From assembly GCA_030583925.1 (NCBI GenBank), contig CP129482.1, forward strand, positions 2,790,001-2,854,000: a stretch of 64,000 nt of DNA, in the 5' to 3' direction. Positions 1 through 64,000 of the stretch are shown piece by piece (the first letter of the stretch is position 1; every line of letters begins with the position of its first letter). Source of the DNA: Anaerolineales bacterium. Lineage in GTDB: Bacteria; Chloroflexota; Anaerolineae; Anaerolineales; Villigracilaceae. The position numbers and the translations under genes were made by a program. Below the pieces are notes generated by a model. The model saw only the letters and a program-made list of their open reading frames with translations, did no database searches and had not been told where the DNA came from.

Positions 1-2
1 GC

Positions 3-479
3 GGCATGTACGATTACGGCTATTACTGCGAGCCGACGCTCGTCACCAACCTGCCCTTCGAGCATCGCTTGTGGAAGCACGAAATGTTCCTGCCCATCAG
101 CACGATCGGCAAGGTGCAAAACCTCGACGAAGCGATGAAGATCGCCAACGACGTGAACTACGGTCTCACCGCTGGGTTCTACGGCTCGCCGAAAGAAACC
201 GCGTGGTTCTTCGATAACATCCAAGCGGGCGTAACGTACGCGAATCGTCCGCAAGGCGCGACGACCGGCGCGTGGCCCGGCTTCCAACCCTTCGGCGGCT
301 GGAAAGGCTCCGGCGCGAGCGGCAAAAACGGCGGCGGATACTATTACGTGCAGTTGTACATGCACGAGCAGATTCAAACGCTGGTAAAGGTGTCGAAGAA
401 ATCTGCACCGAAGAAATCGTCCTCGAAGGCGAAACCCGCCAAGAAGAAAGTTGCAAAGAAAAAGAAGACGCGCAAGTAG
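3..479 (+). CDS. 1-pyrroline-5-carboxylate dehydrogenase, C-terminal part (5' end outside window)
   Basis: Carboxy-terminal fragment of an NAD-dependent aldehyde dehydrogenase. The stretch around YANRPQGATTGAWPGFQPFG and GGWKGSG is typical of the 1-pyrroline-5-carboxylate dehydrogenase branch, which oxidises glutamate semialdehyde to glutamate in proline breakdown. The reading frame is open at the left window edge, so the Met codon at 6 is internal and the catalytic Cys/Glu lie upstream, unseen. Unusually, the conserved domain is followed by a tail of about 27 residues made almost only of Lys, Ala, Ser and Pro (AKPAKKKVAKKKKTRK), like the tail of the flavoprotein at 41830. Family call is firm; exact substrate is inferred. 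Confidence 0.85.
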   Translation, partial: GMYDYGYYCEPTLVTNLPFEHRLWKHEMFLPISTIGKVQNLDEAMKIANDVNYGLTAGFYGSPKETAWFFDNIQAGVTYANRPQGATTGAWPGFQPFGGWKGSGASGKNGGGYYYVQLYMHEQIQTLVKVSKKSAPKKSSSKAKPAKKKVAKKKKTRK

Positions 480-496
480 TTGACTCTCACCCCTGC

Positions 497-552
497 CCCC
501 TCTCCTCGCTTCGTCTTCGCTGACGCTCCGCGCAGCGCGACCGGGAGAGGGG
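497..552. repeat. Inverted repeat, CCCCTCTCC / GGAGAGGGG
   Basis: Arms at 497-505 and 544-552 are exact reverse complements around a C+T-rich loop. The element fills most of the gap between the dehydrogenase and the methyltransferase. It resembles widespread bacterial REP-like intergenic palindromes; it could also act as a weak terminator, but no T-run follows it. Confidence 0.6.
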
Positions 553-562
553 AATTTAATCC

Positions 563-1324
563 ATGCCCTGGAATCCCGATCAATATCACAAATTTCAATC
601 GGAGCGCGCCGCGCCGTTCTACGATCTGCTGGCGCTCGTTGATGTGCGCGAAAATCTCAAAGTGGTGGATTTGGGATGCGGACCCGGCGAGTTGACGCGT
701 CAACTGGCAGACCGACTCCCCCAGTCCGATGTGACCGGGCTCGACTCATCGCCGGAGATGTTGGCAAAAGCCGCGTCTTTCGCACGGGGAGGCTTGATCT
801 TCCAACTCGGCGATCAAGCCCGCCTCGACGGTGCGTGGGATGTGATCTTCAGCAACGCCGCGCTGCAATGGAGTGAGAATCACACCGAGCTGATTCCATC
901 CCTGTTCAGCCGACTCAAGCCCGGCGGACAGATCGCCGTGCAAGTCCCATCGAACCACAATCACATCTCGCATCAAATTTATCGTGAGACCGCCGACGAG
1001 GAACCGTTCAAATCCATTCTGCGAGGGTTTCAACGGATCGCGCCGGTGTTGACGATTGACCAGTACGCGCAAATTCTTTTCACATGCGGCGCGGAAGAAA
1101 TTGTTGTGTTCGAAAAGGTCTACTCGCATGTGCTAAAAGATTCGGACGCCATCGTCGAGTGGATTTCGGGCACTGCGCTCGTGCCTTATTTCGAGCGGCT
1201 GGGAGATCACAAAAATAAGTTTGTGGATTCGATACGCGAGAAGATGCGGAAAGCATTGCCAGACAGCCCAGTGTTTTATCCATTCCGCCGCATCTTGTTT
1301 TCGGCAAGGAAACCTGGAGAATAA
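563..1324 (+). CDS. tam: Trans-aconitate 2-methyltransferase-like SAM methyltransferase
   Basis: Class I SAM-dependent methyltransferase of 253 residues. The glycine-rich SAM loop DLGCGPG is at residues 36-42, the acidic post-strand-2 motif (VTGLDSSPEM) follows, and SNAALQW matches the Tam motif IV region. The N-terminal MPWNPDQYHKF is characteristic of trans-aconitate methyltransferases, which methylate trans-aconitate, an aconitase inhibitor formed from cis-aconitate. Length fits the family. The start is 11 bases after a palindromic repeat; a GGGGAA purine stretch about 9 bases upstream is the likely ribosome site. The next small gene starts 3 bases after the stop, so they are probably co-transcribed. 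Confidence 0.75.
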   Translation: MPWNPDQYHKFQSERAAPFYDLLALVDVRENLKVVDLGCGPGELTRQLADRLPQSDVTGLDSSPEMLAKAASFARGGLIFQLGDQARLDGAWDVIFSNAALQWSENHTELIPSLFSRLKPGGQIAVQVPSNHNHISHQIYRETADEEPFKSILRGFQRIAPVLTIDQYAQILFTCGAEEIVVFEKVYSHVLKDSDAIVEWISGTALVPYFERLGDHKNKFVDSIREKMRKALPDSPVFYPFRRILFSARKPGE

Positions 1325-1326
1325 AA

Positions 1327-1581
1327 ATGGGCGAACCCGAACAATATTCACGCAAAGAAATCATCTCCCGCATCGGAACGTTTTTCCTCATGCTAGCGGT
1401 TGGGTTCCTTGTGTTCTTCCTGCTTTCCGATTCCAGCGGCGCGCCTTCGCTGAATTATTTCTGCTGGGGCATGATCCTTGCTGGGCTGGGATTCATTTTC
1501 CGCGCACAGTATAGAAAACCAACGCCAGCCAGCGGTCGGTTTGGATGGTTAAGGCGATTGTTGAAAGGCAAAGAAGAATGA
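1327..1581 (+). CDS. Small two-helix membrane protein, unknown function
   Basis: 84 residues. Two hydrophobic stretches are visible: residues about 18-35 (FFLMLAVGFLVFFLLS) and 42-58 (YFCWGMILAGLGFIF), followed by a basic tail (RLLKGKEE). GGAG lies 8 bases before the ATG. It sits directly after tam and its stop overlaps the start of the CoA-transferase A subunit (ATGA at 1578-1581), so it belongs to the same transcript. I recognise no family. Confidence 0.65.
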   Translation: MGEPEQYSRKEIISRIGTFFLMLAVGFLVFFLLSDSSGAPSLNYFCWGMILAGLGFIFRAQYRKPTPASGRFGWLRRLLKGKEE

Positions 1582-2480
1582 GCAAACTAATGTCGCTCAC
1601 CGAAGCGATTTCGAAATTTGTACAAGACGGAGACACAGTCTACGCGGCAGGGTTCACTCATCTCATCCCGTTCGCGGCGGGACACGAAATGATTCGGCAG
1701 AGGAAAAAGAATCTCACCCTCGCCCGCGCCACCCCAGACCTGATCTACGACCAGATGGTCGCGGCGGGGTGCGCCAAGAAAGTCATCTTCTCGTACATGG
1801 GCAATCCGGGTGTCGGGTCGCTGAGAATCGTCCGCTCGGCAATCGAGCAGGGAAAACTCGAACGGGAGGAATATTCGCACTTCGGGATGATCACGCGCCT
1901 GCAAGCCGGTGCGGCTGGTTTACCTTTCCTGCCGATGAACCAAACTGGCGCGGCTGATCTCGAAAAAGCGAATCCAAACATCAAGCGGATTCCCGACCCC
2001 TACGGCGGCAAGGATGTGATCGTCGTTCCCGCGCTCAATCCCGATGTGGCAATCGTCCACGTCCAGCGCGCGGACGCGAACGGCAACGCGCACTTGTGGG
2101 GCATCATTGGCGAGCAAAAGGAAGCCGCGTTCGCCGCGAAGAAAGTCATTGTCACGGCAGAGGAAATCGTGGATGAATCTGTCATCCGCTCCGACCCGAA
2201 CCGCACGATGATCTCTCAAATTGTCGTCAGCGCGGTGTGCCATGTGCCGTTTGCGTGCCATCCCAGTTACGCGCAGGGCTATTACGACCGCGACAACGAG
2301 TTCTATCTCGCGTGGGATAAGGTCAGCGAATCGGCTGAACTCACGAAACAATATCTGGATGAATGGGTCTTCGGCGTGAAAGACCGCGACGAATACTGGC
2401 AAAAACTCGGAAGCGAAGTCCACAAACGACTCGAAGTCCCCGCGCTGATGAGCGAGCCGATCAATTATGGGAGGTATTAG
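1578..2480 (+). CDS. CoA-transferase, subunit A (family I)
   Basis: 300 residues, alpha subunit of a family I CoA-transferase of the glutaconate / 3-oxoacid type, which moves CoA between acyl groups. Visible family features are the N-terminal LTEAISKFVQDGDTVYAAGF, the glycine-rich SYMGNPGVGS, and VHVQRADANGNAHLWG. I chose ATG 1578 rather than the in-frame ATG at 1545, because 1578 overlaps the previous stop in an ATGA coupling and gives the family N-terminus. The B subunit follows after about 170 bases that hold a degenerate octamer repeat array. Substrate cannot be read from sequence; C4-C6 dicarboxylic or keto acids are plausible. Confidence 0.85.
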   Translation: MSKLMSLTEAISKFVQDGDTVYAAGFTHLIPFAAGHEMIRQRKKNLTLARATPDLIYDQMVAAGCAKKVIFSYMGNPGVGSLRIVRSAIEQGKLEREEYSHFGMITRLQAGAAGLPFLPMNQTGAADLEKANPNIKRIPDPYGGKDVIVVPALNPDVAIVHVQRADANGNAHLWGIIGEQKEAAFAAKKVIVTAEEIVDESVIRSDPNRTMISQIVVSAVCHVPFACHPSYAQGYYDRDNEFYLAWDKVSESAELTKQYLDEWVFGVKDRDEYWQKLGSEVHKRLEVPALMSEPINYGRY

Positions 2481-2640
2481 TACACAAGGAAACAGGTAAA
2501 CAAGTAGCCAAGGAAGCAGGTAAACAGGTAGGCAAGGAAACACGTACACAAGTAGACAGAGAAAGAAGTATGCGACGTGAATACGTGTTTACCTGTGTAC
2601 CTGTCTACGTGTCTACGTTTCTACCTGCCTCACCCAATTA
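2481..2640. repeat. Degenerate octamer array (GTAAACAG-type) with inverted second half
   Basis: About 160 bases between the two CoA-transferase subunits. The first half is a run of variants of GTAAACAG (GTACACAAG, GAAACAG, GTAAACAAG, GAAGCAG). The second half, from about 2580, is the same vocabulary on the opposite strand (TTTACCTGTGTACCTGTCTAC). The transcript could fold into a long imperfect hairpin. A second copy of the same family lies at 23291-23352. No gene is seen in it. Confidence 0.7.
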
Positions 2641-2652
2641 GTGGACAAAAAA

Positions 2653-3429
2653 ATGAGCGAAATAAAATATTCATCTGCCGAACTCATGATCATCAACGCC
2701 GCGCGGTTGCTGCGCGATGGCGATGTGGTGTTCGTGGGCGTCGGTCAACCCAACCTGGCGTGCAACCTCGCCAAGCGGACTCACGCGCCAAACCTCGTGA
2801 TGATCTACGAAGCAGGCGTGATCGGCGCGGAGCCTGCGCGCTTGCCACTGTCAATCGGCGATCCAACACTCGTCAGCGGCGCGTTATCCGTTGTGAGCAT
2901 GTACGATATCTTCACAAATTATCTCCAGCGCGGCAACGTAGACGTCGGCTTCATGGGCGGCGCGCAAATTGACAAATACGGCAACATCAACGCCACCGTC
3001 ATCGGCGGATACGATTCGCCCAAAGTCCGTTTGCCCGGCTCGGGCGGCTCGCAAGAGATCGCCGCGTGGGCGAACCGCTGTTACATCATGACACCGCACC
3101 AAAAGCGCCGCTTCCCCGAAAAAGTGGAGTTCATGACCTCCGCTGGATTCATCGGCGGCAAAGGTGATCGCGCAAAAGCGGGACTGCGCGGCGGCGGAAT
3201 GCTCGCCGTCGTCACCGACATCGGCATCATGGAGCCGGACGAATCGGGGGAGATGACGCTGACGCAATTGCACCCAGGCAAAACGTCGGATGAAGCGAAG
3301 GCGAACACCGGCTGGGATTTGAAAACCGCGTCACGCGTCGGGACAACTGATCCAGTTACCCCCAACGAACTTCGCATCTTACGCGACGAGCTCGACCCAA
3401 CGGGCATCTACCTCAAGAGCGGCGGATGA
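2653..3429 (+). CDS. CoA-transferase, subunit B (family I)
   Basis: 258 residues, beta subunit partner of the gene at 1578. It opens with the family pattern (AELMIINAARLLRDGDVVFVGVGQPNLA). The segment YEAGVIGAEP aligns with the active-site region where the beta-subunit glutamate forms the enzyme-CoA thioester, so Glu in YEAG is the candidate nucleophile. An in-frame GTG at 2641 would add four residues; neither start has a strong ribosome site and ATG 2653 is preferred. The stop overlaps the start of the CPBP gene by 4 bases. Confidence 0.83.
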   Translation: MSEIKYSSAELMIINAARLLRDGDVVFVGVGQPNLACNLAKRTHAPNLVMIYEAGVIGAEPARLPLSIGDPTLVSGALSVVSMYDIFTNYLQRGNVDVGFMGGAQIDKYGNINATVIGGYDSPKVRLPGSGGSQEIAAWANRCYIMTPHQKRRFPEKVEFMTSAGFIGGKGDRAKAGLRGGGMLAVVTDIGIMEPDESGEMTLTQLHPGKTSDEAKANTGWDLKTASRVGTTDPVTPNELRILRDELDPTGIYLKSGG

Positions 3430-4343
3430 ATCTCAACCGCATCTTTTTCTCAGACGACGAGCCGCGCCTGCGCGCCGGGTGGCGGTTGGCGATTCAATCC
3501 AGCGGCATGTTCTTTGCGTTTGCGTGTTTGGGCGTTCCCGTCTTTGTGATTTATTTCTTCTTCGATCCCGAGTCGGCGTTCACAAAACGAATCACACCCA
3601 GCCTGTTCCTGCTTTCCACTGTGGTGGAGACGATTGCCTTCACCGCCTCGATCTTTTTCGCGCGACGATTCCTCGACAAACGTTCCATCGAAAGCCTCGG
3701 GCTAAAATTGAACCGACAAGCGCTCTTCGACGTTTTAGCGGGCATCGGCATCACTTTTTTGCAAATGGGTTTCATCTATCTCGTGATGTACTCATTGGGC
3801 TGGATCACGTTCAACGGCTTTGCTTGGGAGATTGATCCGCTCGGCAAAGTGATCGGCAGTACGTTGATTTTCCTCGCCATCTTCCTGCTCGTCGGCTGGA
3901 ACGAGGAACTGCTCTCACGCGGCTATCACCTGCAAACCCTCGCCTCCGGACTTAACTTGTTCTGGGGCGTTGTCATTTCATCAACGGTCTTCGGCTTTCT
4001 GCACATCTTCAACCCGGGTTCAAGTTGGGTTGCGGTCCTCGGAATTACGGTTGCCGGTTTTTATTTTGCCTTTGCCTACCTGCGTTCCAAACAACTTTGG
4101 CTCCCCATTGGGATTCACATCGGCTGGAATTTTTTCGAGGGCGTTGTGTTCGGCTTCCCCGTCTCAGGCATGGACATTTACCCGTTGACTAGAATCGAAG
4201 TGACCGGTCCCGCGTTATGGACGGGCGGCGCGTTCGGTCCCGAGGCGGGGCTGATCGTCCTGCCATCCTTTCTCGTTGGAGCAGGATTGATCTACTGGTT
4301 TACACGGAACCGCACCGAGCCGACAAACGTTTTACATGAGTAG
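3426..4343 (+). CDS. CPBP-family intramembrane glutamic endopeptidase
   Basis: 305 residues with about eight hydrophobic segments. The CPBP (Abi) motifs are present: motif 1 EE-x3-R in NEELLSRGYHLQTL at about 158-171, motif 2 with FGFLHIFN, and motif 3 HIGWNFFEG. These form the membrane-embedded active site known from Rce1-type proteases. Bacterial members act in prenyl-protein processing, bacteriocin self-immunity or unknown roles, and nothing in the neighbourhood narrows this. The start is coupled to the CoA-transferase B stop (ATGA). Confidence 0.8.
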   Translation: MNLNRIFFSDDEPRLRAGWRLAIQSSGMFFAFACLGVPVFVIYFFFDPESAFTKRITPSLFLLSTVVETIAFTASIFFARRFLDKRSIESLGLKLNRQALFDVLAGIGITFLQMGFIYLVMYSLGWITFNGFAWEIDPLGKVIGSTLIFLAIFLLVGWNEELLSRGYHLQTLASGLNLFWGVVISSTVFGFLHIFNPGSSWVAVLGITVAGFYFAFAYLRSKQLWLPIGIHIGWNFFEGVVFGFPVSGMDIYPLTRIEVTGPALWTGGAFGPEAGLIVLPSFLVGAGLIYWFTRNRTEPTNVLHE

Positions 4344-4403
4344 TTCTTAAGGGTTTCAACAAATGGCGCAGTTGCAGATAGAATCGCTTGTACAAGGATA
4401 AAA

Positions 4404-5225
4404 ATGAATAGAAAAAATATCACGAACACCATCTTGCTTTTGCTGTTACTACTTTCAGCCTGCGGACAGCCCAACAACGGACAGGCTGAACCGACTTCGG
4501 GTCCCGACCTCGCGTTGACCATCACCGCTCAAGCCGCGCTCCTCGATTCGCTGACACAAACCGCGCTGGCGCCCACCGCCACACCGGAATCCACTGCAAC
4601 CGCCATCCTTTCGCCGACTCCCGAATTTACCGCGACGCCGAGCAAAGTCTTTGTGACGGTCAGCGCCAACACAAATTGCCGCTCCGGTCCCGGGTCGGAA
4701 TACAGCATCGAAGGTGCGCTGACCGTTGGTCAGCAAGCCGAAGTCATCGGAAAGAATTCCACAACCAATTACTGGATCATCAAGAATCCAAACGGAGGCG
4801 GGAACTGCTGGCTGTGGGGTGAGCACGCGACCGTCAACGGAAACGCCGCCGGTTTACAGGAAGTTGAAGTTCCGCCGACCGTCACCCCGCTTGCCGCGCT
4901 AGCCCCAGTGATCGATCACGTTGTCGTGCGCCCAGACGCCTCTTCCGGCGGTTTGATCATCTATCTGGATGTCTACTTCTTCGACGGCGAAGGCGACGCC
5001 AATCTGGCTGACTTCCAACTGATCAGCGCTTCGATTAACACATCCGGCACGATCAAAGATGTTCCGATTGCACCTTCTGCCAATCAGAAAAGAGGCGGCG
5101 TCGTCACCGGTCAATGGAGTTGCGGCACAAAACAATACGACATCGCAGTCGGCGTGACCTTGCGCGACCAAGCAGGTCACGTTAGTAATTCGATGAGCGT
5201 GAATTTTTCGTGCAATAAGAAGTAG
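4404..5225 (+). CDS. Lipoprotein with bacterial SH3 domain
   Basis: 273 residues. Lipobox LLLLSAC-G places the lipidated Cys at about residue 17. A Thr/Pro/Ala-rich linker (about 50-80) is followed by an SH3b domain at about 82-150 (NTNCRSGPGSEYSIEGALTVG, then GQQAEVIGKN and WIIKNPNGGGNCWLWG). The remaining 100 residues look like a beta-rich Ig-like domain ending in Cys. It is probably anchored to the outer face of the membrane and may bind cell wall. AAGGA precedes the ATG. A perfect palindrome lies just after the stop. Confidence 0.72.
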   Translation: MNRKNITNTILLLLLLLSACGQPNNGQAEPTSGPDLALTITAQAALLDSLTQTALAPTATPESTATAILSPTPEFTATPSKVFVTVSANTNCRSGPGSEYSIEGALTVGQQAEVIGKNSTTNYWIIKNPNGGGNCWLWGEHATVNGNAAGLQEVEVPPTVTPLAALAPVIDHVVVRPDASSGGLIIYLDVYFFDGEGDANLADFQLISASINTSGTIKDVPIAPSANQKRGGVVTGQWSCGTKQYDIAVGVTLRDQAGHVSNSMSVNFSCNKK

Positions 5226-5236
5226 AAATGAACATC

Positions 5237-5269
5237 AGACCTCGGAGATTTTGAAAATCTCCGAGGTCT
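5237..5269. terminator. Perfect 16-bp palindrome between convergent genes
   Basis: Left arm 5237-5252 (AGACCTCGGAGATTTT), one-base centre G at 5253, right arm 5254-5269, all 16 pairs exact. It lies between two converging genes and may act as a bidirectional terminator, though no long T-run follows. Perfect arms around a single central base recur in this window (6723, 13743, 35764, 47981), so it may instead be a mobile palindrome. Confidence 0.55.
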
Positions 5270-5303
5270 ATGATTCACTGCCTACTGCTCACCGATAACT
5301 GGC

Positions 5304-6704
<1,401 letters not shown>

Positions 6705-6722
6705 GCTCCGTTTTTTTTACTC

Positions 6723-6759
6723 TTAGTTCTCTCCGCAGTTCAACTGCGGAGAGAACTAA
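6723..6759. repeat. Perfect 18-bp palindrome with single-base centre
   Basis: Left arm 6723-6740 and right arm 6742-6759 are exact reverse complements around C at 6741. The core is CCGCAGTT-C-AACTGCGG. It abuts the stop codon of the PfkB kinase (6761-6763). A close relative with core CAGCAGTT-G-AACTGCTG is at 47981-48007. It could terminate the kinase transcript or be a REP-like element. Confidence 0.65.
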
Positions 6760-6760
6760 A

Positions 6761-7717
6761 CTAACCCAACAAACCTTCCAACTTCCCCTCATCCGCAAAA
6801 TGCTTTCTGAACCTCTCGACAAATTCTTCCCGCGAGTACGAATGGCTCTGCGGACCCTTCTGCTCCAAACAATACACCGCCGCCAGCGAACCGATCTCGC
6901 CGCACAACTTCCAATCGAAGCCGCGCGAATAGCCCGCGAGGAATCCGCCGCGGAACGCGTCGCCGACGCCCGTTGGGTCAACGATCTCTTTTTCAGGCAC
7001 GGTCGGGATGTGGACCGAGTCCCCGCCCATGTACAAGTCCGCACCGTCTTTGCCGCGCGTGATGACCAAAACCTTCACGTGATCGAGAATCTGATCCAAA
7101 CTCCAGTGTGTTTTCTTCGAGATTAATCCAAACTCGTAATCGTTGCAAAACAGGAACTGCGCGCCTTCCATGTCGCGGGCAAGTTCATCCCCTTCCAGAC
7201 GCAGCACTTGTTGACTCGGATCATACAAATACGGGATTCCCAACTCGCGGCATTCGGCGGGGAATTTCATCATCGCTTCCGGCGCGGACGGGGAAACGAT
7301 CACCAAATCGGGTTTATTATCCAACTCTTTCAGCGATTGCTTCGCGGAATGCGCCATCGCTCCGGGATAGAACGAAGCGATCTGCGCGGAGACCTGATCC
7401 GTTGTCGCGAAGAACGAAGCGGTGAACTCGCCGGGAATCACTTTCATCAACGACGTGTCAACGCCTTTGGATTCAAGCCACTTACGATATTCTTCAAAAT
7501 CCTCGCCGACAGCCGCCATCACTCGCGGTTTGGTCCCCAGCAGAGCCATCGAATAGGCGATGTTCGGCGCGATGCCGCCGCGTTGTTTCGACATTGAATC
7601 GACGAGGAAAGATAGACTGATCGAAGATAAACGTTCGGGGAGGATTTGTTCTTTGAAATGACCGGGGAAGGTCATCAGGTAATCGTAGGCAACTGAGCCG
7701 GTGAGAAGGATGTCCAT
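6761..7717 (-). CDS. PfkB-family sugar/nucleoside kinase, adenosine-kinase-like
   Basis: 318 residues. The ribokinase-fold C-terminal signature DPTGVGDAFRGGFLAGY carries the catalytic Asp, and the N-terminal GSVAYDYLMTFPG with RGGIAPNIAYSMALLG forms the substrate pocket. Proteins of this type near SAH hydrolase are usually adenosine kinases, which would remove the adenosine made by AhcY; this is inferred from context. ATG 7717 gives the normal family N-terminus; an in-frame upstream ATG at 7852 would add 45 residues that read through repeats and are not family-like. Confidence 0.78.
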   Translation of the reverse strand: MDILLTGSVAYDYLMTFPGHFKEQILPERLSSISLSFLVDSMSKQRGGIAPNIAYSMALLGTKPRVMAAVGEDFEEYRKWLESKGVDTSLMKVIPGEFTASFFATTDQVSAQIASFYPGAMAHSAKQSLKELDNKPDLVIVSPSAPEAMMKFPAECRELGIPYLYDPSQQVLRLEGDELARDMEGAQFLFCNDYEFGLISKKTHWSLDQILDHVKVLVITRGKDGADLYMGGDSVHIPTVPEKEIVDPTGVGDAFRGGFLAGYSRGFDWKLCGEIGSLAAVYCLEQKGPQSHSYSREEFVERFRKHFADEGKLEGLLG

Positions 7718-7743
7718 TCGTTCCTTTTGGCAATGCGAGTCTG

Positions 7744-7901
7744 TTGGTCGAGTAGCCCGAAGCGCTAGCGAAAGGCGTATCGAGACCAAAGGTGAAGCAA
7801 TCTCCTCAACTGTGTTGGAGATTGCTTCGCGGCGCCGAGGCGCCACTCGCAATGACGGATCGTATTCGCAGTAAAAGGCGTGACGCGGGTTGCGTCACGC
7901 C
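7744..7901. repeat. Cluster of three palindromic repeats
   Basis: Between mtnA and the kinase. Element 1 at 7744-7789 begins TTGGTCGAGTAG and ends CTATCGAGACCAA-like, with complementary ends. Element 2 at 7794-7828 has arms GAAGCAATCTCC / GGAGATTGCTTC. Element 3 at 7877-7901 has perfect arms GGCGTGACGC / GCGTCACGCC with a five-base loop. Elements 1 and 2 resemble REP-type sequences found in many genomes; element 2 shares the GCAATCTC word with the repeat at 10955-11087. Confidence 0.6.
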
Positions 7902-7958
7902 AATTATCAACGGGCGAAAGTTTATCACGCGATGGGTGGATTGTCTAGAAATTCGACG

Positions 7959-8010
7959 GTGCGTCGCACTTAAAAGGTGCGATGAATCATCAGCGTGTGG
8001 TGCGACGCAC
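7959..8010. terminator. Inverted repeat GTGCGTCGCAC / GTGCGACGCAC after mtnA
   Basis: Arms at 7959-7969 and 8000-8010 pair across 30 bases. The right arm ends at the base before the mtnA stop codon (8011), so it may form a 3' hairpin on the mtnA transcript or be another intergenic palindrome. No T-run. Confidence 0.4.
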
Positions 8011-9054
8011 TCATCCGCCCAACACCACTTTCCGCAAATTGACTTCAAACGGCGGATAGGCGATTCCATTTTCGGTGACGATTCCCGTCACGAGTCGATT
8101 CGGCGTGACGTCAAAGGCGATGTTGCGCGCTTTGGCATTTTTCGGCGTGACGCGCTCGCCTTTGAATTCTAAGCCGAGCACCTCCTGCGGATCGCGTTCC
8201 TCGATTGGGATTTGGTCGCCATGCGTAAGCGACAAGTCAACAGTGGATGTCGGCACAACGGGATAGAACGGCACACCGTTATCGTGCGCGGCAAGGGCGA
8301 GCATGTACGTGCCAATCTTGTTCGCCACGTCGCCGTTCGCGGCGGTGCGGTCCGAGCCGACGAAACATTTCTGCGCTTTGCCTGCTTTGAGGAAATATCC
8401 TGCCGTGTTATCGCTGATAATTTCGTATGGGATGCCGTATTGCTCAAGTTCCCACGCCGTTAACCGCGCACCTTGTAAGCGCGGACGGGTCTCGTCTACC
8501 AACACGTGAATCTTTTTCCCTTGTTCGTGCGCGGTGCGGATAACGCCGAGCGCGGTGCCCCAGTCTACGGCGGCGAGGGCGCCTGTGTTGCAGTGATGGA
8601 TGATCGTATCGCCGTCGTTGATGAGGGTCGCGCCATGTTCCGCCATGCGCTTGTTGATCTCCACATCTTCGTCGGCGATGCGCTGGGCTTCATCGAGGAG
8701 GAATTGACGAATTGAATCAGCAGTCGGAGACTGGAGACTGGAGACTTTGCTCATGACAAGATCAATTGCCCAGGCGAGATTCACCGCCGTAGGGCGCGCG
8801 GCTTTCAACGTGGACGCGGCGGCTTCCAAATCAGCGAGCAGATCGCCCGTCGAAGAAGAAGCGGATTCGAATCCCGCGAGGGCAAGCCCAAACGCGGCAG
8901 TCGCTCCGATGGCAGGCGCGCCGCGTACGACCATGTCCGTGATCGCGCGCGCGACAGATTTGTGGTCGGTAAACGCAACGACCTCAAAGCGCGCGGGCAA
9001 TATCCGCTGGTCTATCATCTTGACTTTGTTATCTTCCCAAAATACGGTTCTCAT
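8011..9054 (-). CDS. mtnA: S-methyl-5-thioribose-1-phosphate isomerase
   Basis: 347 residues. It converts methylthioribose-1-phosphate to methylthioribulose-1-phosphate in methionine salvage. Diagnostic motifs are VRGAPAIGATAAFG, the catalytic Cys in HHCNTGALA, DETRPRLQGARLTAWEL, and the catalytic Asp in GSDRTAANGDVANKIGTY. Start ATG 9054 gives the family N-terminus MRTVFWED; upstream in-frame sequence is not homologous. An unusual loop near residues 103-112 is encoded by three perfect copies of a heptamer (8726-8746). It is divergent from the ABC transporter and follows the same strand as the kinase and ahcY. Confidence 0.93.
   Translation of the reverse strand: MRTVFWEDNKVKMIDQRILPARFEVVAFTDHKSVARAITDMVVRGAPAIGATAAFGLALAGFESASSSTGDLLADLEAAASTLKAARPTAVNLAWAIDLVMSKVSSLQSPTADSIRQFLLDEAQRIADEDVEINKRMAEHGATLINDGDTIIHHCNTGALAAVDWGTALGVIRTAHEQGKKIHVLVDETRPRLQGARLTAWELEQYGIPYEIISDNTAGYFLKAGKAQKCFVGSDRTAANGDVANKIGTYMLALAAHDNGVPFYPVVPTSTVDLSLTHGDQIPIEERDPQEVLGLEFKGERVTPKNAKARNIAFDVTPNRLVTGIVTENGIAYPPFEVNLRKVVLGG
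8726..8746. repeat. Heptamer tandem repeat inside mtnA, three copies
   Basis: GGAGACT occurs three times exactly (8726-8732, 8733-8739, 8740-8746). Twenty-one bases keep the mtnA frame and add seven residues (the VSSLQSP region) in a helix-loop not conserved in the family. This form matches short tandemly repeated heptamers known from cyanobacteria. Confidence 0.75.
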
Positions 9055-9131
9055 GGGGGAAATTTTACCCGCAAATTCGTCTGCCAAAAACCTTAACATC
9101 ATGGGCAATCCGTGCAATAATACGGCGAGAA

Positions 9132-9186
9132 CGTCCCGAAGGTTTGGGCGGCGCAACAAGGTTGTGCAAGTCAAACCTTCGGGACG
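9132..9186. repeat. 15-bp inverted repeat upstream of the ABC transporter
   Basis: Arms 9132-9146 (CGTCCCGAAGGTTTG) and 9172-9186 are exact reverse complements; a smaller stem GCGCAAC / GTTGTGC sits inside the loop. It lies in the intergenic region between divergent mtnA and the binding-protein gene, so it might be a regulatory site for either, or a REP-like element. Confidence 0.5.
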
Positions 9187-9219
9187 ATGCGTAAATTCAA
9201 AAAATTTGCAGGAGGACCA

Positions 9220-10947
9220 ATGTTCACCAAAAAGCGTTCGTTGCTCTTTCTGACCTTCACGGTCATTGTTGCGCTGGCGATCACTTCGTGCGGCGCTCCA
9301 GCGCCAACGACAGCGACAGACGAACCCGCCGCTTCGAGTTCGGAAAAAAGTATCACGATCGTCATCCCGGAAGATCCGCCGACGTTCAACCCGATGGTTG
9401 CAGACACAGGCTATGACGCGCTCGTGATGGAACTTGTTTTGCTCGGCATGGCAGATATTGACCCGAACGGGAACGTGTTCCCCGAACTTGCCACAGACTT
9501 GCCGACCGTGGAAAACGGCGGCGTGACCATTGACGAGGATGCGGGCACAATGTCGGTCACGTGGACGATGCGCGACGATATTCAATGGAGCGACGGCGAA
9601 CCGGTCACCGCGGACGATGTGTTGTTCACCTGGTCGGCGATCTCGGACCCCGTCAACGGCTTGTGGATTCCCGGAATTGATTACATCGACTCGGTTAAAC
9701 AACTGGGAAAATATTCATTTGTCGTCAACTACAATGCGATCTATCCGGGCTATCTCACACAGTTCGGCGGCGAGCAACTCGCGATCTGGCCCGCGCACTA
9801 TTGCAAACTCGAGCAAGGATTCGTCGCTTGGGATTGCGGACGCGCGCCGTTGAGCGACGGACCGTTTATTTTGAAAGACTGGATCGAAGGCGACCACATG
9901 ACGTTCGAAAAGAACGATAAGTATTACCTCGCGCCGAAACCCGAGATCGAACAGGTCATCGTGCAGATCGTCCCAGACGACGCGGTGCGGAAAACGATGA
10001 TGCTGAACGGCGACGCCGACATTGACATGTGGATCAACTCGAACACAGCCAAAGACCTCGAAGGTTCGGATGTCGCCAAGGTGAGCGCGAGTCCGACCGA
10101 CCGTTGGTTGATGCGTCTCTACATGAATCTCGCCGAAAAAGGAACTGTGGACTCCGCCGCTACGCCGCATCCCATTCTCTCGGACGTCAACGTGCGGAAA
10201 GCGATTCGTTCCGCCATTGACGTGGACACCATCGTGAACGAAATTTTCCACGGGTTGGCAAACCCACACTGGACAGAGTTCTACCGCTCGCCGTATCAAT
10301 GCGACGTGCCGCGCCCGGCGTTCGATCCCGAAGCCGCGAAAGCGATGTTGGAATCGGCTGGTTGGAAAGATACGGACGGCGACGGAATCCGCGAATGCAG
10401 CGGGTGTACCACCGGCGCGCCGGACGGCTACAAAATGGAAATGGAATTCATCACGTACGCCGAATTTGGCGAACCGCTCGAACTCACGCAACAACTCATC
10501 GCAGAAATGCTTGGCGAGATCGGCATCCAAATGAACATCACCGTTGTCGAGGGCAGTATTTTGTGGGACCAAGCCGAGAATGGCGGTATCGAACAAAGCG
10601 GTAACTTCGACGTGGACATCTGGGACGACGGTTATGCCGGTGTCGATCCCACCGATTACATCTGGGAAACCTATTCGGAAGAAGCGCTTGTGCCGGGCGG
10701 CGGCAACAACGTGATGCGTTACGACAACCCCGAAGTGGATGCGCTGATCGACGAAGCCTACACGCTCGACGAAGCCTCGCGCAAAGAAACATTTTGCAAG
10801 ATCGCCGATATTCTCGACGAAGATGTGCCGATCATTTATCTATTCACCACGCCCAACCTCGAGGCATACTCGGCGCGGCTCGTAGGCGTGCAATCCTCAG
10901 TCAACGACCTCGTCACGTGGAACATCGCCGATTGGACGTTGAAATAA
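9220..10947 (+). CDS. Peptide/oligopeptide ABC transporter substrate-binding lipoprotein (SBP family 5)
   Basis: 575 residues. The signal peptide ends in lipobox LAITSC-G, giving a lipidated Cys. The body matches DppA/OppA-type binding proteins: PTFNPMVADTGYDALV, the SBP_bac_5 signature region TWTMRDDIQWSDGEPVTADDV, SDGPFILKDW, and a C-terminal lobe ending in LVTWNIADWTLK. The stretch KDTDGDGIRECSGC is an Asp-rich calcium-loop-like insert common in this family. GGAGG sits 6 bases before ATG 9220; an in-frame ATG at 9187 lies in the repeat arm and is less likely. Two permeases follow; the ATPases are not in the window. Ligand unknown. Confidence 0.88.
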   Translation: MFTKKRSLLFLTFTVIVALAITSCGAPAPTTATDEPAASSSEKSITIVIPEDPPTFNPMVADTGYDALVMELVLLGMADIDPNGNVFPELATDLPTVENGGVTIDEDAGTMSVTWTMRDDIQWSDGEPVTADDVLFTWSAISDPVNGLWIPGIDYIDSVKQLGKYSFVVNYNAIYPGYLTQFGGEQLAIWPAHYCKLEQGFVAWDCGRAPLSDGPFILKDWIEGDHMTFEKNDKYYLAPKPEIEQVIVQIVPDDAVRKTMMLNGDADIDMWINSNTAKDLEGSDVAKVSASPTDRWLMRLYMNLAEKGTVDSAATPHPILSDVNVRKAIRSAIDVDTIVNEIFHGLANPHWTEFYRSPYQCDVPRPAFDPEAAKAMLESAGWKDTDGDGIRECSGCTTGAPDGYKMEMEFITYAEFGEPLELTQQLIAEMLGEIGIQMNITVVEGSILWDQAENGGIEQSGNFDVDIWDDGYAGVDPTDYIWETYSEEALVPGGGNNVMRYDNPEVDALIDEAYTLDEASRKETFCKIADILDEDVPIIYLFTTPNLEAYSARLVGVQSSVNDLVTWNIADWTLK

Positions 10948-10954
10948 ATTAACG

Positions 10955-11087
10955 AATGTCATTGCGAGGAAGCCCGAAGGGCTGACGACGTGTGCTCCGA
11001 AGGGGTAAGCAATCTCAGCTCACCATCCAACAATTGCTTGGAGGTTCAGCGAGATTGCCACGTCGCTTCGCTCCTCGCAATGACATT
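10955..11087. repeat. REP-like element with ends AATGTCATTGCGAGGA and its complement
   Basis: Left end 10955-10970 and right end 11072-11087 are perfect 16-base reverse complements. The interior carries GCAATCTC and GAGATTGCCACG, a second inner stem. This repeat type is scattered in many genomes. It sits between the binding protein and the first permease and could reduce downstream expression by forming a hairpin. Confidence 0.7.
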
Positions 11088-11093
11088 ACTTGA

Positions 11094-12131
11094 ATGACCA
11101 CCTACATCCTCCGCCGCCTCATCCAAACCGTCGGCTTGCTGTTCATCCTCAGCGTCATCCTCTTCACGCTAGTTAACGCCGCGCCCGGCGGACCCATCAC
11201 CGCCTACGCGGGCAGGCGTCCGCGCCCCGAACAGGTGGAACGACTCAAACGTCAGTTCGGACTCGACCAACCGCTCCCCCTCCAATACGTCTATTGGCTC
11301 GTCGGCAACGACTGGACAAAAATCGACACCGACGGCGACGGCATCCAAGACGAACCCGGCGCGCGCAAAGGCATCCTGCGCGGCGACTTCGGTTTTTCCT
11401 ATCGCACGCGCCAGCCGGTCCTTGACGAAATTGCCAAACGCTTGCCTAACACCGTCACGCTCATGGGCATCACCATGTTCATCGCGCTCGCCATCGCCAT
11501 CCCGCTCGGCATCTACTCCGCCATCAAACAATATTCCCTCTTCGACTTTTTCGCCACCACCTTCTCCTTCGCCGGGCAAGCCGTCCCCGAATTTTGGCTG
11601 GGGCTGTTGCTCATCATCGTCTTTTACGCGTGGCTGAAAAACCCGGTGACGGGAGAACCGCTTCTGCCATCGGGTGGGATTTCCTCCCTAGACGGCGGAT
11701 TCTCACTCTCAGACCGACTCGCCCATTTGGTTCTCCCGGTTCTTACCGGGACGTTAGGCTGGATCGCCTGGTACTCGCGTTTCCTCCGTTCGAGTCTGCT
11801 CGAAATCCTCCCGCTGAACTATCTCAAATCGGCGCGGGCGCGCGGCTTGACCGAACGAAAAGTGATCTTCAAACACGCGCTCAGCAACGCGATGATTCCC
11901 ATCGTCACGCTCATCGCGCTCGACCTGCCGTACATTTTCACCGGCGCGGTGTTGATCGAATCCATTTTCGCTTGGCCCGGCATGGGACGGCTCTACTACC
12001 AAGCCGCCGTAGACCGCGACTATCCGCTCTTGCTCGCTGTTCTCATCATCGGCGCGGCATTCATCATCCTCTGCAATCTGGTGGCAGATATTTTGTACGC
12101 GTACCTTGACCCGAGAGTGAGATATGAATAG
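11094..12131 (+). CDS. ABC transporter permease, DppB/OppB type
   Basis: 345 residues with six membrane segments. The N-terminal YILRRLIQTVGLLFILSVILF and LNAAPGGP-type loop are family hallmarks. The cytoplasmic coupling motif LNYLKSARARGLTERKVIFKHALSNAMIP contacts the ATPase. The first periplasmic loop holds an Asp-rich insert (about residues 78-92, IDTDGDGIQDEPGARKG) that ordinary DppB proteins lack and that resembles a calcium-binding loop. The start codon follows a REP-like element by 6 bases, with little room for a ribosome site. Confidence 0.9.
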   Translation: MTTYILRRLIQTVGLLFILSVILFTLVNAAPGGPITAYAGRRPRPEQVERLKRQFGLDQPLPLQYVYWLVGNDWTKIDTDGDGIQDEPGARKGILRGDFGFSYRTRQPVLDEIAKRLPNTVTLMGITMFIALAIAIPLGIYSAIKQYSLFDFFATTFSFAGQAVPEFWLGLLLIIVFYAWLKNPVTGEPLLPSGGISSLDGGFSLSDRLAHLVLPVLTGTLGWIAWYSRFLRSSLLEILPLNYLKSARARGLTERKVIFKHALSNAMIPIVTLIALDLPYIFTGAVLIESIFAWPGMGRLYYQAAVDRDYPLLLAVLIIGAAFIILCNLVADILYAYLDPRVRYE

Positions 12132-12140
12132 CACCGTACA

Positions 12141-12200
12141 GCAAGGTTCACCTTGCCGTTCAAGAGCTTCCGACAACACCACACGCAAAGTGAACTTTGC
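12141..12200. repeat. Two 16-base palindromes of the N7-nn-N7 form
   Basis: GCAAGGT-TC-ACCTTGC at 12141-12156 and GCAAAGT-GA-ACTTTGC at 12185-12200, between the two permease genes. Arms differ at one position but architecture and 16-base length match the pair at 6659-6704. Confidence 0.55.
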
Positions 12201-12216
12201 GGCACGAATTCAATAA

Positions 12217-13116
12217 ATGAATCCTCAATCCACCAACCTCACCTCCGTCATCTGGAAACGCTTCAAACGTCATCGCGGCGCGATCGCAGGCATGATCATC
12301 TTTGGCATTCTCGCCACCCTTTGCATCTTCGCCTTCCTCTCGCCGTTCGATTCCGAAAAATCAAACCTCACAGAAAAATTCCTGCCACCCTCCTCGACCT
12401 ACCTGCTCGGCAGCGACTCGCTTGGACGCGACTTGCTCACTCGCATCCTCTACGGCGGAAGAATCTCGTTGGCGGTCGGCGGAATTGCCGTCGCGATTTC
12501 CCTCCTCATCGGAATCCCCGTCGGCGCGCTGGCTGGCTACTACGGCGGCAAGATCGATTCCATCCTCATGCGCGTCACCGACGCGTTCCTGTCCCTGCCC
12601 TCGTTCCTCGTGTTGATTCTGCTCGCGGCGATGCTCCGCGAAGTGGAACTTCCCATCTTCCAACGTAACAGCGTGCTGACCATCAGCCTCGTCATCGGCA
12701 TTCTCTCGTGGATGACGTTCGCGCGCCTCGTCCGCGCCGCCTTCCTCACTCTGCGCGAGATGGATTACGTCTCTGCCGCGCGCGCCCTCGGCTCCTCCGA
12801 TGGACGCATCATGCTCGGTCACATCCTCCCCAACGGAATCGGCGTTGTCATCGTCGAAGCGACACTGCAACTGGGCTACGCTATCATCCAAGAAGCAGGC
12901 TTGAGTTTCCTCAACTTCGGCATCCAACAACCGACTCCATCGTGGGGCAATCTCATTTATTCCGCGCAAGATCACTTCACGAAATATCCGTGGCTGGCAA
13001 TCTTCCCCGGCTTGGCGATCTTCCTCACCATCATCTCCGTCAACTACATCGGCGACGGTCTGCGCGACGCGTTCGATCCGTACAAAGTGTTGGAGCGGGT
13101 TGGGGAGTGGACATAA
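12217..13116 (+). CDS. ABC transporter permease, DppC/OppC type
   Basis: 299 residues. N-terminal cytoplasmic stretch (WKRFKRHRGAIAGMIIFGIL) enters the first membrane helix, followed by the DppC motif LLGSDSLGRDLLTRILYGGRISL. The EAA coupling loop is MDYVSAARALGSSDGRIMLGHILPN. It pairs with the DppB-type permease at 11094 to form the import channel for the lipoprotein at 9220. No ATP-binding subunits follow; they may be elsewhere in the genome. The next gene is a small membrane protein 25 bases downstream. Confidence 0.9.
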   Translation: MNPQSTNLTSVIWKRFKRHRGAIAGMIIFGILATLCIFAFLSPFDSEKSNLTEKFLPPSSTYLLGSDSLGRDLLTRILYGGRISLAVGGIAVAISLLIGIPVGALAGYYGGKIDSILMRVTDAFLSLPSFLVLILLAAMLREVELPIFQRNSVLTISLVIGILSWMTFARLVRAAFLTLREMDYVSAARALGSSDGRIMLGHILPNGIGVVIVEATLQLGYAIIQEAGLSFLNFGIQQPTPSWGNLIYSAQDHFTKYPWLAIFPGLAIFLTIISVNYIGDGLRDAFDPYKVLERVGEWT

Positions 13117-13141
13117 TTCCCCAAACAACATTTCGTCCAAT

Positions 13142-13381
13142 ATGATTATCAATATTCTCGGTTGGACAGGTTCGATCCTGTTTCTCCTCGCCTACGCGTT
13201 GGTATCGCTCAAGAAGATCGAGGGCGATTCGCTTGCTTATCAGGGCATGAACATCATCGGGGGCATCTTCCTGGTCATTTACACGTTCACGCTCAAAGCG
13301 TACGCCACCACAGGTCTCAATGCGGTGTGGGTCGCCATCGGTCTGTTCGCGATGGGTCGTAAATGGCTCAACAGAAATTAA
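13142..13381 (+). CDS. CBU_0592-like small membrane protein
   Basis: 79 residues from ATG 13142 (MIINILGWTGSILFLLAYAL). Three hydrophobic helices are evident. The pattern GWTGSILFLLAYALVSLKKI, then SLAYQGMNIIGGIFLVIYT, matches the CBU_0592-like family, whose function is unknown. An in-frame ATG at 13100 overlapping the permease end would add a polar leader and is unlikely. The C-terminus overlaps the next gene by 19 bases in another frame. Confidence 0.65.
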   Translation: MIINILGWTGSILFLLAYALVSLKKIEGDSLAYQGMNIIGGIFLVIYTFTLKAYATTGLNAVWVAIGLFAMGRKWLNRN

Positions 13382-14190
13382 CGGCGCATCATTCGTCTGG
13401 TGGACGTGTCGAGGAGATCGAACGCGGGTGGCGGCTTTCGATTCCCGCAGGGGATTCAGACTCTTATCGCCTCGCGCAATTGGATGACTACGCGCGTCTC
13501 CCCCGCCGACGATTCCCCCATCGCTTCTCATCGACATTCAGCCTGCTCGCCCGCACCTCAAGCGACTCGATCCCTGGCACGTGGGGATTTGGTTTATGGA
13601 ATGATCCGTTCGGATTGTCGTTGGGGTTTGGAGGGAATCCGTTTCGGTTGCCCGCGCTGCCGAACGCGGTGTGGTTCTTCGGCGCGTCGAAGGAGAATTA
13701 TTTGTCGTTCAAAGACATTCGCGCTGAGCGGAACGAAGTGAAGACGAAGCGCGGCGCTTCGTCTACGGGTGAAGCAATGAACGCTTCACCCTCCGCTCTG
13801 CGCGTGGCAGCAAATGGATTCATCGCGCAATCGTTTCGTTCGCCGAGGTTTCATCCGTTGTTGATTGCGGCGGGAGTTGTCTTTCCATTTTCACGCAAGG
13901 CGACGCGTCGGATGCTGGGACGAATCATCGGCGAGGACGGAGTCGCTGTCGGTGTGGATGTCACCGAATGGAGGCGATACAGCCTCACTTGGGAAGAGAA
14001 GCGGGTGTCGCTCGAAGTGGATAACGTCGAAGTGTTTGAGTCGGCTGTGAGTCCGAATCCGCCTCTGGGGTTGGTCATCTGGATCGATAATCAATACGCG
14101 GCATTTACCCCCGAAGGCAAAATCGGGTTCGGAGTTTTGGCAAACCCCGAACCCGCATGGTTGGAAATTAAAGACTTGGAGATCGGCTAG
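13363..14190 (+). CDS. Hypothetical protein, possible concanavalin-like beta-sandwich
   Basis: 275 residues, no signal peptide. Sequences such as GTWGFGLWNDPFGLSLGFGG, WRRYSLTWEEKRVSLEVDNV and LGLVIWIDNQYAAFTPEGKI look like the inner strands of a concanavalin-A-like fold (the DNVEVF/IDNQYA pattern is seen in family-16-like domains). That is inference; no catalytic motif is seen. Residues about 127-145 are encoded by two palindromes at 13743-13791 that keep the frame. The gene overlaps its upstream neighbour by 19 bases and its 3' end overlaps the opposite-strand UbiA gene by 4 bases. Confidence 0.55.
   Translation: MAQQKLTAHHSSGGRVEEIERGWRLSIPAGDSDSYRLAQLDDYARLPRRRFPHRFSSTFSLLARTSSDSIPGTWGFGLWNDPFGLSLGFGGNPFRLPALPNAVWFFGASKENYLSFKDIRAERNEVKTKRGASSTGEAMNASPSALRVAANGFIAQSFRSPRFHPLLIAAGVVFPFSRKATRRMLGRIIGEDGVAVGVDVTEWRRYSLTWEEKRVSLEVDNVEVFESAVSPNPPLGLVIWIDNQYAAFTPEGKIGFGVLANPEPAWLEIKDLEIG
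13743..13791. repeat. Pair of palindromes inside a coding region
   Basis: GACGAAGCGC-G-GCGCTTCGTC at 13743-13763 (10-bp arms, one-base centre) followed by GGGTGAAGC / GCTTCACCC at 13767-13775 and 13783-13791. Both fall inside the hypothetical gene at 13363 without breaking its frame. Confidence 0.7.
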
Positions 14191-15245
14191 CGCATTGTCC
14201 AGAAGGCTGGCAGATAGATGCGGAGGAGGGCGTCGATGATCAAGCCGAGCAAAATGTAGCCGCCGAATTGACGGTTGTGCTGGAAGGCGAAACCCGAAAA
14301 CCACACGGGCCAGAAGGCGCGGGCTTGCTCAGGCGCTTGAGCGGGCTTGGGATGGTTCAAGACCTTGATCACGTTGAGCGCGTCTTTTGCCGCGAGGAAG
14401 ACGATTAACATGGCGGGGGTGAAATAGCGCGTGACGAAAACCAGATAAGCGACGATAACGTAAATGAGGACGATTGCAACCTGATCGACGCGGCGCGCAA
14501 CCGCCTCACCCACGCGAACGGGAAACGTGCCGACGCCTTTGGCTTTGTCGTCGTCGTGTTTGTCAATGTGCTTGGCGACGTTGATGCTGGCGACGCCGAG
14601 ACCATACGGAACGCCCGCAAGCACCGCGCTCCACACATTGGACATGACGATCTCGTGCCCGCTGAACAGCGCGAGGACATAATACACGCCGCCGATGAAG
14701 ACGGGTCCCCAAATGAGGAAGATCGTGAATTCGCCCAAGCCCCAATATTTGAAGGGATAAGTGTAGGCGAGTAACGCGATTGCGCCAAACGCAAACAAGC
14801 CGATCACGGTGACGTTGAAGCCTGTGCTGAACAAGACGTAAAATCCCGCGAGGGTGGCGAGGATGCCGCTGACGATGAACCAGCGAATCTGTTGCGGCTT
14901 GGTGAAGAATCCCTGCACGAGCGGGTGGACGCCGTATTGCGTGCGGAAGTAGTTATCTTTGTCCACGCCGCGTGAGTAGTCGGTGTAGTCGTTGAGCAGG
15001 TTGTTCGTGCCGTGAGCGATGAACAAACCGAGGGTGATGATGAGGAACGGGACCCACGAGAAGTAGCCGTCGCGCGCGGCGAGAATGCCCGCGATGACGC
15101 ACGAGTAGACGGTGACGAGGGTCACCGCCGAGCGCGTGGCGATCAGCCACTTCGAGACGACATCGAGCGCGTCCCATTCTTTTTTGTCGTCCATTTTGAT
15201 GAGTTGCCACGATGCCTTGCGCCACATAGCGAAATTGATGTTCAT
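14187..15245 (-). CDS. UbiA-family prenyltransferase, MenA-like (copy 1)
   Basis: 352 residues with about nine membrane helices. The first Asp-rich motif is NNLLNDYTDYSRGVDKDN (prenyl-diphosphate/Mg binding) and the second is KHIDKHDDDKAKG. These match UbiA-superfamily enzymes that attach an isoprenoid tail to an aromatic acceptor, in menaquinone synthesis for MenA. ATG 15245 has a purine-rich ribosome site (GGAGAAAAA). The protein is clearly paralogous to the one at 27762 (shared MWRKA, W-LI-TR-AV, NNLLNDY-D, KHIDK). It is divergent from a UbiE-like methyltransferase. Acceptor unproven. Confidence 0.83.
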   Translation of the reverse strand: MNINFAMWRKASWQLIKMDDKKEWDALDVVSKWLIATRSAVTLVTVYSCVIAGILAARDGYFSWVPFLIITLGLFIAHGTNNLLNDYTDYSRGVDKDNYFRTQYGVHPLVQGFFTKPQQIRWFIVSGILATLAGFYVLFSTGFNVTVIGLFAFGAIALLAYTYPFKYWGLGEFTIFLIWGPVFIGGVYYVLALFSGHEIVMSNVWSAVLAGVPYGLGVASINVAKHIDKHDDDKAKGVGTFPVRVGEAVARRVDQVAIVLIYVIVAYLVFVTRYFTPAMLIVFLAAKDALNVIKVLNHPKPAQAPEQARAFWPVWFSGFAFQHNRQFGGYILLGLIIDALLRIYLPAFWTMR

Positions 15246-15428
15246 TTTTTCTCCTTTATGTTTCGTAGCCGCCAAGTTCAAAGAGGATAAAAACTCAGCC
15301 TTCTCAACGGCTAGGTCGCCAGTCAACTCTAAAATTATACTCCCAACTTGTGAAATAGGTTACAATTCAGACCTGCAACATGAAAATTTCCCGACGCGAG
15401 AACTGTCGAATGGAATGGGAGCAGTTGC

Positions 15429-16094
15429 ATGGTGAAAACGAACGAGGACTATATCCCTGCGTTGAGTTATCGGTTTCTCACGCCATTCTATGACTTTATT
15501 CAAAAATTCATTGTGCGCGATGTGCGCTATAAATCGCTGTTGATTCAGCAGGCGAACATCCAGCCCGGACAATCCGTGTTGGATCTGGGTTGCGGCACAG
15601 GGACGTTGGCAATCATGGCGAAGCAGGCGCAACCCAGCGCGGAAGTAACAGGGCTCGACGCCGACCCCGACATGCTCAAAGTGGCGCGGTACAAATCGTC
15701 TGAACGGAAAGCGTACGTCAAATTCGATGTCGGCTTCACGAACAAACTTCCCTATGCCGACGCGTCGTTCGAGCGCGTACTATCCAGTCTGATGATCCAC
15801 CACTTGAAAACGCCGGACAAGGTCGCGACCGCCAAAGAAGTCTTCCGCGTGCTTAAACCCGGCGGCGAATTACATATCATTGATTTCGGCAAGCCGCGCA
15901 CATGGTATGGCAAGTTGCTGGGTCCGTTTCTGCACGAATTCGAAGAAGCGAACGATAATATCGAAGGGAATTTGCCAACGATATTCAACGAGCCGGGGTT
16001 GAAGACTGAGATCGTCGGTCACTTCTGGACGTTCTTTGGCGATCTGGCTTTCTTGCGGGGGAAGAAAGTTGATGCGCAAAACGGAGACGCGTGA
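15429..16094 (+). CDS. Class I SAM methyltransferase, UbiE/MenG-like
   Basis: 221 residues. SAM motif I is VLDLGCGTGTLAIMA at about residues 43-57, followed by VTGLDADPDML (motif II) and the UbiE-like LPYADASFERVLSSLMIHHL. FRVLKPGGELHIIDFGKPR is the post-motif III segment. Such proteins methylate quinone precursors or lipids; proximity to a divergent UbiA enzyme favours quinone ring methylation, but this is inference. GGGAG lies 7 bases before ATG 15429. The stop overlaps the next start (TGATG). Confidence 0.75.
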   Translation: MVKTNEDYIPALSYRFLTPFYDFIQKFIVRDVRYKSLLIQQANIQPGQSVLDLGCGTGTLAIMAKQAQPSAEVTGLDADPDMLKVARYKSSERKAYVKFDVGFTNKLPYADASFERVLSSLMIHHLKTPDKVATAKEVFRVLKPGGELHIIDFGKPRTWYGKLLGPFLHEFEEANDNIEGNLPTIFNEPGLKTEIVGHFWTFFGDLAFLRGKKVDAQNGDA

Positions 16095-16576
16095 TGAGTC
16101 TATTGAGTGTGGTACGCTGGATTCACATCATTTCAGGAATAGCCTGGTTGGGAGAAGTTATCACGATCAACGTTGTGCTTGTCCCCGCGCTGACGCATCT
16201 GAAAAAGGAAGCCCGCGGCGCCTTTCTTCATCAAGTTTTCCCAAGAATATTTAATCTAGCGTCGGCGCTATCGGGGACCGCCGTCGTCTCTGGTGCGATC
16301 CTGAATTACCTGATGACCGGCTGGAAGGATCTAAACATCTTCTTTGAAACGCGCTGGGGCATCAGCATTCTCATCGGCGGTTCATTAGGGCTTTTGCTCA
16401 CGTTGTTTCATTTCTTCGTTGAGAGCCGGCTCGAACCGGTCGCTCATACTGCCGAAAAAATATCCGACGAAGAAATGGAGAAAATGATCTCTGCCCTAAA
16501 GATCATTCCGAAGGTTGGCATGATGGTCGTTGTCGCCATCATCCTCCTCATGATGATCGCGGCGAGAGGGATATAA
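16094..16576 (+). CDS. Four-helix membrane protein, CopD/DUF2269-like
   Basis: 160 residues with four hydrophobic helices. HIISGIAWLGEVITINVVLVP near the N-terminus, with His in the first helix, and FHFFVE in the third resemble CopD-like/DUF2269 integral membrane proteins. Function unknown. I prefer ATG 16094 over GTG 16091 because GGAG is 7 bases upstream of the ATG. The first base overlaps the methyltransferase stop, indicating translational coupling. It converges with the histidine kinase at 16620. Confidence 0.6.
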   Translation: MSLLSVVRWIHIISGIAWLGEVITINVVLVPALTHLKKEARGAFLHQVFPRIFNLASALSGTAVVSGAILNYLMTGWKDLNIFFETRWGISILIGGSLGLLLTLFHFFVESRLEPVAHTAEKISDEEMEKMISALKIIPKVGMMVVVAIILLMMIAARGI

Positions 16577-16619
16577 AACCGAAAACGCAATTCACTGGGA
16601 CGCTGTCTACAGTAACAAC

Positions 16620-18695
16620 TTACCGACTAGCGGACTGCGCTTCATGCGACGGGGAAAGCGGGAGTGTGAAGTAGAAAGTTGACCCCTCCCCCTCGGCGCT
16701 CTCCACCCAGATCTTGCCGCCGTGAAATTCGATAATTCGTTTCGCCAGCGCAAGCCCCACGCCGGTCCCTTCGATGTTCGGGTTGAGCCGATTGAACAAT
16801 CCAAAAATCCGTTCGTGAAATTGCGGAGGGATGCCTATGCCGTTGTCGCGCACGTAGAGAGTCACAAACCCAGCGCGCACCGGAAGCGACTGTCCGATCT
16901 CGATCCGGGAATATTCCTGCCCGGCTGTGAATTTTGCGGCGTTATCTATCAGGTTTTGAAAGACTTCCAGCAAACGGTGATGATCCCCATATACGTTTGG
17001 CAACGGAGCCTCCACTATCACTTCGACGCCATGCTCTTCCAAGCGCCCATGCAGGGTTTCACGCGCCTCCCGTATTAATTGGTTGAGATCAACGTCAACC
17101 GACTCGTTCATCAACCGCCCAATACGCGAAAGTTCGAGCAAATCGTTCAGCAGATTGTGCATCCTATCGGTGGCTTCGCTGATACGTTGGAGATCGCTTT
17201 CGAACCGCGCTACATTCCCTGAGCGAGCGTCTTGCAAGAGAAAACCAAGAAAGCCTTTGATGGTGATGATCGGAGCCTTGAGGTCGTGAGACACGGTATA
17301 CGTGAACTGCTCCAGTTCGGCGTTCTTCGCCTCCAATTCACGGATGAGATTCTCGCGTTCCTGTTCGATGCGCTTCCGTTCAGTAATATCTTGCACCGCG
17401 CCGTAAATCCCGACTAGCTTATTTTCTTTTGAATCCCATACAGGATAAGCGTAGTTTCTCACCCAGCGGATTGAACCGTCCTTATGGATGGTACGCACTT
17501 CGGAAACGACTGCCTCGTTCTTGTGCAACTGCTCCATGTCATGAGCGTCTTTTTCGATGTCGTCAGGATGAATCGTGGATACCCACCCGCCGCGCGCGTT
17601 GAATTCCTCTACGGTGTAACCTGAAATATGCTCGAAGGCTCCTGCAACCCAATTGAGGATTATCTCGCCCTTCTCATTCTGCACATTGGAAAAAACATAG
17701 TCGGATGTGACCGATGAGATCAGCCGGTAACGCTCTTCGCTTAACCGGCGCGCTTCTTCCGTCAATTTTTTCTCGGTAATATCCTCCACCGTTCCCTCGA
17801 AGTAGGCTACTTCTCCAGAAGCGCCCCTGACCATGCGCGCATTGGATGAAGCCCAAATCACCGAGCCATCTTTTCGGCGATTTCTGGCGACGAATCCGGT
17901 TACCAAGCCGCCGTCATCGAGATCGCGCAAGAATCGTTCGCGGTCAGACGGGTCTACATATACCTGCTGAGAAATATTCGTGATTGAATCCAGCATATCC
18001 TGCGGAGAGTCGTAGCCATAGATCCGCGCCAGCGCGGAATTAACGCGTAGATATTTCCCTGCGGGCGTGCTTTGGTAAATACCAAAGACAGCGTTCTCCA
18101 CGATGGCGCGATGGTCTTCTTCGCTCTGACGTAACAACTTCTGACGCTCCGCTTCCATGCGATCGCGGTGATAGATCGAGACGAAGACCAACACAGCGCT
18201 GATGAGAAGCGCGGCAAATGGTCCAATGATAGATTCAATGTCCGCAAAAGCCATCGGCGCAACGACAGGCATGGACGCCACCAAAAGCAATTCTACGAAC
18301 GCGAATAACGCCGTAAGACCGAAAGGCAATAAAATTCCAGCGAGTATCAAGCCGGGGATCAGGAAGTAGATCGTAGTAATCGGCGCAGCAGATTCGCCGG
18401 AAACAATATTAGCGAAAATAACCATAGGGAACATTGCCATTGTTAACAACGCCGATACTTTGTAGTAGCCGGCGCGGTTGAAAGCATATGCTCCGAAAAG
18501 AAACAGATAGCCATACCAGGGAGGCATATAACCGGGCGTTGTAGCAAGATAAGCGCCATCCACCCCGAGGAAAACGACGATCATGACCAACAGGAAAATA
18601 TTCAACAGGCGCGAATTGCGCCGAATGGCAACTTCCTGCAGAAAACGAGGGGGGTCAATTAAAAAATGTTGAAGCCGTTTAAAAAATCGGCGCAT
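16620..18695 (-). CDS. Membrane PAS sensor histidine kinase (copy 1)
   Basis: 691 residues. About six membrane helices (residues 30-190), then two PAS/PAC domains (about 205-320 and 335-450; IEQERENLIRELEAKNAELE links them to the kinase core). The HisKA phospho-acceptor is His in YTVSHDLKAPIITIKG at about 475. HATPase boxes follow: N box LIDNAAKF, G1 DNGIGIP, G2 GTGVGLALAKRI. No receiver domain and no response regulator gene nearby, so the partner is unknown. It is 9 bases downstream of a paralogous kinase. Confidence 0.88.
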   Translation of the reverse strand: MRRFFKRLQHFLIDPPRFLQEVAIRRNSRLLNIFLLVMIVVFLGVDGAYLATTPGYMPPWYGYLFLFGAYAFNRAGYYKVSALLTMAMFPMVIFANIVSGESAAPITTIYFLIPGLILAGILLPFGLTALFAFVELLLVASMPVVAPMAFADIESIIGPFAALLISAVLVFVSIYHRDRMEAERQKLLRQSEEDHRAIVENAVFGIYQSTPAGKYLRVNSALARIYGYDSPQDMLDSITNISQQVYVDPSDRERFLRDLDDGGLVTGFVARNRRKDGSVIWASSNARMVRGASGEVAYFEGTVEDITEKKLTEEARRLSEERYRLISSVTSDYVFSNVQNEKGEIILNWVAGAFEHISGYTVEEFNARGGWVSTIHPDDIEKDAHDMEQLHKNEAVVSEVRTIHKDGSIRWVRNYAYPVWDSKENKLVGIYGAVQDITERKRIEQERENLIRELEAKNAELEQFTYTVSHDLKAPIITIKGFLGFLLQDARSGNVARFESDLQRISEATDRMHNLLNDLLELSRIGRLMNESVDVDLNQLIREARETLHGRLEEHGVEVIVEAPLPNVYGDHHRLLEVFQNLIDNAAKFTAGQEYSRIEIGQSLPVRAGFVTLYVRDNGIGIPPQFHERIFGLFNRLNPNIEGTGVGLALAKRIIEFHGGKIWVESAEGEGSTFYFTLPLSPSHEAQSASR

Positions 18696-18704
18696 TATGC
18701 GATC

Positions 18705-20771
18705 TCACATTTCAGATTCCAACCTGCTTTGAACAGAAGGAAGCGTAAAAAAGAATGTCGCGCCCTTTCCCAATTCGCTTTCGATCCACAACCTGCCGCC
18801 ATGAAATTCAGCGATCCGTCTGGCAAGCGCCAGCCCTACACCGGTCCCCTCGCTGTTCGGATTAAGTTTATTAAACAAGCCGAAAATATTTTCATGATAT
18901 TCCGGCGCGACTCCCATACCATTATCTCGCACAAATAGGATAGGTCTTTTTCCCTCGAACCCCTGCTGCCCAATCTCGATCAGCGGATCGGATTGATCGC
19001 CCATATATTTTGCGGCATTGTCAATCAGATTTTGCAACAACTCAAGCAGACGTTTACGGTCGCCTCGAACGACGGGGAGGCTGGGATTCACCAGCGTCCG
19101 CACTCCGCGCTCTTGCAGCCGCCCTTCTGTCAACTCGATCGCCTCTTTTGCAAGTTCTTCAAAGAGAATCTCCTGCGGAGGATTCATTACGCGTCCGACG
19201 CGTGAAAGCTCCAACAGGTCTTGTAATAATTCCTGCATTCGATATGCCGCAAGATAGATGCGTTCCACATCCTTGCGTAGGTTCTCCTCATTTCCTTGTT
19301 TAAGATCCTCCTCCAGATAGCCCAAGAACCCCACAATGGTCACAAGCGGCGATTTCAAATCATGCGACACGGTGTAGACAAAACGCTCCAATTCGGCATT
19401 CTTCGATTCGAGTTCACTGATCAATTTTTCACGTTCCGAGAACGCCCATTTGATCAGCGTAACATCCCGCACCATTGACAACACCGTATCGGTCTCGGTG
19501 GCAATGAGGCGGGCTTCGAAGGTCCTAATCTCGCCGTCTTGTTCCAGTTGATATTCAAAGGCTTGCACTTGTCGCGACTCCAACGTGCGCCGGATGGCGA
19601 ATGCCGTCTGCTCGGCGATAAATGGAAGCGCCTCGGCGACGGTCTTTCCAATAAACTCCTCCGGCGGCATGATCGGGCGCATGGACATGGATGGCAGGAA
19701 TTGCAACATAACGCCGTTTGGATTCAACTCAAACATCATATCTGGAATTGCCTCGAACATGGCGCGTATGCGGGCTTCGCTTCGGAAGAGCGCCTCTTGC
19801 GCCTGTTTCTGGCTGGTTACATCGTGAAAGATGGAAAGGATCGCCGACCTGCCGCCAAACTCAACGACTTCATAATACGCCGTGGCGATCTTTCTTTCTC
19901 CATCGTCGCGCGTAAATTCATACGCAGGGTCGTGCAACGCGCCTTGTTTAAGTAAATTATCTACAAACGCTTGCCGACTGGCTTCGTCCTCCCAGATCCC
20001 CAATTCAACGGTTGTATGATCGAGGGAACGATGAGGGGCAAATCCCGTCAACTTCCAATACGCCTCGTTTGCGTCGAGCAGGCGACCATCCTCGAGATTC
20101 GAGATGGCGATGGCAATCGGGCTGGCATGAAAGATCCTGCGAAACCGCTCCTCGCCCGCGCGCAACGCTTGTTCCGCCTGCAACCTTTCATGGAAATCCT
20201 CTTGTATTTTTTCCAGCGCTTGGCGCAAGACGTTGATCAGCAAGAAGATAAGCACAGCCAGAAATAGGAAAATCGTCGTCAAATCCCTTGCGCGGCTCAA
20301 AGGAGAATCAAGCGTCGGGACCAAATATCCACGCGTCTCAGCGATCGTAAGCCCCCAAATGGAAACAATACTAAGGATGGAGAAGAAAATAGAAACTCGC
20401 CAGGTCGTTAGTAGAGCGGCGGCAAGGATCACCACCATATACACAAAAACCGACAGATCATACACACCGCCGGCAATCCACGCGCCATACGTCATCGCGC
20501 CCCAAAATGAGGCTAAGGTTATGAACGCGACCACATTCACATGCCCTGATCGCAGTATAAAGAGCAAAACTAATTGTTCAACCAACAAGCCGATTAGGAC
20601 AGCGCTACGCGCATTGGGTATCCACCCTCCCTGAGAAACATCAAAAAGCAAGACAAGCCCAACAATGACAATAGTCGCCCGCATGACCCAATGCAACAAA
20701 CGCGCAGTCAATTCACTTCGATCTGCCTCAAATAAAGGTTTGAACGTATTGCGAATCGAGTTCAGGTTCAC
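18705..20771 (-). CDS. Membrane PAS sensor histidine kinase (copy 2)
   Basis: 688 residues, same plan as its neighbour. Five to six membrane helices (about 28-185), two PAS domains (about 205-325 and 330-440), HisKA with FVYTVSHDLKSPLVTIVGFLG, and HATPase with LIDNAAKYM, DNGMGVAPEYHENIFGLF and EGTGVGLALARRI. The kinase cores of the two proteins are strongly alike while the sensor halves differ, which fits a tandem duplication followed by sensor change. It is the first gene of the pair; signal unknown. Confidence 0.88.
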   Translation of the reverse strand: MNLNSIRNTFKPLFEADRSELTARLLHWVMRATIVIVGLVLLFDVSQGGWIPNARSAVLIGLLVEQLVLLFILRSGHVNVVAFITLASFWGAMTYGAWIAGGVYDLSVFVYMVVILAAALLTTWRVSIFFSILSIVSIWGLTIAETRGYLVPTLDSPLSRARDLTTIFLFLAVLIFLLINVLRQALEKIQEDFHERLQAEQALRAGEERFRRIFHASPIAIAISNLEDGRLLDANEAYWKLTGFAPHRSLDHTTVELGIWEDEASRQAFVDNLLKQGALHDPAYEFTRDDGERKIATAYYEVVEFGGRSAILSIFHDVTSQKQAQEALFRSEARIRAMFEAIPDMMFELNPNGVMLQFLPSMSMRPIMPPEEFIGKTVAEALPFIAEQTAFAIRRTLESRQVQAFEYQLEQDGEIRTFEARLIATETDTVLSMVRDVTLIKWAFSEREKLISELESKNAELERFVYTVSHDLKSPLVTIVGFLGYLEEDLKQGNEENLRKDVERIYLAAYRMQELLQDLLELSRVGRVMNPPQEILFEELAKEAIELTEGRLQERGVRTLVNPSLPVVRGDRKRLLELLQNLIDNAAKYMGDQSDPLIEIGQQGFEGKRPILFVRDNGMGVAPEYHENIFGLFNKLNPNSEGTGVGLALARRIAEFHGGRLWIESELGKGATFFFTLPSVQSRLESEM

Positions 20772-20878
20772 GCGGCACGTCCCTCAGCGAGGAGTATAAC
20801 ACGCAGAATCTCCACATTGACCCGCCCTACTTCATGGGCGCGTAGGTGCAAACGCAAAGGCGATCGCATCCATTACCC

Positions 20879-21775
20879 CTACCCGTCTCCTACCGAGAGA
20901 GGAGTCACGGTCGCACGCCTTGCGAAATAACTTTCCGCCCAGAAGATAACGAGCGCCAGCCATACGATCCCAAAACCGATCAAGCGAGAATGATCGAATG
21001 CCTCTTTGTAGACGAAGACTCCGATAAGGAATTGTATCGTCGGCGCGAGGTATTGCAGGATACCGATCGTAGACAGTGGGATCTGCCGAGCGGCTGAAGC
21101 AAACAACAACAGCGGAATGGTCGTCACGATTCCCGCGCCGATCATCAACAGATCCGCTGTGACGCCTGAGTGCAGGAACGCGCCGGTATGGTCAACTTCC
21201 GCCCAACCAAGATAAACCAATGCGGGTAAAAAGAGAATGCCTGTTTCGAGCGTCAACCCATACAGCGAACCGAGCGGCGCGAGTTTTTTCACCAGTCCAT
21301 AAAACCCAAACGAGAATGCCAATGAGAGCGCGATCCACGGGAGCCGCCCATAGGCAAATGTAAGATACGCTACGCCGAGCGCGGCAAGGATAACGGGAAC
21401 CCATTGCATGGCGCGTAACCGCTCGCGTAAAAAGAACACGCCCATCAAAACGCTTAACAATGGATTGATGAAATAGCCGAGACTGGTCTCGACGATGAAG
21501 CCCGCATTCACCGCCCATACATACATCAGCCAGTTGATGCCGATCAGCAGTGCAGCAACCGCATAGATACGGACAGTACGCGCGTCCAACGCGGCGCGAA
21601 AATCGTCCCACTGTTTTGTGACCCAGATCATTGCGAGCAGTAACAAAAACGACCAGCCAATGCGATGCCCAAGTAACTGAGGAGCCGGTACGCCCTGCAA
21701 CAATTTCCAGTAAATCGGGAAAAATCCCCACAACGCGTACGCGACAATACCGTAGAAAACGCCTTTATTGTTCAT
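20879..21775 (-). CDS. rarD: EamA-family transporter RarD
   Basis: 298 residues with ten membrane helices in two EamA repeats. The N-terminus MNNKGVFYGIVAYALWGFFP and WKLLQGVPAPQLLGHRIGWS match RarD, a predicted drug/metabolite exporter (chloramphenicol-resistance-associated in Pseudomonas). ATG 21775 is chosen because further upstream in-frame sequence runs into the leucine dehydrogenase gene. It follows leucine dehydrogenase on the same strand by 17 bases, so both are probably co-transcribed, perhaps for amino-acid export or use. Confidence 0.85.
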   Translation of the reverse strand: MNNKGVFYGIVAYALWGFFPIYWKLLQGVPAPQLLGHRIGWSFLLLLAMIWVTKQWDDFRAALDARTVRIYAVAALLIGINWLMYVWAVNAGFIVETSLGYFINPLLSVLMGVFFLRERLRAMQWVPVILAALGVAYLTFAYGRLPWIALSLAFSFGFYGLVKKLAPLGSLYGLTLETGILFLPALVYLGWAEVDHTGAFLHSGVTADLLMIGAGIVTTIPLLLFASAARQIPLSTIGILQYLAPTIQFLIGVFVYKEAFDHSRLIGFGIVWLALVIFWAESYFARRATVTPLSVGDG

Positions 21776-21792
21776 CCATCTCCAAGTTGAAT

Positions 21793-22863
21793 TTACGAAT
21801 GGCTTTTGATAACCCCAGATTTCAATCGGTCCTGAGCCATTTGGTGAGCGGCGCGCACCTCCGAAACTCCCTCTGTGCGGGCAAGCGCCAGCATCTTTTT
21901 GACGGTATGGAAAATCTGCCCAGCCTGCGCCATAGCTTTTTCCTCGTTGTAGCCATGTAATTCGTGCGCAACGTTGATGAGTCCTCCGGCGTTGATGACA
22001 TAATCCACAGCATACACTATGCCGCTCTGATAAAGCGCCTCGCCGTGACGATCGTCCTCCAATTGATTGTTGGCGCTGCCAGCGATAATCTTGCATTTCA
22101 AACGCGGGAGCGTTTGATCGTTGATCACACCACCGAGCGCGCAAGGGGCGAAGATATCACACTCGACGTCATAGATCGCCTCGGGTTGGACGATTTCAAC
22201 GCCGAATTGTTCCGCCGCCTGACGACAATTTTCCGAACGGATATCAGTGGCTTTAACCAATGCGCCCTCTAGAACCAGTCGCGACGCAAGGCTCATCCCT
22301 ACTTTTCCCAGACCTTGAATGCTCACGCGCACGCCTTTAAAACTATCGGTGCGCAAGGTCTCTTGGACCACCGCATGGAGTCCTTGCATCACGCCGAACG
22401 CAGTCACCGGTGACGGATCGCCGCTTCCGCCAACTTCAGGCGGCAAGCCTGCTACATGCTTTGTCTCACCCCGAACGGTCAAAATATCGGATGTGGTCGT
22501 TCCCACATCCTCCGCTGCGATGTATCGTCCGCCCATCCGTTCCACCATGACGCCGAACGCTTTCAGCCGCGCCGCGCGCACTTGTGGATCCTGCTCTTTC
22601 CCGTCTGCCATGATGACCGATTTGCCGCCTCCTAAATGCAAACCGGCAACTGCCGCTTTATAGGTCATACCTTCCGACAATCGAAGCACGTCTAACATGG
22701 CGGCTTCGCTATTCTCGTAACGCCACAAACGCGTCCCTCCCAAACTAGGACCCAGCGTCGTATTGTGAACCGCGATCAGCGCGCGTAGTCCGCTTTCGCG
22801 ATCGTGATATGTGACCAATTCTTCATGTCCGTGCTCCGCCATGTAATTCGTAACATCAAGCAT
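21793..22863 (-). CDS. Leucine (branched-chain amino acid) dehydrogenase
   Basis: 356 residues of the Glu/Leu/Phe/Val dehydrogenase family, which oxidatively deaminate amino acids to 2-oxo acids with NAD. The catalytic lysine is in GLHLGGGKSVIM and the substrate-site segment is LGPSLGGTRLWRY. The Rossmann nucleotide loop is IQGLGKVGMSLASRL. AEDVGTTTSDI and CDIFAPCALGGVIND are also family blocks. Length and motifs fit leucine dehydrogenase better than glutamate dehydrogenase. The DUF2203 gene lies 29 bases upstream. Confidence 0.88.
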   Translation of the reverse strand: MLDVTNYMAEHGHEELVTYHDRESGLRALIAVHNTTLGPSLGGTRLWRYENSEAAMLDVLRLSEGMTYKAAVAGLHLGGGKSVIMADGKEQDPQVRAARLKAFGVMVERMGGRYIAAEDVGTTTSDILTVRGETKHVAGLPPEVGGSGDPSPVTAFGVMQGLHAVVQETLRTDSFKGVRVSIQGLGKVGMSLASRLVLEGALVKATDIRSENCRQAAEQFGVEIVQPEAIYDVECDIFAPCALGGVINDQTLPRLKCKIIAGSANNQLEDDRHGEALYQSGIVYAVDYVINAGGLINVAHELHGYNEEKAMAQAGQIFHTVKKMLALARTEGVSEVRAAHQMAQDRLKSGVIKSHS

Positions 22864-22892
22864 TGGAACTCCTTTTTTTATCTGTCAGGCTT

Positions 22893-23276
22893 TCAAAATA
22901 AGGCTATCGGCTGTCTACCCGCGTATCCCGCGTCCACTTCATGCCAAAAGGCAATATCTCCCTCGCCGTGTTGCCAACACAAATATACCTCACGCCCAGC
23001 CTTCATCGCGGAGAAATCCAGCAAACCGATATTGATGTTCTTGATCTGCACGCCGGTATCCAGAATCTGATGAAGCAACGCATCGAACTTCTCGAATTCC
23101 ACAACCATTTTACTCAACACCGGGTTACCGCCATTCCCCGCAGACTTTTCCACGACAGCCCAAATCTCAGGTTGGTTGTCGAGAATCCGCTCACGGATCA
23201 GCATCACTTCATCCATGATCGGACGGATGACCTTCAAGGCTTCGTTGGCTTCGGCGAGGGTGAAAAACTTGGGCAT
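22893..23276 (-). CDS. DUF2203 family protein
   Basis: 127 residues. FFTLAEANEALKVIRPIMDEV at the N-terminus and the C-terminal INIGLLDFSAMKAGREVYLCWQ with GEGDIAFWHEVDAGYAGRQPI are the DUF2203 family pattern. No function is known. It is soluble, has no signal peptide, and sits upstream of leucine dehydrogenase on the same strand. Confidence 0.8.
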   Translation of the reverse strand: MPKFFTLAEANEALKVIRPIMDEVMLIRERILDNQPEIWAVVEKSAGNGGNPVLSKMVVEFEKFDALLHQILDTGVQIKNINIGLLDFSAMKAGREVYLCWQHGEGDIAFWHEVDAGYAGRQPIALF

Positions 23277-23290
23277 GGAGGTAGTATAAC

Positions 23291-23352
23291 GTAAACAGGT
23301 ACACAGGTAAACAAGCGGCGCCTGTCTACGTGTGTACCTGTCTACTGGTTTC
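23291..23352. repeat. Second GTAAACAG octamer repeat, imperfect palindrome
   Basis: Plus-strand units GTAAACAG, GTACACAG, GTAAACAAG (23291-23315) face their reverse vocabulary CCTGTCTAC, GTGTGTAC, CTGTCTAC (23321-23345). Arms are about 26 bases with a few mismatches. The repeat runs into the 3' end of copA: the copA stop codon TAG is formed by the repeat word AGGTAG. Same family as 2481-2640. Confidence 0.7.
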
Positions 23353-25806
23353 CTACCTGTACGCCTTCAAGCGCAAACTATTCGTCACCACGAAGACGCT
23401 GCTGAACGCCATCGCGCCTGCGGCGAGCATCGGGTTCAACCAACCGAGCGCGGCGGCGGGAATCAGAATCACGTTGTAGAAAAACGCCCAGAACAAATTT
23501 TGTTTGATCGTTGCTAGCGTCTTGCGCGAAAGAGAAATTGCGCGCGCCACGCCGCGCAGGTCACCGCTCATCAACGTCACGGGTGCGGCGGCAATCGCAA
23601 CGTCGGTTCCCGTGCCGATCGCGATGCCGACATCCGCTTGCGCGAGCGCGGGGGCATCGTTAATTCCGTCGCCGACCATCGCAATTACATTTATGATTTT
23701 CGATTGGCGATTTTCGATTGGCGTTTGTTGGAGTTTTTTGACTTCGGAGGTTTTACCCTCGGGCAACACTTCGGCGAGAACTAGAGCCTGCCCTGAGCTT
23801 GTCGAAGGGTCAATGCCAACTTGTTTCGCAATCGCCTCGGCGGTTTTTTGGTTATCGCCCGTGATCATCGCAACCTTCAAGCCCATGCGATGCAGTTCAT
23901 CAATCGCCGCTTTTGAATTTTCCTTCAACGTGTCTGCAACCGCGATCACGCCAGCCACACTACCATCAACCGCAACCAGCATCGCCGTCTTCGCTTCGGA
24001 TTGTAAACGCGCCACTTCGGATTCGAGTCCGTTCAGGGAAAAGTTCCGCGCGTTCATCATGCGGATATTGCCTACGGCAACGCTTCTTCCCTCGACTTCA
24101 GCCTGCACGCCATGACCTGGCTCAGCCGCAAACCCGACTGGCTCCGCCAAACCCAAGCCGCGACTTGTTGCTTCCGCCCAAATGGCTTCGCCAAGAGGAT
24201 GTTCGCTTCCTTTTTCGACGGATGCGGCGAGGCGCAGTAGTTCATCATGCGTAATTGGTAATTGGTGATTGGTAATTATGTCAGTGACAGCAGGTTGACC
24301 CTTCGTGATCGTCCCTGTTTTATCGAGCACGACAACGTTCACGTTGCCCGCGCGTTCGAGGGCTTCGCTGTTTTTGAACAGCACGCCCAACTCCGCGCCT
24401 TTGCCTGTCCCAACCATCACCGCTGTCGGTGTGGCGAGTCCCATCGCGCAGGGACAGGCGATCACGAGAACTGCTACCATGTTAATCAACGCGCGCGTCA
24501 GGTCGCCCGCGTCGCCGATGAAATACCAGCCCGCGAAAGTCAACAGCGCGATGCCGATGACGATCGGTACAAACACAGCAGACACCTGATCTGCCAATTT
24601 TTGAATCGGCGCTTTGCTTCCCTGCGCGTCTTCGACCAGTTTGATGATCTGCGCGAGCGCGGTCTCTTTGCCGACCTTTGTCGCTTCGAATTTCAACGAG
24701 CCGAGTTTGTTCAACGTCGCGCCGACGACCGCGTCGCCTTGTTTCTTTTCAACGGGAAGCGATTCGCCCGTGAGCATGGATTCGTCCACGCTGGATTTGC
24801 CTTCGATCACCACGCCGTCGACGGGAATCGTTTCGCCAGGCTTGACGAGCACGATGTCCCCGACGCGCACGTCGTCAATGGAAACTGAAGCCTCCTCCCC
24901 GTCGCGGATGACGCGGGCGGTTTTGGCGCGGAGTCCCATCAATTTTTTGATCGCCTCCGAGGTGCGTCCCTTTGCGCGCGCTTCCAAATATTTGCCGAGT
25001 CGAATCAACGTGATGATGACTGCCGCAGTTTCAAAGTAGACATGACCCGAGATGATCCCGAATGTGATGAATATTGAGTAAATGTATGCGACGGAGGAAC
25101 CCATGGCGATGAGCACGTCCATGTTGGCGGAGCCGTTGCGGAGCGATTTGTACGCGCCGACATAATATTGCCAGCCGACGTAAAACTGCACAGGCGCTGC
25201 GACGAGCATCATTGCGAAGTTGACCCACGCGTCGTGCGCCCAATGCCCGAGGAGGTTGAAGTCGCGCAGCATTGAAAAAACGAACAACGGCGCGGTGAAA
25301 AGCAAGCCGATGATAAACAAGCGGCGTTGCTCGTTGATCTCGTGTTCGCGCGCAATGGCTTCCGCGTCTTCCGCCTCGCCGCCGAGTTCGACCGCCTCAA
25401 AGCCCGCGTCGGCAACGGCGCGGCGCAATTCGGCTTGCGCGACGATGGTCGGCACATAGGTCACGCGCGCTTTTTCGCTGGCGTAATTCACCTGCGCTTC
25501 GAGTACGCCGTCGAGTTTGAGCAATGCCTTTTCGAGTCGGCGCGCGTCGTTATCGTCGGCGAGGCGCTTGATGATGAGTTCCGCTTCGCCTGTGGCGACG
25601 CCATAACCCGCGCGTTGGACGCGCGCGATCATGTCAGTCAGCCCGAGCTTGGCGGAGTCAAAATCAACCGTGGCGCGTTCGGACGAAAGATTGACGACGG
25701 CTGAGTTCACGCCATCGAGTTTCTTCAAATTGCGTTCCACCGTGGCGACGCAGTTGGCGCAGGTCATGCCTGTGATGGGGAGAGTGAGTTGTTTGGTGTC
25801 GGACAT
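23353..25806 (-). CDS. copA: Copper-exporting P1B-type ATPase
   Basis: 817 residues. N-terminal metal domain GMTCANC (Cys 16 and 19); a second HMA-like domain (about 75-145) has lost its CxxC. Eight membrane helices include the ion-site motif CPC in [14 protein letters not shown]. Actuator motif is LTGESLP, phosphorylation site DKTGTIT, ATP-binding SEHPLGEA, and hinge [14 protein letters not shown]. It pumps Cu(I) out of the cytoplasm. Three extra segments in the ATP-binding/P region ([30 protein letters not shown]) are encoded by repeats at 24251-24278, 23786-23811 and 23695-23722; all keep the frame. Last gene of the csoR operon. Confidence 0.95.
23695..23722. repeat. Tandem 14-mer in copA (two heptamer pairs)
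   Basis: GATTTTCGATTGGC occurs twice head to tail (23695-23708, 23709-23722). Each copy is itself two related heptamers, GATTTTC and GATTGGC. It encodes the [10 protein letters not shown] segment just before the hinge motif of CopA. Confidence 0.75.
23786..23811. repeat. REP-like insert in copA (CCCTGAGCTTGTCGAAGGG)
   Basis: The word CCCTGAGCTTGTCGAAGGG at 23791-23809 is a dispersed repeat type seen in many genomes. In the copA frame it gives DPSTSSGQA, nine residues between GID and [10 protein letters not shown] where family members normally run straight through. Confidence 0.7.
24251..24278. repeat. Heptamer repeat TAATTGG/TGATTGG in copA
   Basis: About three and a half units of TAATTGG (one copy TGATTGG) lie in the copA coding region. 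They encode TNHQLPIT on the copA strand, in the variable loop of the nucleotide-binding domain shortly before [20 protein letters not shown]. Confidence 0.75.
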
Positions 25807-25829
25807 TCACAACCTTATTCGATAGGTTT

Positions 25830-26048
25830 TTATAACGTGATCAACCCCTCGACGGGATAATCAATTTCAGACAGTAAGGCTTTGATGCTTTGCTCGCTGG
25901 CTGGCGCGTCGAATGTAATTTCAACTTTCTTCGTGTTCAAATCGGCTTTCACTGCCTGCACGCCTTGCAATTCGCCCACTTCCATTTCGATGGTATGAGT
26001 GCAATGGTCGCAGTGCATCGCGGGGACGGAATAAGTAACAGTGGTCAT
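25830..26048 (-). CDS. copZ: Copper chaperone, single HMA domain
   Basis: 72 residues. One heavy-metal-associated domain with the metal motif MHCDHC at about residues 11-16 and the ferredoxin-like beta-alpha-beta pattern. It would carry Cu(I) to CopA, whose gene starts 23 bases downstream. Same operon as csoR and the cupredoxin. Length is typical of CopZ. Confidence 0.88.
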   Translation of the reverse strand: MTTVTYSVPAMHCDHCTHTIEMEVGELQGVQAVKADLNTKKVEITFDAPASEQSIKALLSEIDYPVEGLITL

Positions 26049-26072
26049 GGCTTTTCTCCTTGTAATTGAGTG

Positions 26073-26495
26073 TTATTGATCAGAGGCAATGACGGTCAAT
26101 TTTCCCATCATGCCGGCTTCTTTATGCCCGGGAACCGAGCAGAAGAATTCATATTCTCCCGCTTCCGTTGGCGTAAACGTGACTGTGCTGACGCCGTTCG
26201 GCTGGGTGGCGACATGCAAATCCAACTCCATCGCACCCATATCGTGGCTCATCCCTTCTTCATGCCCCATGGACACGTCGCTCACGCTAATCTTTTGAAT
26301 GCCGAAGTCGTGCTCCACCACCCCGCTGTTCGTGATAGTCAAGGTCACCGGTTTGCCAAGCGGCACAGTGATCGTATCCGGGCTGAACAAAAAATCGGTT
26401 TCTTCCACGGTAACTTCAGTAGCTGGAGCTGACAATCCGCCGCAAGCGGTTAACAAAAAAACAACCGATACAAGAAGGAATAGCTTTTTCAACAT
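26073..26495 (-). CDS. Cupredoxin-domain lipoprotein
   Basis: 140 residues. Lipobox FLLTAC-G at about 12-18. The cupredoxin fold shows type I copper ligands: His in GVVEHDFG and the C-terminal C-x4-H-x4-M pattern in FFCSVPGHKEAGMMG. A His/Met-rich loop (MGHEEGMSHDMG) may bind extra copper. It is probably tethered outside the cytoplasmic membrane and either stores copper or shuttles electrons to haem proteins such as those encoded at 30408-33607. Lies between csoR and copZ. Confidence 0.85.
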   Translation of the reverse strand: MLKKLFLLVSVVFLLTACGGLSAPATEVTVEETDFLFSPDTITVPLGKPVTLTITNSGVVEHDFGIQKISVSDVSMGHEEGMSHDMGAMELDLHVATQPNGVSTVTFTPTEAGEYEFFCSVPGHKEAGMMGKLTVIASDQ

Positions 26496-26518
26496 GGGTT
26501 GGTTACCTTGGAGTCAGT

Positions 26519-26788
26519 CTAGACTTTGGCAGACATCTCGAACACTTCGGTGATTTCCTTCAGCACGCGCTGACGTTCCTTTTTGTCGTTTCCCTGAATG
26601 GCGGTGATGACGCATGAATTTAGGTGGTTTTCGAGAATTTGCGCACTCACTTTATTCAATGCCGCGTCCACCGCCTGAATCTGGCGGATCACGTCAATAC
26701 AATACGCGTCCTCTTCCACCATGCGGATAACGCCGCGCAAGTGACCTTCGATGGTTTTCAAACGGCGGAGCGTGTGTTCGGTTTCCAT
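26519..26788 (-). CDS. csoR: CsoR-family copper-sensing repressor
   Basis: 89 residues from ATG 26788 (METEHTLRRLKTIEGHLRG). All-helical CsoR/RcnR fold; the Cu(I) ligand triad Cys-His-Cys is seen as C in EDAYCIDVIRQI and H and C in ENHLNSCVI. Copper binding releases the repressor from DNA. First gene of the operon csoR-cupredoxin-copZ-copA, with a C5-9/G5 palindrome (26830-26849) 42 bases upstream as the likely operator. An upstream in-frame ATG at 26806 is possible but adds a non-conserved leader. Confidence 0.9.
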   Translation of the reverse strand: METEHTLRRLKTIEGHLRGVIRMVEEDAYCIDVIRQIQAVDAALNKVSAQILENHLNSCVITAIQGNDKKERQRVLKEITEVFEMSAKV

Positions 26789-26829
26789 GTTTTCCTCTGC
26801 AATCAAGATGCCTGTTTTCGAGCGCTTCT

Positions 26830-26849
26830 TACCCCCCCCCTAGGGGGTA
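26830..26849. promoter_or_regulatory. Putative CsoR operator
   Basis: TACCCCC...TAGGGGGTA forms an inverted repeat with long C and G runs, 42 bases before the csoR start and inside the csoR/27028 intergenic region. CsoR-family operators are G/C-run pseudopalindromes of this type. It could control both divergent genes. Confidence 0.6.
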
Positions 26850-26914
26850 GGGATAAGATAGCCCAGTGCGAGGCAACTGTCAAGTCCGGCGAGACGCGGT
26901 TTATCATCCGCTTT

Positions 26915-26940
26915 GATGACATCTGTCACTTATCGGACAA
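26915..26940. promoter_or_regulatory. ATGACAT box with TGACA-TC-TGTCA dyad
   Basis: The dyad TGACATCTGTCA lies at 26917-26928, about 100 bases upstream of the gene at 27028. Its first half (ATGACAT) matches boxes upstream of both cytochrome units (30242, 32676). A role in joint regulation is inferred. Confidence 0.3.
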
Positions 26941-27027
26941 TCCTTTCCGAAATAAACTGTAAACGAGGATTTTGAATATCCGAATTATCGTCAATCAATC
27001 CATCAATTTCATAGTAAGGAGAAGAAA

Positions 27028-27291
27028 ATGTCCGCTTTATGGAAATGGATACTTGGCGCAGTTTTGACGGCTGTCGTTCTACTCACAGCCTTGTTCGCCT
27101 CGAATTGGTTCATCCCGCAAGCCGGTTATCATATGATGGGCAACGGCTATGGAATGCATATGCCGATGATGCACGGAGGCGGCATGATGACGCTCGTGTG
27201 GCTGGTCTTGCTCGGGTTATTGGTTCTTATTGTGCTTGCGATCGTCTGGTTTATCAAAGCGCTGACAACGCCGAAAGAACCCCTGCCATAA
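27028..27291 (+). CDS. Met/His-rich two-helix membrane protein
   Basis: 87 residues. Two hydrophobic helices (about 7-25 and 54-76) flank an extracellular-type loop with YHMMGNGYGMHMPMMHGGGM. Met and His clusters of this kind bind Cu(I). It is divergent from csoR, and AAGGAG precedes the ATG. I infer a role in copper handling at the membrane, perhaps supplying the cupredoxin; no named family is recognised. Confidence 0.65.
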   Translation: MSALWKWILGAVLTAVVLLTALFASNWFIPQAGYHMMGNGYGMHMPMMHGGGMMTLVWLVLLGLLVLIVLAIVWFIKALTTPKEPLP

Positions 27292-27340
27292 TGAAATTTT
27301 GAGTCTCGCAGGCTAAAAATTTCAAAAGAGGAAGGTACCT

Positions 27341-27739
27341 ATGCAAATCACACGTCAAGCCGATTATGCAACACGCGCTATACTTTACTTGGCGCGTACA
27401 GGCCGCAACACACGCGTGTCCACCAGCCAGGTTGCAACAGAGCAAAAAATTCCACCGTCGTTCCTGGCAAAGATCATTTCCCAACTCTCTGTGGCGGGTC
27501 TGCTTCATACCTCGCGCGGCGCGCGCGGCGGCGTCACGCTCGCGCGTGACCCGAACGAGATCACCCTGCTCGAAGTGGTCGAAGCCATAGATGGACCCAT
27601 CCAACTCAATATGTGTATCGAACAAAATGGCGCGTGCACGTTCGAAGGAAAATGTCCCTTGCAACCGGTCTGGTGCAGCGCGCAAGAAGAATTGGTGACA
27701 AAATTAAGAAATACAACCTTCGCGCAATTAGCGGGGTAA
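27341..27739 (+). CDS. Rrf2-family transcription regulator with Fe-S cysteines
   Basis: 132 residues. The N-terminal winged helix MQITRQADYATRAILYLAR and SRGARGGVTLARDP wing are typical of Rrf2 regulators (IscR, NsrR, RsrR). Cys at about 91, 98, 104 and 111 (MCIEQNGACTFEGKCPLQ and VWC) provide an iron-sulfur site as in NsrR/IscR, so it probably senses NO, oxygen or redox state. It starts the plus-strand set of UbiA, DUF411 and cytochrome genes, and is the best local candidate to control them. Confidence 0.85.
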   Translation: MQITRQADYATRAILYLARTGRNTRVSTSQVATEQKIPPSFLAKIISQLSVAGLLHTSRGARGGVTLARDPNEITLLEVVEAIDGPIQLNMCIEQNGACTFEGKCPLQPVWCSAQEELVTKLRNTTFAQLAG

Positions 27740-27761
27740 TTCACAGAATCAGAGAGCGACA

Positions 27762-28775
27762 ATGAATCTATCAATGTGGCGTAAGGCGCTTACCGTAATT
27801 CCTAACATAACCAAAGCCGAGTGGGATCAACTGGATACGATCTCACGCTGGCTGATTTCTACGCGCGCGGCGGTACTCGTGATGACCGCGCTCTCAGCGG
27901 CTCTTGCCGGACTTTTTGCCTGGCGCGACAACTCGTTCGCCCTCCTGCCGTGGATCGCGCTGATGCTGGGATTGGTGTTGGCGCACGCCAGCAACAACCT
28001 GCTCAACGATTATGTAGATTTTGCGCGCGGCGTTGACCAAAAGAACTATTTTCGCGCCATGTACGGTCCCCATCCGTTGAAAGACCAACTGCTTGGAAAG
28101 CGCCAGCACCTTACCTACTTTGGTATCACCGTCCTGCTGGCTTTTGCCTGCGGCTTGTATCTCATGTACCATAACGGACACGATCCTCAAGGTTGGTTTC
28201 TGCTTGGCGCGGGGGCTTTCCTGCTATTGTTTTACACATGGCCCCTTAAGTACATCGCGTTAGGCGAGATCGCCGTCTTTTTGGTTTGGGGTCCCTTGAT
28301 GGTCGGCGGCGGATATTTCGTCCTCACCGGTCACTGGAGCGCAGAAGTTATGCTCGTCGGCGTGATCTACGCGTTCGGCGTGACAACCGTTATCTTCGGC
28401 AAACACATTGACAAGATCACCGTGGACAAAGAGAAACGCATCCACACCCTGCCTGTGCTTCTCGGCGAAAAATTATCGCGGTACACCGTCATCGGCATGA
28501 TGATCATCCCGTACTTCCTCGTCCTATACCTCATCATAGCCAAAGGCTTTTCGCCGGCGCTTCTCGTCACCGTGTTAGCCATTCCGCGCTTGCGGCAAAT
28601 AATGACGGCGTTCCTCCAACCCAAGCCCAAAGAACGCCCGGAAGGCTTCCCTGATGGACAAGGCGGATGGCCCCTCTACTTCGCTCCGCTGGCGTTTGTA
28701 TACAACCGAACATTTGGTTCCCTCTTCTTTCTGGGTTTATTGGCAGACGTTATCTTGAAAAAGTTGCTTACCTAA
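27762..28775 (+). CDS. UbiA-family prenyltransferase, MenA-like (copy 2)
   Basis: 337 residues, about nine membrane helices. Motif 1 is NNLLNDYVDFARGVDQKN and motif 2 is KHIDKITVDKEKR, the same layout as the protein at 14187; the two are paralogues along their whole length. The second motif has fewer Asp residues (KHIDKITVD against KHIDKHDDD), so substrate use may differ. It starts 22 bases after the Rrf2 regulator and is probably in its operon. A quinone tail-adding role is inferred. Confidence 0.83.
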   Translation: MNLSMWRKALTVIPNITKAEWDQLDTISRWLISTRAAVLVMTALSAALAGLFAWRDNSFALLPWIALMLGLVLAHASNNLLNDYVDFARGVDQKNYFRAMYGPHPLKDQLLGKRQHLTYFGITVLLAFACGLYLMYHNGHDPQGWFLLGAGAFLLLFYTWPLKYIALGEIAVFLVWGPLMVGGGYFVLTGHWSAEVMLVGVIYAFGVTTVIFGKHIDKITVDKEKRIHTLPVLLGEKLSRYTVIGMMIIPYFLVLYLIIAKGFSPALLVTVLAIPRLRQIMTAFLQPKPKERPEGFPDGQGGWPLYFAPLAFVYNRTFGSLFFLGLLADVILKKLLT

Positions 28776-28849
28776 AATTCCAAGACCCAACAAATACCCC
28801 CGGACATATCCGGCTGAATAATTGACCGCTCAAATAGAGGATGTGTTCA

Positions 28850-29770
28850 ATGGAAATCGGTCCAACCACAACCTTCTGGCAGGGATTCTGGCGGCTGGCT
28901 GACCCAAAGATCTCGCTTGCCTCCTTTGCCTCGATCTTCCTCGGCGCGTGCATCGCCGCCGCGGACGGCTCGCTTCATTTCGGATGGCTGGCTGTCACTG
29001 TTTTGGGAATTTTCGCCATCGAGGTCGCCAAAAACGCCTCCGGCGAAATCTACGATTGGAACAGCGGAAACGATCAGGCTGTGCAAGCGGAGGATCGCTC
29101 TCCCTTCTCCGGCGGTAAACGCGTCCTGATAGATCATCTGCTAACCAAAAACCAAACAGCGGGCATCGCGTTAACCTGTTACCTGCTCGGCGGCGCGGCA
29201 GGGCTGTCCATCATCTTCTGGCGCGAGCCTGCCATCCTATGGCTGGGAGTAATCGGCATCGCGCTGGCTTTCTTTTATCACGCCCCACCGCTCAAACTTT
29301 CCTATCGCGGTCTGGGGGAACTGGCAGTCGCCGTCGTCTACGGACCCATGATCTCCGCCGGAACATACCTCGTTCAACGCGGCTCGATCTCAATCGAAGT
29401 GATCGCCGTTTCATCCCTGCTCGGAATACTCATCGGATCATTTTTGCTGATCAACGAATTTCCAGATTATCACGCGGACAAATCCGCCGGTAAACGGACT
29501 CTCGTCGTCAAATTTGGACGCCGCCCCGCCAGCCGAATCTACCTTTGGCTTCTCGCTTCGACCTTCGCCCTTTTGGTTGCTTTGCCGCTCTTTCAATTTC
29601 CCCTCACCCTCTGGCTGGGATTGATCGCCGTCATTCCCGCCTATTCAGCCGCGAAACAACTGACCCAAAATTTTGAAACCACCAGCGAGATCATCCCCGC
29701 GCAGGCGAACACGCTCCTTGCATTTCTCCTCTTCTCCCTCGGCGCCGGGATAGGATTCTTGCTGGCATAA
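28850..29770 (+). CDS. UbiA-family prenyltransferase (copy 3, divergent)
   Basis: 306 residues. Motif 1 is reduced to EVAKNASGEIYDWNSGNDQA and motif 2 is NEFPDYHADKSAGKRTLVVKFG, the more usual MenA-like second motif. Hydrophobic helices span the rest. I chose ATG 28850 because GAGG lies 9 bases upstream; ATG 28841 is directly against the same GAGG and cannot use it. Less like the other two, so it may act on another acceptor. DUF411 gene begins 11 bases after its stop. Confidence 0.8.
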   Translation: MEIGPTTTFWQGFWRLADPKISLASFASIFLGACIAAADGSLHFGWLAVTVLGIFAIEVAKNASGEIYDWNSGNDQAVQAEDRSPFSGGKRVLIDHLLTKNQTAGIALTCYLLGGAAGLSIIFWREPAILWLGVIGIALAFFYHAPPLKLSYRGLGELAVAVVYGPMISAGTYLVQRGSISIEVIAVSSLLGILIGSFLLINEFPDYHADKSAGKRTLVVKFGRRPASRIYLWLLASTFALLVALPLFQFPLTLWLGLIAVIPAYSAAKQLTQNFETTSEIIPAQANTLLAFLLFSLGAGIGFLLA

Positions 29771-29781
29771 AAGGGAGACCC

Positions 29782-30231
29782 ATGAAAAAGTTAATTACCG
29801 CTCTTGCCCTCGCCGCCCTCCTCCTTGCAGCGTGCGCGCCTGAAAAAGCAGAGGGTATTCCGATCACAGTGTACCGTTCCCCTACCTGAGGTTGCTGTGG
29901 CGACTGGGTTCAGTATATCGAAGATAACGGCTTCGATGCGACCATCAAAAACGTGCAAGATATGAGTCCCATCAAGAGCCAATATCAAGTGCCGCTTGAA
30001 CTTGAGTCATGCCACACCGCCATCGTGGATGGCTACGTGATCGAAGGACATGTTCCGGTGAAAGAGATCAACCGCTTGTTGGACGAGCGACCCAACGCGA
30101 TCGGGCTGGCTGTGGCAGGGATGCCCATCGGTTCGCCCGGCATGGAAACGGCTGGGATCGCCCCTGAGCCGTATCAAGTCATTTTGTTCGCCGCCGATGG
30201 AAGCCGGGAGGTCTTTGCCAGTTATCCATAA
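29782..30231 (+). CDS. DUF411 lipoprotein with in-frame TGA at the first motif Cys (candidate selenoprotein)
   Basis: 149 residues if UGA is read through. Signal peptide and lipobox (ALLLAAC-A, Cys 18) are followed by VYRSPT-[TGA]-GCCGDWVQYIEDNGF. DUF411 proteins have C-x-C-C here (SPTCGCCGDW), so the TGA at 29887-29889, codon 36, replaces the first conserved Cys. Frame and conservation continue unbroken to 30231 (ESCHTAIVDGYVIEGHVP, GMPIGSPGME). Most likely selenocysteine insertion; a nonsense mutation or read error is the alternative. DUF411 proteins are thought to be metal-binding periplasmic or extracellular proteins, and copper genes lie nearby. AAGGGAG precedes ATG 29782. Automated calling would start at Met 29953 and lose the motif. 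Confidence 0.72.
29890..29943 (+). promoter_or_regulatory. Possible bacterial SECIS-like structure after the in-frame UGA
   Basis: Hand-folded. An outer stem pairs GGTTGC (29890-29895, directly after TGA) with GCGACC (29938-29943). Inside are ACTG-GGTT-CAGT (29903-29914, loop starting with GG, 17 bases after the UGA) and ATCGAAG-loop-CTTCGAT (29917-29937, seven perfect pairs). Bacterial SECIS elements lie just 3' of the UGA with a G at the start of the apical loop, which the first hairpin fits. Confidence 0.4.
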
Positions 30232-30241
30232 AAACGATTGT

Positions 30242-30309
30242 ATGACATTCATCACTCCGATTATGACAGAATTTAACTATCTCTTAATCTGGCATTTACA
30301 TAGAATTTA
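30242..30309 (+). promoter_or_regulatory. Regulatory region of decahaem gene: paired ATGACA boxes and 11-bp repeats
   Basis: ATGACA occurs at 30242 and 30263 (21 apart). Next come four A+T tetramers spaced exactly 11 bases: TTAA at 30273 and 30284, TTTA at 30295 and 30306. Direct repeats at 11 bp are bound by OmpR/PhoB-family response regulators, and CTGTCAT (complement of ATGACAG) equals the PhoB half-site word. The site type is inferred. Confidence 0.4.
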
Positions 30310-30407
30310 GGATGTATGCCCTCCAAATGCTTGTATTTTCATTTGGCGACCATGAACGTGGCAACGTCAACGTCAAGATACGGAAAAGATAGTTAAGGAG
30401 ATGCCAC

Positions 30408-32594
30408 ATGAAGTTAAAAAACATTCTGATTTCGATTGGAGCGATCCTGATCTTCGGGGTCATTCTCGCCGCCTGCGGATCCACACCGACCTCCGCTCCA
30501 ACAGATGCGCCCGAACCAACTGAGGCTCCCGCGCTCCTGCCTGAAACGCCCTATCTGGCAGACTGGCAATCCAGCGGTCACGCGGATGTAGCGGGCGAAC
30601 CCTTCCGCCATTGGGATGCGGAAGATCCTGCCGAAGTTCCCACTGCTTGCGCAAAGTGCCACTCCACAGCCGGTTATGAAGATTTTCTCGGCGCGGATGG
30701 CAGTGAAGTTGGCAAAGTAGATGGAGCCGTCCCTGCGAGTGAAGCGCAAGGCGTCCAGTGTGTGGCATGTCACAATCCGGCTACGGTATCCAAAACAACG
30801 GTCACATTCCCATCCGGCGTTACGATTACTGCCGGGAGCGATGTGCGTTGCATGGAATGCCACCAAGGGCGCGAATCGAAACTGAGCGTGGACGCGCAGA
30901 TCGAACGTTTTGCCGCGACCGATGCCGATGCCGTGGTCGCCCCAATCAAGGACGATCAGGGTAATGATGTGTTCTTCGGCTTCCGCAATGTACATTATTA
31001 CGCGGCGGCGGCTACGCTGTACGGCAATAAGACCATGGGCGGCTATCAATACGACGGTTTGACCTACGACTCAAAGAACGATCATGTAGAGGGATACGAC
31101 ACGTGCATTGGCTGTCACGATTCTCACACGCTGGAAGTGAAAGTCCAAGATTGCGCCACTTGCCACGAAAATGTTGATACGGCTGAAGATCTGAAATCGG
31201 TGCGCATGGTAAGCTCCATGAGCGATTACGACGGCGATGGCGATGTGCAAGAAGGCATGTATTTCGAGATCGAAGGCTTGCAGAAAATTTTGTATGCTGA
31301 GATGCAGAAATACGCGGCAGACAAAGCCGGCATCGGTCTGCTATATGAAGCCAGCGCCTACCCGTATTTCTTCCAAGATACGAACAAGAACGGCGCCGCA
31401 GACGAAGACGAGGTTGCCTTCTCGAATGCGTTCTCCAGTTGGACGCCGCGCTTGTTGAAAGCCGCGTATAACTATCAAGTCTCGTTGAAAGACACCGGCG
31501 CGTACGCGCACGGCAACAAATACATCGTGCAGTTGCTCTACGACTCGATCGCCGATCTCGGCGGTGATGTGAGCAAACTGGCTCGCGACGACGCCGGTCA
31601 CTTTGCCGGCAACACCGAAGCCTTCCGTCATTGGGATGGGGAAGAAGAAGGCAATGGGACCGTCCCGTATGGATGCGTGAAGTGTCACACGGCCGGAGGT
31701 CTGCCAGAATATATAACCAATGGCGGAACAACGGTTATCACTTCGAATGGCACGACCCAGATCGTTGGTTTGAGCGCGATGCCCGCGAGCAACGGCTTCC
31801 AATGCGCCACCTGTCACAACGAAGAATCGTTCCCCGATCGCTACACGGTCAATTCCGTAACTTTCCCCAGCGGAAAATCAGTCAGCTACGGCGGGCAGGA
31901 TGCGGATGGGAACTTCCTGCCGGACGATTCAAACCTGTGCCTCTCCTGCCACCAGGGACGCGAATCAACTGCCAGCATGAACAACGCGCTGCGCGGCAAA
32001 GACCTTGACACCGTAGACGCCAAGATCCGCTTCAAGAATATTCACTACTTTGCGGCAGGCGCGACGCTCTTCGGCGCGGATGTGCAAGGCGCGTACATGT
32101 ATGAAGGCAAGGAATATGCCGGTCTGAACGTACACGCCAAGCCTGAGGGCAGGGTCAACAAATGCCAGGACTGTCACGATGTTCATGACCTCGAGCCTAA
32201 ACTCGAAGCCTGCGAAACCTGCCACGCCACCAACGACCCAACGGCGATCCGGGAGACCGATGTGGATTACGACGGTGACGGCAACGTGGAAGAAGAAGGG
32301 ATCGCCGGTGAAGTTTCCACGCTGGCAGACGCGCTCTACGCTCAAATGCAAACCTACTCGGAAACTCACGGCGGAACGATCACTTACGACTCGCACGCCT
32401 ACCCATACTTCTTCGGTCCGGACGGCAAAGGCTACGCCGCATGGACGCCGCGTCTCGTCAAAGCCGCGTTCAACTACCAGTATGTGCAGAAAGACCCGGG
32501 CGCGTACGTCCATAACCCGAAGTTTGTGATCCAGTTCCTAATTGACTCGATCGAAGACCTCGGCGGCGATGTGAGCGCCTACACGCGACCGTAA
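30408..32594 (+). CDS. Decahaem c-type cytochrome lipoprotein
   Basis: 728 residues. Lipobox VILAAC-G gives a lipidated Cys at about 23. Ten CxxCH haem sites are visible: CAKCH, CVACH, CMECH, CIGCH, CATCH in the first half and CVKCH, CATCH, CLSCH, CQDCH, CETCH in the second. The two halves repeat each other (FRHWD before haem 1 and 6, GVQCVACHN/GFQCATCHN, CHQGRES before 3 and 8, WTPRLLKAA/WTPRLVKAA near each end), so it arose by duplication of a five-haem unit. No CxxCK active-site haem. It would face outside the membrane as a terminal electron carrier or reductase. TAAGGAG precedes the ATG. Confidence 0.85.
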   Translation: MKLKNILISIGAILIFGVILAACGSTPTSAPTDAPEPTEAPALLPETPYLADWQSSGHADVAGEPFRHWDAEDPAEVPTACAKCHSTAGYEDFLGADGSEVGKVDGAVPASEAQGVQCVACHNPATVSKTTVTFPSGVTITAGSDVRCMECHQGRESKLSVDAQIERFAATDADAVVAPIKDDQGNDVFFGFRNVHYYAAAATLYGNKTMGGYQYDGLTYDSKNDHVEGYDTCIGCHDSHTLEVKVQDCATCHENVDTAEDLKSVRMVSSMSDYDGDGDVQEGMYFEIEGLQKILYAEMQKYAADKAGIGLLYEASAYPYFFQDTNKNGAADEDEVAFSNAFSSWTPRLLKAAYNYQVSLKDTGAYAHGNKYIVQLLYDSIADLGGDVSKLARDDAGHFAGNTEAFRHWDGEEEGNGTVPYGCVKCHTAGGLPEYITNGGTTVITSNGTTQIVGLSAMPASNGFQCATCHNEESFPDRYTVNSVTFPSGKSVSYGGQDADGNFLPDDSNLCLSCHQGRESTASMNNALRGKDLDTVDAKIRFKNIHYFAAGATLFGADVQGAYMYEGKEYAGLNVHAKPEGRVNKCQDCHDVHDLEPKLEACETCHATNDPTAIRETDVDYDGDGNVEEEGIAGEVSTLADALYAQMQTYSETHGGTITYDSHAYPYFFGPDGKGYAAWTPRLVKAAFNYQYVQKDPGAYVHNPKFVIQFLIDSIEDLGGDVSAYTRP

Positions 32595-32610
32595 CCGAAC
32601 AAACAAAAAG

Positions 32611-32654
32611 ACCGAAAACAGGTGACGGCGAAAAATCCATCACCTGTTTTCGGT
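32611..32654 (+). terminator. Hairpin terminator/attenuator after the decahaem gene
   Basis: A 15-bp perfect stem: 32611-32625 pairs with 32640-32654 around a 14-base loop. It starts 17 bases after the stop codon. A short A+T stretch rather than a long T-run follows. It would end most transcripts from the 30408 gene and make the heptahaem cluster its own unit. Confidence 0.65.
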
Positions 32655-32674
32655 TAATTGACAAAAAAGGTAGT

Positions 32675-32704
32675 GATGACATTTATTGTCCAGATTTATG
32701 ACAG
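32675..32704 (+). promoter_or_regulatory. Paired ATGACA boxes upstream of the heptahaem cluster
   Basis: ATGACA at 32676 and 32698 (22 apart) with GTCCAG between. Read on the minus strand this is CTGTCAT, CTGGACA, ATGTCAT at 11-base steps, close to a Pho-box array. The same boxes precede the decahaem gene. Confidence 0.4.
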
Positions 32705-32782
32705 TCAGCACTTACTCATAATGCCATTAACTCGTACGATAACCATCGGATAATTCCACTTTTTACCCGGAGCAGGCAGACA

Positions 32783-33607
32783 ATGAACCCGACAAAAAAA
32801 CTATTCTTTTTCACGGGCGCACTCGCCCTCTGTATGGTATTTGCCGCGCTCGTTCTGATCCCCACGCGCGAAGCGTCGGCGATCGAGCCGGTCAAACAAA
32901 GCCCCAATGAGTGCTTGGAATGTCATGAACAGGCTGGAAAACTGTGGGAAGACAGCCGTCACCGAGAGACAAATGTGAGTTGCACGGTTTGCCACAAACT
33001 TGCGGATACAAACGGAAAACATCCCGAAGACGCCAAGTATACGGTCGAAAGCGAGACAGACACCTGCCTTGTGTGCCATGCGGAAGTTGCCGGGAAAAAC
33101 GTCGCGGGCGAACTGGCGATCAGCGAGCATGGAAAAGTAGGCTTGACCTGTCTCAGTTGTCACGAACAACATTCACAGGGACTCAAACTAGCCCCCGGGT
33201 CAAGGACGATCTGCGAAAACTGCCATAAAGACGAGACGAGGGAAGTGCTCGAATCAACCCACTTTGCGGCTGGACTCAGTTGCGTCAACTGTCACATGGG
33301 CGCGGACAAAAACCATACGCTGATCGTATCGGTGACCACCTGCGGCGAATGTCACACCGACCTGCACGATGCAAAACGAATGCTGGACGCCGGACTCGAT
33401 ATAAAAGTTATGGCGAAACCGGAAGCCATGGTGGAAATAACTCCGCTCCCCGAGACGCCAGCCGTCCCGGAGACTGAAGCGAACGCCGGTGGCGTCCATC
33501 TGCCAGCCTGGCTCCTTGTTGTGGCGGGCGTACTCATCGGCGGCATTGTTGCGTGGGCAGTGTTCGGAAAGGAACCGGGGAATCCGTCCGCCGGTAAACC
33601 ATCCTGA
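32783..33607 (+). CDS. Heptahaem c-type cytochrome with C-terminal membrane anchor
   Basis: 274 residues. N-terminal signal (LFFFTGALALCMVFAALVLI), then seven CxxCH sites: CLECH, CTVCH, CLVCH, CLSCH, CENCH, CVNCH, CGECH within residues about 40-195. A Pro/Glu-rich linker leads to a single C-terminal helix (LPAWLLVVAGVLIGGIVAWAVFG). The haem domain lies outside the membrane and is tethered beside the NrfD-type subunit encoded two genes downstream. It likely passes electrons from the ferredoxin/NrfD pair to the decahaem lipoprotein. CGGAG is upstream of the ATG. Confidence 0.85.
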   Translation: MNPTKKLFFFTGALALCMVFAALVLIPTREASAIEPVKQSPNECLECHEQAGKLWEDSRHRETNVSCTVCHKLADTNGKHPEDAKYTVESETDTCLVCHAEVAGKNVAGELAISEHGKVGLTCLSCHEQHSQGLKLAPGSRTICENCHKDETREVLESTHFAAGLSCVNCHMGADKNHTLIVSVTTCGECHTDLHDAKRMLDAGLDIKVMAKPEAMVEITPLPETPAVPETEANAGGVHLPAWLLVVAGVLIGGIVAWAVFGKEPGNPSAGKPS

Positions 33608-33628
33608 GATCTGCCCGGAGGCTGAATC

Positions 33629-34462
33629 ATGAAAGAACACGAAAACGAACAACAAGCTGCATCCGAAGAAAAGAAAGGCACAACCCGCCGGGAATTTCTA
33701 AAACTGGCTGGCGCAGTGGTGGCGGCGGCAGGCGTAACGCAGTTTGTGGCGGCAAAGACCATCGCCGCTCGCGCGTCGTCCGGCGATGACAAGGAAGGCA
33801 GCGGTCATCAATGGGGTATGTTGATTGACATCAACTTGTGCATTGGATGTCAATATTGCACCTACGCGTGCAATGCCATCAACAATCTCGCCGATGATAT
33901 GCGCTATTGCGTTGTCACTACCGAAACGACACAATCGGGAGACGAATTCTTCCTCTCGCGTCCCTGTATGCACTGCGAAGAAGCCCCCTGCGTGCACGTC
34001 TGCCCGGTTGGCGCGACCTACAAACGTCCGGATGGAATCGTCGCCATGGACTACGACCTTTGCATCGGATGTCGGTATTGTCAGATCGCTTGCCCCTACG
34101 AAGCGCGCGTGTTCAACTGGCGAGAGCCGATCGAGTTAAGCCCCCACTCCCCCGCGTTCGGATATCAGGAAGTGCCGAATCGTCCCCGCGGCGTCGTCGA
34201 AAAATGCACGTTCTGCTCGCATCGCATTGACGCGGGATTGGAGCGCGGTCTCGTCCCCGGCGTGGATACGCAAGCGACTCCAGCCTGTGTGGTGGCTTGC
34301 CCCACCACCGCCCGCATTTTCGGCGATCTGAACGACCCAGCCAGCCCGATCTCGACGGCGCTTGCCGACGCGAAGGTCACCCTGCGTTTGCGGGAAGAAC
34401 TTAGCACCGAACCGCGCGTGTTCTACATTCCTCCGGATTCGAACACATCGAATCCATTCTAA
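33629..34462 (+). CDS. Tat-exported four-cluster ferredoxin, NrfC/HybA/PsrB-like
   Basis: 277 residues. Twin-arginine signal TTRREFLKLAGAVVAAAG at about 17-35. Four cysteine sets: CIGCQYCTYAC, CMHCEEAPCVHVC, CIGCRYCQIAC, and CTFC with CVVACP, enough for four [4Fe-4S] clusters, as in DmsB, PsrB, NrfC and HybA. It relays electrons between the membrane quinone subunit (next gene) and the cytochrome upstream. It starts 21 bases after the heptahaem gene and ends 11 bases before the NrfD-type gene. No molybdopterin subunit is present beside it, which separates this set from standard Psr/Dms operons. Confidence 0.9.
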   Translation: MKEHENEQQAASEEKKGTTRREFLKLAGAVVAAAGVTQFVAAKTIAARASSGDDKEGSGHQWGMLIDINLCIGCQYCTYACNAINNLADDMRYCVVTTETTQSGDEFFLSRPCMHCEEAPCVHVCPVGATYKRPDGIVAMDYDLCIGCRYCQIACPYEARVFNWREPIELSPHSPAFGYQEVPNRPRGVVEKCTFCSHRIDAGLERGLVPGVDTQATPACVVACPTTARIFGDLNDPASPISTALADAKVTLRLREELSTEPRVFYIPPDSNTSNPF

Positions 34463-34473
34463 GGGAGTTGAGT

Positions 34474-35739
34474 ATGCAATCCAATATTCACTATCCCAAA
34501 CTTCGGATCGGAAAAACTCGCCTCGATATTTTCCCCTACTGGATCGGACTCTTGGCGGCTGGTATCCTGTTCGGTCTGGTCGGAGCATTCGTCGTTTTGC
34601 GCGACGGCTTGCAAGTAACAGGATTGTCTAACAAAGTGCCTTGGGGATTATGGATCTCCATTGATCTGTCCTCCATCGCGCTGGGCGGTTCAGCCTTCGT
34701 ATTCGGCGTGATCGTCTACCTCCTAAAATTGAAACGCTTCGAGGTGATCGGCAAGCTGGCGGTGCTACTCGGTTTCTTGGGATACTCCACCGCAGGGATG
34801 GTATTGCTCTTTGATCTGGGTCAGCCGCTGCGTTTCTGGCATCCCGTTGTGTTTTGGCAGCCGCACTCGCTTCTCTGGGAAGTGACGATGTGCGTCGTGT
34901 TGTATCTGACCGTGTTGGTCGCCGAGATCGTTCCCATCGTTGTAGAGCATCCGTTCTTTACCGATCATCCATTGCATAAGAAATTTCCGATCGTGAAAAA
35001 ACTCGCGGCATTCGCAAAGACGGTCTCCCGCTGGCTTCACAAGGCTGGTCCAATTCTCGCCATCGCGGGGCTGACCCTTTCCCTTTTGCATCAGGCATCG
35101 CTCGGCGCGACCTATTCCGTTCTGTACGGACGCGGCATCTGGTTCAACCCCAGCGCGCCGGTCCAATTTGTTCTATCCGCGATGAGCGGCGGGATCGCCC
35201 TGCTCTTTTTCATGGGCGTGATCGTTTTTCGCGTGATGAGGCGCGGTCTGGTGGCAGACGATGTGCTTTACGATATTGCCCGGCTTTCCGGCGGAGTAAC
35301 GCTCTTGCTTACCTATCTCCGATTGTGGGATTGGGCGGTAACCAATTACTATTCCTTCGACCGCAATATCAGCCTGCAAACCGAAGCGCTGAACGCTGTC
35401 GCCCCATACACCCTCTCTTTCTGGATCGGACAGGCGTTATTGCCGGTGATCGCCGGGTCTGTTCTGCTGGCGGCTAAGTCGGTTAAGAACTTCCGCTACT
35501 TGATGGTTTTTTCAGTCATCCCAATTTTTGCCGCCATCCTCACACGCTGGAACTATAACTTTTCAGGTCTGATCGCCACGCCGACTTACGACCCGTATAC
35601 GCCGGTCATCGTCTTAAATTCCTATACCCCCACGTGGGTGGAATTTTCAGTTGCCACGCTTGTTATTTCGTACTGGCTGTTGATGTTCAGTTTTGCCGCC
35701 CGTTATCTGCCGTTTCAGTCCGCTGGGAACGAACACTAG
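34474..35739 (+). CDS. NrfD/HybB-family quinone-interacting membrane subunit
   Basis: 421 residues with about ten membrane helices. YWIGLLAAGILFGLVGAFVV, PWGLWISIDLSSIALGGSAF and GLSNKVPWGLW are typical of NrfD/HybB/HmcC proteins, which exchange electrons with the quinone pool. ATG 34474 is chosen over TTG 34468 because GGAG sits 6 bases upstream of the ATG. With the ferredoxin and two cytochromes it resembles Hmc/Nhc-type transmembrane redox complexes of sulfate reducers. The UbiA genes upstream could make the partner quinone. A strong hairpin follows downstream at 35889. Confidence 0.88.
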   Translation: MQSNIHYPKLRIGKTRLDIFPYWIGLLAAGILFGLVGAFVVLRDGLQVTGLSNKVPWGLWISIDLSSIALGGSAFVFGVIVYLLKLKRFEVIGKLAVLLGFLGYSTAGMVLLFDLGQPLRFWHPVVFWQPHSLLWEVTMCVVLYLTVLVAEIVPIVVEHPFFTDHPLHKKFPIVKKLAAFAKTVSRWLHKAGPILAIAGLTLSLLHQASLGATYSVLYGRGIWFNPSAPVQFVLSAMSGGIALLFFMGVIVFRVMRRGLVADDVLYDIARLSGGVTLLLTYLRLWDWAVTNYYSFDRNISLQTEALNAVAPYTLSFWIGQALLPVIAGSVLLAAKSVKNFRYLMVFSVIPIFAAILTRWNYNFSGLIATPTYDPYTPVIVLNSYTPTWVEFSVATLVISYWLLMFSFAARYLPFQSAGNEH

Positions 35740-35763
35740 TACATCTACAAATTATAGATGTAG

Positions 35764-35804
35764 GGCAAATTGCCAATTTGCCGAACGCAATTTAGCAAAT
35801 TGCG
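35764..35804. repeat. Two adjacent palindromes, GGCAAATTG-C-CAATTTGCC type
   Basis: First palindrome 35764-35782 has 9-bp arms around one base; second 35786-35804 has 8-bp arms (CGCAATTT / AAATTGCG) around AGC. They lie in the 3' region after the NrfD gene. No gene seen between 35740 and 35933. Confidence 0.55.
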
Positions 35805-35888
35805 CTACAAGTTCATCTGGTAGAAGTACCAGCGAACAAATCCTGAAAGGGCGAAACGAACTTCCTTACTGGCGAACCAACCGCACTT

Positions 35889-35931
35889 AAGAACGAGACC
35901 GCTTCCGTCATCCGAAAGCGGTCTCGTTCTT
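35889..35931. terminator. Bidirectional terminator
   Basis: 16-bp perfect stem, 35889-35904 with 35916-35931, 11-base loop, A-rich foot on one side and T-rich on the other. It lies between the convergent NrfD-type gene and the lipoprotein at 35934, so it can end both transcripts. Confidence 0.8.
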
Positions 35932-35933
35932 TG

Positions 35934-36905
35934 TCAGCGAGTCAGTTTTTGATGCAGTCCTTGCGCAAACTCGAACAGCGTTTGGATTTCGGCTTCGGAG
36001 GGCTGGCTTTGCCCATTGCCATAAAATTCGAGCGTGACAACCATTCGGTCAGACACACCTTGAGGATCGGAAGCGTCTAAACTTTCGTGTCCAAATTCTT
36101 GAACCCATTCGAAAAATTCCTGTTGCCGAGTTGCATCTAACAGTTCGGCGAATACTTTTATAGCGCTTTCAGGTTGCTGTGATCGGCAATTGGTGGAATA
36201 CACTTCGCCAGAAAGAAAGACCGTCATGCGATCGCAGAACCCGGCGATGCCGCCCTCGCGCGTCCAAACGAACGCGATGGTCGCCGGTTGAACATGACTG
36301 CCATCCGCGCTAACGTGATATTCGAATTCAAGACCGTTCGCTTTCAACACGATGATCTTGCCCGGCGTAATGACTTCGGCGCAAGCCATGTCTTGCATGG
36401 CAACGCCCAAACACGCATCGGGGAACTCGACATCGGAACTGCTGACGACGGAAATTTCATCGAGATCGAGTTTGAGATTCGATGCCAGTTGCGCCATGAT
36501 GGCTTCTTCCATTAATCCCAACGGCGCGCCGCTGGCTTGCGCAACCTGACTGCCGTCTTCGTTCGTGCGGAATTCAAATTGCTCGCCGTTCGCTTCGAGG
36601 ATAACGCGATATCCCGGCACGATCGCCTGCGTACACATCATCCCCGGTCGTTGAATTCCTAGACAACCGTCGGGCCACTCCACCGCTTCGGTGGAAACGA
36701 CTCGAATTTCTTCCGCAGAAACCCCAAGCAGCGATGCAAGCCGCGCGACCGCCGCCTCTTTGGCGGGAGTTAATTCCGCCGGTTGCGTAGGCGTCGGACG
36801 CAAATCATCAACGGGGATAAAGGATTGTTCTGTCGGTTCTGCCTGCCCCGCGCAAGCGGAGAGCGCCCAAGTTAGCGCCATGAATATCAATACAAATCGT
36901 TTCAT
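35934..36905 (-). CDS. Lipoprotein with duplicated WPDGCLG-type domain
   Basis: 323 residues. Lipobox ALSAC-A. Two homologous segments of about 75 residues each: EWPDGCLGIQRPGMMCTQAI-PGYRVILEANG (about 75-115) and EFPDACLGVAMQDMACAEVI-PGKIIVLKANG (about 155-195), each preceded by a helix (AKEAAVARLASLLGVSAEEI / LMEEAIMAQLASNLKLDLDEI). The two Cys in each copy probably form a disulfide. The C-terminal 115 residues are unlike the repeats. Function unknown; probably an extracytoplasmic structural or inhibitor-like module. Divergent from the lipoprotein at 36972. Confidence 0.7.
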   Translation of the reverse strand: MKRFVLIFMALTWALSACAGQAEPTEQSFIPVDDLRPTPTQPAELTPAKEAAVARLASLLGVSAEEIRVVSTEAVEWPDGCLGIQRPGMMCTQAIVPGYRVILEANGEQFEFRTNEDGSQVAQASGAPLGLMEEAIMAQLASNLKLDLDEISVVSSSDVEFPDACLGVAMQDMACAEVITPGKIIVLKANGLEFEYHVSADGSHVQPATIAFVWTREGGIAGFCDRMTVFLSGEVYSTNCRSQQPESAIKVFAELLDATRQQEFFEWVQEFGHESLDASDPQGVSDRMVVTLEFYGNGQSQPSEAEIQTLFEFAQGLHQKLTR

Positions 36906-36971
36906 TCAAACTCCTTGACCAATGGACGTGAATGTCATTCAGAATGTTCCGTCTGCCTGTATAATCGTGCT

Positions 36972-37580
36972 ATGCGAATCAAGTTTATCATTCTAGCATT
37001 AATGATTTTAACCGCGTGCGCGCCGAAAGCCGACCCCAACATTCAAGTTCAAGTTGCGGTCGCGTCCACGCTCGCGGCGATACCGACCGGCACAGCGCAA
37101 CCGATCTCCACGCCGTATCCCTCGCCAACTGCGTTCGACCTGCGCGGGTTATTTTGCGAATATCAATTTTGCATCGGGCATCCCATTGACATGGCGTTCT
37201 ATGACGTGAGCGCACAGCAAAACCCAGCCAGCCCCAGCGGTTATTCGCAAGGCGTGCTAGCCGCCTTCAACGGAAATCTTTTTATTCAGATGATCTGGCA
37301 GACTGCGCCCGGCGCGGCGGACCCGCAATTTCTGCTCGACCTCATTTTGGAGGCAGGACTCGATACACGCCTCGGCGCCCCGGACGTGAAACTGATTCGC
37401 GACATGAACGTAATCTACACCCCGATCGCATCCACCGCCACGCCCCTGCTCCCCTTCGGCGGCGCGGCGGCATGGACGTGCGGCGACCGCGTCTTCGCTT
37501 GGAAAGCCTACGCGCCGGATGAAACTTCAGCGCCCGCGTTATTCGACTCCGCGCTGGCGCGTTTCACCTGTAACCGCTAG
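36972..37580 (+). CDS. Hypothetical lipoprotein
   Basis: 202 residues from ATG 36972 (MRIKFIILALMILTACAPKA), with lipobox MILTAC-A. A Pro/Ser/Thr linker follows. Cys at about 66 and 71 (LFCEYQFCIGHPIDMAFYDV) and near the C-terminus (WTCGDRVF, FTCNR) suggest disulfides. An in-frame ATG at 36915 would put a polar stretch ahead of the signal peptide and is rejected. No family recognised. Confidence 0.65.
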   Translation: MRIKFIILALMILTACAPKADPNIQVQVAVASTLAAIPTGTAQPISTPYPSPTAFDLRGLFCEYQFCIGHPIDMAFYDVSAQQNPASPSGYSQGVLAAFNGNLFIQMIWQTAPGAADPQFLLDLILEAGLDTRLGAPDVKLIRDMNVIYTPIASTATPLLPFGGAAAWTCGDRVFAWKAYAPDETSAPALFDSALARFTCNR

Positions 37581-37664
37581 TAACCAATCCAGCACAACCG
37601 CCGATGTCGTTTTGTGTTATAACGAACGCATACATTTGATGTTCATTCCAGAGGAGGAACGACC

Positions 37665-37997
37665 ATGCCACCCACCGTCCGCGAGTTGATGACCGAAACG
37701 ATCAAGAGCGCGTTCCAGCCCGATAAAGCCGCCGGGGTTGACACAGTAGTGCAGTTCAGGTTCACGGGCGCGCAAGCGTCTGATTGGTATGTCGTCATCA
37801 AAGACCAGAAGTGCGAATCCACCGAAGGGTTGCACCCCGACCCAAAAATGACCATGACGGTCGATTCGGAGGATTACATCAAAATTTCCACCGGCGAATT
37901 GGACGCCACGATGGCGTTTATGAAGGGCAAGGTCAAGGTGAGCGGCGATATGGGCGTGGCGCTTGGCATGGGCAAGTATTTCGTCTTCGGCAAGTAG
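37665..37997 (+). CDS. SCP2 sterol-binding domain protein
   Basis: 110 residues. The pattern VVQFRFTGAQASDWYVVIKD, DPKMTMTVDSEDYIKISTGE and AFMKGKVKVSGDMGVALGMG is the SCP2 domain, a hydrophobic-tunnel lipid-binding fold. GAGGAGGAA is 7 bases before the ATG. Stand-alone bacterial forms bind fatty acyl or isoprenoid ligands; the partner here is unknown. The cyclase-AAA gene starts 53 bases downstream. Confidence 0.85.
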   Translation: MPPTVRELMTETIKSAFQPDKAAGVDTVVQFRFTGAQASDWYVVIKDQKCESTEGLHPDPKMTMTVDSEDYIKISTGELDATMAFMKGKVKVSGDMGVALGMGKYFVFGK

Positions 37998-38050
37998 ATC
38001 AAAGGGTAGTTCTTGGGACTACCCTTTTTCTATTGCAGAGAATACTCAAC

Positions 38051-41000
38051 ATGGCAACGCCCACACCTGCCTATGGGGAACGACGTCAACTCACCGTGAT
38101 GTTTTCGGATGTAGTCGGCTCGACCGAACTTTCTGCGACCCTCGACCCCGAAGATTGGCACAGCATCCTCAGCCGCTATCATCAGACGGCGGCAAATATC
38201 GTCAAACGTTTTGAAGGTCACGTACAGCAATATCTGGGGGACGGCATCTTAATCCTCTTCGGCTTTCCGCAAGCGCACGAAAACGACGCCGAACGCGCCG
38301 TGCGCGCGGGCTTAATGTTCCAGGAGGAGATTCAGAAACTAAACGAAGCCTTTCAACGCGAATTTTCAAAACGCATCGCGGTGCGCGTGGGCATCCACAC
38401 TGGCGAGGTGATGATTCGGCAGGAGGGCGGAGACTCAGGCAGCATCTTTGGAGAAACGCCGAACGTAGCGGCGCGAGTCCAATCGGCGGCTGACCCGGGT
38501 TCCATCTGCATCTCGGCGGCGACGCAGAAACTTGTCGCCGGCTTCTTTATCGTGGAGGATATGGGGCGTCACATCCTCAAAGGGATTCCCGACCCGATTC
38601 AATTATTCAAAGTTGAAAGAACTTCCGGCGTGCGAAGCCGCTTGCACGCCGCCGCGCTCGCTTCGCTGACTCCATTCGTGGGACGCGAAGACGAACGAAA
38701 TTTATTGATGAGCCGCTGGGCGCAAGTGCAACGAGGGCACGGACAACTCGTGATGATCACCGGCGAAGCGGGCATCGGAAAATCACGTCTTCTTCGTCAA
38801 TTCAAACAAGACCTCGGCGGGATACCGCACACGTGGATCGAAGGCGAATCGTCTCCGTACGAACAGGACACTCCGTTCGCGCCCACCATTGACTTAATAG
38901 AAAACGCATTCAACTGGACAGCGACGACATCTGTGGAAGATAAGATCGCCGACCTTGAACGATCGTTTTCACTCCTGGGGTTAGACACGTCAAAGATTGT
39001 ACCGTTGGTCGCGTCGCTTCTCAGCGTTCCGATTCCGCCGGGGAGATATCCGCCCATTCTGCTCTCGCCAGAACAGCAACGCTTGAACTTATTACAGTCC
39101 CTCGTAGATTGGGTGATCGTTTCGTCCAAATCGCAACCGACCGTGCTTGTCGTCGAGGATTTACACTTCGCCGACCCGTCCACGCTCGAAGAATTCGTGA
39201 TGCTCGGCGAGCAGGTCGAAAACTCATCGGTGATGTTGTTGTTTACCGCGCGTCCGCGCTTCATCCCGCCGTGGCCCACGCGACCGTTCCATTCGGTAAT
39301 TAATCTCACGCGACTTCAGCAGGAAAACATCCGCGAGATGATCGGTAAATTATTGGGGAGTTTGGTGCCGGCGGAAACGCTACAATCTCTTGCCGACCGC
39401 ACCGACGGCAACCCGCTCTTCGCGGAAGAATTATCGCAGACAATGGCAGGCGCGCGTTCGATCGCCGCCAGCGCGTCGCAAATCCCCTCCACCTTGCAAG
39501 ACCTGCTGATGGCGCGTCTCGACTTTCTAGGACCGCGCAAAGAACTGGCGCAGATCGGGTCGGTTCTCGGGCGCGCATTTCCCCACTCCCTGCTTTCGGC
39601 AATCGCCGGTCAACCAGAAGAGGAATTGCAAAACGGGCTGGATGAATTGACCGCCTCCGGGCTAGTGTTCAGCGACGAAAGCGGCGACGACGTCATCTAC
39701 ACGTTCAAACACGCGCTGGTGCAAGAAGCGGCGTACGCGTCGTTGTTGAAAAGCCGCCGGCGCGAACTTCACCGCGCAACGGCAAACGCCTTGAACGAAA
39801 AATTTTCCGACGTGGCAAAACAACGCCCTGAATTGGTGGCGCATCACCTCACCGAAGCCGGCGACGCGGAGAAAGCCATCGATGCGTGGCAGACCGCCGG
39901 CGACTTCGCCGCCGCGCGCGCCGCGCTCGTGGAGGCAGGTCAACACTACAACAAAGCGCTCACCGTGCTTCAAACCCTGCCAGATACACCAGACCGCGCG
40001 CAACTCGAACTGCCGCTTCAACTTTCGCTCGCTCACATCTTCACCGCCATTAAAGGATTCGGCTCAGAGGAGGAAAAAGTCGCTTACTTGCGCGCCCGCG
40101 AAATCTCCGCGCAACTCGGCGAATCGCCTCAGTTCTTCTTCATCCTCCTAGGTTTATGGTCAACGGCGAACAGCCGCTCAGACATGAAAGCCTCCGAAGA
40201 GATCCAGACCGAAATGCTCCACATCGCCGAACGTAATGGCATGACGATGTTCCTCGTGTGGGCATATTTCACGCAGGGGTTGTACGCCTACGAGGTCGGC
40301 AAATTTTTCGAAGTCGGCGAATGGGTATCGAAACTTCTCCAAAATTACAAAACGGAGGAACACACGTGGTCGCCATTCGACCCACAGGTAACCGTCCGCA
40401 ATCACGCCGCGCTGGCGCTGTGGCAACTTGGCAAAATTGATCAAGCGCGCAAACTCCTAGCCGAAACCATCGAGATCGCCCGCCCGCTCGCGCCTGCCAA
40501 CATGGCGATGGCACACCTCGCCGCGTGCAGTCTCATTGTCTACTTGCGCGACCCGCAAGCGCTTCACGAACACGCCGAAGGGATGCTCGAAATCGCCCGC
40601 CGCGAAAGTTTGCCGTCTTTCCTCGCCTGGGGCAACATGTATCAAGGCATCGCGCACACACTGCTCGGAGATCACGAAACGGGAATCGCCGAGATCAAGC
40701 AAGGGCTCACCGCGTATCTCGCCTCCGGCACACACAGTTCGCTAGGGCAATATCTTTCCCAACTCGCCGAAGCGCAAGCCCGCGCGGGGCGCGTGGACGA
40801 AGCGCTTGCCACCATCGAAGACGCGTTCGGCGCGGCGCCCGAAGAGGAAATGCACTTCCCCGAACTCCACCGCGTCCGCGCGGACATTCGACTTCTACAA
40901 CCCAACCCCGATCTGGGACTTGTCGAACAGGGATACCGCGACGCCATCGCCGCGTCACAAAAATACCAAGCGCTCACACAGGAATTACGAGCGGTCACGC

Positions 41001-41143
41001 GCCTGGGACGCCTGCTTCAGTCATGCGGACGCGCGCGCGAAGCCCGCGACCTCCTCGCTCCGCTCTACGCAAAATTCACCGAAGGCTTAGACACGCCCGA
41101 CCTGAGCGAAGCCAAATCCCTGTTGGATGAATTGAACGCGTGA
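38051..41143 (+). CDS. Adenylate/guanylate cyclase-domain, AAA ATPase and TPR regulator
   Basis: 1030 residues in three parts. Residues about 10-190 form a class III nucleotide cyclase domain (RRQLTVMFSDVVGSTELSA, QYLGDGILILFGFP). Residues about 215-480 are an AAA/STAND-type ATPase with Walker A ITGEAGIGKSRLL and Walker B-like VLVVEDLHFADPSTLEE. The remainder, about 560-1030, is alpha-helical with TPR-like units. Such fusions work as signal-gated regulators, though the cyclase half may be inactive. ATG 38051 gives the family start (MATPTPAYGERRQL); an open frame runs back to 37784 through the SCP2 gene but is not real coding. Ends overlapping the next gene (GTGA). Confidence 0.82.
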   Translation: MATPTPAYGERRQLTVMFSDVVGSTELSATLDPEDWHSILSRYHQTAANIVKRFEGHVQQYLGDGILILFGFPQAHENDAERAVRAGLMFQEEIQKLNEAFQREFSKRIAVRVGIHTGEVMIRQEGGDSGSIFGETPNVAARVQSAADPGSICISAATQKLVAGFFIVEDMGRHILKGIPDPIQLFKVERTSGVRSRLHAAALASLTPFVGREDERNLLMSRWAQVQRGHGQLVMITGEAGIGKSRLLRQFKQDLGGIPHTWIEGESSPYEQDTPFAPTIDLIENAFNWTATTSVEDKIADLERSFSLLGLDTSKIVPLVASLLSVPIPPGRYPPILLSPEQQRLNLLQSLVDWVIVSSKSQPTVLVVEDLHFADPSTLEEFVMLGEQVENSSVMLLFTARPRFIPPWPTRPFHSVINLTRLQQENIREMIGKLLGSLVPAETLQSLADRTDGNPLFAEELSQTMAGARSIAASASQIPSTLQDLLMARLDFLGPRKELAQIGSVLGRAFPHSLLSAIAGQPEEELQNGLDELTASGLVFSDESGDDVIYTFKHALVQEAAYASLLKSRRRELHRATANALNEKFSDVAKQRPELVAHHLTEAGDAEKAIDAWQTAGDFAAARAALVEAGQHYNKALTVLQTLPDTPDRAQLELPLQLSLAHIFTAIKGFGSEEEKVAYLRAREISAQLGESPQFFFILLGLWSTANSRSDMKASEEIQTEMLHIAERNGMTMFLVWAYFTQGLYAYEVGKFFEVGEWVSKLLQNYKTEEHTWSPFDPQVTVRNHAALALWQLGKIDQARKLLAETIEIARPLAPANMAMAHLAACSLIVYLRDPQALHEHAEGMLEIARRESLPSFLAWGNMYQGIAHTLLGDHETGIAEIKQGLTAYLASGTHSSLGQYLSQLAEAQARAGRVDEALATIEDAFGAAPEEEMHFPELHRVRADIRLLQPNPDLGLVEQGYRDAIAASQKYQALTQELRAVTRLGRLLQSCGRAREARDLLAPLYAKFTEGLDTPDLSEAKSLLDELNA

Positions 41144-41583
41144 GGGAGTCCGCTGTGAAAATCGCCCGCCTCATCTTCTACATCGAAGTCCTGTTGAGTT
41201 CCTACGCCGCCGTCATGGACTTGATCAACCCCGCCGAATTTGTCGCCGAATATACCCCGCACAAAGTAACCGGCATACCGCTGGAGATCATCCGCTGGTA
41301 TGGCGTGCAACTTGTCCCGCTCGTCTATCTCGAATTCACCGCGCTATGGCAAAAACGAGACGATCGGTTGGCATGGGTTCTCGGCGCGTTCCTCATCGGC
41401 GACTTCCTCCAAATCCTCCTAACCGTGAATTACATGCAAGCGCACCCGGGCACACACTGGACGTTCGGATTCGTTTTCAGCCTCGTTGTCGTCGTCGTGT
41501 TGGCGGTTACGAGAATCTACTGGCTCACCCATTATCGAACTCAACTTACACGCTCTAATCCCGAAGGGATGAGAGGATTCTAG
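41140..41583 (+). CDS. Four-helix membrane protein, unknown function
   Basis: 147 residues with four hydrophobic stretches (about 8-25, 48-68, 82-98, 112-132). Start GTG 41140 overlaps the cyclase stop by 4 bases; GTG 41155 is an alternative. The last nine residues (SNPEGMRGF) are encoded by a copy of an intergenic repeat (41557-41572), so the natural stop was probably lost or shifted by repeat insertion. No family recognised. Confidence 0.6.
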   Translation: MRESAVKIARLIFYIEVLLSSYAAVMDLINPAEFVAEYTPHKVTGIPLEIIRWYGVQLVPLVYLEFTALWQKRDDRLAWVLGAFLIGDFLQILLTVNYMQAHPGTHWTFGFVFSLVVVVVLAVTRIYWLTHYRTQLTRSNPEGMRGF

Positions 41584-41703
41584 ACTCGAAGTCTTACATT
41601 CCCAAATCCCGAAGGGATGACACAACTTGTACGTAATGACACCCCTTCGGGGTTGAAGATAACGCCTCACCGAAAGTCTATAATCATTTGACCCCTTCGG
41701 GGT
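41557..41703. repeat. Cluster of AATCCCGAAGGGATGA and ACCCCTTCGGGGT repeats
   Basis: AATCCCGAAGGGATGA at 41557-41572 and 41605-41620 (16 of 16 bases equal); ACCCCTTCGGGGT at 41641-41653 and 41691-41703. Each is a short hairpin (CCC-GAA-GGG; CCCC-TTC-GGGG-like). The first lies in the coding end of the 41140 gene. The rest of the 41584-41829 gap shows no gene. Confidence 0.75.
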
Positions 41704-41829
41704 CACTAGGATACATAATCAAATCCGAGGAAAATCATCACTGTAGGGACACAGCGAAGTGATCAATCTTCAAAGTCATAGTTCAACTTGCCGTGTCCCA
41801 ACGAATTCGCAAATTTTAGGAGAATCATC

Positions 41830-43773
41830 ATGGCAAAGAAAAATGTCTGCATCGTCGGCGGGGGCGCGACAGGCGTCGCCTTGTTGTGGGCGCTTTCGCA
41901 GGACCAAGCCGCCCGTCAAGAATGGAACGTGACTCTCATCCACGACCAGCCTTCGGTTGGCGGACATTCGCTCACGTATTACGTCCCCGCGCCGGGCAAG
42001 CCGAATAAGAAATTGCCGGTTGATATCGGCGTGCAATTCATCTCGCCGATGATGTACCCCAACGTCCACGTCATGTTGCAAAGACCGGAGTTCCAACAGC
42101 GTGTGCCGATGAACGATTACAACTCGTTGAAAATTTCCGCCGCGTTCCCGCGCCTGAACGGTCAGCCGATGAACTGGGGGAACTTCCCCGCCTATCAGCA
42201 AGGACCGAACTTCACGCTTTACGGCGACCAAATGAAATCCGACATCGCCGCGTTTCAAGATTTCATCGAAGCCGAACTGTTCGTGGACTGGCAGATGAAA
42301 ACCCTGCAAGAATTTTTCTTCCCGAACCCGCCGATTCCCTTCCTCAATAAAACCGATTTCATCAATTACATCCTCTCGCCGTACATGAGCATCATCAACG
42401 GCTACGGAAGCGCGTTGCTCAACGACACGATCTTCCTGGACTTGTTCCCGCTCTTCGCCACCTTGCCTCTGCCGCAATCGTGGGGATTCCCCACCCCGCT
42501 TGGAAGTTTTTCAAAACCCGGCACAGGCTGGCAGAGATTCGCGAACGGCGCCCAATCGTGGGTGGAAGCGATGCAGGCTGTCGCCCAGTCGTTGACTCCG
42601 TCCACGTTGATCCTGAATTCCAAAGTCAGCGCGGTGTGGACGGATCAATCCACCGGTCAAGTCACCGTGCAATGGAGCCAGAACGGAAGTAAGCCGATTC
42701 TCTCGCGGACGTTCGATAAAGTCGTGTTGACCACCGATATGTGGACGAACTCGAAGGTGCTGAACAACGCGCAGAACCAATATTATTGGAACAACGTGTA
42801 CTACAACCCGAAGTTCGATTACCCAATCGGCGATTATCGAAATACGGACATGCAGCCGTCGGGTCCGCACGTGACGTGGGATCTGCTGTGGGGCAAATGC
42901 TACATCCACACCGATTCGACGATGCTCTCGCCCGACCTGATGCAACAACAAGAGACGCTTCAATTCAACGGGTATTACGCGCCCGGCAGCGACAACGGCA
43001 ACTACAACCTGATTGACACGTTCACCACATACATCCAGAAAAATGTGTTGAACGACCCCGACGCCGAGGGTTTGTATCTCACAATGTACGGATACATCCC
43101 CGATCCCTCCAAGGGACAGAAAGTGCCCAACCCGAGCAAGGTTCTGTTCAGCGAACCCTGGACGCACGGACGCTGGACTCCTTCCGCGATGGACGGTCAA
43201 AAAACAAAGTTGTACATGGCGCAAGGACTTGGGAATATCTCGTACCCCGGGCAGATGAACACCAACGTCTACTTTGCAGGCAACAACACAACGGTTGACT
43301 CGGAGGACGGCGCGCTCATGTCCGCGCTGGCGGTCGCAAATTACGCCTTCGGTGTAAATTACCCACTGACCGACAAGTCAATCCTTGAAAGTTTGTTTGC
43401 CTACGAGATGTATTCCATCTATCACAATGTAATGTTCCCGAAACAAAGCGGCGGCGTGAACGCGGCTCAGGCGGTAAAATCCCTGCTCGTCAAACTCCCC
43501 GCCCTCATCAAAAAATGGACCTCCTCCTCCGCCCCTTCTACAAAGTCAGCCGCTCTAGTCTCCTCGCCTGCAAAAAAGAAATCTCCGGCAAAGAAGAAAG
43601 CGACTGGCAAAAAGACGAAGAAGGCAAAAGCGGTTAAGAAAGCGGCGAAGAAGCCTGTCCGCAAACCAGCAAAGAAAGTTGTATCGAAGAAATCAAAGGC
43701 GACAAGAAAGAAGAAAGTCACCAAGCGGAAGGTGAAGAAGTCCGTTCGCAAGACGACAGCGAAGAAGAGATGA
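41830..43773 (+). CDS. FAD-dependent oxidoreductase with histone-H1-like C-terminal tail
   Basis: 647 residues. The N-terminal dinucleotide motif is VCIVGGGATGVALLWAL, followed by a VGGHS-type sugar/ribose contact (DQPSVGGHSLTYYV), as in the flavin amine-oxidoreductase superfamily. VYFAGNNTTVDSEDGALMSALAVA is the C-terminal FAD-binding segment. The catalytic body ends near residue 560; about 80 further residues are Lys/Ala/Pro/Thr-rich (PAKKKSPAKKKATGKKTKKA), like eukaryotic H1 or bacterial HU-extension tails. Substrate unknown. AGGAG is 9 bases before ATG 41830. Confidence 0.75.
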   Translation: MAKKNVCIVGGGATGVALLWALSQDQAARQEWNVTLIHDQPSVGGHSLTYYVPAPGKPNKKLPVDIGVQFISPMMYPNVHVMLQRPEFQQRVPMNDYNSLKISAAFPRLNGQPMNWGNFPAYQQGPNFTLYGDQMKSDIAAFQDFIEAELFVDWQMKTLQEFFFPNPPIPFLNKTDFINYILSPYMSIINGYGSALLNDTIFLDLFPLFATLPLPQSWGFPTPLGSFSKPGTGWQRFANGAQSWVEAMQAVAQSLTPSTLILNSKVSAVWTDQSTGQVTVQWSQNGSKPILSRTFDKVVLTTDMWTNSKVLNNAQNQYYWNNVYYNPKFDYPIGDYRNTDMQPSGPHVTWDLLWGKCYIHTDSTMLSPDLMQQQETLQFNGYYAPGSDNGNYNLIDTFTTYIQKNVLNDPDAEGLYLTMYGYIPDPSKGQKVPNPSKVLFSEPWTHGRWTPSAMDGQKTKLYMAQGLGNISYPGQMNTNVYFAGNNTTVDSEDGALMSALAVANYAFGVNYPLTDKSILESLFAYEMYSIYHNVMFPKQSGGVNAAQAVKSLLVKLPALIKKWTSSSAPSTKSAALVSSPAKKKSPAKKKATGKKTKKAKAVKKAAKKPVRKPAKKVVSKKSKATRKKKVTKRKVKKSVRKTTAKKR

Positions 43774-43934
43774 GTACGAAGAAGATGTAACGCGATCATT
43801 TCCTGCGTCCTCAATCTCTGGATGTATAATTTGGTTACGAGCGATCATACAGGATCAATCCGTATTCGATGCAGATAGATTGTCCCTTGCATTAGTTTTA
43901 CTCTTTTCTAAACCAACGCAGAGATATTGAAAAC

Positions 43935-44573
43935 ATGCCCTTCAAGAAACCATATAAAAAACCTTATGAGCAACCACCGCCCTCGCCTATTGAAATTTCT
44001 TTTTGGGAAACAGCCAAGCCCTTGATTCCTGAGCTAGAAAAAGAAGTTTGGATTGACAGAAAATACCGCGTGGATTTTCTTATTCCAAGTAAAAAAATTG
44101 TCGTTGAATTATATGGTTTTCAGTATCACAACACAAAAAGGAAGATTACAAAAGACGCGGAGCGAGAAAGATATTTACAGCGAGCTGGCTACAGCGTCAT
44201 TCGATTTACGGGAACCGAAATCTACAAAGACGTGCAAAAATGTGTGAATGAAGTTCTGACTCTTGGAAATATTCAACCCGCACCAATAGCAACGGAAGCG
44301 TCTTTAATTCAATTGTTTGAGCAAGCCGACAAAAGGAGTCTTGAGAAGCCCCAAGAACTTGAGGTAAAACCTGCGTCACAATCTGCTAATAAAATAAACT
44401 CGCCGCCCAAGCCAGTAACTAGTTTGTCTGTCACTCCTAAACCCGTAATAGGAAAAAGGAAATTTTTGGGCATGGAAAATTGGCAGATCGTGACGCTTGG
44501 TATACTGGCAATTGCATCAACTTGCACTATATTGTTGTGCGTTGCACTTATCTTAAATGGCAATGTACCTTAA
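43935..44573 (+). CDS. DUF559-type nuclease-like protein with C-terminal membrane helix
   Basis: 212 residues. Residues about 20-115 match the DUF559/Vsr-like PD-(D/E)xK fold: RKYRVDFLIPSKKIVVELYG supplies Asp and Glu-x-Tyr-like active residues, then RERYLQRAGYSVIRFTGTEI. An unstructured Ser/Pro/Lys linker follows, ending in one hydrophobic helix (IVTLGILAIASTCTILLCVALIL). The gene is clearly richer in A+T than its neighbours, pointing to recent transfer. Family members are mostly uncharacterised; a membrane-tethered nuclease is unusual. No SD-like site is obvious. Confidence 0.65.
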   Translation: MPFKKPYKKPYEQPPPSPIEISFWETAKPLIPELEKEVWIDRKYRVDFLIPSKKIVVELYGFQYHNTKRKITKDAERERYLQRAGYSVIRFTGTEIYKDVQKCVNEVLTLGNIQPAPIATEASLIQLFEQADKRSLEKPQELEVKPASQSANKINSPPKPVTSLSVTPKPVIGKRKFLGMENWQIVTLGILAIASTCTILLCVALILNGNVP

Positions 44574-44651
44574 GATCCAAAATGCCCGACAAAGCGCGCC
44601 AACACATAGCAGTGTTTTACAATTGAAAAAAATTCACCCAAGGAGAACATC

Positions 44652-45059
44652 ATGTCAACGGAAGATAACAGGAATCTCGTTCGCCGCATGTTCGATGAGG
44701 CTTTCAACCAAGGGGACACTACCCTCATCAACGAAATGATTGCTCCAGATTATATTGACCACAGTCCCATCTCCGCGTCGGCTCCCGGTCCGGAAGGATT
44801 TGCAAAACGAACGATGACTCTCCGCAGCGCGTTCGTCCAAAAAGCTCTGTTCGGAGTGTTTCTCGCAGAAAATGACCTTGTCGCATTCACATGGAACTTC
44901 CAAGGCGTTCATCAAGGCGCGTTCGCGGGGATGGCTGCCACTGGCAAAAACCTGACATTGTCAGGGATCAATGTTGAACGTCTTGAGAATGGAAAGATCG
45001 TGGAACACTGGAGCCACTTTGATTTGGCTGGACTTCTAAAACAAATCAACGCTCCTTAA
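44652..45059 (+). CDS. SnoaL-like ester cyclase/NTF2-fold protein
   Basis: 135 residues. RRMFDEAFNQGDTTLINEMIAPDYIDHSP at the N-terminus and NGKIVEHWSHFDLAGLLKQI at the C-terminus are the SnoaL-like pattern of the NTF2 fold. Bacterial stand-alone members are often called ester cyclases but have no proven reaction. AAGGAG is 7 bases before the ATG. It is convergent with mazG. Confidence 0.75.
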   Translation: MSTEDNRNLVRRMFDEAFNQGDTTLINEMIAPDYIDHSPISASAPGPEGFAKRTMTLRSAFVQKALFGVFLAENDLVAFTWNFQGVHQGAFAGMAATGKNLTLSGINVERLENGKIVEHWSHFDLAGLLKQINAP

Positions 45060-45123
45060 AAGTGGAGTTGAGACGGTCTTTCATCTCGCCGCGCTTTTTT
45101 TGGCTGGACAGTCTCGCCTACCT

Positions 45124-46212
45124 CTACCCCTCCCGCCTCTTCGCCTCCTGCCACAGCGCCTCCATCTCGTCCAAACTCAACTCGGATAGATTTCGTCCCT
45201 GTCGTTTCGCGCCTTGTTCCACATACGCAAATCGTTTCTTGAACTTCATATTCGTCCCCCTCAGCGCAGACTCGGCGTCCACATTCTTCCAACGCGCCAG
45301 ATTGACCAGCACAAAGAACAGGTCGCCGATCTCGGAGGCGAGTTCGAAGTCCGTTTCGGCGGTCTTGATCTCTTCGATTTCCTCTTTTATTTTATCCAAC
45401 ACGCCACCAATATCGTTCCAATCAAAGCCAACGCGCGCCGCGCGATCTTGATACTCCTGCGCCTGTGATAACGCGGGCAAAATCGTTGGAACTCCATCGA
45501 GAATTCCCTTTTCCTCTTTTTTGCCGCCGCGCTCCTGTTCTTTCAGTTTCTCCCAATTCTCCAACACCGCATCCACGCCATCGAGTTTCAAGTCGCCGAA
45601 CACATGCGGATGCCGCCGCACGATCTTCGAGTGGATGCCCCGAATCACTTCGTTGACGTTGAACTGCCCCGCCTCGTTGGCGATCTGCGCCTGCAAGACG
45701 ATCTGCAACAGCAAATCGCCGAACTCCTCGCGCATGTCGGCAAAATTATTCGAGTCAATGGCGGAGATGGCTTCGTACGATTCTTCGAGCAAATGTTTCC
45801 TCAGCGACGCGTGCGTCTGTTCGCGGTCCCACGGACAGCCGTTCGGCGCGCGCAAGTGAGCCACGATCTCGGCAAACGACTCGAACGACGTCCCCTCTCC
45901 CAGCGGAGGAACGAACCAACTCCCCGTCCAATTCTCCAATTCTCCTAATTCTCTTTCTTCTCTTGTCTTTCCTTTATCAACCACGAACGCCACATGTTCC
46001 CTCGGATACGCTGTGAGCAAAACTTCCTTCAAATGCGCCGCCGACTCCGGCGAATCGATTCCCACGATCAACGCGGCGGTATCCGGCGGGAACGGCGGCA
46101 CGTGCGCGGAGGCGAGAGTCGACGCGTCTAGCAGAGTCAGCCGTAAGGGCGGAGAGATGCGGAGCGCGTCGAAGATCAAAGATACGAGGGTGAAGTCCAT
46201 GCGATTATCCAT
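45124..46212 (-). CDS. mazG: MazG nucleoside triphosphate pyrophosphohydrolase with N-terminal extension
   Basis: 362 residues. Two MazG units: the first with LRAPNGCPWDREQTHASLRKHLLEE and EEFGDLLLQIVLQA (EExxD-type metal site), the second with KIKEEIEEIKTA and SEIGDLFFVLVNLARW. MazG hydrolyses NTPs, including aberrant ones, to NMP and PPi. The first 105 residues are extra and resemble the C-terminal half of tetrapyrrole-methylase-type SAM enzymes (VGIDSPESAAHLKEVLLTAYP, VAFVVD), as in YabN, where that domain is complete. No SAM motif is retained, so it is probably a remnant. Confidence 0.88.
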   Translation of the reverse strand: MDNRMDFTLVSLIFDALRISPPLRLTLLDASTLASAHVPPFPPDTAALIVGIDSPESAAHLKEVLLTAYPREHVAFVVDKGKTREERELGELENWTGSWFVPPLGEGTSFESFAEIVAHLRAPNGCPWDREQTHASLRKHLLEESYEAISAIDSNNFADMREEFGDLLLQIVLQAQIANEAGQFNVNEVIRGIHSKIVRRHPHVFGDLKLDGVDAVLENWEKLKEQERGGKKEEKGILDGVPTILPALSQAQEYQDRAARVGFDWNDIGGVLDKIKEEIEEIKTAETDFELASEIGDLFFVLVNLARWKNVDAESALRGTNMKFKKRFAYVEQGAKRQGRNLSELSLDEMEALWQEAKRREG

Positions 46213-46231
46213 TTCGTAAATTAAACATAAA

Positions 46232-46270
46232 ACGTAATGCGAAACTGGCGTTAGCCATCACGCATTACGT
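46232..46270. terminator. Hairpin downstream of rpsI
   Basis: ACGTAATGCG (46232-46241) pairs exactly with 46261-46270, with an inner TGGC-GTTA-GCCA stem. It lies between rpsI (ending 46299) and mazG (start 46212), and is the likely end of the ribosomal super-operon, or a REP-like palindrome. Confidence 0.55.
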
Positions 46271-46298
46271 CTATGATTTTAACTTGAAACTTGAAGAC

Positions 46299-46694
46299 TT
46301 AGCGCTTGGTATACGTCGGCGCCTTGCGGGCTTTCTTGAGACCCGGCTTCTTGCGTTCTTTGATGCGGGCGTCGCGGGTGAGCAAACCGTGTTTGCGGAG
46401 CGCGGCAACCCAATCGCCGTTGAGCGACACGAGCGCGCGGGCGAGTCCGAGGCGCACGGCTTCGGTCTGACCGGTCGTGCCGCCGCCGTTAACCTTCACG
46501 GTGATGTCGTATTTCTTCGCGTCCTGCCCAACGGCGGAGAAGGCGCGCAGGATATCTTGCAGATCGCCGAGGCGAGGGAAGTAAACGCCCGCTTCTTTTT
46601 CGTTGACGACGAAATTGCCCGAGCCGTCCATCAAACGGACGCGCGCGGTGCTTTCCTTGCGGCGACCCACTGCTTCGTAATATTGAACAGACAT
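46299..46694 (-). CDS. rpsI: 30S ribosomal protein S9
   Basis: 131 residues. YYEAVGRRKESTARVRLMDGSGNF at the N-terminus and the basic end KKPGLKKARKAPTYTKR, whose final Arg reaches the P-site tRNA, identify S9. It follows rplM by 19 bases, the usual L13-S9 pair. It is the last gene of the ribosomal cluster; a hairpin follows at 46232. Confidence 0.97.
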   Translation of the reverse strand: MSVQYYEAVGRRKESTARVRLMDGSGNFVVNEKEAGVYFPRLGDLQDILRAFSAVGQDAKKYDITVKVNGGGTTGQTEAVRLGLARALVSLNGDWVAALRKHGLLTRDARIKERKKPGLKKARKAPTYTKR

Positions 46695-46713
46695 AATTCT
46701 TTTCCTCTTTCGG

Positions 46714-47160
46714 TTAACCCAGCGGCACGGGGTTGTTCGTGCCGTGCGGATGGTTCGGTCCGGCGTAGATCTTCAAGCGCTTCATGAGCGAGCGTCCCAT
46801 GCGGTTCTTCGGCAACATGCCCCACACGGCTTCGCGCAGGACGCGGTCGGGATGCTGTTGCAACTGGTCGCGCAGGCTCACAGCCTTATACCCGCCCGGA
46901 TAATTCGAATGGCGATGATAGACCTTGGTGGTCATCTTCGATCTCGTTTTTGTTCCGGTGACGGTCACGCGCTCGGCGTTGACCACCACCACGAAATCGC
47001 CCATCTCCACGCCGGGCGTGAAGGTCGCTTTATGTTTGCCAAGCAGCGCGTGAGCGATGCGCGTGGCAACGCGCCCGAGGGTTTGCCCTTCGGCGTCCAC
47101 GATCAGCCACTTGCGCTCGATCTCGCTTGCTTTCGGATAATATGATTTATACACGTTCAA
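46714..47160 (-). CDS. rplM: 50S ribosomal protein L13
   Basis: 148 residues. KWLIVDAEGQTLGRVATRIAHALLGKHK and MLPKNRMGRSLMKRLKIYAG are L13 blocks. L13 is an early assembly protein of the large subunit. It is paired with rpsI downstream and lies 48 bases after truA. Confidence 0.97.
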   Translation of the reverse strand: MNVYKSYYPKASEIERKWLIVDAEGQTLGRVATRIAHALLGKHKATFTPGVEMGDFVVVVNAERVTVTGTKTRSKMTTKVYHRHSNYPGGYKAVSLRDQLQQHPDRVLREAVWGMLPKNRMGRSLMKRLKIYAGPNHPHGTNNPVPLG

Positions 47161-47208
47161 CTTCTCCGTTTCGATAATCTTCGGCGTTAGAGAACGCCGA
47201 CTACACGT

Positions 47209-47973
47209 TTATTTTTTTGACTCTTGATACTTCACTTCGATGAGCGTCAATCCATGGGCGGGAGCGAGACCGGATGGAAGCCCGCTTCGTTTCGACGGTT
47301 TGGGCTGGTTCACCGCCTCAGCCGCCGCGTCCACGTGAACTTTTCCCTGCCCTGCCGCGACCTGTACGAAAACCATCCGCCGCACCATGCGATACAAGAA
47401 CGCGTCCGCTTCCACTTCGAAGCGCCATTGGTCGTCTGCGATGTGATGCCACTGAGCGTTGATTACCGTCCGCAAAGTTTTTCCTTTTGGAGTCGTCGGC
47501 GAGCCGAAGGCTGAAAAGTCGTGCGCGCCGATGAAAACCTGCGAAACCTGTTTCAACAGCCCATCGTTGAGGGGAGAATTAATCCTCCACGCAAACCGTT
47601 CACGGATGGGGTTACGCACATCGTCGCAAAACAAACGGTAGCTGTACACTCGTGAGGTGGCGCCGAAACGCGGGTGAAAATCATCGCGGGCGATCTTCGC
47701 GTCCCACACTGAAATATCGTTCGGCAATTTGGCGTTCAACGCGCGGACGAGTTCGTCGTCGGCGTGAGCCCAGTCGAGGTCGCACGCGGCAACCTGACCC
47801 GTGGCATGAACGCCGGTGTCCGTCCTCCCCGAAAGGAGGATCGAGCGTCCCGCCCATCCCAGTTTGCGCAACGCGTTTTCTAATTCGCCTTGCACGGTTC
47901 GTTTCTTCGCCTGACGCTGGCTTCCGAAAAAGTCCGTGCCGTCGTAGGCAAGAGTCAATTGGTAACGTGCCAT
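47209..47973 (-). CDS. truA: tRNA pseudouridine synthase A
   Basis: 254 residues. It makes pseudouridine at positions 38-40 in the tRNA anticodon arm. The catalytic Asp lies in SGRTDTGVHATGQV, with YDGTDFFGSQRQ at the N-terminus and FLYRMVRRMV near the end, all family blocks. It sits between rplQ and rplM, a common arrangement. A perfect palindrome separates it from rplQ. Confidence 0.95.
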   Translation of the reverse strand: MARYQLTLAYDGTDFFGSQRQAKKRTVQGELENALRKLGWAGRSILLSGRTDTGVHATGQVAACDLDWAHADDELVRALNAKLPNDISVWDAKIARDDFHPRFGATSRVYSYRLFCDDVRNPIRERFAWRINSPLNDGLLKQVSQVFIGAHDFSAFGSPTTPKGKTLRTVINAQWHHIADDQWRFEVEADAFLYRMVRRMVFVQVAAGQGKVHVDAAAEAVNQPKPSKRSGLPSGLAPAHGLTLIEVKYQESKK

Positions 47974-47980
47974 CTTTCGT

Positions 47981-48007
47981 TCGTCCAGCAGTTGAACTGC
48001 TGGACGA
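47981..48007. repeat. Perfect 13-bp palindrome between rplQ and truA
   Basis: Arms 47981-47993 and 47995-48007 around G at 47994. Its core (CAGTT-G-AACTG) is shared with the palindrome at 6723-6759 (CAGTT-C-AACTG), though outer arms differ. It sits within the short gap between a ribosomal gene and truA and could lower truA expression. Confidence 0.65.
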
Positions 48008-48014
48008 GCCAGAT

Positions 48015-48392
48015 TTATTCTTCCACCAATTCCAAAATCACCATCTCCGCCGAATCGCCCATGCGCGGACCGAGTTTCAACATGCGGGTGTAGCCGCCGT
48101 TGCGCCCGGCAAAGCGCGGGGCGATATCGTCGAACAACTGCTTGATGACTTGGTTGTCGCCAAGTTTCGAGATGGCTTGACGGCGCGCATGGACTTTCTG
48201 TTCGGGCGTCGCTTCGGCGCTGTTGCGCGCCAGCGTGATCAACCGCTCCGCGTCGCCGCGGATCGCGGCGGCTTTGGCGCGCGTCGTCTGGATGCGCCCG
48301 TGCGTGAAAAATTGTTTGATGAGGTTGCGTCGCAGCGCCACACGCGCTCCCGACGAACGCCCCAATCGGTAACCTGATACTTGATGTCGCAT
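48015..48392 (-). CDS. rplQ: 50S ribosomal protein L17
   Basis: 125 residues. MRHQVSGYRLGRSSGARVALRRNL and RIQTTRAKAAAIRGDAERLITLAR are the L17 signature. It follows rpoA directly, as in the standard alpha operon. C-terminus is short (about the minimal L17 core). Confidence 0.97.
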   Translation of the reverse strand: MRHQVSGYRLGRSSGARVALRRNLIKQFFTHGRIQTTRAKAAAIRGDAERLITLARNSAEATPEQKVHARRQAISKLGDNQVIKQLFDDIAPRFAGRNGGYTRMLKLGPRMGDSAEMVILELVEE

Positions 48393-48398
48393 TGCAAA

Positions 48399-49367
48399 TT
48401 ACTCCGCAGAATTCTTTTCGTCTTTGAGATAACCTTTTTCGTGCATCTTCTGGCGAAGTTCATCGAGGCTTTTCTCGCCGAAGTTGCGGATGGACATGAC
48501 CGCGTTCTCGCCTTTTTCGAGCAGGTCGAGCACGTCGCCCACTGTGGCGATGCCGGTTCGCTTGAGCGAGTTGAACACGCGCACCGAAAGGTCGAGCGAT
48601 TCGACCGGCGTATCCGCCAATTCGCTGCTCATGCGGCTTCCGGTCACTTCTTTTTCGACGGCAACCGTCAACGATTCTTCGCTGACGCCGGCGATGTAAC
48701 GCAAGTGATCGACGATCAACCGCGCCGATGCGCTGAGCGCGCGTTCCGGCGAGATCGTGCCGTCCGTCCAGATCTCAAGGTTCAATTTATCGTAGTTCGT
48801 GCTCTGACCCACGCGAGCGGAGGTCACTTCCCAATTCACGCGTTTCACCGGGCTGTAAATCGCGTCGATCGGCAGTTCGCCGATGGGCATGTGCCCGCTT
48901 CGTTCGTTGGCTGGCGAATACCCGCGTCCGCGCTCGACGGTGAATTCAAGGTCGAGCTTGGTCTTTGGGTTATCCACCGTGAAGAGGAAGAGTTCGGGGT
49001 TGACGATCTCCAACTCTGCCGGTGTGATGATGTCCGCCGCGGTGACAGTCCCTTCGCCGCGCACTTCCAAGTGCATGCGGGCGCTGTCCACCCCGTCCAG
49101 TTTGAGGCGCAGTTGTTTGACCTGCAACATCACCTGGATCACGTCTTCGCGCACGCCGGGGATCTCGCTGAACTCGTGCAACACGTCTGCGATTCGAATG
49201 GCGGTAACCGCCGCGCCCTCCAACGAGGAGAGCAATACACGCCGCAGGGCGTTCCCCAACGTCACCCCATAACCACGTTCCAGCGGGCTGATAACAAACT
49301 TGCCATAGTTTCGAGCCTCAGCCTCGCGCTCGATCTTAGGCATAACCATATTCATGATACCCGTCAC
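48399..49367 (-). CDS. rpoA: RNA polymerase alpha subunit
   Basis: 322 residues. The N-terminal assembly domain includes GNALRRVLLSSLEGAAVTAIRI; the C-terminal domain (about 240-310) carries the helix-hairpin-helix motif (SLDLSVRVFNSLKRTGIATVGDVLDLL) that binds UP elements and regulators. Gene order rpsD-rpoA-rplQ is standard. Confidence 0.98.
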   Translation of the reverse strand: MTGIMNMVMPKIEREAEARNYGKFVISPLERGYGVTLGNALRRVLLSSLEGAAVTAIRIADVLHEFSEIPGVREDVIQVMLQVKQLRLKLDGVDSARMHLEVRGEGTVTAADIITPAELEIVNPELFLFTVDNPKTKLDLEFTVERGRGYSPANERSGHMPIGELPIDAIYSPVKRVNWEVTSARVGQSTNYDKLNLEIWTDGTISPERALSASARLIVDHLRYIAGVSEESLTVAVEKEVTGSRMSSELADTPVESLDLSVRVFNSLKRTGIATVGDVLDLLEKGENAVMSIRNFGEKSLDELRQKMHEKGYLKDEKNSAE

Positions 49368-49433
49368 GGTTCACCTCTGTACTTTATACTAATCTTTGAG
49401 GCGGAAATTTCCGCCACCGTCCGTAATAAACTA

Positions 49434-50087
49434 CTACCGTGAGTAGTATTCAACGATCAACTGCTCGTTCAAAATGCCGTCAATTTCAGGGCGTTCGGGC
49501 AGGCGTTGGACCGAACCGGTCAACGACTTGGTATCGCGGCTCAACCAAGCGGGTGTTGTACGAGCATCCGCCAGATCGCCGACTTCTTTGAAGTAGGACA
49601 AATTGCGTGAGCCGCCGCGCACCGTCACCACGTCGCCCTGCTTGAGCAACATGGAGGGAACGTCCGTCTTGCGGTCATTCACGGTGAAGTGACCATGCGA
49701 CACCAACAAGCGCGCCTGCGAACGGCTGGAGGCGTATCCGAGACGGAAGACGATATTATCCAACCGCGATTCGAGAATCTGCAACAGATTCAAACCGGTC
49801 AAGCCGCGGCGTTGGAGCGCGATCTCATAGTAACGACGGAACTGGCGCTCCAAAATGCCGTAGACGCGGCGGGCGCGCTGTTTGGCGCGCAACTGGCGGA
49901 GGTAATCGGACTCGCGCCCCATGCGGCTGCCCCCACCGCTTCGGCTTCCCGTCCGCCCGTGCTGACCGGGAGCAAAACTGCGCTTCTCGAACGAGCATTT
50001 CGGGGTGAAACAGCGCTCCCCTTTCAAATATAACTTTTCGCCTTCGCGCCGGCACAATTTACAAACCGGACTAAGATTCTTTGACAT
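49434..50087 (-). CDS. rpsD: 30S ribosomal protein S4
   Basis: 217 residues. The first 40 residues hold a Cys set (CKLCRREG, then CFTPKC) that forms the zinc-type S4 N-terminus. [20 protein letters not shown] and the S4 RNA-binding domain ([28 protein letters not shown]) follow. S4 nucleates 16S folding. In the alpha operon, 66 bases before rpoA. Confidence 0.97.
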
Positions 50088-50110
50088 AAATCACTTTCCT
50101 CTTTACCAAA

Positions 50111-50515
50111 TTACACGCGCCGCTTCTTCGGCGGGCGGCAACCGTTATGCGGGATCGGCGTCACATCCGAGATGAGGCGCACTCTCAAACCCATCGCCTG
50201 CACGGCGCGGATGGCGTTCTCGCGGCCAGGTCCAGGACCTTTGACGTATAGTTCAACTTCCTGAACGCCCAACTGTTGCGCGGCTTTGATCGCCTGCTCA
50301 GCCGCAAGGCGCGCGGCAAACGGAGTGCTTTTGCGCGAACCCTTGAAGCCCGCCGAGCCGGCGCTGCCCCAAGCGATGGTATTACCTTCCATGTCGGTGA
50401 CGGTGATGATCGTATTGTTGAACGAGGCAAAAATATGCACCTGTCCTGCGGACAAGGTCTTCTTTGCTTTCTTTGCGCCTGTAGCCCGGCGCGTGGAGCG
50501 AACACTCTGAGCCAT
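50111..50515 (-). CDS. rpsK: 30S ribosomal protein S11
   Basis: 134 residues. [19 protein letters not shown] and [20 protein letters not shown]-type motifs with the basic end [13 protein letters not shown] identify S11 of the 30S platform. Lies between rpsM and rpsD as usual. Confidence 0.97.
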
Positions 50516-50530
50516 AATTCTCCTGCCTCT

Positions 50531-50917
50531 TTATTTCTTCGCGCCGCGGCGTCGTCCGCGACCGGCAACGGTTTTCTTGGTGCCCTTGCGGGTGCGCGCA
50601 TTCGTACGCGAGCGTTGCCCGCGGACGGGCAGATTGCGGCGGTGGCGCAAGCCGCGGTACGACCCGATCTCGATCAGCCGCTTGATGCTCATTTGCACGT
50701 CGCGGCGCAGGTCGCCTTCCACCTTGTAATTCTTGCTGATAAATTCGCGGATCGCCGAAACGTCCGCCTCGGAGAGGTCCTTCACCCGTATATCCGGGTT
50801 GACGCGCGTTTGCGCCAAGATCTTGCGCGCGCGCGTAGGACCGATCCCGTATAGATAGGTTAGACCAATCTCTACCCGCTTATTACGCGGGAGATCAACG
50901 CCTTCAATTCTCGCCAT
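50531..50917 (-). CDS. rpsM: 30S ribosomal protein S13
   Basis: 128 residues. [26 protein letters not shown] and the basic C-terminus ([19 protein letters not shown]) are typical; the C-terminal tail contacts P-site tRNA. It starts 5 bases after rpmJ. Confidence 0.97.
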
Positions 50918-50921
50918 AGTT

Positions 50922-51035
50922 CTATCCCTGCCGTTGCTTATGTTTTGGGTTCTCGCAGATCACGTAGATTCTGCCTTTGCGCCGAATGATCCTGCATTTG
51001 GCGCAGCGCTTCCGTATGGACGGTGAAACTTTCAT
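50922..51035 (-). CDS. rpmJ: 50S ribosomal protein L36
   Basis: 37 residues, [20 protein letters not shown] then [17 protein letters not shown]. The zinc site Cys-x2-Cys, Cys and His (CAKC, C, H) is intact. Start ATG is the complement of 51033-51035; stop TAG at 50922-50924. GGAG (complement of CTCC at 51046-51049) serves as ribosome site. It opens the S13-S11-S4-rpoA unit. Confidence 0.95.
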
Positions 51036-51078
51036 TGACAATTACTCCTTACAACTTCCTTCAAAAGCCGAAGTTTTG

Positions 51079-51107
51079 ATTATACTCGCTCAATTTTTTT
51101 TCGTCTA
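51079..51107 (-). promoter_or_regulatory. Putative promoter upstream of rpmJ
   Basis: On the minus strand a perfect TATAAT (51079-51084) lies 17 bases from TAGACG (51102-51107, four of six matches to TTGACA), with an A8 tract in the spacer. It sits in the 94-base gap between map and rpmJ, where infA is usually found, and would give the alpha operon its own start. Confidence 0.5.
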
Positions 51108-51129
51108 GCCGAAACAGCCAGCGTACAGA

Positions 51130-51900
51130 TCATGGGACAGTCAGGAGTAGAGGTTCTCCTTCGGTGACGGCAACCGAATGCTCGAAATGCGCCGTCAAAG
51201 ATCCATCCGCTGAAACTACAGTCCACTGGTCTGGAAGGACGCGGGTTTCCGCGGTCCCCACCAGCACCATAGGCTCGATGGCTATCGTCATGCCGGGTTT
51301 CAACAACATTCCCGTCCCGGCTTTCCCGTAGTTTGGCAGTTGCGGACCTTCGTGCATCTGCCGCCCCACCCCATGCCCGGTATATTCGCGGGTGACGTGA
51401 TAACCATGACCTTCAACATATTTTTGTATCGCCGCAGACACGTCGCCAGTGCGGTTGCCCGCGCGCATGTTCTGGATGGCAACGCCCAACGCGTCTTGCG
51501 TGACGTTCAGCAGGTCTTGCGCTTCGGGTGAGATTTCTCCTACCCCGGCAGTAAATGCCGAATCCGCCACCAGCCCGTCAAGGATCGTCCCACAATCAAT
51601 CGAAACGATATCTCCGTTCTTGAGAATCCGCTTCTTGCTTGGAATCCCATGGACAAGTTCCCGGTTGATACTGGTCGTGATCGAAGTCGGGAACGGAGGA
51701 CGCCCGTACCCTTTGAACGGCGATACACATTTGTGTTTCTTCAGCACTTCCTCAGCAGCCGCGTTGAGGTCGGCAGTGGAAACACCCGGTTTTAAAAGCG
51801 CTTTTACAGTCGCCAAAACTTCTGCGTTGATGCGCCCCGCCTCGCGCATGGTCTGCAACTCGGCGGCGCTTTTGAGATGTATTTGACGAGCCCAACTCAT
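51130..51900 (-). CDS. map: Methionine aminopeptidase, type I
   Basis: 256 residues. Metal ligands are visible: Asp in SIDCGTILDGLVADSAFT, His in GHGVGRQMHEGP, Glu in IAIEPMVLVG and in EHSVAVTEGEP. It removes N-terminal Met from nascent proteins. Start overlaps the adk stop (ATGA) at 51897-51900, showing coupling. Confidence 0.97.
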   Translation of the reverse strand: MSWARQIHLKSAAELQTMREAGRINAEVLATVKALLKPGVSTADLNAAAEEVLKKHKCVSPFKGYGRPPFPTSITTSINRELVHGIPSKKRILKNGDIVSIDCGTILDGLVADSAFTAGVGEISPEAQDLLNVTQDALGVAIQNMRAGNRTGDVSAAIQKYVEGHGYHVTREYTGHGVGRQMHEGPQLPNYGKAGTGMLLKPGMTIAIEPMVLVGTAETRVLPDQWTVVSADGSLTAHFEHSVAVTEGEPLLLTVP

Positions 51901-52556
51901 GATGACTTGTTTTTCAATGCATCCATCAAATCTTGGGTAACCTGTTCGATAGACTGCAATCCATTAATCTCGATCAATTTGCCGAGATCGCGATAGTGCG
52001 TGATCAACGGCGCGGTCTGTTCCATATACACTACGATGCGGCGCTTTACGGTCTCCGCTTTATCGTCATCGCGCTGATACAGTTCAGAGCCGTCAAAGTC
52101 GCATGTACCCGGTTCTTTAGGCGGATTCGACTTTTCGTTGAAAATATGACCGCTTGCCCGGCAAGTCCAACGATCGCCCAGCCGCTCAACCAACACTTCC
52201 TGCGGGGCGCTGATGAACGGCACGGCATTAACCTGTCCGTTGAAATCATGCAACATCGTTTCGAGCGCGTCCGCCTGCGCGGGGGTGCGGGGAAAACCGT
52301 CTAGGATGGCGCCAGCCGCACAGTCCGCGCGACCGAGGCGGTCTTTGATCATGGCGATGGTCACGTCATCTGGCACAAGATTGCCCTTGCTCATGTAGGT
52401 CTGGGCAAGTTTCCCCAGTTCCGTTTGGTTCTTAAGGTTCTCGCGGAACAGGTCGCCCGAGGAAATATGAGCGAGTCCCGTTTGCTGTGATAATCGATTC
52501 GCCTGCGTACCCTTACCAACACCCGGTGGACCAAGGAGAACGATGTAAGTCGCCAT
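51897..52556 (-). CDS. adk: Adenylate kinase
   Basis: 219 residues. P-loop LLGPPGVGKGTQANRLS, NMP-binding HISSGDLFRENL, and the long LID form. In the LID the four metal positions read Cys (WTCRAS), Ser, Cys (GTCDFDG) and Asp, where zinc-type lids have Cys-Cys-Cys-Cys/Asp, so the second ligand is replaced by Ser and zinc binding may be weak or absent. Follows secY by 13 bases. Confidence 0.97.
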   Translation of the reverse strand: MATYIVLLGPPGVGKGTQANRLSQQTGLAHISSGDLFRENLKNQTELGKLAQTYMSKGNLVPDDVTIAMIKDRLGRADCAAGAILDGFPRTPAQADALETMLHDFNGQVNAVPFISAPQEVLVERLGDRWTCRASGHIFNEKSNPPKEPGTCDFDGSELYQRDDDKAETVKRRIVVYMEQTAPLITHYRDLGKLIEINGLQSIEQVTQDLMDALKNKSS

Positions 52557-52569
52557 GAGCGCTCCTAAC

Positions 52570-53943
52570 TTAACTGATGAGGAGTTTTTCCTGATAACCG
52601 TGTAATTTTAACTCGGCTTCGATGTTCATGAACGTGTCGCGCACGACACCGACCACGATCAACAAACCCGAGGAGGAAACGAGGAACAGCCCGGCGTTAT
52701 TCGCCGCCGCAGGGATGATCAACTGCAACAGGAACGGCATGATCGCCACTACGCCCAGTAACAATGCGCCCGGCAGGGTGATGCGGCTTTGAATGCGACT
52801 CAAGTAGCGCTGGGTCGCCGCGCCTTCCGGCACGCCGGGGATCTGGGCGCGCTGGCGTTTGAGGTTATCGCCGTAGTTCTGCTGGTCGAACAGCACTGTG
52901 GTGTAGAAGTAGGTGAATGTTACCACCATGAGGAAGTACAAGGTCCAGTATCCCCACGAACCGCTTCCGGTTTGGTTGAAGAATGTGGTAACGCTTGTGG
53001 CGAAATCGCTGATCCATTTCGTTTCGGAGGTGAGGAAGTAACTCGCCACAATGGCAGGGAATTGTAAGATCGCGCTGGCAAAGATCAGCGGAATCATGCC
53101 CGCGAGGTTGACCATCAACGGCAGGAACGGCTGAGGTGTCCTGACCGATCTGCCGCGCTGGATGGCGTAGAACACCTGGCTTTTCTGCGCGAACATGATC
53201 GGCACGTTGCGCCGCCCCTGTTGCACATACACGATCGCGACAACAGTCAACAGGATGATAACCAGCATCGCCGTCAGCAACACCCAGCGGTTTTGTTCAT
53301 CTAGCAACAACGCCTGAATGTTCTGAGGGATTTGCGAAACGATACCGGCGAAGATCACCAACGAGAGACCCTGCCCGCGGATGCCGTACTCGGAGATCAA
53401 TTCGCCGAGCCAAATGGCGAACATCGTCCCAGCGGTCATCACCAGCAAGGTAGTCACGGAAGGCAGCCATAGATCCGCAGTGAACCCGAATGGGAGGATC
53501 GGTTGCGAGGCAAGCGAATTGAAGATATTGATCTGCCCGATCGCGGAAAGCATCGCCATCGGCACGGCAAGATAATACGTCCACTTTTCCATCCACTGGC
53601 GACCCTCGCGCGGATTCTCTTCCATCCGCTTCTGAAGCGAAGGGATAATGGGAATCAACAATTGCAAAATGATCTGCGCCGTAATATACGGATACACGCC
53701 CATCGAGAGTAAAGAGAAATTGGAAATGGTGCCGCCGGAAAGCAGGTTCAGAAAACCGATGAAACCGCCTTGCGCGCTCTGCGACTGAAAGAACGCCTGA
53801 AGCGCCTCGCGGTTCACTCCCGGCGCGGGAACATTCGCAGCAATACGGAAGATCAACAGAATGCCCAACGTAATGAGCAATTTCCGGCGAATGTCTTCCG
53901 ACTTCCACAAATACCGCCATGCGGACGGTTTCTTATCAGCCAT
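52570..53943 (-). CDS. secY: Preprotein translocase subunit SecY
   Basis: 457 residues with ten membrane helices, forming the SecYEG channel. The plug-side ALQAFFQSQSAQGGFIGFLNLLSGG and ITAQIILQLLIPIIPSLQKRMEE match SecY. The last gene-scale open frame before adk in the spc order rplO-secY-adk-map. Confidence 0.97.
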   Translation of the reverse strand: MADKKPSAWRYLWKSEDIRRKLLITLGILLIFRIAANVPAPGVNREALQAFFQSQSAQGGFIGFLNLLSGGTISNFSLLSMGVYPYITAQIILQLLIPIIPSLQKRMEENPREGRQWMEKWTYYLAVPMAMLSAIGQINIFNSLASQPILPFGFTADLWLPSVTTLLVMTAGTMFAIWLGELISEYGIRGQGLSLVIFAGIVSQIPQNIQALLLDEQNRWVLLTAMLVIILLTVVAIVYVQQGRRNVPIMFAQKSQVFYAIQRGRSVRTPQPFLPLMVNLAGMIPLIFASAILQFPAIVASYFLTSETKWISDFATSVTTFFNQTGSGSWGYWTLYFLMVVTFTYFYTTVLFDQQNYGDNLKRQRAQIPGVPEGAATQRYLSRIQSRITLPGALLLGVVAIMPFLLQLIIPAAANNAGLFLVSSSGLLIVVGVVRDTFMNIEAELKLHGYQEKLLIS

Positions 53944-53961
53944 GTTTCTTCATCCTTTGAG

Positions 53962-54420
53962 TTACGAACCGATCAACTCGACGCTTCCGCCGGCTTTTTC
54001 GATCTTGGCTTTGGCGCTCGCGCTGACGCGATGCGCGCGGACCTTCAGCCCGACGCTCATTTCACCGCGCCCGAGGATCACAATCGGATTCCTCGGATCA
54101 CGCAACAGGTGGGCTTGCTCCAACGTTTCCGGCGTTACCTCAGCCTCGGCTTTGAACGCCGCGGAGAGTTGATCGAGATTCACTTCGTTGTACGCGGCGC
54201 GGTTGAGCGGAGTAAAACCCTGACCGCGCATGAACGGCAAGCGGCGATAAAAAGGCAGGTTGCCGCCCTGGCGATAGATCTTGCCGCCGGAACCGGAGCG
54301 CGAGCCTTCGCCTTTGGTGCCGCGTCCCGCCGTCTTACCCTGACCGGCAGAAATACCGCGTCCCACGCGTTTACGATTCTTTTTGGAGCCCGGGTTGGGC
54401 GTTAACTCATGTAGTTTCAT
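53962..54420 (-). CDS. rplO: 50S ribosomal protein L15
   Basis: 152 residues. MKLHELTPNPGSKKNRKRVGRG, GQGKTAGRGTKGEGSRSG and FEGGNLPFYRRLP-type block (GKIYRQGGNLPFYRRLP) identify L15. Between rpmD and secY. Confidence 0.97.
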   Translation of the reverse strand: MKLHELTPNPGSKKNRKRVGRGISAGQGKTAGRGTKGEGSRSGSGGKIYRQGGNLPFYRRLPFMRGQGFTPLNRAAYNEVNLDQLSAAFKAEAEVTPETLEQAHLLRDPRNPIVILGRGEMSVGLKVRAHRVSASAKAKIEKAGGSVELIGS

Positions 54421-54424
54421 CGTT

Positions 54425-54628
54425 CTATCCTGCTTCTTCCACTTGGACGAGATGCACGATCTTATTGATCATGCCGCGGATGGCGGGCGTGTCGCGATGC
54501 TCGATGGTCTGATGCAATTTCCGAAGTCCGAGCGCGAGCGCCGTCGCTTTCTGATCCTTGGTATAGCCGATGGGGCTATGCACCAACGTCACAAAGATCG
54601 TCTTTTCCTTTGAGTCGCTCTTAGGCAT
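54425..54628 (-). CDS. rpmD: 50S ribosomal protein L30
   Basis: 67 residues. [26 protein letters not shown] and [13 protein letters not shown] are L30 features. Start overlaps the 3' end of rpsE by a few bases (54621-54628). Small but unmistakable by context and sequence. Confidence 0.95.
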
Positions 54629-55166
54629 GTTGCTTCCTCCGTTCCCAGAACGGCTTAAGTTCGTTCACGTTCTTGCCGCGTCGGGCGGCTTCCTCCTGCG
54701 GAGATTTCAATTGTCCGAGCGCATCGAACGTGGCTTGCACCACATTCAACACGTTCGCGCTGCCCTGAGATTTCGTCAGGATGTCGCGCACGCCAGCCAC
54801 TTCGAGCACCGCGCGCACGCCGCCTGCCGCGATCACACCGGTTCCGGGAGATGCAGGCTTGAGCATAACTTTCGCCCCGCCAACCTTACCAAGCACTTCA
54901 TGCGCGATGGTTGTCCCGGCAAGGTTCACTACTTTCATTCCCTTGCGCGCGCGGGTTGACGCCTTGCGCATCGCATCGGGCACGGCATTCGCCTTGCCGA
55001 CGCCCATCGAAATGGTTCCCTTTTTATCGCCGACCACAACAGTCACACGGAATTGGAACCGGCGCCCGCCTTTGACGACTTTCGCGACGCGGGCAATTTC
55101 GATCACGCGCTCCTCGAACTGATCCTGCTCTTCATAATTTTGTTGAGGTTTATTGTATTCTGCCAT
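54621..55166 (-). CDS. rpsE: 30S ribosomal protein S5
   Basis: 181 residues from ATG 55166. The double-stranded RNA-binding N-domain ([25 protein letters not shown]) and C-domain ([22 protein letters not shown]) are standard. GTG 55169 is an alternative start one codon earlier. In spc order between rplR and rpmD. Confidence 0.97.
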
Positions 55167-55207
55167 CACTGCTCCACCGACAGGTCGAACCTGTCGTCAA
55201 CATGAAC

Positions 55208-55573
55208 CTAAAATTGCAAACCGCCTTCACGCGCGCCGTCTGCTAATGCCTTGATACGACCCACGTAACGGAAACCGCCGCGGTCGAAAACAACCGATTG
55301 AATGCCCTTGCTCTTTGCGCGTTCGGCAATCGTCTGCCCGATCAGTTTCGCCTGCTCGGACTTTTTCATGCCTTTCGATTTTTCGCGCAAATCACGATCC
55401 ACTGTGGATGCGGAAACCAGCGTGCGCCCCGCGCCATCGTCAATCACTTGCGCGTAGATCGCAGACAGACTTTTATACACGTTCAAGCGCGGACGTTGGG
55501 CTGTGCCCGCCAAATTCTTACGCACACGCGCGTGACGACGCACGCGTGCCATTGTACGAGAATTCTTCGCCAT
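55208..55573 (-). CDS. rplR: 50S ribosomal protein L18
   Basis: 121 residues. [35 protein letters not shown] and [24 protein letters not shown] are L18 blocks; it binds 5S rRNA. The start codon lies 4 bases after rplF. Confidence 0.97.
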
Positions 55574-55576
55574 GGC

Positions 55577-56125
55577 TTACTTGGCTCCTTTCGCCGCTTT
55601 ACCAGCCTTACGTCTGATCTTCTCGCCGAGGTAATGAATACCTTTGCCGTGATACGGTTCCGGCGGGCGCATACCGCGAATCTCAGAGGCGGTCTGACCA
55701 ACCGCTTCGCGGTCATAACCTAAGACCTTAATCTGACGAGTCTTCTGATCCACTTCAAATGAAATGCCCGCAGGCGGCTCCACTTTTACCGGATGCGAAT
55801 AACCGACATATAAAGCCAGTACTTTGCCTTCCATTTCGGCGCGGTAGCCCACGCCTTCCACTTCCAACACTACTTCAAAACCGGAACTCACGCCGCGCAC
55901 CATGTTCGCGATCAACGCGCGGGTTGTGCCGTGCAAGGCGCGCTCAGCGGGATGATTCGACTGGCGCGTTACAACCACCTGCCCATCCTCCATCGAGATG
56001 GCGATGTGCGGAGAAAACGCGCGCTTGAGTTCGCCTTTCGGTCCTTTCACGTGGACGTTCGAGCCCTGCACATTCACTTGCACACCGCTCGGTATCGCCA
56101 CGGGTAATCGTCCAATTCGAGACAC
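55577..56125 (-). CDS. rplF: 50S ribosomal protein L6
   Basis: 182 residues. MSRIGRLPVAIPSGVQV, VKGPKGEL and RPPEPYHGKGIHYLGEKIRRKAGK are L6 signatures. Two similar RNA-binding domains as expected. Confidence 0.97.
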   Translation of the reverse strand: MSRIGRLPVAIPSGVQVNVQGSNVHVKGPKGELKRAFSPHIAISMEDGQVVVTRQSNHPAERALHGTTRALIANMVRGVSSGFEVVLEVEGVGYRAEMEGKVLALYVGYSHPVKVEPPAGISFEVDQKTRQIKVLGYDREAVGQTASEIRGMRPPEPYHGKGIHYLGEKIRRKAGKAAKGAK

Positions 56126-56139
56126 TTAAACCTCCTGCC

Positions 56140-56553
56140 TTACCACACTTTACAAAGGATTTCGCCGCCGACACCTAACTGGCGAGCGCGCGAGCCGGTC
56201 ATCACACCTTTCGGCGTCGAAAGGATGGCAACGCCGATCCCAGACAGCACCCAGGGGATATCCTGCTTCTTTGTGTATACGCGGCGTCCCGGCCTGCTCA
56301 CGCGTTCCAGTCCGGAAAGAACCGGGCGTTTTTCGCGTCGTTCGCCCACGTATTTGATCTTCAGGCGCAGGGTCTTTTGTGTAGCCTGCTCGCCTTCCAC
56401 CACCTCGAAACTTTCGAGGAAGCCTTCATCCTTGAGAATCTTCGCGATCTCCAGTTTCAACTTGGAACTGGGCATTGCCGCGAGCGTATGACCGGACATC
56501 ACGGCGTTGCGGACGCGGGTTAACATATCGGCGATTGGATCATTGATTGACAT
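56140..56553 (-). CDS. rpsH: 30S ribosomal protein S8
   Basis: 137 residues. [22 protein letters not shown] and the C-terminal [22 protein letters not shown] are S8 landmarks; in other bacteria S8 represses the spc operon by binding near rplE, which lies just upstream. Start is 8 bases after rpsZ. Confidence 0.97.
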
Positions 56554-56561
56554 GGGTCACC

Positions 56562-56744
56562 TCACCAAGACGCCTTAACCACGCCGGGGATTTTGCCCTG
56601 CAATGCCAGTTCGCGAAAACAGATCCGACACAGACCGAAACGGCGGATATATCCGCGCGGGCGTCCGCAACGTACACAACGGTTTCGTACCTGGCTGGGG
56701 TGAGCCCGACGAGACTCTCGATATTGCATATTTTTCTTCGCCAT
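56562..56744 (-). CDS. rpsZ: 30S ribosomal protein S14, zinc (type Z)
   Basis: 60 residues. Two CxxC pairs, [20 protein letters not shown], form the zinc site, and [18 protein letters not shown] is the C-terminus. Short zinc form, not the long zinc-free form. Three bases separate it from rplE. Confidence 0.96.
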
Positions 56745-56747
56745 AAG

Positions 56748-57296
56748 TTATGCATCCTTCTTGCTAAACGGCATGCCGAGCAATTGCAACATTGCGCGCG
56801 CCTGATTGTCGTTTTTCGCGGTGGTCACGATCGTGACTTCCATCCCGCGCAGTTTGTCAATTTTGTCGTATTCGATCTCCGGGAAGATCAACTGATCTTT
56901 CAAGCCGAGGGTGTAATTCCCTCTGCCGTCGAAGGCATTCGCCGAAACGCCGCGGAAATCGCGCACGCGCGGGAGCGCCGTCGTCATCAACCGGTCGAGG
57001 AACGCCCACATGCGCTCGCCGCGCAGGGTGACCTTGGTCCCAATCAGGCGGCCTTCGCGTAACTTGAAGTTCGCAATGCTCTTGCGCGCTTTGGTCATGA
57101 TCGGCTTCTGCCCGGTAATGATAGTCAAATCGTTGACCGCGGCTTCGAGCGCTTTGGGGTTATCCATCGCTTCGCCCAAGCCGATGTTCACCACGACCTT
57201 TTCGACGCGCGGTATTTGCATGACGTTCTTGTATTCGAACGCTTTGCGCAACGCCGGGGCGACTTCCTTGTTGTATTTATCCTGCAATCTATTCAT
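56748..57296 (-). CDS. rplE: 50S ribosomal protein L5
   Basis: 182 residues. [36 protein letters not shown], the [21 protein letters not shown] block and [10 protein letters not shown] are L5 features; it contacts 5S rRNA and P-site tRNA. Confidence 0.97.
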
Positions 57297-57314
57297 CGTT
57301 CTATCACTCCGCGG

Positions 57315-57647
57315 CTAATCAATCAAAGCCTGGCAATTTTTACACACGCGGTGCGCGCCGTTCTCATCGCGCTGTACGCCGACGCGGGTGGTTTCTTTAC
57401 ATGTGGGGCAAACCAGCATCACATTCGAGATATCCAGCGGACCTTCGAACTGGATGCGTCCCGGGTTGATGTTGCGCCCAGCCTGCGTCTGCACCTGCTT
57501 TTGGTGTTTGGTACGGATGTTCACACCCTGCACCACCACGCGGCGGTTCTTCAACAGCACATTGATCACTTCGCCGCGCTTTCCTTTATCTTCGAGGCGT
57601 CCGCTGATGACTTCCACAGTGTCGCCTTTGCGAATCTTCACATGCAT
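57315..57647 (-). CDS. rplX: 50S ribosomal protein L24
   Basis: 110 residues. KIRKGDTVEVISGRLEDKGKRGEVI is the KOW motif, and VQGVNIRTKHQK is standard. A CPTCKE and CKNC pair in the second half suggests a zinc-binding L24 form. Confidence 0.96.
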   Translation of the reverse strand: MHVKIRKGDTVEVISGRLEDKGKRGEVINVLLKNRRVVVQGVNIRTKHQKQVQTQAGRNINPGRIQFEGPLDISNVMLVCPTCKETTRVGVQRDENGAHRVCKNCQALID

Positions 57648-57666
57648 GACTTTAATTCTCCTTCAC

Positions 57667-58038
57667 CTATAACACTTCCGGCGCCAGCGAGACGATCTTC
57701 ATGAAACCTTTTTCACGAAGTTCCCTCGCAACGGGACCGAAAATGCGCGTGCCTTTCGGGTTGACGCCGTCCGCATCTAATAGCACTGCGGCGTTATCGT
57801 CGAACTTGATGTACGAGCCATCCTCGCGGCGCCATTCTTTCGAGCAACGGACGATGACTGCGCGCACTTTTTCGCTTTTTTTCACGCCGCCCTGCGGAGA
57901 CGCCGACTTGACCGAGGCAACTACCACGTCGCCGATCGAACCGTAGCGGCGGGTCGAGCCGCCCAAGACGTGAATCACCAGCAGTTCGCGGGCGCCGGAA
58001 TTATCCGCAACCTTCAATCGAGACTCGTGCTGGATCAT
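57667..58038 (-). CDS. rplN: 50S ribosomal protein L14
   Basis: 123 residues. [28 protein letters not shown] and [32 protein letters not shown] are strongly conserved L14 sequence. Starts 3 bases after rpsQ. Confidence 0.98.
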
Positions 58039-58041
58039 GGC

Positions 58042-58329
58042 TTACTCCTCCACCTTCAAGTCCGCGACGCCAGTATCGGCCGTGCGGGTCTCGCGCTTCA
58101 CGATGGATTCGACTGCCCAACGCTTATCGCGCGACAACGGCTTCGATTCGACGAGTTGCACCTCATCCCCCACCTGACAGCCGATCTCATCATGCGCCTT
58201 GAAGCGCTTGCTCGAATGAACGACTTTGCGGTATAGCGGATGACGGAAGACGCGCTTCACCTCGACCACGACCGTTTTAGTCATCTTGTTACTGGTGACG
58301 ATACCAGTCATGCGACGACGATTGTTCAT
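58042..58329 (-). CDS. rpsQ: 30S ribosomal protein S17
   Basis: 95 residues. RRRMTGIVTSNKMTKTVVVEVKR and HPLYRKVVHSSKRFKAHDE are S17 blocks. Its ATG overlaps the rpmC stop region (4 bases). C-terminus ends in an acidic tail. Confidence 0.96.
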   Translation of the reverse strand: MNNRRRMTGIVTSNKMTKTVVVEVKRVFRHPLYRKVVHSSKRFKAHDEIGCQVGDEVQLVESKPLSRDKRWAVESIVKRETRTADTGVADLKVEE

Positions 58330-58547
58330 GCTTCACCTTCCGTAACTTCGGCGTTTTTCTGTTCGCGCAAAATGGTCAACATGCGCGCAATGTCACGCTT
58401 GAGGATCCGCAACCGGTCGGTGTCGGTCAATTGACCGGTCACTTTCTGGAAGCGTAGTTTCATTAATTCATCCCGGGCATCCGCTATTTTCGTTTCGATC
58501 TCGCCGGGCTGTAAGTTTCGCAGGTCTTTTGTTTTCGCGGCTTTCAT
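58326..58547 (-). CDS. rpmC: 50S ribosomal protein L29
   Basis: 73 residues. [31 protein letters not shown] is the L29 N-terminal helix pair, near the tunnel exit. Overlaps rplP at its start and rpsQ at its end, both by 4 bases, so translation is coupled. Confidence 0.96.
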
Positions 58548-58969
58548 GCTTGCTCTCCTGCTTCATGGCGGGCAACCACCTTGGTCTTGATCGAGAACTT
58601 GTACTGAGCGTTCTTCAACGCCTGCACAGCGGTGGCAGAATCGAGACCGCCCACTTCGAACATGATTCGTCCCGGTTTAACCACAGCCACGTAATACTCC
58701 ACGTTTCCTTTACCGGACCCCATGCGGGTTTCCGGCGGTTTGTGGGTAAACGGCTTGGCAGGGAAGATTCGAATCCAGACTTTCCCTCGGCGCTTCATTT
58801 CGCGGACGATGGTCCGGCGCGCCGCTTCGATCTGACGCGCCGTCACCCAGCCGGGTTCCAACGCTTGCAAACCGAAATCGCCGAAACTGATCTCGGCGCC
58901 GCGCAGGGCTTTGCCTCTCATTCGTCCGCGCATTTGCTTGCGCCACTTTACACGTTTTGGCATCAACAT
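58544..58969 (-). CDS. rplP: 50S ribosomal protein L16
   Basis: 141 residues from ATG 58969 ([20 protein letters not shown]). ATG 58963 is an alternative, TTG 58975 less likely. [31 protein letters not shown] is the highly conserved core. L16 helps position A-site tRNA. Confidence 0.97.
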
Positions 58970-59001
58970 AATCAACTACCTCTTTTATCGCAGCCGTGTG
59001 C

Positions 59002-59754
59002 CTACTTGCTCACGTACACGCCTTCTGTAGATTCAACTTTTTCTTCGATTTCAGGCGCGGCGGCTTCGCCTTTGTAGATCCAAACTTTCACGCCGATCTG
59101 ACCGTAGGTGGTGTTCGCTTCGGCAATGGCAAAATCCACGTTAGAGCGCAAGGTCTGCAAAGGCACACGTCCTTCGCGGAGCCAAACATCGCGCGACATT
59201 TCCGCGCCGCCCAAACGCCCACCCGCCATGATCTTGATGCCTTGCGCGCCCTGCTTCATCGCCTGCTGGATCGCGCGTTTCATCGCGCGGCGGTAGGCAA
59301 TCCGGCGTTCGAGTTGGTCGGCAACGTTCATCGCCACCAGCATCGCATCCGTATCCGGGGAACTGATCTCTTTGACATCGAGATCAACCTTTCGACCGAC
59401 CAGAGTCTCCAGCGCCGCGCGGATCTTTTTCACGCCTTCGCCTTTGCGTCCGATCAAAATACCGGGCTTGGCGGTGTGAATGGAAATTTTGAGTTTGCCG
59501 GGATAGCGTTCCACATCTACGCGGGAAATCCCAGCTTTGCGATTCAAAACGGTATCCGGCAGTGTTTTGCGCAATTTGCGAACCTCGGCATACTGCGCCG
59601 CGCCGCCTTTGGAGACAATGCCTAGCAACAGACTGCGGATAGCAAGATCCTGATGCAATTGCTGGCGGTATTCTGAGCCCTCGGCAAACCAGCGGCCTTG
59701 CCAGCCCTGATTGATGCCAAGCCTCATTCCAATCGGATGAACTTTACGACCCAT
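59002..59754 (-). CDS. rpsC: 30S ribosomal protein S3
   Basis: 250 residues. MGRKVHPIGMRLGINQGWQGRWF, the KH domain (KPGILIGRKGEGVKKIRAALE) and C-terminal VWLREGRVPLQTLRSNVDFA are standard. It lies between rplV and rplP. Confidence 0.97.
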   Translation of the reverse strand: MGRKVHPIGMRLGINQGWQGRWFAEGSEYRQQLHQDLAIRSLLLGIVSKGGAAQYAEVRKLRKTLPDTVLNRKAGISRVDVERYPGKLKISIHTAKPGILIGRKGEGVKKIRAALETLVGRKVDLDVKEISSPDTDAMLVAMNVADQLERRIAYRRAMKRAIQQAMKQGAQGIKIMAGGRLGGAEMSRDVWLREGRVPLQTLRSNVDFAIAEANTTYGQIGVKVWIYKGEAAAPEIEEKVESTEGVYVSK

Positions 59755-59770
59755 AATTTCTCCTTAATCC

Positions 59771-60112
59771 TTACGACCCGCGCTCGCGCAGAACAACGGT
59801 CACATGCGAATTACGGCGCAATAGCGGCTTAAAGCGGCCGCGCGCGCCGAAACGTCTCCACTTGCGGGTAGGCGCTTCGTCTGCAAAGATCTTCGCCACG
59901 AATAAATCGTCGCGGCTGACGCCGTAATTTTCCTCGGCATTGGCAACCGCCGAGGCGAGCAACTTCCGCACCGGTAACGCCGCAGCTTTATTCACAAAAC
60001 GCAGCATTTCCAACGCCTCGTTGGCGTTTTTGCCGCGCACCAGATCAACCACGAGGCGAACCTTCTGTGCGGACATCGGAAGAAATTTCAAGTGTGCCTG
60101 AATATCATTCAT
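59771..60112 (-). CDS. rplV: 50S ribosomal protein L22
   Basis: 113 residues. AHLKFLPMSAQKVRLVVDLVRGKNANEALEMLRF is the L22 core; the tunnel-loop region (APTRKWRRFGARGRFKPLLRRNSHV) is present. Twelve bases before rpsS end. Confidence 0.97.
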   Translation of the reverse strand: MNDIQAHLKFLPMSAQKVRLVVDLVRGKNANEALEMLRFVNKAAALPVRKLLASAVANAEENYGVSRDDLFVAKIFADEAPTRKWRRFGARGRFKPLLRRNSHVTVVLRERGS

Positions 60113-60124
60113 GACTGGAAATCC

Positions 60125-60424
60125 TTACGATGCCGCCGCGGGCGCGCTTGATGGCGCGGCTTTTTCGCCGATGGTGTGACCGCGGAAGGTGCGCGTGGGC
60201 GCAAATTCGCCAAGCCGATGACCGACCATGTTCTCGGTGATGTAGATCGGCACATGGCGGCGTCCATCGTGGACGGCGATCGTATGCCCGACCATCTGAG
60301 GGAAGATCACGCTGGCGCGACTCCACGTGCGCAACACTTTCTTCTCGCCCTTCTGGTTCATGGCTTCAATTCGTTTCAACAGTTTGGGTTCTACGAAAGG
60401 ACCCTTTTTCAATGATCGTGACAT
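60125..60424 (-). CDS. rpsS: 30S ribosomal protein S19
   Basis: 99 residues. [49 protein letters not shown] and [15 protein letters not shown] are S19 motifs. An Ala-rich tail ([10 protein letters not shown]) of several residues extends beyond the usual end. Confidence 0.97.
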
Positions 60425-60441
60425 GCTTACCTCAAATCCAA

Positions 60442-61278
60442 TTAACGATTCTTCTTGCTTCGGCGGCGAACAATGTATTGATCGGTCTTCTTGTTGCGCC
60501 GGGTCTTGTAACCGAGGGTTGGCTTACCCCACGGGCTTTTCGGTCCGGGCAAACCAATGGACTGGCGGCCTTCACCGCCGCCATGCGGATGGTCGCGTGG
60601 GGTCATCGCGGAGCCGCGCACGGCTGGGCGGATTCCCTTGTGGCGTTTGCGACCGGCTTTGCCGAGTTTGATATTGCTGTGGTCGAGATTGCCGACCTGA
60701 CCGATGGTCGCATAACACGTCTGGCGAATGAGCCTCACTTCACCGGAAGGCATACGCACTTGCGCGAAATCGCCTTCCTTCGCGAGCAATTGCGCCGCCC
60801 CGCCAGCGGAACGAACCAACTGACCGCCGCGTCCATCCTTGACTTCAATGTTGTGGATGAGCGTACCGACCGGGATATTCGCAATTGGGAGTGCGTTACC
60901 GGAACGGATCTCGGCTCCTACGCCTGCCATAACTGTATCGCCGACTTTTAGATCGGTCGGAGCCACGATGTAGCGTTTCTCGCCGTCTTTGTAGAAGAGC
61001 AAGGCGAGGCGCGCGGTGCGGTTCGGATCGTATTCGATTGCCGCGACCCGGGCGGGAATGCCGCGCTTGTCGCGTTTAAAATCCACGAGGCGGATGAAGC
61101 GGCGATGTCCGCCGCCGCGGTGACGGACGGTGACGCGTCCGTAGGCGTTGCGTCCGCCGCTCTTGCGCAACGGCACAAGCAATGAGCGTTCGGGCGTGGA
61201 TTTAGTGATCTCTTCGAATGTGTAGCCGGTCATTCCACGCGTGCCCGGCGTAACGGGTTTATATTTCTTGACTGGCAT
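60442..61278 (-). CDS. rplB: 50S ribosomal protein L2
   Basis: 278 residues. The [14 protein letters not shown] start, [30 protein letters not shown] and the catalytic-centre-near [19 protein letters not shown] block with His are conserved. Its start codon shares one base with the rplW stop. Confidence 0.98.
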
Positions 61279-61580
61279 TACTGCACCCCTTCAAAGATTT
61301 GAAGTGTCTGTCCCTCGACCAAGGTGACGATCGCCTTCTTGATGCCGGGTTTACGGATGAGCAACCGGCGGCTTCGCATACGGCGGCCGCGTTTGGCTGC
61401 GGTGTTGATGATATTGACGCGCGCAACCTTTACATCGTACAAGGTTTCCACCGCGTCTTTCACCGATGTGCGCGTGGCTGAATCGGCAACCACGAACGCA
61501 TACTGATTCAGTTTGCCCGATTGGTAATTGGTCTTTTCAGTTACCAGAGGGCGGCGAAGAACATCGTAAATCGTAGTCAT
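61278..61580 (-). CDS. rplW: 50S ribosomal protein L23
   Basis: 100 residues. [30 protein letters not shown] and [20 protein letters not shown] are the L23 features; at the tunnel exit it docks trigger factor and SRP. Eight bases after rplD. Confidence 0.96.
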
Positions 61581-61588
61581 TACTTCTC

Positions 61589-62218
61589 CTATCCCAGATT
61601 CGCCGTCAACGCATCGAGCGTTTTCACAGGAAGAACCAAAGTATCATAGTTGAACAGATCGCGAATATTGAGATAGCCAGCCAGCAAAACCTTGGCATCT
61701 TCAAGATTGCCAAGCGTTCGGACAGCGAGTTCGTAGGATTGATCCTTCTGCGGAAAGACAACCAGCGCGGTCTTATCGCCGACCAGATTATTCAACGCCT
61801 GCGACATGACCTTCGTCTTCGGCTCGGAAATATTCAAATCATCCACGACGACCACGCCGGATTCCTTCGCCTTGGCAGACAACGCCGAACGAAGCGCGGC
61901 GCGCCTCATCTTTTTGGGCATACGCTGTTCGTAACTACGCGGGTGCGGGGTGTGGATGCGACCGCCTCCCACCCACTGGGCGGCTCGACGCGAGCCTTGA
62001 CGGGCGCGACCTGTGCCTTTTTGCTTCCACGGTTTGGCGCCGCCGCCTGCAACTTCTCCGCGCACTTTGGTTTCATGCGTGCCAAGCCGCGCGTTCGCCA
62101 TCTGGCGGACATACGCCTGATGCATCAAGTCAACATTGATGGGGGCTTCGAAGATCGCGGCGGGCAGTTCCACTTCGCGTATCTTTTTGCCTTCGAGGTT
62201 CAAAACATCTACTTTCAT
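61589..62218 (-). CDS. rplD: 50S ribosomal protein L4
   Basis: 209 residues. VRQMANARLGTHETKVRGEVAGGGAKPWKQKGTGRARQGS is the conserved tunnel loop. L4 autoregulates the S10 operon in Gammaproteobacteria; whether it does so here is unknown. Confidence 0.96.
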   Translation of the reverse strand: MKVDVLNLEGKKIREVELPAAIFEAPINVDLMHQAYVRQMANARLGTHETKVRGEVAGGGAKPWKQKGTGRARQGSRRAAQWVGGGRIHTPHPRSYEQRMPKKMRRAALRSALSAKAKESGVVVVDDLNISEPKTKVMSQALNNLVGDKTALVVFPQKDQSYELAVRTLGNLEDAKVLLAGYLNIRDLFNYDTLVLPVKTLDALTANLG

Positions 62219-62237
62219 TTCATCATTCCTTGTGCGC

Positions 62238-62864
62238 CTATTGCTTGCGCGCCTCTTTGATCACCACGAGGCCGCCTTTGCCGCCGGGCACCGCGCCGTT
62301 GACGCCGAGCAGGTTTCGTTCGGCATCCACCAGCACAACTTTCAAGGCTTGGACCGTAACGCGGTCGTTGCCCATGTGACCGGCGCCGCGCGAGTTCTTG
62401 AAGACGCGGCCGGGGGTTGTACCGGATGAACGTGAACCGGGAGCGCGATGCCTGTCGGATTGACCGTGCGTTTTCTTGCCGCCGCCGAAATGGTGGCGCT
62501 TCACCGCGCCGGCAAATCCCTTCCCTTTGCTCGTGCCGACCACATCCACGCGCTCGCCGACGGCGAACGCGTCCACAGTGACCTTGTCGCCTATGTTGGC
62601 GGCTTCTTTTGTGCGAAATTCACGGATGAAACGGAGCGGCGGGAGTTCGCTAACTTTCAAGTGACCCAATTCTCCAGCGGAGAGTTTCTTCGGATGCACT
62701 TCGCCAAACCCCAACTGAATCGCGGCGTACCCGTCGCGGTCCTGGTTGCGGACCTGTGTAACGTAACATGGCCCAGCTTCGATGATCGTCACGGGATACG
62801 AGACGCCTTGCTCATCGAAGATCTGGGTCATGCCGATCTTCTTTCCAATAAGCCCTTTTAACAT
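62238..62864 (-). CDS. rplC: 50S ribosomal protein L3
   Basis: 208 residues. [30 protein letters not shown], the [25 protein letters not shown] loop near the peptidyl-transferase centre and the [29 protein letters not shown] block are L3. The gap upstream to rpsJ is unusually long (193 bases). Confidence 0.97.
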
Positions 62865-62901
62865 GCTCTATTTTCTCCTTCAAGAAATTTTACGAGACTG
62901 T

Positions 62902-63045
62902 CAGCCCGGGCTTGGGCTGCATCATCTCCGTACAGCGCAGTAAACAATCTGGCGAGACGCTCAGGTTTTTGTGGTCCCGGGCAGGAATCGTTCTTGCGCT
63001 GGCGAAAATCGAGAGTAGAGATTCAACGTGCGGTCTCTACTCTCG
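62902..63045 (-). promoter_or_regulatory. Hairpin-rich rpsJ-rplC spacer
   Basis: In the 193-base gap between rpsJ and rplC (62865-63057). A perfect 12-bp stem pairs 63010-63021 (CGAGAGTAGAGA) with 63034-63045 around a 12-base loop, and CAGCCC / GGGCTG (62902-62907, 62914-62919) forms a small stem nearer rplC. Candidate ribosomal-protein leader, processing site or terminator/anti-terminator. Confidence 0.45.
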
Positions 63046-63057
63046 AGTACGACCTAC

Positions 63058-63366
63058 TTATATTTTTATTTCGATATCCACACCCGCAGGGAGTGAAAGT
63101 CTCATCAACATATCAATCGTCTTTGAATCGGGATCGAGAACGTCGATCAGACGATTGTGCGTGCGGATCTCGTAATGCTCGTGCGAGTCCTTATCTATGA
63201 ATGTCGAGCGCCGTATTGTAAACCGTTCATTCTTGGTTGGCAAGGGTACAGGGCCCACAACATGCGCGCCACTGCGCTCGGCGGTTTCGACGATTCGTTT
63301 GGCGGTTGAGTCGAGCACTCGATGATCGTACGCCTTAAGACGGATGCGGATTTTTTGCTTCGTCAT
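63058..63366 (-). CDS. rpsJ: 30S ribosomal protein S10
   Basis: 102 residues. [30 protein letters not shown] and [17 protein letters not shown] are S10 (also NusE). It begins the S10 operon after tuf, with an 8-base gap. Unusually it is separated from rplC by 193 bases. Confidence 0.98.
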
Positions 63367-63374
63367 GCCATTTC

Positions 63375-64000
63375 CTATTCAATGATCTTAGTGACGACGC
63401 CCGCGCCGACGGTAAGACCGCCTTCACGGATGGCGAACTTGGAGCCCTGTTCGAGAGCCACCGGCACGATCAACTCTACCGTCAGGTTCACGTTGTCGCC
63501 CGGCATCACCATCTCGACGCCCTGCGGCAACTCGATGTTGCCTGTCACATCCATCGTGCGGATGTAGAACTGCGGGCGATACCCAGAGAAGAACGCCTTG
63601 TGCCGCCCGCCCTCTTCTTTCTTCAGCACGTACACTTCGGCGAGGAATTTCTTGTGCGGCGTCACGCTGCCAGGTTTGGCAAGCACTTGTCCACGCTCCA
63701 CGTCTTCACGCTCGATGCCGCGCAACAGAATGCCCGCATTGTCGCCCGCCACCACTTCATCCAGTTCCTTGTGGAACATTTCGGTGCCGGTGATGACCGA
63801 GGATTTCGTCTCGCGCAAGCCGACGATTTCGATGGGATCGCCCTTCTTGGCTACGCCGCGATCCACGCGTCCCGTCACCACGGTGCCGCGTCCTTTGATC
63901 GAGAACACGTCTTCCACCGCCATCATGAACGGTTTGTCCATCTCGCGTTTCGGTTCGGGGATGTATTCGTCAATCACCCGCAGCAATTCTTTGATCGGTT
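63375..64000 (-). CDS. tuf: Elongation factor Tu, C-terminal part (5' end outside window)
   Basis: About 208 residues of the C-terminal two thirds. [25 protein letters not shown] is the start of domain 2 and [20 protein letters not shown] with [15 protein letters not shown] is domain 3. The GTPase domain lies beyond the right edge. The order tuf-rpsJ is the usual str/S10 junction. Confidence 0.95.

Follow-up and report, generated by a model that had tools for sequence, protein, structure and literature searches.

A DUF411/CopG lipoprotein with an in-frame TGA is very probably a selenoprotein and represents a widespread family

Introduction

A gene for a DUF411 lipoprotein in an Anaerolineales bacterium (Villigracilaceae; assembly GCA_030583925.1, contig CP129482.1) carries a single TGA in its reading frame. 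Does this TGA end the gene, does it mark a gene in decay, or is it read as selenocysteine (Sec)? The original prediction, made from the letters of the window alone (the window being the whole stretch of 64,000 nucleotides analyzed), had taken the gene for a selenoprotein candidate and had suggested a link to nearby copper genes.

CopG of Pseudomonas aeruginosa is a DUF411 protein (PDB 6WIS/6WJE; Hausrath et al. 2020, as cited in PMC8456105 and PMC7558416), and the ligands of its Cu cluster are the CxCC motif and two methionines (PMC7558416). An inventory of May 2026 holds 119 prokaryotic selenoprotein families, with DUF411 not among them (PMC13188914). The protein encoded in the window reached no selenoprotein model in NCBIfam release 20.0, and a literature search that left out most subscription papers and all preprints found no paper combining DUF411 or CopG with “selenoprotein”.

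Results and discussion

The read-through frame encodes a complete CopG-like lipoprotein

The following features of the window are referred to below (evidence in brackets).

23353..26806, minus strand: copper genes, i.e. HMA P-type ATPase (CopA-like), cupredoxin and CsoR-type repressor (Pfam)
27341..29770, plus strand: Rrf2 regulator and two UbiA prenyltransferases, upstream in the same run (Pfam; synteny in Sec and Cys congeners)
29773..29777, plus strand: ribosome-binding site GGGAG (sequence)
29782..30231, plus strand: gene for the very probable Sec form of a DUF411/CopG lipoprotein, 149 aa including Sec (read-through translation, PF04214, CopG match)
29833..29835, plus strand: lipobox Cys 18, LLLAAC (sequence)
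29887..29889, plus strand: in-frame TGA, Sec codon 36 (aligns with the first Cys of CopG CxCC; TGA/Cys exchange)
29893..29898, plus strand: Cys38-Cys39, the remaining cysteines of U-x-C-C (invariant in two alignments)
29903..29914, plus strand: candidate SECIS ACUG-GGUU-CAGU (4-bp stem, GGUU loop starting 17 nt past the UGA)
30010..30012, plus strand: Cys77 of the CHT motif (invariant in two alignments)
30121..30144, plus strand: Met114 and Met121 of GMPxGSPGM, the region of the CopG copper site (both Met invariant in two alignments)
30408..35739, plus strand: multihaem cytochromes, FeS protein and a putative NrfD-like gene, downstream (Pfam for the first three; genus synteny)

The gene starts with the ATG at 29782, 11 nt past the stop codon of the preceding UbiA gene, and its frame reads VYRSPT-TGA-GCCGDW, the TGA being the sole interruption before the TAA at 30229-30231. 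The lipoprotein start, the SPT-[TGA]-GCCGDW stretch and the single in-frame stop of the original prediction are exact in the sequence, and its DUF411 assignment was borne out: the read-through product matched Pfam DUF411 (PF04214) with 95.3 bits (cut-off 27; 1.7e-27) and, among PDB entries, P. aeruginosa CopG (E value 7e-33), the TGA falling opposite the first Cys of CGCC. An AlphaFold2 model (pLDDT 97) showed the CopG fold including the C-terminal extension, and Foldseek superimposed it on CopG 6WJE with a TM score of 0.93 (126 columns, 1.3 Å). Identity to CopG 6WJE/6WIS is 46%, and in the alignments the CxCC motif and the conserved methionines are kept, with U replacing the first C.

A general recoding of UGA was rejected because UGA terminates ordinary genes here. 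Among the 40 open frames of at least 250 aa in the window 13 have TGA as stop codon, and selA, too, is closed by TGA. This agrees with the statement of the original prediction that UGA serves as a normal stop elsewhere in the window. The downstream half of the DUF411 gene alone has a GTG start and 92 aa. This half is the expected product of a standard gene caller, and the Sec form of DUF411 has probably been overlooked because this half still spans the Pfam DUF411 match.

The TGA alternates with cysteine codons

Among 150 relatives searched a homologue was found in 14 genomes. Across 57 distinct loci from pooled profile searches codon 36 was TGA in 24, TGC in 23 and TGT in 10 cases; no other codon occurred, TAA and TAG included (0/57). 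An additional TAA near codon 36 in one relative (G178) lies in low-quality sequence. Five genus members (four species besides that of the window, from separate assemblies) carry the TGA, while three other congeners have TGC at the same operon position; at one and the same site in the UbiA-DUF411-multihaem run the congeners carry either the Sec form (L003-L006) or the Cys form (L007-L009), and the neighbors of the Cys-form loci are 71-72% identical. Both TGA and Cys forms occur in other families of the order, and the same mixture was found in the class (396 genomes) and in Acidobacteriota (297 genomes). In a tree built leaving out the codon-36 site, the Sec and Cys labels switch at least four times on well-supported branches and 16 times by parsimony.

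These data bear on the view that the TGA is a nonsense change, real or artefactual, from TGC or TGT. Genes with a single stop are mostly broken in general, and a few disrupted homologues do exist (L092, the first copy of L106, L128). Against this stand the TGA shared by five species of the genus, the roughly 107 homologues whose frames continue unbroken past the TGA (see below), the lack of TAA or TAG at the codon and a protein identity of about 77% across the genus. As a general explanation, sequencing error or decay is already refuted by the shared TGA and the intact homologues, and for the window gene itself its chance is negligible. The exchange of Cys and UGA among homologues, which the original prediction had named as the pattern to look for, was found, and decay was absent.

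The probable Sec form spans seven or more phyla

A degenerate DNA pattern (Y-x2-P-T-TGA-x-C-C-x2-W) was searched against one genome per GTDB species and gave at least 120 matches, of which the 120 listed were classed by eye from each reading frame. About 107 of these are DUF411 genes, either intact or clipped by nothing more than the end of the locus; the remainder are 3 disrupted copies and 10 chance matches. Sec-form genes are present in at least seven phyla (Chloroflexota, Acidobacteriota, Gemmatimonadota, Rokubacteria, Pseudomonadota, “Deltaproteobacteria” and Campylobacterota), and record titles among the matches listed also name Tectomicrobia, Beta- and Gammaproteobacteria and three Helicobacter species. 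In our view the Sec-form DUF411/CopG very probably constitutes a selenoprotein family that is both new and widespread.

Some single records deserve mention. The Helicobacter species are H. brantae, H. cholecystus and Candidatus H. avistercoris (L051, L079, L151); L051 and L079 are strain genomes without a MAG mark, and both contain selB. Disrupted or second Sec-form copies were seen at L092, L106 and L128, with L106 holding two copies on one betaproteobacterial contig, one of them broken. A contig filed as Halieaceae (L080) carries a Chloroflexota-like lipoprotein version and is likely mis-binned, and a MAG titled Bordetella parapertussis (L137) has a Burkholderiales-type Sec form, so that its name looks doubtful.

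The machinery for selenocysteine is present

The original prediction had pointed to selA, selB, selC and selD as genes that a selenoprotein producer should possess, and all four are present in the window genome (one contig, 3.97 Mb). selA was matched with 547 bits and selB over its full length with 350 bits, the tRNA-Sec (selC) has the anticodon TCA, and selD contains an in-frame TGA of its own (CAG-U-ASK). The same genome holds two fdhA genes about 3.5 kb apart, each with an in-frame TGA (3294431-3301979; L212, L213).

Outside Chloroflexota, selB scored above the cut-off in 36 of 40 Sec-form genomes, compared with 2 of 10 genomes with chance matches to the pattern; in 4 of the 40 it was absent at this cut-off. 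In Chloroflexota 22 of 28 Sec-form genomes have selB. The six assemblies in which it was absent above the cut-off are 72-90% complete, and two genomes from this group show apparent selB fragments at contig ends. The association in Acidobacteriota (12 of 12 Sec-form, 12 of 18 Cys-form and 36 of 50 genomes without DUF411) is mild because selB is common there anyway.

A hairpin past the UGA is strong in the family and weak in the window gene

Bacterial SECIS hairpins sit directly past the UGA. Consensus folding by RNAalifold gave nothing useful for either group of sequences, and a synonymous-codon permutation was therefore chosen, in which codons are swapped between sequences within the same column and amino acid, so that the proteins and the codon make-up of each column remain unchanged. 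Its z ignores descent, and the Cys set and the next downstream stretch served as controls. In the Sec forms, nt 13-39 past the UGA fold at -8.06 kcal/mol, compared with -5.60 kcal/mol after permutation (z -15.9), and a non-Chloroflexota Sec set thinned by removing near-copies still gave z -10.5; these values are not probabilities because descent is unmodelled. By the same permutation no excess stability was found in the Cys forms (z +0.3) or further downstream in the Sec forms (z +0.2).

The hairpin outside Chloroflexota pairs nt 16-24 with 28-36 around a 3-nt loop, and a fixed 9-bp register (pairs summing to 52) fits it with z 4.2 on pairing counts. This register does not fit in Chloroflexota (z -0.2), where the gain in stability over permuted codons is slight (z about -4.5) and comes mainly from three sequences of canonical form. 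In the window gene the candidate hairpin has a stem of 4 bp and is weak (-2.9 kcal/mol, not more stable than shuffles in single-sequence folding). It shares its pairing register with the hairpin of the genome's own selD (AGCGC-UGAC-GCGCU) and lies near that of the GGUCU-loop hairpins of the two fdhA genes, which show the textbook GGUCU loop. The family hairpin being strong and that of the window gene short and weak, a SECIS is established for the family but just suggested for the window gene. A SECIS check, as the original prediction had proposed for the locus, gave a clear result outside Chloroflexota and a weak element at the locus itself.

This weakness of the canonical SECIS in Chloroflexota, window gene included, is what a different reader of the codon would lead one to expect, namely a near-cognate or suppressor tRNA (for Trp, Cys, Arg or another amino acid) acting while the Sec system is uninvolved. 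Such a tRNA is, however, hard to reconcile with a TGA that alternates with Cys alone, with the distribution of selB in Sec-form and chance-match genomes, with the selection acting on the hairpin in most family members and with UGA being a normal stop in the window genome, and we consider it very improbable. The reading as Sec is supported by the sel genes, the Cys/UGA exchange and the congeners with TGA. We put the probability at roughly 93% that the gene encodes a selenoprotein, i.e. a membrane-anchored, extracytoplasmic CopG in which SelB and tRNA-Sec would put Sec in place of the first Cys of C-x-C-C. Exchange of TGA and Cys at one operon position, the full Sec machinery, the CopG fold and the selected hairpin past the UGA in the greater part of the family, all of them evident from sequence, form the basis of this reading.

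A possible role in copper handling

In the window the copper genes and the DUF411 gene are 3-6 kb apart, and Cu-ATPase or CsoR genes are found within 1.5 kb of six Chloroflexota Sec forms (L011, L015, L162, L167, L174, L180). Outside Chloroflexota a Cu-ATPase motif stands beside the Sec form at just 2 of 88 loci, and no Pfam family dominates among 103 neighbor proteins of these Sec forms. On both results a copper neighborhood was rejected as a general trait of the Sec forms; just some of the Chloroflexota show it clearly. Most Sec forms outside this phylum lack an adjacent copper gene, so that the case for a copper role comes from fold and homology. The copper link of the original prediction is supported by the CopG fold and in part by the neighborhood. 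A side observation concerns the upstream genes at 27762-29770: two different UbiA prenyltransferases stand in tandem, and this arrangement, with multihaem cytochromes downstream, is genus-wide.

The mechanism may be pictured as follows. At UGA 36 SelB with Sec-tRNA would insert Sec; after export, the lipoprotein would be anchored outside the cytoplasmic membrane. The motif U36-G-C38-C39 would correspond to U-x-x-C in thioredoxin terms, and the CopG fold would place U36, C38, C39, the CHT Cys and the Met residues at the site of the tetranuclear copper cluster of CopG. By analogy, copper may be bound as in CopG, and the selenol could serve as an improved nucleophile or ligand for copper in the interconversion of Cu(I) and Cu(II) or in the hand-over of copper outside the cytoplasm.

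The protein could also be a selenoprotein without any copper role, its Sec-x-x-Cys serving general thiol/disulfide or peroxide chemistry, or another metal such as mercury or silver. U-x-x-C in a thioredoxin fold is the common layout of redox selenoproteins (PMC13188914), a copper neighbor is missing at most loci outside Chloroflexota, and the window gene lies within a run of UbiA and multihaem cytochrome genes. The retention of every cysteine position of CopG (with Sec at the first) and of the conserved methionines speaks against this, as do the copper genes near the window gene and the six further Chloroflexota loci; we see a function apart from copper as possible but rather unlikely. For the copper reading in its full form, that in a widespread family split by annotation Sec bridges a natural copper cluster in place of Cys and takes part in interconverting Cu(I) and Cu(II), we consider the odds to be even. 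Selenium would then lie within the copper cluster, as we infer from CopG.

Comparison with known systems

The window protein resembles P. aeruginosa CopG in its whole fold, the C-x-C-C register, the CHT Cys, the conserved Met and its export (predicted here). It differs from CopG in the replacement of the first Cys of CxCC by the presumed Sec, and most Sec forms belong to lineages different from those described for CopG, and most lie away from copper-resistance clusters. With the U-x-x-C selenoproteins of thioredoxin-like type (Trx, Grx, DsbA/DsbG-like, SaoT and Sec.1/Sec.2 of PF13192; PMC13188914) it shares the thioredoxin fold, the N-terminal position of Sec in a CxxC-type motif and the existence of Sec/Cys homologue pairs, yet it belongs to another Pfam family and adds a further motif Cys (U-G-C-C), the CHT Cys and the C-terminal extension of CopG. 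Sec at a metal-binding Cys is likewise found in predicted metal-linked selenoproteins (CopZ-like 2Fe-2S, SO_0444 Cu/Zn efflux, MerT and cation ATPase; PMC13188914). These families, however, are unrelated to DUF411, and the copper site of CopG is multinuclear and structurally known.

Conclusions

If our reading is correct, the prokaryotic selenoproteome gains a family that extends across at least seven phyla, and selenium would be tied to copper handling via a protein with a solved copper-cluster structure. Since that structure is solved, matched natural Sec and Cys counterparts within a single genus could be used to ask what selenium gains at a multi-copper site. Standard gene calling would strip each Sec-form gene of its signal peptide, Sec codon and motif, and a profile permitting U at the codon-36 column would mend the annotation in many genomes.
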